From a virus: a stretch of DNA of 20,258 bases. Numbering within the stretch: the stretch's first letter is position 1; each line of letters begins with the position of its first letter. The position numbers were made by a program, and so were the translations under genes. The notes below the pieces were generated by a model. The model was not told where the DNA came from. It saw only the letters and a list, made by a program, of their open reading frames with translations, and did no database searches. The stretch lies in the IMG/VR virus record IMGVR_UViG_3300025853_000869, positions 1 to 20,258 of that record; one strand, given 5' to 3'. This document shows positions 1 through 20,258 of the stretch, piece by piece.

Positions 1-1
1 T

Positions 2-340
2 GCATCTGCAGGCAGGTTCTTGCGCATTCTTGTGGATGTAGGGTCGAACACCGCGTGCAACATCAACGCGGCATCGGGTGACTACTTCTACGGCGCAATA
101 ACGCACGTCTCTACGACTGGAAACAAGACTGCTGTTCAGACTGTAACCCGTGCAACCGCATCGGCTGCTGTCTCTACACACAACCAGCTCACGCTGGACC
201 AAGATAGTGACAACCTCGGAGGAGCAGTAGGGAGCTTCCTTGAGCTTACGTGCTACGACGACGCCGGATGGCACGTCAGCGGAAAGCTTGTCGGAAACTC
301 TACCAACCCTTCAACCATCCTCGTAATCAACGGACAATAA
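2..340 (+). CDS. Phage structural protein, C-terminal part (partial at window start)
   Basis: The frame is open from the first bases of the window, so this is the 3' end of a gene that begins upstream; the TTG at 20 is probably just an internal codon. The visible 112 residues are Ser/Thr/Ala/Gly-rich and look like beta-sandwich virion protein. Its pattern matches the C-terminal half of the accessory head protein at 10622-11326. 'YFYGAITH' aligns with 'LFFGTIDI', and 'GSFLELTCYDDAGWHVSGK' aligns with 'GDFIECKCVSS...TWFVTG'. The latter resembles a G-D-(W/F)-(V/I)-E...(T/G)-W-(Y/F/H)-V-(T/S)-G signature I recall from decoration and fibre-like phage proteins. Inference: a capsid- or tail-attached structural protein sharing a domain with the post-capsid protein. 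The stop codon overlaps the next gene's ATG by one base (TAATG). Confidence 0.8.
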   Translation, partial: ASAGRFLRILVDVGSNTACNINAASGDYFYGAITHVSTTGNKTAVQTVTRATASAAVSTHNQLTLDQDSDNLGGAVGSFLELTCYDDAGWHVSGKLVGNSTNPSTILVINGQ

Positions 341-657
341 TGACAACCATGGACCCCACCCTAAAGGAGCTCTTCATCTCAGAAGTAGCAGACGTCTTGG
401 CGCAGCTTGAAGACGTCATCGAGAAGTATCAAGTAAACGAAAGGGTGGCATACATCTTTGGGCTCGGCATCGTCGACGACATCCCAGATATTGGTCCCGC
501 TTGGCAGGTAGCCAGCAAATGGCATGTAGATAACCCGGAAGAACTTGCCGAGTTGTTCTCAGCCATCATGGCCTCTTACGAAAGGATTACCGAAGAAGAT
601 GATGACATCGACATTGATGACATCGACCTAGGCGACCTAGGCTTCAACCTCAACTAA
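340..657 (+). CDS. Small acidic phage protein of unknown function
   Basis: I do not recognise this 105-residue protein. I start it at the ATG at 340, which overlaps the upstream stop in a TAATG junction. An earlier in-frame ATG at 250 would overlap the upstream gene by about 90 bases and add a basic, Arg-rich stretch unlike the rest of the protein. The N-terminal part (residues 5-75) is helix-like and amphipathic. The C-terminal tail is strikingly acidic, with about ten Asp plus Ile/Leu in a D-D-I-D-I-D-D-I-D-L pattern, ending in GFNLN. Such tails often mimic nucleic acid or bind a basic partner. A short Leu/Ile-spaced acidic tail could also be a docking peptide for a host factor. It opens a cluster of overlapping genes leading to the terminase, so a late or packaging role is possible but unproven. 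Confidence 0.78.
   Translation: MTTMDPTLKELFISEVADVLAQLEDVIEKYQVNERVAYIFGLGIVDDIPDIGPAWQVASKWHVDNPEELAELFSAIMASYERITEEDDDIDIDDIDLGDLGFNLN
624..641 (+). repeat. Tandem 9-bp direct repeat CGACCTAGG x2
   Basis: CGACCTAGG occurs twice in direct succession within the acidic-tail codons of the gene at 340. Each copy carries the palindrome CCTAGG. It encodes D-L-G D-L-G. It most likely reflects local duplication within a low-complexity tail rather than a regulatory site. Confidence 0.6.
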
Positions 658-661
658 TACA

Positions 662-901
662 ATGGAAAATTTAATCAGGAAAATCGTCATCGGTCCCAAT
701 CCGAAGGATGCGATGGCGTACTACGTCGGCATGAAAGCTGGCGCAGGAAAGGTTGTTCTTATCGAGGAGGATGACCGCGCTATGTTCAAGTACAACATTC
801 GTAGGTACAACATCTACACTCAGGACAGTGAATCGTCCTACCTGTGGAAGACTGTGGAGAACACCCCGGTCATTGTTGAATACGATTGCAACTTTGAATG
901 A
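662..901 (+). CDS. Small conserved-looking phage protein of unknown function
   Basis: This 79-residue protein starts at the ATG four bases after the previous stop. Its TGA overlaps the next ATG (ATGA at 898-901), which points to translational coupling. The N-terminal segment 'KIVIGPNPKDAMAYYVG' is followed by 'VVLIEEDDRAMFKYNIRRYNIY' in shorter alternating strands, then 'YLWKTVENTPVIVEYDCNF'. The alternation of short hydrophobic strands suggests a compact alpha/beta or all-beta fold. There is no signal peptide or membrane segment. From memory, proteins with a G-x-N-P-K-D-(A/G)-M-A-Y start occur near terminase genes in phages of Bacteroidota, but I cannot verify that here and assign no function. 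Confidence 0.82.
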   Translation: MENLIRKIVIGPNPKDAMAYYVGMKAGAGKVVLIEEDDRAMFKYNIRRYNIYTQDSESSYLWKTVENTPVIVEYDCNFE

Positions 902-1488
902 AGGCGCTGTATCACTTCGTGGTGAAGCTTGAGAAGACTCATCACGACACCATCGAGCTGGAGAACGGCACGTCGCTCTACGTCGACCCTAAGTGGAAGG
1001 AGTTCGAGCGACGCGTCATGTACGGTGAGGTGACGTCAACCCCAGTCAAGTACGACGTGGATGTCAAGCCGGGAGACACCCTGTTTTTCCACCACCACGT
1101 AGTCATGTCTGATGCCTTGAAGATTCAGGTTGACGACGAGGACAGGTTCATTGTGGGGTACGACCCAGACAACACCCTTGGCTGCCATGCGATTGCTTAC
1201 CGAAGCAAGGATACTGGTGAGCTCCACATGCTTGCGGACTGGGTATTCCTTCAGCCACTCGAAGAAGAGGAACCAGAGGAGAGCGAGATTATCGTGGTTG
1301 ACCTCAAGCCCAAGACGCACCTCAAGGCGAAAGTGTTCTGCTGCCCCAAGGATATGATTACTCAGGGCGTAAAAGCAGGAGACATCGTTGGGTTCAAAAA
1401 GAACCGAGACTACGAGATGCGATTGGAAGATAACACCACCGTGTTTCGCATGCGCTCAGAAGAGATGATGTATGTCGAGGAAGCCTAA
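898..1488 (+). CDS. GroES-like co-chaperonin with two beta-barrel halves
   Basis: The 196-residue product has two stretches that each look like a GroES barrel. The first half (about 1-120) opens with 'ALYHFVVKLEK' and has a Gly-containing segment at 17-33 (ENGTSLYVDP) where GroES carries its GroEL-binding mobile loop. It continues with 'GEV...P...VKPGDTLFFHHHVV' (GD at 59-60) and ends with 'LADWVFLQP'. After an acidic linker (121-130), the second half has 'KAGDIVGFKKNRDYEMRL' (GD at 161-162) and 'FRMRSEEMMYVEE', closely resembling the GroES C-terminus. Standard GroES is about 95 residues, so this is a double-length form, and only the first half seems to keep a mobile loop. By analogy with T4 gp31, it would cap host GroEL so that virion proteins fold. 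It overlaps the next gene by 17 bases. Confidence in the family is moderate; the duplication is inferred. Confidence 0.7.
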   Translation: MKALYHFVVKLEKTHHDTIELENGTSLYVDPKWKEFERRVMYGEVTSTPVKYDVDVKPGDTLFFHHHVVMSDALKIQVDDEDRFIVGYDPDNTLGCHAIAYRSKDTGELHMLADWVFLQPLEEEEPEESEIIVVDLKPKTHLKAKVFCCPKDMITQGVKAGDIVGFKKNRDYEMRLEDNTTVFRMRSEEMMYVEEA

Positions 1489-1765
1489 GTTCGAGACCAT
1501 CGAGGCCTCTCGCAGGCTGATGGATAGCATGGCTATCGCAATCAACAATATGATTGAGGAGGTCAAGCGACCCGTCGACCCAGAGGCTGGTGGTGCTGCA
1601 CGCAAGGCTGAGCTTCAGTCCATCAAGCAGACCGCTACCGATTGCAAAGAACTGCTAATCGAAAGGCAGCGTCTGGAGCAGATGGTCAAGGACCTAAGCG
1701 AAAACGGAGCTATCGACGAAGCAAAGGATTACTCAGGCGGGTTTGCAGAAAGATTCAGTAAGTGA
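1472..1765 (+). CDS. Putative terminase small subunit (positional candidate)
   Basis: This 97-residue, strongly helical, charged protein is encoded immediately upstream of the large terminase, the usual place for the small subunit that recognises the packaging site and oligomerises into a ring. It begins inside the end of the co-chaperonin gene (17-base overlap), and its TGA overlaps the GTG of the terminase (GTGA). The sequence shows an N-terminal 'MSRKPKFETIEASRRL', then two likely long helices around 13-35 and 45-75 (AELQSIKQTATDCKELLIERQ) with heptad-like Leu/Ile spacing, and an acidic/Gly end. I do not see a clear helix-turn-helix, so the assignment rests on position, size and helical character. 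It could equally be another small packaging-associated protein. Confidence 0.5.
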   Translation: MSRKPKFETIEASRRLMDSMAIAINNMIEEVKRPVDPEAGGAARKAELQSIKQTATDCKELLIERQRLEQMVKDLSENGAIDEAKDYSGGFAERFSK

Positions 1766-3903
1766 CGGGGCTGGTAGACATAGAGAAGCACGACCAACCA
1801 GTCGTATCCATCTGCCCGCGCGGCACACTCGGGGAAGTCATTGACATCTCCGGGCTTCCTATCTGTCTGCCAAAGAAACCACCGAAGAAAGAGATTGCAG
1901 GCCACGACCTGCCGAACCACTTGCAGTGCTGGAACAGGAGCGAGATGCCATCTGAGCTTGCTCGCATCAAATCCATGGACGAGTGGTATGAAATGCCCAA
2001 GGAGTTTCGCCAGAGGTTCTCTCCCTTCATCGAGGAGGAGTTCCGTAGAAGGCGCGAGGGCTACTGGTTCTACAACAACGGAGAACCTACATACATCACT
2101 GGGCGTCACTACATGATGCTTCAGTGGAGCAAGATAGATATTGGCTATCCTAGTTTCCTAGACTTCCAACGGAAGCTCTTCATCCATCAGGCCGCGTGTG
2201 AGGCTGACCCCAGATGCCTTGGTCAACTGTATACCAAGTGTCGTCGCTCAGGGTACACGAACATGTCCGCCTGCGTTCTAGTTGATGAAGCCACACAGGT
2301 CAAGGACAAACTTTTGGGTATCCAGTCGAAGACGGGTAAGGACGCGCAGGAGAACGTCTTCATGAAGAAGGTCGTAGCTATCTTCAAGTCCTACCCGTTC
2401 TTCTTTAAGCCCATCCAAGACGGTACTACCAACCCGAGAATGGAGTTGGCGTTTAGAGAACCGTCTAAAAGGATTACCAAAAACAACAAGACCTCTGTCA
2501 AGGGCGACGCCCTGAACACAATCATTAACTGGAAAAACACCACGAACAATGCGTACGATGGTGAGAAGTTGCATATCTTGTATCTCGATGAGGCAGGCAA
2601 GTGGGAGAAACCAACAGACATTAGAGAAGCATGGAGGATACAACGGACTTGCTTGATTGTGGGACGCCGTGTTATCGGGAAGGCGCTTGTGGGCAGCACA
2701 GTCAACCCGATGGACAAAGGAGGTCAGGAATACAAAGAGCTTTGGAAAGATTCCGACCCACAAGAACGCAACAAAAACGGCAGGACAACCTCCGGATTGT
2801 ACAGAATCTTTATTCCGGCTTACGAAGCCTTAGAGGGATTCTTCGACAAGTACGGGAAGCCAATCATCGAGACTCCGGGACAGGAGGTGGAGACGCTGGA
2901 CGGGGAAACCGTAGAGATAGGCGCAAAGGAGTTTCTAAAAAACGAAAGGGAGGCTCTCAGGCATGATGCCCGGGAGATGAACGAGATTGTTCGTCAGTTC
3001 CCCTTCACCACAGACGAGGCGTTCCGAGATAGCGTCGAAGGCTCTCTGTTCAACATCGGAAAGATTTATGAGCAGATTGACCACAACGAGAACATGTACC
3101 CAGACCCCGTGGTGCGTGGAAACTTTACATGGAAAGGAGGCGTAAGGGACGGAGAGGTTGTGTTTGTTCCAAGCTCTGAGGGCAGGTGGTTCGTATCATG
3201 GATGCCTCCTGCAGACCTCAGGAACCTCAAGGTTTCCGAACGGGGCAAACGCATTGCGCCAAACAAACTCATTGGCTGTGGTGGTGTTGACTCTTACGAC
3301 ATCGACGCCACTACGGACGGGAGGGGCTCTAAGGGAGCGTGTCACATCTACAACAAATTCAACATGCGGGCCCCCTCTAACATGTTCGTTGCAGAGTACT
3401 GCTCCCGCCCTCCTATGGCAAAAATCTTCTACGAAGACATCCTGATGGCGGCTGTGTTCTACGGCTACCCGCTCCTCGTGGAGAACAATAAGTACGGCAT
3501 CGTAAGGTACTTTGAGTCAAGGGGTTACGACGGTTACTTACTGGACAGGCCTCAGCACCTCACCACCACAGGTTCTGTTGCAACCAAAACGAAAGGCATC
3601 CCGTCTAACTCACAGGATGTCATCCACACACATGCACAAGCGATTGAAGACTACATACACAACCATGTGGGAATCAATGAGAAAGGAGAGATTGGTAGGA
3701 TGTATTTTAACCGCACACTTGAGGACTGGATTGGTTACCGTATCGACAACCGCACGAAGTTTGACTTGACCATTAGCGCAGGTCTTGCATTGCTCGCAGC
3801 GCAGACTGTTGTGCAAAAGAAAAAGCCAGCTGATTTTACAGGTAAAAAATTCTTCCGCAAGTACACCTACACGCCCGGCGGGGTCTCCAAGCCCGCTAAG
3901 TGA
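1762..3903 (+). CDS. terL: Terminase large subunit (packaging ATPase-nuclease)
   Basis: This 713-residue protein pumps DNA into proheads and cuts concatemers. The GTG start at 1762 overlaps the upstream TGA; the next in-frame Met is near residue 62, so GTG is favoured. The ATPase part has a Walker A at 159-168, K-C-R-R-S-G-Y-T-N-M. The usual Lys after Gly is replaced by Tyr165, and a Lys sits at the front (K159), as in lambda gpA's deviant KSARVGYSKM. Walker B is 'ILYLDEAG' with D276-E277, and the coupling motif is 'ALVGSTVNP' near 308-316. The RNase H-like nuclease has 'GGVDSYDID' (D510, possibly D513/D515), 'LLVENNKYG' (E574) and 'KFDLTISAGLAL' (D668), giving the expected acidic set. The length is at the large end for the family and like that of crAss-like phages. 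A promoter follows directly. Confidence 0.97.
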   Translation: MTGLVDIEKHDQPVVSICPRGTLGEVIDISGLPICLPKKPPKKEIAGHDLPNHLQCWNRSEMPSELARIKSMDEWYEMPKEFRQRFSPFIEEEFRRRREGYWFYNNGEPTYITGRHYMMLQWSKIDIGYPSFLDFQRKLFIHQAACEADPRCLGQLYTKCRRSGYTNMSACVLVDEATQVKDKLLGIQSKTGKDAQENVFMKKVVAIFKSYPFFFKPIQDGTTNPRMELAFREPSKRITKNNKTSVKGDALNTIINWKNTTNNAYDGEKLHILYLDEAGKWEKPTDIREAWRIQRTCLIVGRRVIGKALVGSTVNPMDKGGQEYKELWKDSDPQERNKNGRTTSGLYRIFIPAYEALEGFFDKYGKPIIETPGQEVETLDGETVEIGAKEFLKNEREALRHDAREMNEIVRQFPFTTDEAFRDSVEGSLFNIGKIYEQIDHNENMYPDPVVRGNFTWKGGVRDGEVVFVPSSEGRWFVSWMPPADLRNLKVSERGKRIAPNKLIGCGGVDSYDIDATTDGRGSKGACHIYNKFNMRAPSNMFVAEYCSRPPMAKIFYEDILMAAVFYGYPLLVENNKYGIVRYFESRGYDGYLLDRPQHLTTTGSVATKTKGIPSNSQDVIHTHAQAIEDYIHNHVGINEKGEIGRMYFNRTLEDWIGYRIDNRTKFDLTISAGLALLAAQTVVQKKKPADFTGKKFFRKYTYTPGGVSKPAK

Positions 3904-3919
3904 TTTTGTTTATATTTGC
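3904..3919 (+). promoter_or_regulatory. Bacteroidota-type promoter before the portal gene
   Basis: TTTTGTTTATATTTGC contains the -7 box TATATTTG (3911-3918), matching the TAnnTTTG consensus of Bacteroidota housekeeping promoters. The same 16-mer recurs exactly at 12483-12498. No convincing TTG -33 box lies about 20 bases upstream, but a TTTG directly precedes the -7 box in both copies. It sits in a 40-base gap, 26 bases before the portal ATG. Confidence 0.7.
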
Positions 3920-3943
3920 ACATTGCCTGTAATACAGTAAGTA

Positions 3944-6385
3944 ATGAAGGGTCACCATAAGCCAAAGTCGTATGCACAGTTCCCGGACCCAATGGCTCCG
4001 GCTTCCGTCAAAGCAAGCGAAGACTATGGCATTTCCTATGCTAAATCTATCGAGGCACAGTGGGGTGGTTTGGACGACTTTTCTACAGGCTTCGGTAAGC
4101 GCTTGGTAGAGTTCCAGCGCAACCGAGACTACGCCAACGGCACGCAGGATACCGCAGTCTACAAGCAGATTCTGAACAGCATGGACACCCAAGGCGGTGA
4201 CGGAACACTGCTGAACCTCGACTGGTCACCTGTACCAATCATCCCTAAGTTTGTTAGGATTGTAGTCAACAAGATTCTCTCTCGCAAGTTCCGCCCAAAC
4301 GTGGAGGCCATCGACCCGATGTCGAAGGACGAGAAGGAAAAGAAGAAGGTTCTGGCCAAGTTTGCTATTGAAGAAAGAGAGGTTATCGAGGAGGCAAAGT
4401 CTCTCGGCCTGAAGACAGCGAGCGTCCCCGAGGGGTTGCCTGACAACTCAGAGGAGGCTGAAATTTACTTGGCTGATAGTATCAAGACCAGTGCTGAGGT
4501 GGCAGCTCAACTTGCCACTAAGCTCACCCTCGACTGGAATGACTTTGATGACAACGTGTTCCGCCGCGCCGTGGAGGACCTCGTGGTCAACGGTATGGCT
4601 GTTGTCAAGAGGAGCAACGACCCTAGCTACGGAATCAAGACGGAGTATGTGGACCCAGCGCAGTTCATCCACTCCAGCACGGAAGACCCAAACTTCTCTG
4701 ACATCGTCTACGCAGGCCACGTCAAGCGTGTGTCGATTCAGGACCTGAAGCGCATGGCGGGTACAGACATCCCGGAGGAGGAGTACCAGAAGATTGCTAA
4801 GTCTGTGATGAACAGAAGCTACAACAACGCTTCCCAGTTCAATCAGACGGTGTACGACAGAAGCCGTGGCGCCCATGTCTACGGCTACGATGAATACTTG
4901 GTTGACGTCTTGGACTTCGAGTTCCTTGGCGTCGACGATATGATTTACGAGGAGAAGACCTCGCAGTTTGGAAACATTGGTTTCTACTACAAGGGCGAGA
5001 GCTACAAGCTGCCTAGCGACTCAGTGTACGACAGAAAGATTCACACCATGCCCAACATGTGCGTGTATGGTGGCTCGTATGTCATCGGTAGCGGGCTTCT
5101 CTTCAACTACGGCATGAAGCGGGACATCCCGAAGAACATGCACGACCTCACACGCGCTCGTCTTTCGTACAGCGTTGTGGCAACAAACTTCCGCCGTCAG
5201 ATGCCCAAGTCTATGGTGTCGTCTGTCATCGGCTTTGCTGACCAGCTTCAGCTGACCCACCTCAAGATTCAACAAGCCATTGCCAAGGCTAAGCCTGATG
5301 GTTTGATTGTGGACATCGAGGGTCTGGAGAATGTGTCTCTGGGCAACGGTGGAGAGCTTCAGCCTCTCGACATTCAGGACATCTACGAGCAGACAGGTGT
5401 CTTCTACTACAGAAGCAAGAACCCAGAGGGTGGATTCCAGAACCCGCCTGTGCGGCCACTGGACAATACCATTCGGAACATCAACGAGCTTATTGGTTTG
5501 TACAACCACTACCTCCGCATGATTCGTGATGTCACGGGTGTCAACGAGGTTCTTGACGGTAGCTCACCAAAGTCAGATGCCCTTGTGGGTGTGCGTCAGC
5601 AGCAGCTCGCTGCAGCCAACAACGCCATCAACGACATCACCAATGGCGCCTCTGTTCTGTACAAGAGAGTGTGTGAGGACGTGGTCAAGTGCCTTCAGGT
5701 CTTGCCCCCAGAGTCCATCATCTACGAGGCGTACGAAAGAGCCATCGGAAGCACGAGCATGGAAATTCTTTCTTCGTTTGCTTCTCTGCCACTTCACAAC
5801 TACGGTGTGATTGTTGAGCGAGAGATGTCAGATGAAGCCAAGTTGTTACTCGAACAAAACATCCAACAGTCACTTGCACAAAGAGAGATTGACCTTGAGG
5901 ATGCTATGGCAATCCGTCGTCTCAAGGATTTGGACCAAGCAGAAAGAGTCCTCATCATCCGACGCAAACGCCGCATCGCCTCGTTGCAGCAGCAACAGCA
6001 GCAGCAAATGCAAATGCAAGCACAGGTGAACATGCAGGCCCAGCAGGCCGCAGCACAGCTGCGTATGCAAGAGGTGCAGATGAAGGCGCAGGCTGACCTA
6101 CAGAAGATTCAGGCTCAGGGTCAGGTCGACATGCAGCTCCTGCAGATGCGTCAACAGGTGGAGGGTCAGATTCAAATGGCAAAGCTCCAGATGACGTCAC
6201 AGTTTCAGGCAGCAGACAAGCAGTTCCGCATGGACCTCGAGAAGAGCAAGGATGATAGAAAAGACTCACGCGTTGAGAAGCAAGCTGTGGCTCAGTCCAA
6301 GCTTATCTCTCAGCGCAAGGGTACACGCCCCGAACTTGAGGACCAAGACAACAGGGACATCATCCAAGAACTGATGAGACGATGA
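3944..6385 (+). CDS. Portal protein
   Basis: This 813-residue protein is the dodecameric DNA channel at the unique capsid vertex and the docking site for terminase and then the tail. Portal-like features include the N-terminal wing start, 'LDWSPVPIIPKFVRIVVNKI' near 88-107, the stretch 'FRRAVEDLVVNGMAVVK' near 206-222, and 'YVDPAQFIHSS' followed by 'YAGHVKRVSIQDLKRM'. A helical part around 'LIGLYNHYLRMIRDVTGVNE' would be the stem/clip-proximal region. After about residue 670 comes a long Gln/Met-rich coiled coil starting with seven Gln (682-688) and ending in a charged tail. This extension corresponds to a barrel or C-terminal tail inside the capsid. The location directly after terL fits. Its TGA overlaps the next ATG (ATGA). 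Confidence 0.92.
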   Translation: MKGHHKPKSYAQFPDPMAPASVKASEDYGISYAKSIEAQWGGLDDFSTGFGKRLVEFQRNRDYANGTQDTAVYKQILNSMDTQGGDGTLLNLDWSPVPIIPKFVRIVVNKILSRKFRPNVEAIDPMSKDEKEKKKVLAKFAIEEREVIEEAKSLGLKTASVPEGLPDNSEEAEIYLADSIKTSAEVAAQLATKLTLDWNDFDDNVFRRAVEDLVVNGMAVVKRSNDPSYGIKTEYVDPAQFIHSSTEDPNFSDIVYAGHVKRVSIQDLKRMAGTDIPEEEYQKIAKSVMNRSYNNASQFNQTVYDRSRGAHVYGYDEYLVDVLDFEFLGVDDMIYEEKTSQFGNIGFYYKGESYKLPSDSVYDRKIHTMPNMCVYGGSYVIGSGLLFNYGMKRDIPKNMHDLTRARLSYSVVATNFRRQMPKSMVSSVIGFADQLQLTHLKIQQAIAKAKPDGLIVDIEGLENVSLGNGGELQPLDIQDIYEQTGVFYYRSKNPEGGFQNPPVRPLDNTIRNINELIGLYNHYLRMIRDVTGVNEVLDGSSPKSDALVGVRQQQLAAANNAINDITNGASVLYKRVCEDVVKCLQVLPPESIIYEAYERAIGSTSMEILSSFASLPLHNYGVIVEREMSDEAKLLLEQNIQQSLAQREIDLEDAMAIRRLKDLDQAERVLIIRRKRRIASLQQQQQQQMQMQAQVNMQAQQAAAQLRMQEVQMKAQADLQKIQAQGQVDMQLLQMRQQVEGQIQMAKLQMTSQFQAADKQFRMDLEKSKDDRKDSRVEKQAVAQSKLISQRKGTRPELEDQDNRDIIQELMRR
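5987..6160 (+). repeat. Gln/Met-rich low-complexity segment in portal C-terminus
   Basis: CAG/CAA codons run seven in a row at 5987-6007, then continue as an imperfect Q-M-Q-A series that encodes a helical coiled coil in the portal protein. Mixed CAG and CAA codons argue for selection on the protein rather than simple slippage. Confidence 0.7.
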
Positions 6386-6687
6386 GCAAAGAGGCAATGA
6401 GAGAGCGCGTTAAGCGCATGCTAAATAAGCACGGACTCAAAGGCGTCAACAAACCAAAGGCTACACCAAGTCACCCCAAGAAGTCACACATGGTGTTGGC
6501 AAAAGAGGGTGACAAAGTCAAGCTCATCCGCTTTGGAGAGAAGGGAGCTGAGACTGCTGGCAAGCCCAAGGCTGGTGAGTCGGATAGAATGAAGAAGAAG
6601 CGTGCAAGCTTCAAGGCTAGACACGCCAAGAACATTAAGAAAGGCAAGATGAGCGCTGCCTACTGGGCCGACAAAGTCAAGTGGTAA
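6382..6687 (+). CDS. Small basic phage protein with ARH...YW...W motif
   Basis: This 101-residue, very Lys-rich protein is translationally coupled to the portal gene by an ATGA overlap. The N-terminal 50 residues are basic and partly helical (MRERVKRMLNKHG). The C-terminal 26 residues (76-101) have the pattern S-F-K-A-R-H...K...K-x-S-A-A-Y-W-A-D-K-V-K-W. That resembles the (R/K)-A-R-H...(T/A)-A-x-Y-W...W end that I remember from small basic proteins in marine phages, so a conserved domain is likely. The positive charge suggests contact with packaged DNA or with acidic head proteins. A prohead- or core-associated role is inferred from position only. No protease, helix-turn-helix or membrane segment is visible. 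Confidence 0.8.
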   Translation: MSKEAMRERVKRMLNKHGLKGVNKPKATPSHPKKSHMVLAKEGDKVKLIRFGEKGAETAGKPKAGESDRMKKKRASFKARHAKNIKKGKMSAAYWADKVKW

Positions 6688-6703
6688 TGTTTCATATATT
6701 TGC
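6688..6703 (+). promoter_or_regulatory. Bacteroidota-type promoter before the head gene block
   Basis: TGTTTCATATATTTGC contains TATATTTG at 6695-6702, matching the -7 consensus TAnnTTTG. It lies in a 31-base gap and ends 16 bases before the ATG at 6719. It resembles the promoters at 3904 and 12483 but has two extra bases before the -7 box. It would start the transcript for the scaffold and capsid genes. Confidence 0.65.
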
Positions 6704-6718
6704 ATCAAAGAATAACTA

Positions 6719-7111
6719 ATGGCAACAGTAACCGCACAACTATCCCTGACGAGCACAGACTTGCTGTCTGAGACGCTGGGAATCAGTGTGTCTATGGAAA
6801 CCACTGCAGCTAACACTACAGGCTTGGCACGTAGACCCGTGACGGCTACCGCTGTTGGTGCAGGTGCAACTACATTGTACACGGCATCTGATTTCTCAGC
6901 CCCTGCGTACTTGTACGTCAAGAACACAGACAGTACGGCTTCCGACTACATCTACGTGTACGACGGGACCACGGCAGGCAACCCTGTCATTTTGAAGCTG
7001 GCTGGCGGCGACTTCGCTATCATGCCGCTCAATGCAGGCATTGACATTAAAGCGTACGCGACTACCAACCCTACGTTGGTTGAGTTCATGGTTTACGGAA
7101 CTGACGCCTAA
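6719..7111 (+). CDS. Putative virion structural protein (small, beta-rich)
   Basis: This 130-residue protein is the first gene after a promoter and sits upstream of scaffold and capsid. It is rich in Thr, Ala, Ser and Gly with alternating strands. The visible parts are 'VTAQLSLTSTDLLSETLGISVSM', given here as two pieces around residue 13, then 'YLYVKNTDSTASDYIYVYDG', 'FAIMPLNAGIDIKAYA' and 'LVEFMVYGTDA'. The ending 'hxEhhhYG' after an 'MPLNAG' turn is a pattern I associate with small structural proteins of marine phages (decoration or fibre-base type). It has no signal peptide, Cys or membrane segment, and Arg is scarce. A virion location is likely from composition and context, but the exact role is unknown. 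Confidence 0.85.
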   Translation: MATVTAQLSLTSTDLLSETLGISVSMETTAANTTGLARRPVTATAVGAGATTLYTASDFSAPAYLYVKNTDSTASDYIYVYDGTTAGNPVILKLAGGDFAIMPLNAGIDIKAYATTNPTLVEFMVYGTDA

Positions 7112-7121
7112 CATCTAAGAC

Positions 7122-7943
7122 ATGGGATTTCAAAGACACGATGTAAAGAACGGTAGCAGATTCCTCGGCAGAGACGAGGCTACCAACCGGATGCTCACGG
7201 GCGGAACTCAAACAATCATCTTGCGTGGTAACACCAGCGGAGAAAAAGATTTCGAGGCTGGCAAAGTCTTGAAGGACGAGACTGTGCCTGTTGACATGGA
7301 CGGCACCAACGGATGGGTGTATGACTCTTCCAACGATTACTACAAAGTAAAGATTGGTACGACATCGACCGTCAAGACGGTGAACATGTACGGGGAGGAG
7401 GCAACCTTCGCCGCTCACTGTTTCCTCAAGGGCGCCAAGGTTGTGGTAAACTCCAACACCTTCCCTGAGTACTCAGGCACCTACTCGTTGGTCGAAGCCG
7501 CCGTTGTCTCAACCAACTGCTTTTTGTACCTCGCACCAGATTCACCGCGCCACGTCTTCGGCGATGCGGACTTGGGTGTTGAGCTTCCAGACATTACTGC
7601 TACAGCAAACGACAACAAAATCAACGTGACCGTTTTGCCATTCTCTCCTGCTTTCTGCGTGGAGATGCTTGGTGTTGACGGTGTTGATGCAGGTACAGAT
7701 GATGCTCGCACTACTCCAGCTACGTTTAGAATGAACAACATAGCGGGTACTAGAGAGGTGTCAATCGACTACCCAGACGGTCAGGTGGTGTACGGTGAGA
7801 TTACTCACTTCACGCCTCAGGCCGTCAACACGCACTACGCCATCCTTTACTGTCAGGCCACTCCATCCTTGGAGTTCTCTCCTTACAACAAGCAAGGAAA
7901 GATTTTGGCCGCAGGAGCTAAGGGGGCGCCTAAAGCACGATAA
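7122..7943 (+). CDS. Putative virion structural protein, unknown
   Basis: I do not recognise this 273-residue protein. It begins at the ATG ten bases after the previous stop. The N-terminus is basic and Gly-rich (MGFQRHDVKNGSRFLGRDEA), and then the protein looks mainly beta. 'GGTQTIILRG' and 'DYYKVKIGTTSTVKTVNMYG' are followed by a Cys-containing middle (AHCFLKGAKV, NCFLYLAP, PAFCVEML). A 'YPDGQVVYGEITHFTP' strand pair follows. The C-terminus is flexible and basic (KILAAGAKGAPKAR). It could be a head decoration, fibre or core protein; its place between portal and scaffold fits any of these. The segment 'VVYGEITHF' superficially resembles 'YFYGAITH' in the window's first gene, but the surrounding sequence does not support homology. 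Confidence 0.85.
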   Translation: MGFQRHDVKNGSRFLGRDEATNRMLTGGTQTIILRGNTSGEKDFEAGKVLKDETVPVDMDGTNGWVYDSSNDYYKVKIGTTSTVKTVNMYGEEATFAAHCFLKGAKVVVNSNTFPEYSGTYSLVEAAVVSTNCFLYLAPDSPRHVFGDADLGVELPDITATANDNKINVTVLPFSPAFCVEMLGVDGVDAGTDDARTTPATFRMNNIAGTREVSIDYPDGQVVYGEITHFTPQAVNTHYAILYCQATPSLEFSPYNKQGKILAAGAKGAPKAR

Positions 7944-7967
7944 GTAACACACCCAAAATTTAATTAA

Positions 7968-9122
7968 ATGGCTAAGCACGAATTAGAAGTAGCAGCTGAA
8001 GCTCAGGGTATCAAAATCAGTGACTCCCCTAACTTCTTGAACGAACCTCAGGACGCTCCAGCACCCTCGCCGGAGCCACAACCCTCGGAACCACAAGCAC
8101 AACCTGTAGCGGAAGAAGCTCCCGAGCCTGTGCAGGAAGCTCCTGAGCCTGCTCCCCAACCGGAGCCGGAACCTCAAGAAGTAGTCTTCAGACAAGAATA
8201 CACGGAGCCACAAGCTCCACCCCAACCTGTGCAGCAGCAGGCAATCGACGAAGATGCCATTGCACTTCAGAAGCTCAGCGAAAGGCTGAACATGAAGTTC
8301 GATGACTTCGACGCCGTGACCCAGCAGTTTAACAGGAAGCCCGACATCGACCCAGCTGTCGCAGCTATCAACGAGTTCGTCACGGAGACGGGTCGTTCTA
8401 TTGACGACTGGTACAAGTATCAGTCCTTGGACACTTCCGAAATGGATGATGCTAAGGCTGTTCGTATGCAGTTGCAGATGGACCACCCAAAGCTTTCCGC
8501 GCAAGAGATTGACACGCTTATGAACAATAAGTACAAGCTCGACGTGGACAGGTACACCGATGAGGAAATCGCAACATCAGCTGTGGAGTTGAAGGTGGCG
8601 GCGGATAAGGCTCGTCAGCACATCGAGGAAGTTCGTGAAGCGTTCGCAGCGCCGGACCCGAATCGCACTGCCGAAGATGAGTTTATGAGTCCTATCGACG
8701 ACCAGTGGGTCGCAAACATGTCCAGAGAGGTTGACAACTTGGACGGCATTTCATTTGATTTGCCTACGGGTAAGACATTTACCTACGGCCTAGCCGACCA
8801 GTACAAGTCAACTTTGAAGGAGAAGAATGCGAACCTCGAGTCATTTTTTGATTCCTACGTCTCTGATGACGGCAAGTGGGACTACGACCTCTTGAACTCT
8901 CACAGAGCTGTGATGGACAACATCGACGGCATTGTCAACGCTGTGTACCGACAAGGTATGAGCGACGGGCAGCGTCGTGTGGTTCACCAAGCGTCTAACG
9001 TTGCACCTGTTACTCCACAACAGCAGCAGGTTGACACAAGCGCAGAAGCTCAGAGAAACAAGATTATCGACCAGCTCGCTGCAGCCATCGGAGGAGACAA
9101 GGGGATGACATTCAAGTTTTAA
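7968..9122 (+). CDS. Putative capsid scaffolding protein
   Basis: This 384-residue acidic protein lies directly upstream of the major capsid gene, where phage scaffolds usually are. Residues 25-91 are an extended Pro/Glu/Gln-rich segment. The middle (about 92-240) is highly charged and helical ('AIALQKLSERLNMKFDDFDA', 'ELKVAADKARQHIEEVREAF'). The end ('EAQRNKIIDQLAAAIGGDK' then GMTFKF) is a short helix plus basic/hydrophobic tail, typical of the capsid-binding end of scaffolds. It has no Cys and no protease motif. Scaffolds guide capsid protein into a prohead and then leave or are degraded. The assignment rests on position, charge, helicity and low-complexity composition rather than on a recognised domain. 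The start ATG follows an AT-rich leader without Shine-Dalgarno sequence. Confidence 0.68.
   Translation: MAKHELEVAAEAQGIKISDSPNFLNEPQDAPAPSPEPQPSEPQAQPVAEEAPEPVQEAPEPAPQPEPEPQEVVFRQEYTEPQAPPQPVQQQAIDEDAIALQKLSERLNMKFDDFDAVTQQFNRKPDIDPAVAAINEFVTETGRSIDDWYKYQSLDTSEMDDAKAVRMQLQMDHPKLSAQEIDTLMNNKYKLDVDRYTDEEIATSAVELKVAADKARQHIEEVREAFAAPDPNRTAEDEFMSPIDDQWVANMSREVDNLDGISFDLPTGKTFTYGLADQYKSTLKEKNANLESFFDSYVSDDGKWDYDLLNSHRAVMDNIDGIVNAVYRQGMSDGQRRVVHQASNVAPVTPQQQQVDTSAEAQRNKIIDQLAAAIGGDKGMTFKF
8040..8240 (+). repeat. Pro/Glu/Gln-rich imperfect repeats in scaffold N-terminus
   Basis: The codons encode repeating units such as E-E-A-P-E-P-V-Q-E-A-P-E-P-A-P-Q-P. At DNA level, GAAGCTCC-GAGCCTG-type units recur imperfectly around 8113-8151. 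The segment is predicted to be disordered and to act as an acidic spacer. Confidence 0.65.
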
Positions 9123-9143
9123 CGCTTTCTAAAAAGAACAATT
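9123..9143 (+). promoter_or_regulatory. A-rich translation leader of the major capsid gene
   Basis: The 21 bases before the capsid ATG read as a CTTTC block followed by AAAAAGAACAATT. There is no GGAGG. A-rich leaders without Shine-Dalgarno sequences are normal for highly translated Bacteroidota genes, where A bases near -3 to -15 favour initiation. No TAnnTTTG box is present, so this is a leader rather than a promoter. Confidence 0.4.
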
Positions 9144-10595
9144 ATGAGCAACATCGTTTCTCCTAATGTTCATGGTTCACTCGGCGGTTCTGTCGGAGGT
9201 GCCTATTCACAGGTTGGATTGGCAACGCCTGAGAAGTACGCTTCTCTGGGTGATTTCATGAGCACTATTAACGCCCTTGACGTTCGTCCAGAACTCATCA
9301 AAACTTACGGTAATCAGGGCATTACCGGATTCTTGCGTATGACCGGAGCCGTCAAGGCTGCTGGCTCTGCCGAAAAAATCACTTACTACGAGGAGGCTCG
9401 TCTGCACCAGAAGGTCCGCGCTGCGGTTACTACTGGATACGCTTCAGGCGATGCTAACGTGGCTGAGATGACGTTCACTGCTGAAAGCCAAGCTGACGCT
9501 GAGGCGTCTATTGCTTCTGGCGGTGATGGTGACGTTCGTCCAAACACCCCAATGAAGGGTGACATCCTCTTGATTAACGGAATCGACCGTGCGGTCGTTA
9601 CCGAAGAGGGTTCTGCGAACTCTACTGCTACCTTCAAGGCCAAGTTGTTGCGCGACGCAGCTTCTACCTTGGGTAACGGTGCTGTCGTTGACATGCCAGT
9701 GATTGGTAACATCTGGGCCGAAGGTTCAGAGCAGCCCGGCAGATTCGTTGAATCTAACGTGGTTCGTTACCAGAAGCCATACGCTATCATCAAGGGTAAC
9801 TACGAGGTGACTGGTTCACAGGCCACCAACATTGGTTACATTGACGTAGGCGGCGGCGACTACCGCTGGTACATCAAGGGCGAAATGGATGCCCGTCAGC
9901 GTTTCTTGGACAAGCGTGAAATGACACTCTTGTTCGGTCAGGAAGCTACCAACAGCAACATCACGGACATCGACGGTAACGAAGGTTACATCACGGCTCT
10001 CGAGGCTCGTGGCTTGGTGACCAACGGACTCGTCGGTAACGACGGTGGTTTCGCTGACTTGGACGACCTCATTATCGAGTTCGACAAGCAGGGTTCCGCT
10101 CCTGAGTACGCTATCTACGCGAACACTGAACAGAACTTGCGCCTCGACGACATGGTCGCTCAGGGTGGCGGTTCATCCAAGGCTGGTATCGCTGGTGTCA
10201 CCGCTTCATACGGTGCATTCCAGAACTCACCTGACATGGCTGTTCAGCTCGGTTTCTCTTCCTTCTCACGCGGTGGATACACTTTCCACAAGCACAGCTG
10301 GAAGTTGTTGAATGACCCAACGCTCTTGGGAGGCTCTACTGAAGCTGCCAACTTGGTTGCTGGTGTGATGTGCCCATTGGCTACAGTGACTGACCCAACT
10401 ACGGGTGACCGCTCTCCTGCTTTGGAGTTGAACTACAAGGCTGCAGGTGGATACTCTCGTGAGTTGGAGCACTGGGTGACTGGCTCTATCCTCGGATTCC
10501 GTAACACGACGGAGGACACGGCCAAGTTCAACTACCGTTCTGAGTGTGCATTGGTGACTCGTGCTGCTAACCAACACGTGTTGATTAAGGCCTAA
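9144..10595 (+). CDS. Major capsid protein (HK97-fold expected)
   Basis: The 483-residue product follows the scaffold-like gene and is followed by an accessory head gene, the normal setting for the major capsid protein. The N-terminal arm is Gly/Ser-rich (residues 1-25). Later segments look like an HK97-type core: 'FMSTINALDVRPELIKTYG', 'FLRMTGAVKAAGSAEKITYYE', 'YAIIKGNYEVTGSQATNIGY', 'DARQRFLDKREMTLLFGQEA' as a long spine-like helix, 'DDLIIEFDKQGSAPEYAIYA' and a C-terminal 'ALVTRAANQHVLIKA'. A small inserted beta domain seems to lie at about 95-195. Size matches capsid proteins of crAss-like phages. Codon choice is biased (Arg almost all CGT/CGC, one AGA noticed) compared with AGA/AGG-rich neighbours, consistent with very high expression. 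Family assignment is inferred from context and pattern. Confidence 0.88.
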   Translation: MSNIVSPNVHGSLGGSVGGAYSQVGLATPEKYASLGDFMSTINALDVRPELIKTYGNQGITGFLRMTGAVKAAGSAEKITYYEEARLHQKVRAAVTTGYASGDANVAEMTFTAESQADAEASIASGGDGDVRPNTPMKGDILLINGIDRAVVTEEGSANSTATFKAKLLRDAASTLGNGAVVDMPVIGNIWAEGSEQPGRFVESNVVRYQKPYAIIKGNYEVTGSQATNIGYIDVGGGDYRWYIKGEMDARQRFLDKREMTLLFGQEATNSNITDIDGNEGYITALEARGLVTNGLVGNDGGFADLDDLIIEFDKQGSAPEYAIYANTEQNLRLDDMVAQGGGSSKAGIAGVTASYGAFQNSPDMAVQLGFSSFSRGGYTFHKHSWKLLNDPTLLGGSTEAANLVAGVMCPLATVTDPTTGDRSPALELNYKAAGGYSRELEHWVTGSILGFRNTTEDTAKFNYRSECALVTRAANQHVLIKA

Positions 10596-10596
10596 T

Positions 10597-10610
10597 CTTT
10601 AACCTTTAAC
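10597..10610 (+). repeat. Tandem 7-bp repeat CTTTAAC x2 in post-capsid gap
   Basis: CTTTAAC is repeated twice directly in the 26-base gap between the capsid gene and the next gene. It forms part of an A/T-rich leader for the ATG at 10622. It does not match TAnnTTTG, so I do not call it a promoter. Confidence 0.5.
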
Positions 10611-10621
10611 ACCTAGAACAA

Positions 10622-11326
10622 ATGATTATTGTAAAGACTGCCTCTAACGCAGGTGCTGTGTTCAACTCAAGAGACTTTGAGTCAATGAACATCGCAGCCA
10701 CCTTGGTTACTGCAAACTTTAGAACTGTTGACTCTGGTGACACTCCTACCCGTGACGCCCTCGCTTTGAACTGCACTGCAGGTACGGAGCACGAGGTTGC
10801 ACGCGGGTTGGCTGACCTCATCAAGAGTGAGCGCACTGTTGTCCTCGACGATGTGACCAACGACTTCGCAGGTCTCGCTGACGTGACTAGCGTAAGCGCT
10901 GCCACCATCAACGGTGTTCCTGTTGTCGCTCGTTTCCACGTTATTGAGCCAGCTACAGGTACTCTGTCTGCTGCTGACTCAGGGGCTATTGTCATTGTGA
11001 ACGACGACGTCGATTTGAAGCTCCCAACGCCTGCCGTTGGACTGGAGTACACCTTCGTTTTGGATGCTGCAATGGGTGCCAACGGAGCTACCATCACTTC
11101 AACTACTGACGGTTCTACTGCTGAGGAGTTGTTCTTCGGAACTATCGACATCAACAACTCTGCGACACCTGTTGCTGACCGCGACGTACTCACCTTTGCT
11201 GCTTCTACAGCTACCGAGGGAGACTTCATTGAGTGCAAGTGTGTTTCATCCTCTACTACTGGAAACGGACCAACTTGGTTCGTGACTGGTGTGGGCGATG
11301 CTTCAGGTTCTATCACACTCAGCTAA
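10622..11326 (+). CDS. Two-domain accessory head protein (decoration or head-fibre type)
   Basis: The 234-residue product directly follows the major capsid gene. The N-terminal domain (about 1-100) starts 'MIIVKTASNAGAVFNSRDFE' and contains a helix 'EVARGLADLIKSERTVVLDD' followed by 'VTNDFAGLADVTSV'. The C-terminal domain (about 112-234) has 'LSAADSGAIVIVNDDVDLKL' followed by P-T-P, then 'VGLEYTFVLDA', 'LFFGTIDI' and 'GDFIECKC...TWFVTG'. The pattern 'sGxhhhh...LPxPxxGhxYxFhh...GDhhEhxxxGxxWhVtG' recalls surface decoration and fibre proteins of many phages. The same domain appears in the gene at the window's left edge. Codon usage is capsid-like, so abundant expression is expected. It probably sits on the capsid surface; a fibre base is an alternative. 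Confidence 0.82.
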   Translation: MIIVKTASNAGAVFNSRDFESMNIAATLVTANFRTVDSGDTPTRDALALNCTAGTEHEVARGLADLIKSERTVVLDDVTNDFAGLADVTSVSAATINGVPVVARFHVIEPATGTLSAADSGAIVIVNDDVDLKLPTPAVGLEYTFVLDAAMGANGATITSTTDGSTAEELFFGTIDINNSATPVADRDVLTFAASTATEGDFIECKCVSSSTTGNGPTWFVTGVGDASGSITLS

Positions 11327-11338
11327 TAGCCAATCCTA

Positions 11339-11509
11339 ATGTGGACGTTTATCGCTGAAAACTGGGCAGCTTTGCTCATCGGACTAGCGGCCTTTGCTAA
11401 GGTCGTGGTCAACCTCACGAAATCCGAGGCCGACAATGTCGTCTTTGGTTACGTCGATATGTTGATTACAGCTATTACCGACGGCCTGACCGGTCGTAAG
11501 CGTAAGTGA
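11339..11509 (+). CDS. Small single-span membrane-type phage protein, 56 residues
   Basis: A short open frame starts at the ATG at 11339, twelve bases after the previous stop, and ends with TGA at 11507-11509. The product starts 'MWTFIAENWAALLIGLAAFA', then 'KVVVNLTKSEADNVVFGYVD', and ends 'MLITAITDGLTGRKRK'. Residues 9-27 form one hydrophobic helix. A soluble amphipathic segment and a very basic tail (RKRK) follow. I recall very similar small proteins (ENW...LLAFAKVVVNLT...) in many marine phages, which supports a real gene, though I cannot check this. The layout of one helix with a positive tail would fit a holin-like or membrane-anchored protein, but the place after head genes gives no proof. 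A strong hairpin follows directly. Confidence 0.8.
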   Translation: MWTFIAENWAALLIGLAAFAKVVVNLTKSEADNVVFGYVDMLITAITDGLTGRKRK

Positions 11510-11515
11510 TATATG

Positions 11516-11549
11516 GTAAGGGGAGGGGGAATTGCCTCCTCCCACTTAC
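11516..11549 (+). terminator. Strong GC-rich hairpin, possible terminator or mRNA-stabilising element
   Basis: GTAAG plus GGGAGGGGG pairs with CCTCCTCCC plus CTTAC, with a five-base loop (AATTG), one G-T wobble and one bulged A. This makes a stem of about 14 pairs, placed seven bases after the 56-residue gene. No T-tract follows at once (the next bases are TACTCGTTTGAC), so a classical rho-independent terminator is not certain. It may attenuate transcription or protect the 3' end of the abundant capsid mRNA. Confidence 0.65.
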
Positions 11550-11578
11550 TACTCGTTTGACTTTAATTTCTTTTAATC

Positions 11579-12439
11579 ATGTCTACAGAAACTATCCAGC
11601 GGAAACCCGCTAAGAAGACCGCGCCAACGGCTGCGGCAAAGCCTGTCGTTGAAGAACAGGCAATCGTGGATGCTCCTCCCACTGACCGGAGCCGTCCAGC
11701 AATCAAAAGAAACCTCAAGGACAAGTCCAAGCAGGACGTCTACTACTTCTCCTACGGGGGCGGCGTCTACCTGAAGCTTGCCAACAACCGAGTCAACATC
11801 TACGACGAAGAGAGTGGTAGAGTGCGCGAGATTCGTTACTGCGCCAACGAGCCCTCCATCTGGAGAGACGAGCAGAGCGATGCAGCTACACGTAGCCAAG
11901 TCATCTTCCGTCAGAACGTGTTGATGGTTCCTTACACCAAGCCAAACCTTCGTGAGTTCTTGAACGTACACCCGGGCAACGTAGCCAACGGTGGTTCTAT
12001 CTTCAAGATGGCCGATACCGAAGCCAAGGTGGAATCAACCATCGACAGAGACTTCCTTGTCACTGACGCGATTCAGATGATTAAGTCCCGCTCTATCGAA
12101 GAGCTTTTGCCTGTTGCACTTAGCTTGAACATCAATACAAACCAAGAGAACATCGCCATCAAGCGTGCTCTCGTGAATGCTGCTAAGACCAAGCCACAGG
12201 AGTTCATCGACCTTTTCGACAACCCAATCGTCCAGACCCGCGTGTCAGTCATGCAGGCCTTTGACTTTCAGATTCTGCGCTACAAGGGTGGAGCCATCAC
12301 ATGGTTCGACAGCGGTGCAGTAATCGTAGGGGTGCCTGTCGGACAGGACGAAGTTGATGTCCTGACGCGCTTCTGCCTCACGGACAAGGGCTCTTCTGTA
12401 CTTACAGAAATTGAACGGCAACTCTCGGAGATTGCCTAA
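11579..12439 (+). CDS. Conserved-looking phage protein of unknown function, between head and tail genes
   Basis: The 286-residue protein begins with a 35-residue low-complexity basic/Ala/Pro-rich leader (QRKPAKKTAPTAAAKP). Next comes a beta-rich part with 'DVYYFSYGGGVYLKLANNRV', 'REIRYCANEPSIWRDEQSD' and 'IFRQNVLMVPYTKPNLREFL'. A helical part ('DAIQMIKSRSIEELLPVALS', 'NIAIKRALVNAAKTKPQEFI') follows, with a C-terminal strand-helix end. The pattern 'R-Y-x-x-N-E-x-S-I-W-x-D-E-Q' and 'P-x-T-x-P-N-L-R-E-F-L...H-P-x-N' is one I associate with phages of marine Bacteroidota, where no function is known. It has no membrane segment or signal peptide. It lies between a strong hairpin and a true terminator, so it ends the head transcript. 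A virion or head-completion role is plausible; a minor regulatory role cannot be excluded. Confidence 0.85.
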   Translation: MSTETIQRKPAKKTAPTAAAKPVVEEQAIVDAPPTDRSRPAIKRNLKDKSKQDVYYFSYGGGVYLKLANNRVNIYDEESGRVREIRYCANEPSIWRDEQSDAATRSQVIFRQNVLMVPYTKPNLREFLNVHPGNVANGGSIFKMADTEAKVESTIDRDFLVTDAIQMIKSRSIEELLPVALSLNINTNQENIAIKRALVNAAKTKPQEFIDLFDNPIVQTRVSVMQAFDFQILRYKGGAITWFDSGAVIVGVPVGQDEVDVLTRFCLTDKGSSVLTEIERQLSEIA

Positions 12440-12459
12440 CCCCATAACCCTAGCGGAAG

Positions 12460-12486
12460 AGGGCTGCCTTAGGGCGGCCCTTTTTT
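12460..12486 (+). terminator. Rho-independent terminator ending the head transcript
   Basis: AGGGCTGCC pairs with GGCGGCCCT (one T-G wobble) around the loop TTAG, followed at once by six T bases (12481-12486). This is a textbook intrinsic terminator, 20 bases after the stop of the gene at 11579. Its T-tract overlaps the upstream edge of the promoter at 12483. Confidence 0.88.
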
Positions 12487-12498
12487 GTTTATATTTGC
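12483..12498 (+). promoter_or_regulatory. Bacteroidota-type promoter for the connector/tail block
   Basis: TTTTGTTTATATTTGC is identical to the promoter before the portal gene. The -7 box TATATTTG lies at 12490-12497. The ATG follows at 12518 after a leader with TAGTAA repeated twice. Its upstream edge is formed by the T-tract of the preceding terminator, so termination and initiation are fused at one site. Confidence 0.75.
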
Positions 12499-12517
12499 TG
12501 GTAGTAATAGTAACAAC

Positions 12518-13363
12518 ATGGCCAGCGTACGAGAGGTCTATACAACGCTTCAGGGACTAGCAAACAAAGACGAGAGAGGATTCGTCACCCCTGCGGTATT
12601 CAATCAGTTTGCAGGTACTGCACAGCAGCAGGTGTACAACAACATCTGGATGGAGCTTGAGCGGGCCCAAGCTGCACGCCTTCGTGGCACAGACCCCGGC
12701 ATGGCTGAGTCTCGCATCCGTGGGCTCAAGCAAGACCTATCTAGGTTCATCACTAGGGTTCAGCTTGACGAAGACCCAGACACAACATACCCAAGATTGA
12801 ATGTTCCCTTGGCTCTGCCTACCAACTTCAACAGGGTTATTGAGGTTCTCTACGAACCAGCTGCTGCGTCCATCACTTCCCCATCGGATAGTGCTGCCGT
12901 CAACGCATCGACCAACGCAGAGGTTATCCCGGTAGAGGTTATCGAGGATGCGAACAAGCTTCAAGCAGTCCTTTCTAGCACATTGTCCAGACCGACCAAA
13001 GCCTTTCCCGCGTGTTACATTACAGGGCTTACGCTTGAGCTCTACCCTCACGACTTGGTTCTCAACAAGGACACTACCAGTGCTGGCACTGCTGACGAGG
13101 TGGGGGTGAGCTTTGTGTACTACAAGAACCCAGAAGGGCTTACCACGGCAGGAGCGCTCTCGGCCTCTTACCCAAAGTTCGCGTACACCGTGACCAACAA
13201 CAAGGAGGTTTACGATGACTCGAACAGCATCGACTTTGAATTGCCAGACCACTACGTGATGGACTTGGTAAACGAGCTTGCATTGTTAATCGGTGTGAAC
13301 CTCAGAGACAAGGAGGTATACCAGCACGCAGCTCAGGAGGACGTTAAAGAACAAAGACAGTAA
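12518..13363 (+). CDS. Putative connector/ring protein, crAss-like type
   Basis: I start this 281-residue protein at the ATG at 12518. An earlier in-frame TTG at 12485 would translate the promoter itself. The N-terminus 'MASVREVYTTLQGLANKDER' continues as 'GFVTPAVFNQFAGTAQQQVY' and then a helix. The pattern 'V.EV...h..hANK.xRGFhxPxxFN.hA..AQ' is one I associate with connector-region proteins in crAss-like and other phages of Bacteroidota. The middle has strands ('YPRLNVPLALPTNFNRVIEV') followed by a mixed domain with 'LELYPHDLVL' and 'VSFVYYKNPEGL'. The C-terminal 'IDFELPDHYVMDLVNELALL' leads to a helical tail. It is the first gene after a promoter and directly precedes the adaptor and muzzle, so a ring stacked under the portal is the best guess. 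Exact position in the tail is uncertain. Confidence 0.78.
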   Translation: MASVREVYTTLQGLANKDERGFVTPAVFNQFAGTAQQQVYNNIWMELERAQAARLRGTDPGMAESRIRGLKQDLSRFITRVQLDEDPDTTYPRLNVPLALPTNFNRVIEVLYEPAAASITSPSDSAAVNASTNAEVIPVEVIEDANKLQAVLSSTLSRPTKAFPACYITGLTLELYPHDLVLNKDTTSAGTADEVGVSFVYYKNPEGLTTAGALSASYPKFAYTVTNNKEVYDDSNSIDFELPDHYVMDLVNELALLIGVNLRDKEVYQHAAQEDVKEQRQ

Positions 13364-13366
13364 TAG

Positions 13367-14164
13367 ATGGCACACAACCTAGTAGGCGTAGCGGACATCA
13401 TCAACGACTTCCTCATCTCTACTGAGGGTGATGACTATGCTGGCAATGTGACTAGAACCTTTCTACGTCAGGTTGCACTTCGCGGCATCCGGGAGTTTGG
13501 GTTTGACATCTCAGGCAAGGTGCGCTCTCTCAAGCTGTCCCCCGAAACCAATGGCACCTACAACCTGCCCGATGACTTTGCAAGCATCGTAAGGGTTGGA
13601 CTCGCAGGCTCTGACGGGATGTTCTACCCGCTGGCCATGAACAGCAACCTCAACATGTCTCAGGCCTACACGAACGTAGACGACCCTGTGGACAGTGATG
13701 GCGACGGATTCTTCGACAGAGAGGACGACACGAGCGGAAGCGGTGGGGGTATCCTCGGAGAGGAGGAGGCACTGCTCTTCAACAACTACGCCTACAACCA
13801 AGCTGTGGGGCGGACCTACGGTCTCGGTGGCGGCATCTACGCAGGCGAGTACAGACTGAACAGAGACCAGAACAGGCTTGAGACAGACTCAGGTACGACT
13901 GGTGTAATCGTGGTGGAGTACGTGGCTGATGAGGCTAGAGCCAAGGAACCTCAAGTTCCTGTGGAAGCAGAGGAGGCTCTTCGCGCATACATGTACTTCC
14001 GAATCATCGAGCGCAAGAGAGGCGTCCCCAATGCGGAGAAGGCCCGCGCAAGACAAGAATACTACAACGAAAGACGCAAGGCCAACGCACGTCTGAGAAC
14101 ATTCAACAAGGATGAGGCACTGCGCGTGATTCGTAAGAACTTCAAGCAAGCGCCTAAGTACTGA
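13367..14164 (+). CDS. Head-tail adaptor / tail tubular protein (P22 gp4/T7 gp11-like)
   Basis: The 265-residue product starts three bases after the previous stop, and its own TGA overlaps the next ATG by one base (TGATG). The N-terminal helical part 'VADIINDFLISTEGDDYAGN...FLRQVALRGIREFGFD' leads to 'SLKLSPETNGTYNLPDDFAS' and 'IVRVG'. The C-terminal half has 'VIVVEYVADEARAKEPQVPV' then 'EAEEALRAYMYFRIIERKRG', and ends in a basic helical tail. This N-helix, LP-DF, EYV-DE, VP-EEAL order is typical of the adaptor that binds the portal and carries the tail in podoviruses. An inserted loop at 109-121 reads D-S-D-G-D-G-F-F-D-R-E-D-D, a DxDxDG calcium-type motif followed by a Gly/Ser linker. Adaptor role is likely; metal binding is inferred. 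Confidence 0.8.
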   Translation: MAHNLVGVADIINDFLISTEGDDYAGNVTRTFLRQVALRGIREFGFDISGKVRSLKLSPETNGTYNLPDDFASIVRVGLAGSDGMFYPLAMNSNLNMSQAYTNVDDPVDSDGDGFFDREDDTSGSGGGILGEEEALLFNNYAYNQAVGRTYGLGGGIYAGEYRLNRDQNRLETDSGTTGVIVVEYVADEARAKEPQVPVEAEEALRAYMYFRIIERKRGVPNAEKARARQEYYNERRKANARLRTFNKDEALRVIRKNFKQAPKY

Positions 14165-17100
14165 TGGCTATTGATAAACTGACACCTCGTTATCTAAACT
14201 TGGATGACGACGAGCGACTGGTGCAGTCTGTCCAGATGACAGATGCGTTTAATGTCGACATCTCCGTGGCCGACGAAGAGGATGCTGGTGTTATCAAGCA
14301 AGCTCAGGGAAACCGAGAGGGCCGATTCCGTAATGCGTCAGACGAGATTCCTGCTGGAACAAACTACACGGTTTCTAGCGTAAGCTACGAGGCGGGAGGG
14401 GTGGTGTTCTACTACGTGTGGAATAGCAATGACAACCACGGCATCTACATGTACGACATTGCTGAGCACGACTATGTGAAGCTGTACCAAAGCAGCTCTC
14501 TGGCTTTTGAGAAAAACTCTCATATTCAAAGCGAGGTCGTGAAGATGGGCAATGGAGACATCTTGCTGTACTTCACCGATGACGTTAACGAGCCAAGAAA
14601 GATTAACGTCAGCAGAATCCTTTCCGGCTCCTACGACGATTCTATTGACGTAGCTACTACGGCGTCAAATGCGCTCACGGTATGTAAGAGGCCGCCCATG
14701 CGACCCCCTACCTTTACCTTCATTCAAGCTGGTGAAGATGAGACAGTCGTAAACAGAATCGTAGACAACGTATTTCAGTTCGCTGCTCAGTATGTTTATG
14801 TTGACGGTGAGGTATCCGCCATCGGGCCTTACTCTAAGCTATCCTACTACGAAGACCACTTTAATCCGACCGGGACGATGACCGACCTCTACCTGACGCA
14901 GTACGATGCGATTCAGGTTCTGGTGAATAAGGCCGGGCTTAACGGTGATACTGGTAGTAACGTAGATGGTGATGTTAAGGCAATCAGGTTCCTTGCTCGC
15001 AGCGGGAACACTGGAGCTTGGCATATTTTTGCCGAAAGGTTCACCGCATACGATGAGAGTGTTCTCGTAGAAACGTTCACAAACTCCAAGGCCTACAGGA
15101 TTGTAGGTGATGCAGAGACAAACAAGCTGTTCGACAACGTCCCCTACAAGGCCAAGTCTTTGTGCGTATCAGAGAACAGACTCTTCTTTGGCAACTATGT
15201 AGATGGATATGACGCCACTACATGGCCAGATTTTATCAAGGACGACAGCCTGACAACCCACTCGTTTCCTGTGTCAGCAGGCATTGAGGAGCTTGCTGTC
15301 AACCTTAGCGGCGATGGATTTGAAACAGCGCAAGTCGGTGAAACTGACCACGCGTACAAGTCTCTCTACAACCATAAGACACAGTACTCTTCTTTTGTGT
15401 ACATGGAGCCTCAAACCGATACGGTATTGGCATCGGGCAATCAACTCGGCAGCGTCGAAAACCTGTTTGGATACTTTGTCAATGACAAAGAAGATGGCAG
15501 CGAGACAGAGATGAGGTTTACTGGGGACACACAAAGTGTCCCTTGGGCAATTAGGTCAAGCGGAACAACAGCAGATTCAGGCAGCGTGTATGAGCCAAAC
15601 TTGGCTTGGGGTATGGGTGATACCAACCGTATTGAGGTTGTAATTAACCTAGACAACATTCCTCTTGAAGGATATGGGGTGGCAGGGCAGCTTGAAGTTA
15701 ACTGGACTGTTGAAGGAAGAAGGGCAATGGTTGTCCCGAACTACGACAATCAAACGGGCAAGAGAGAGTTCGATAGAAGGTTCAAGCCTTTCCCTGAAGG
15801 CACTGAGGCTGCATCCGACAACTCAATACAAAGCGAGACATTCAAGCTTTTTCATGGGGGAGAGAGTATCGGAAGTAACGACGACCTTGAGTTGGGAGGG
15901 CAGCTTTATGGATACGCAAAGGTCTGTGGCATCGCAGGAATCAACGCGAACTTTTCTGACGCTCAAAGCGCAACGGTTGATGTTCAGGCGGCTATGACAA
16001 AGTCTGAGATTGCGCAGGAGCTGGCCAACAGCATTTTAGAATCTAACCTTGGATTCAGGGTCTCTGGTGCCGCATTCGCTACCGCTCACGGAGTTCCGTA
16101 CAGAAGAAGTGCTTTCCTCGCGGGAACCGTGGACAGACTGTCTGGACAAAAGATGTGCAGATACCTGCTCACAAATAGTGGTGGCGCTCAGGATTCACAG
16201 TACATGGATTTCAAGGCGACCAACGCTTTTGTGGTGGGGAGCGGAGGCAGCAGCCTACAGCTACGTGTGCAGTACCAGCTGTCGGAGCTGAGCATGACAT
16301 TCAACCGGGTAGGTCACGCAGGCCCTGCTGTGTACATCAACAACGACGGACTTTCTTACGAGGACCAGCCTAGGGGTTTAGACACAACGACGCCGTTGTT
16401 GAACGGGAGTGACGCTGCAGCCGACATCCAAATAGACATGGAGGCTACTACGGCTGGGATTGACGGTAACCCAGATGGGGCTGGCAATGAGGATATTTTC
16501 CACAGTGCAATTCTGGATTGGCAGCGTGACCAAAAAACAACAACATCATACTTTACTCCTAGCGTTTCTTCTGCAGGAGACATTGGGGTTAACAGGCTGA
16601 CCTTTAGGTCTGGAGCACACCACCCGCTTGGCGTTGTGTTCTACGACCACAGAAACAGAAGCAGCAATGTGAACCTGCTTCCAGAATCCTACGTCCCATT
16701 CTCCGGCTCAGCAGACTCCCCTGTAGGCAACGGCAGCAATGTCCTTGTTCCTTACGACATCGACGTAAACTTTGACAAGGAGTTCATTCCCGATTGGGCA
16801 GAGCGTTATCAAATAGTTTACGCTGGCAACTCACTTTTTGAGGACAGTTTGACCGTGACTGTTGGCGAGGCCTTGGTTGCGGATATGTCCAAGGTTGTAA
16901 TCAGAGACCCGTCCTTCAGTGATGGGGATGACGTCGACGCAGGTTCTCTTGAGGAGGGTGTGACTGACGTAACCAACTTTGGCAACTTTCCAAGTATGGC
17001 TGTTGCTGAATCTGTCGGTATTATCAACAACGCTATCTACCTGCCCATGAGATTTTTCGAGGGCAAGGTTGACTCTTACAAAGAATCTAAAAGCGCTAGA

Positions 17101-19911
17101 CTCAACTATGAGTTCAGGCCCGGAGATAAGGTTAGGATTGTCAGTTACGCAGGAGCCGGGTCAAGCGAAACATTGGTCAATCAGTTCCCAAAGAACTACT
17201 TCTTTGACGTTCTTGGATACAAATACTTCCAAGCAAACTCAGAGCAAAACGTGCTGGTACTTCCCAATCAGGAAGATGGGAACTTTACGGCAGAGGGCGA
17301 GTACCGTCGTTCAGGATGGATGCTTATTCTAAGAGGGGACAACACTCAGTACCCGGGATTCAGACCTTCAGACATTAGAAACAGCAACGCTACCGTCAAC
17401 AAGTGGGGTCAGGATGTTAGAATTGAAATCCTTCGCCCGCGCATCGACGTTGTTGATGAAGACAGAGTGTACTACGAGATTGGGGAATCTTTCCCCGTAC
17501 AGAAGGACTCTAAGGATGACGTGGACTACTCTCAAGAACTACCCGTAGTATTTACCACAACTAATAGCAACATCTGCAAGTCTACGCAAAGACTGTTCAG
17601 GGGAGATAAGTTTAACGCTGTTAAGCTGGCGACCGAAGCAGACGTTGCAGGAGGGGGGTACTTTGGATTTGACAACCCGCCCAATGTAGGTGGTGACCCA
17701 CTGAACGCAGACGACCCGGATGAGTCAAACGAGTTTACGGTAGAAAGAGTTCGTGGAAGATTTTACGACCAAGCAACCGAGACAGAATACTACGAGTACG
17801 AGGTGTTCGAGTCAACACCTTATTCAGGTCCGGGCACGGTGAGCCCAAACATATCGGGCAACCAGTTCCAGATTCACACCGAGGCGTTTGGCGCCAACCC
17901 CGACGGCGTCGAGCTTTCATCAAGAGCAGCCAAGTGTGCCTTTACGAAGAATACCGTAAACGTTAACGTGCATCTGACTGACCAAGGGGACACATACTTC
18001 AGGCAGAGAGACATGAGAACATCTGCTGTGGTTAATGGAAGCTACGACCCGGGTCAGCTCACCAACGCTACAGACGCAAACTTCATTCGCAGGAATATAG
18101 AGGACCCCGGCTTCAATGACTTCTTGCCATCTACTGTGACAAGAAACTACCACTATGGTAGGCCACACATCTACAGCCCCGATGAGCAGACGAGCGTTCG
18201 TAGTTCGTCAGTCACGTACAGCGACCCGTACGCATCTGACGGAGAGGTACTCGCTCTTTCTAGTTTCAACCCTGCCATGTTCCCGTTCAAGGACTACAAT
18301 CTTAGGTACGGAAGTATCCAGAGAATGTTTGACATGGGCGGGGGTATCGCCATGCTCCATGAGAGAAAGGCGTCATCGACTCCTGTCAGCAAAGACTACT
18401 TGGCTACGGCAGACGGGGGGATGATGATTGCTTCCAATAAGGTTCTGGGTACCGAGCGCTACTACGCGGGTGACCATGGCATCGGCAAGTACAGCAGGGG
18501 GGCCGTGTCGTTTGGGGGAACTATCTTCTTTGTGGATGCTGAGATGGGTACCGTGTGCATGCTTGGTGGCAACGGCATTCAGGTCATCAGCGACAGAAAG
18601 GTTGACTCCTACTTCAAAGAAAGACTTGAAAAGGTTCAAGGCTCTATGGCGTATGGTGCTACAATGATTGGTGTACACCCAGACAACAAAGAAATTATTG
18701 TTGCTGTCAACAGCAGAGACAGAAGAGACATCCGTGTTGACGGCACCTCTTACGGCAGGAACTTGCCCGTAGACAGAGACGACAACAGCAAGTTTGACTT
18801 GACAATGATGAAGAAGGTCCACAAGATTGCGGGCTCTCCACTCGACATTGTCAACGAAAGACAAAACTGGGAGGATGTATTCTTGGGTTGGGAGCAGGCC
18901 GGGAAGGGTGTCGTGCTTGTAGACCAGCCCCGAGAGATAGGCTACGTGGACGCCAGCCTTACTCCAAAGACAACCCACGACTTCCTTGTAACAGACAAAG
19001 ACGGCAACTTCTTCGCTAAGATGACTCAAGCAATCAAGTCACGCCTCGGAACCCTTGACGAAACTGCGGGTGGAGCCAAGGATGCCGGAGGTTCGGGCAC
19101 AGCATCGAAGGGTGCGGTTGTTGTGGCAGAGCGGGGTTCTATCGGATACAACTACGAGTCCAAGGTGTGGACATCCAAGTACTCGTTTGAGCCAGAGGAC
19201 ATCGTTGGCATCTTTGAGGACTTCTTGACTTTTGCGAGCGGCAAGCCTTGGAGGCACGACGACTTGGGTATTGTTAACAACTACTACGGCGTTCAGTACA
19301 CTTCCATCGTGGAAGCTATTTCCAAGATTAACCCGTCCATGGTTAAAGTGTACAAGGCTCTCAGTCTTGAAGGCAACTCTGTTTGGTCTGCCGAGCTATC
19401 TAACTCCGACCAGTCATCAACCATTACGGTTGACATGTGGAAGGACCAAGACATCGACGGCACGCTCAGAGCGGGGGATGGTTTCAGAGAGGGTATGCTG
19501 TACTGCAACATGCCGGGCGACACCAGCACGTCAAGCCACCTCGATGAGATTACGATTGGCGAGGTGACTGACGTATCTACACCGGGAGAGATTAAGTTCA
19601 AGGGCAGGGTGAACAACATCCCGTTCAACTCAGGGGACAGGCTGTTTCTTGCCAACGGTACAGACACCACCCGAACAATCACAAGCGTCAAAGACAGAAA
19701 CACTCTCAACGTCAGTGCAAACACTGGCATCAATGTGGGTGACATCCTTGTCGCTCAAAGCATCCCCAACGCGTTGCACATTGCAGGTGACCGCCTGAGA
19801 GACTACTATCTAAAAATTAAACTGACAAACTCTTCTACCACGAAGGACGAGCTCTACGCCATCAACGCGATTTATGAGCGCTCACGCCTTCATAACGACA
19901 GAGTTAACTAA
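14164..19911 (+). CDS. Giant tail stabilization ('muzzle') protein, 1915 residues
   Basis: This is the largest gene in the window. It begins 'MAIDKLTPRYLNLDDDERLV' with early 'ADEEDAGVIKQAQGN', 'VVFYYVWNSNDNHGIYMYD' and 'ILLYFTDDVNEPRKINVSRI' (LYFTDD near 135-140, PRKIN at 144-148). That is the start pattern I remember for stabilization proteins of crAss-like and other podoviruses of Bacteroidota (in crAss001 the muzzle, related in role to P22 gp10). Near 1433-1490, 'YYAGDHGIGKYSRGAVSFGG', 'IFFVDAEMGTVCMLGGNGIQ' and 'VISDRKVDSYFKERL' give the second signature, and the end has 'GDRLRDYYLKIKLTNSSTTK...LYAINAIYE'. The middle (about 400-1300) looks like inserted beta domains. A DxDxDG loop (D1761-Q-D1763-I-D1765-G) is visible. 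Arg codons are mostly AGA/AGG. It would close the DNA channel and carry fibres. No enzymatic motif is seen. Confidence 0.83.
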   Translation: MAIDKLTPRYLNLDDDERLVQSVQMTDAFNVDISVADEEDAGVIKQAQGNREGRFRNASDEIPAGTNYTVSSVSYEAGGVVFYYVWNSNDNHGIYMYDIAEHDYVKLYQSSSLAFEKNSHIQSEVVKMGNGDILLYFTDDVNEPRKINVSRILSGSYDDSIDVATTASNALTVCKRPPMRPPTFTFIQAGEDETVVNRIVDNVFQFAAQYVYVDGEVSAIGPYSKLSYYEDHFNPTGTMTDLYLTQYDAIQVLVNKAGLNGDTGSNVDGDVKAIRFLARSGNTGAWHIFAERFTAYDESVLVETFTNSKAYRIVGDAETNKLFDNVPYKAKSLCVSENRLFFGNYVDGYDATTWPDFIKDDSLTTHSFPVSAGIEELAVNLSGDGFETAQVGETDHAYKSLYNHKTQYSSFVYMEPQTDTVLASGNQLGSVENLFGYFVNDKEDGSETEMRFTGDTQSVPWAIRSSGTTADSGSVYEPNLAWGMGDTNRIEVVINLDNIPLEGYGVAGQLEVNWTVEGRRAMVVPNYDNQTGKREFDRRFKPFPEGTEAASDNSIQSETFKLFHGGESIGSNDDLELGGQLYGYAKVCGIAGINANFSDAQSATVDVQAAMTKSEIAQELANSILESNLGFRVSGAAFATAHGVPYRRSAFLAGTVDRLSGQKMCRYLLTNSGGAQDSQYMDFKATNAFVVGSGGSSLQLRVQYQLSELSMTFNRVGHAGPAVYINNDGLSYEDQPRGLDTTTPLLNGSDAAADIQIDMEATTAGIDGNPDGAGNEDIFHSAILDWQRDQKTTTSYFTPSVSSAGDIGVNRLTFRSGAHHPLGVVFYDHRNRSSNVNLLPESYVPFSGSADSPVGNGSNVLVPYDIDVNFDKEFIPDWAERYQIVYAGNSLFEDSLTVTVGEALVADMSKVVIRDPSFSDGDDVDAGSLEEGVTDVTNFGNFPSMAVAESVGIINNAIYLPMRFFEGKVDSYKESKSARLNYEFRPGDKVRIVSYAGAGSSETLVNQFPKNYFFDVLGYKYFQANSEQNVLVLPNQEDGNFTAEGEYRRSGWMLILRGDNTQYPGFRPSDIRNSNATVNKWGQDVRIEILRPRIDVVDEDRVYYEIGESFPVQKDSKDDVDYSQELPVVFTTTNSNICKSTQRLFRGDKFNAVKLATEADVAGGGYFGFDNPPNVGGDPLNADDPDESNEFTVERVRGRFYDQATETEYYEYEVFESTPYSGPGTVSPNISGNQFQIHTEAFGANPDGVELSSRAAKCAFTKNTVNVNVHLTDQGDTYFRQRDMRTSAVVNGSYDPGQLTNATDANFIRRNIEDPGFNDFLPSTVTRNYHYGRPHIYSPDEQTSVRSSSVTYSDPYASDGEVLALSSFNPAMFPFKDYNLRYGSIQRMFDMGGGIAMLHERKASSTPVSKDYLATADGGMMIASNKVLGTERYYAGDHGIGKYSRGAVSFGGTIFFVDAEMGTVCMLGGNGIQVISDRKVDSYFKERLEKVQGSMAYGATMIGVHPDNKEIIVAVNSRDRRDIRVDGTSYGRNLPVDRDDNSKFDLTMMKKVHKIAGSPLDIVNERQNWEDVFLGWEQAGKGVVLVDQPREIGYVDASLTPKTTHDFLVTDKDGNFFAKMTQAIKSRLGTLDETAGGAKDAGGSGTASKGAVVVAERGSIGYNYESKVWTSKYSFEPEDIVGIFEDFLTFASGKPWRHDDLGIVNNYYGVQYTSIVEAISKINPSMVKVYKALSLEGNSVWSAELSNSDQSSTITVDMWKDQDIDGTLRAGDGFREGMLYCNMPGDTSTSSHLDEITIGEVTDVSTPGEIKFKGRVNNIPFNSGDRLFLANGTDTTRTITSVKDRNTLNVSANTGINVGDILVAQSIPNALHIAGDRLRDYYLKIKLTNSSTTKDELYAINAIYERSRLHNDRVN

Positions 19912-19916
19912 CTTTG
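19909..19916 (+). promoter_or_regulatory. Possible promoter -7 box overlapping the muzzle stop codon
   Basis: TAACTTTG fits TAnnTTTG, and its TAA is the stop codon of the muzzle gene. The next ATG is only four bases further, so a transcript from here would be nearly leaderless. The context lacks the TTTTGTTTA upstream part shared by the stronger promoters, and an eight-base degenerate match can occur by chance. Confidence 0.25.
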
Positions 19917-19920
19917 CAGC

Positions 19921-20258
19921 ATGGCCAACTTTAAGTACAACGACCCGCTTCTGAACGCAGCCTATGGATATGCAGGTCAAGGGCGCACCGACATGGCGCC
20001 TCGGATTGCGGGGAGTTACAATATGAACCCGTCGGGTGGGCAAATGCCGTACGCCGACACACAGATGGCTTTTCTTGGTGACAATGCCGGATACTCTATG
20101 CCGGGGCCAACATTCCCCCAAGACCAGTTTTATGGGAGCTATCAAGATGGCTTATACTTTGGACGACAAGGAGGCGACGCTTCAGGTAGGTATCAGTTTG
20201 GCTACGATACCCTTGGTTCACCGCAGGTCGACCCACTCTCGATTAGTCCCGGCGGAAC
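19921..20258 (+). CDS. Tyr/Gly/Gln-rich phage protein, N-terminal part (cut by window end)
   Basis: An ATG nine bases after the muzzle stop opens a frame that runs without stop to the window end (112 full codons). The visible part starts 'MANFKYNDPLLNAAYGYAGQ' and continues with Gly/Tyr/Pro/Gln/Met-rich sequence ('GQMPYADTQMAF', 'DQFYGSYQDGLYFGRQGGDA', 'QFGYDTLGSPQVDPLS'). It looks disordered or repetitive, without membrane segment or Cys. In crAss-like phages the genes after the muzzle encode ejected cargo and further tail proteins, and a flexible low-complexity start would suit an ejection or cargo protein. That is a positional guess. The gene probably extends well beyond the window. Confidence 0.82.
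   Translation, partial: MANFKYNDPLLNAAYGYAGQGRTDMAPRIAGSYNMNPSGGQMPYADTQMAFLGDNAGYSMPGPTFPQDQFYGSYQDGLYFGRQGGDASGRYQFGYDTLGSPQVDPLSISPGG

Follow-up and report, generated by a model that had tools for sequence, protein, structure and literature searches.

The window analyzed here, the whole 20,258-nucleotide stretch of IMG/VR virus record IMGVR_UViG_3300025853_000869, carries a gene for a GroES-like protein of double length that sits within a head and packaging module. The features of this region, all on the plus strand, are as follows.

662..901, plus strand: conserved small gene, 79 aa, overlapping the tandem gene by 4 bp and containing 'IRKI.IG...AMAYYVG...LWK...EYD'
898..1488, plus strand: predicted tandem (double-barrel) GroES-like co-chaperonin, 196 aa, from ORF, profile, fold, and codon evidence
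898..1212, plus strand: predicted barrel 1 (residues ~1-105), GroES fold, diverged
928..1020, plus strand: putative mobile-loop position of barrel 1 (residues 11-41, 31 aa, 'GTSLYVDPKWKEF'), from model and alignment
1222..1485, plus strand: predicted barrel 2 (residues ~109-196), canonical Cpn10 match
1258..1323, plus strand: putative mobile-loop position of barrel 2 (residues 121-142), acidic and then 'EIIVVDL', from model and alignment
1472..1765, plus strand: small helical-looking gene, 97 aa, ending in 'GGFAERFSK', between the tandem gene and the gene for the terminase large subunit (TerL)
1762..3903, plus strand: terminase large subunit (phrog_6681, E = 1e-209)
3944..6385, plus strand: portal protein (phrog_6547, E = 2e-192)

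The reading frame at 898-1488 is uninterrupted between its ATG and its stop codon and specifies 196 amino acids, twice the length of GroES, as the initial annotation had stated. Its product has more than 100 homologues, and the differences from the gene of one relative (L013) fall 10/3/61 at codon positions 1/2/3, and of the codons that differ 58 are synonymous and 12 nonsynonymous; this is a genuine coding gene under strong purifying selection. The two GD cores claimed for the product can be read from the sequence (G59-D60 in 'KPGDTLFF' and G161-D162 in 'KAGDIVGF'), and G59, D60, and G161 are invariant across 14 homologues. Its reported placement beside the terminase is also correct, TerL being the next gene but one downstream.

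An AlphaFold model of the full 196-aa chain, computed with 59 homologues as input, reached a pLDDT of 90.6 and a pTM of 0.84, and in it a series of six strands is repeated with its order unchanged (7-10/115-120, 42-47/143-148, 61-64/163-166, 75-78/172-175, 81-86/181-186, and 98-102/190-194). When the full chain was compared with the PDB by Foldseek, the sole match below 1e-3 was 7ekq_R (labelled Cpn20; 207 columns, TM-scores of 0.57/0.58), and single GroES chains gave a TMq of only ~0.3 against the tandem model. The TM-score above 0.5 across both barrels suggests that their relative placement in the model is roughly Cpn20-like, not identical (rmsd of 6 Å).

Folded alone, the N-terminal half had GroES (8wuw_a) as its best Foldseek match (probability of 1.00, TM-scores of 0.52/0.58), followed by a second GroES and thereafter by low-probability matches only. 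Against a GroES profile made from Bacteroidota, E. coli, and phage sequences, the profile of this half scored 40.8 (E = 2.9e-7), compared with a maximum of 16.0 among 60 column-shuffled controls, and the profile of the C-terminal half gave an E value of 2.6e-15. Barrel 2 is matched by Pfam Cpn10 over residues 109-183 at 25.4 bits, above the curated cutoff of 21.1; its profile finds GroES in the PDB (E = 8e-7), and the single-barrel GroES family phrog_3188 has its match confined to residues 109-195. Barrel 1 falls below the Pfam Cpn10 cutoff, and a PDB search with its own profile returned zero matches. Cpn10 was matched at E ≤ 0.1 in 36 of 62 C-terminal halves and in only 1 of 62 N-terminal halves, and by sequence the kinship of barrel 1 to GroES is detected by profile-profile comparison only. 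Aligned with each other by hhalign, the halves show a weak direct repeat (probability of 38, P = 3e-4); in terms of sequence profiles, their homology is clearer via GroES than by direct comparison. The initial annotation had proposed two GroES barrels in one chain, to be checked by comparing each half with GroES separately, and both halves match by fold or profile. A single unrelated fold, or a match limited to the C-terminal part, was not seen and is ruled out by the GroES fold and profile matches of the N-terminal half. From model and profiles, the protein is predicted to be two GroES-type barrels joined head to tail.

In the tree, the homologues fall into two clades split by one well-supported branch (96/96), here called the window clade and the elemo-like/Pervagoviridae clade, and the putative mobile loops differ between them. 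The barrel 1 loop, 31 aa in this protein, is ~7 residues longer than that of E. coli GroES (~24 by our own count), and its length is 29 to 32 aa in every one of 62 non-redundant homologues. The barrel 2 loop of this protein has 22 residues (GroES, ~24), contains 'SEIIVVDL', and covers the residues of lowest confidence in the AlphaFold model (121-142; pLDDT of 68 to 75). Most close relatives have 'EEVTDSGIIV' or similar at this position, and the GroES glycines absent from this protein's barrel 2 loop are present in relatives. Within the window clade this loop has 22 to 28 residues with a GroES-like 'SGII' motif in most, whereas in the elemo-like clade it is shortened to 15 to 21 residues (15 to 17 in most). 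Candidate hydrophobic tripeptides are LYV in the 31-aa loop and IIV in the 22-aa loop.

As judged from alignment and model, this protein has two candidate mobile loops, one per barrel. The earlier view that only the first half carries such a loop therefore fails for this protein, with its 22-residue barrel 2 loop, and holds for the elemo-like clade. That tandem rings would make half the usual number of GroEL contacts, as had been proposed, is not a necessary consequence, given that each barrel has a candidate loop. What had been taken for an acidic linker between the barrels (~121-132) is instead the mobile-loop position of barrel 2; the acidic stretch was rejected as the joint since the first strand of barrel 2 (115-120) precedes it, which places the joint at ~103-108. 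The missing roof hairpin was considered as a gp31-like specialization and dropped, because Bacteroidota host GroES is also short there and the trait is not distinctive.

The surroundings of the gene are conserved as well. At 61 of the 61 non-redundant loci with enough sequence, the tandem gene is followed on its own strand by terminase, within 1.5 kb at 59 of them. Immediately 5' of the tandem gene, nearly all homologous loci have a gene of ~72-84 aa ('IRKI.IG...AM.YxVG...WK...EY'); the product of 662-901 had no convincing match in PHROG and could be a partner of the tandem. A gene of the 97-aa type occupies the gap between the tandem gene and TerL in most loci. The TerL of phi38:1 and of the elemo phages is extended at its N terminus by ~165 residues that contain 'RGFAEKF' or 'RGYPEKF' (L049, 8582-11221; L051, 5540-8170), and this sequence likeness suggests that in these phages the 97-aa gene product is fused to the TerL N terminus. 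The gene at 1472-1765 is a small-terminase candidate.

The protein belongs with PHROG 13932, "co-chaperonin GroES," which matches residues 1-194 of 196 (E = 3.3e-34) and has members in Cellulophaga phages phi38:1 and phi18:3, Flavobacterium elemo phages, and Maribacter phage Panino. These members are full-length homologues with terminase adjoining, but the window clade is a divergent branch at ~25% identity, and they are annotated merely as GroES or cpn10, not as tandem proteins. The gene is carried by a large set of Bacteroidota phages; the homologues as a whole come from IMG/VR contigs and from cultured phages of Cellulophaga, Flavobacterium, and Maribacter, and the core genes of the Pervagoviridae include a "chaperonin cpn10" (PMC8776804). 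The GroES label for the family in databases and the existence of tandem lids in plastids are already known. No paper describing the tandem architecture of these phage proteins was found in the open-access literature searched, within which the phage tandem form and its coexistence with separate phage GroES and GroEL appear to be undescribed. The tandem marks particular lineages and does not accompany this terminase everywhere: Tenacibaculum phage Gundel_1 and the two crAss-like phages examined lack it, despite their related terminases. A crAss-like 178-aa protein upstream of the terminase is not a tandem. In BFVD, the 304-residue viral protein A0A516L046 matches the whole tandem, and its additional 100 residues might be a further domain.

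The Cpn20 of chloroplasts and apicoplasts likewise has two GroES barrels head to tail in ~195 residues, and the Chlamydomonas chain in 7ekq (chain R), the top full-length structural match in the PDB, has ~13% identity to the phage protein in the structural alignment. Unlike Cpn20, the phage protein shows in barrel 1 a lengthened loop and, following GD, an 'HH' motif, and in place of the features of the plastid lineage (nuclear gene, transit peptide, Cpn60 partner) it has a phage gene near terminase and portal. The tandem was probably fused independently of Cpn20, with no organellar link; the protein works like Cpn20 at most and is not classed as Cpn20. Capping by a tandem chain, which the initial annotation had called unusual, is not unprecedented, since Cpn20 from the chloroplast and the Plasmodium apicoplast is functional with GroEL (PMC5780408). 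Cpn20 forms tetramers, the Plasmodium protein substitutes for GroES in E. coli, concatemers of six to eight GroES domains are functional with GroEL, and in chloroplasts the native lid is probably a hetero-oligomer with seven barrels (PMC5780408).

Among phage lids, T4 gp31 has a longer loop than GroES (22 residues versus 16) and no roof and accommodates and folds the capsid protein gp23 (PMC6318259). Like gp31, the tandem would be a phage-encoded lid of GroES fold, and its long barrel 1 loop recalls that of gp31, but gp31 is a single barrel (~110 residues) forming a homoheptamer, whereas the tandem has two barrels in 196 aa; the gp31 structure 1g31_A matches the tandem model weakly (E = 0.34). 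Bacteroidota host GroES and phage single-barrel GroES match the barrel 2 profile (E of ~1e-10 to 1e-15) but have one barrel per chain. Many Bacteroidota genomes (including L206 and L207) have a second GroES-like protein of ~125-180 residues beside the canonical GroES.

Searches for GroEL (PF00118) and GroES (PF00166) covered whole records, and the two clades were compared on records of at least 50 kb. Neither groEL nor a separate groES was found in any of the nine such records of the window clade, an absence that is provisional because the records are mostly fragments, the window itself being a 20-kb fragment. The nine records of the elemo-like/Pervagoviridae clade have, in addition to the tandem, groEL in eight and a separate single-barrel groES in all nine; phi18:3 has a separate GroES without GroEL. 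The difference in groEL is significant by Fisher's test (P = 4e-4), but the tree requires just one change, and the contrast is not independent support because it amounts to one evolutionary gain or loss. Loss of the barrel 2 loop tracks groEL imperfectly, as phi38:1-like phages with groEL and/or a separate groES keep the loop. Since phage groEL and groES are co-resident with it, the tandem of the elemo-like/Pervagoviridae clade would be an extra co-chaperonin accompanying a bona fide GroES; in the window clade, where the searches turned up no phage GroEL, its target would have to be host GroEL.

Two details of these chaperonin genes may be recorded here. The elemo-like clade and Panino have groEL followed by groES (L209, L210, L212, L215, L216, and L218-L220), the reverse of the usual bacterial order, and phi38:1 (L213) has the usual order. 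A 72.8-kb phi38:1-like record (G017, the contig of L136) has a single GroES (27433-27675) and a tandem, with GroEL undetectable.

We interpret the protein as a phage co-chaperonin with two GroES barrels in a Cpn20-like architecture that would cap GroEL to fold phage proteins, and we assign this reading a probability of about 0.6. Several tandem copies would assemble into a GroES-like ring, the ring would cap a GroEL ring through its mobile loops, and the capped GroEL would help to fold phage capsid, portal, or terminase; that the clients may be capsid or terminase we infer from gene position. In the window clade the lid would be paired with host GroEL, and in the elemo-like/Pervagoviridae clade the tandem may be an additional, specialized lid or lid subunit. 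Because the GroEL ring has seven sites and the tandem gives barrels in pairs, a mismatch or a mixed lid is expected: either three or four tandems with one site or barrel unmatched, or three tandems plus one single GroES, making seven. In this last arrangement the single GroES would be the phage's own in the elemo-like/Pervagoviridae clade and the host's in the window clade, and phage GroEL, or a hijacked host GroEL, would thereby receive an asymmetric cap specific to the phage. Such a lid would fit the sevenfold symmetry and account for the single GroES kept alongside the tandem; we put it forward tentatively, as a minority possibility.

Several points speak against a lid role, namely, the strong divergence of barrel 1 and the barrel 2 loop without GroES glycines, and, given the dedicated phage GroES of the sister clade, the tandem there could have a different job. 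The location next to terminase is also compatible with a role in packaging. A GroES-derived double barrel that has lost GroEL capping might serve head assembly or packaging, for instance by acting on terminase or portal as an adaptor or chaperone, and this would suit the downstream terminase at 61 of 61 loci with room, the cassette of small protein, tandem, small helical protein, TerL, and portal kept across divergent phages, and the elemo-like clade's own groES and groEL and shortened barrel 2 loop. We nevertheless regard it as rather unlikely: Cpn10-like sequence is retained in barrel 2, the window clade has kept both loop positions, a function cannot be read from gene position alone, and Gundel_1 has a related TerL without the tandem. 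Moreover, the phi18:3 tandem is annotated by similarity only, whereas MS/MS data underlie the annotation of the adjoining portal and tail proteins. The same contrast bears on a virion structural protein built on a GroES-like fold, a role suggested by the position of the gene within the structural and packaging module; as sequence and profile similarity also points to co-chaperonins and not to virion proteins, this seems the least probable of all.

Phages commonly encode factors that redirect host machinery, and the mixed or degenerate loops might befit a tandem that acts on the host GroEL-GroES cycle as a modulator or poison, for instance one that blocks GroES, instead of folding phage proteins. 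This too is very improbable, if marginally less so than a virion role, for phages with their own groEL retain the tandem, the gene sits in the head and packaging module, and gp31, a related phage lid, acts productively (PMC6318259).

Tandem GroES lids pose a symmetry puzzle, that of paired barrels on a sevenfold GroEL, which work to date has addressed using the proteins of chloroplasts and apicoplasts. Phages seem to possess their own version of the tandem lid, and the database labels that name these proteins plain GroES are hereby corrected. Because the carriers include cultured phages (phi38:1, phi18:3, the elemo phages, and Panino), some of them with full groEL and groES elsewhere in the genome, the question of why a phage would have two co-chaperonins is directly testable.
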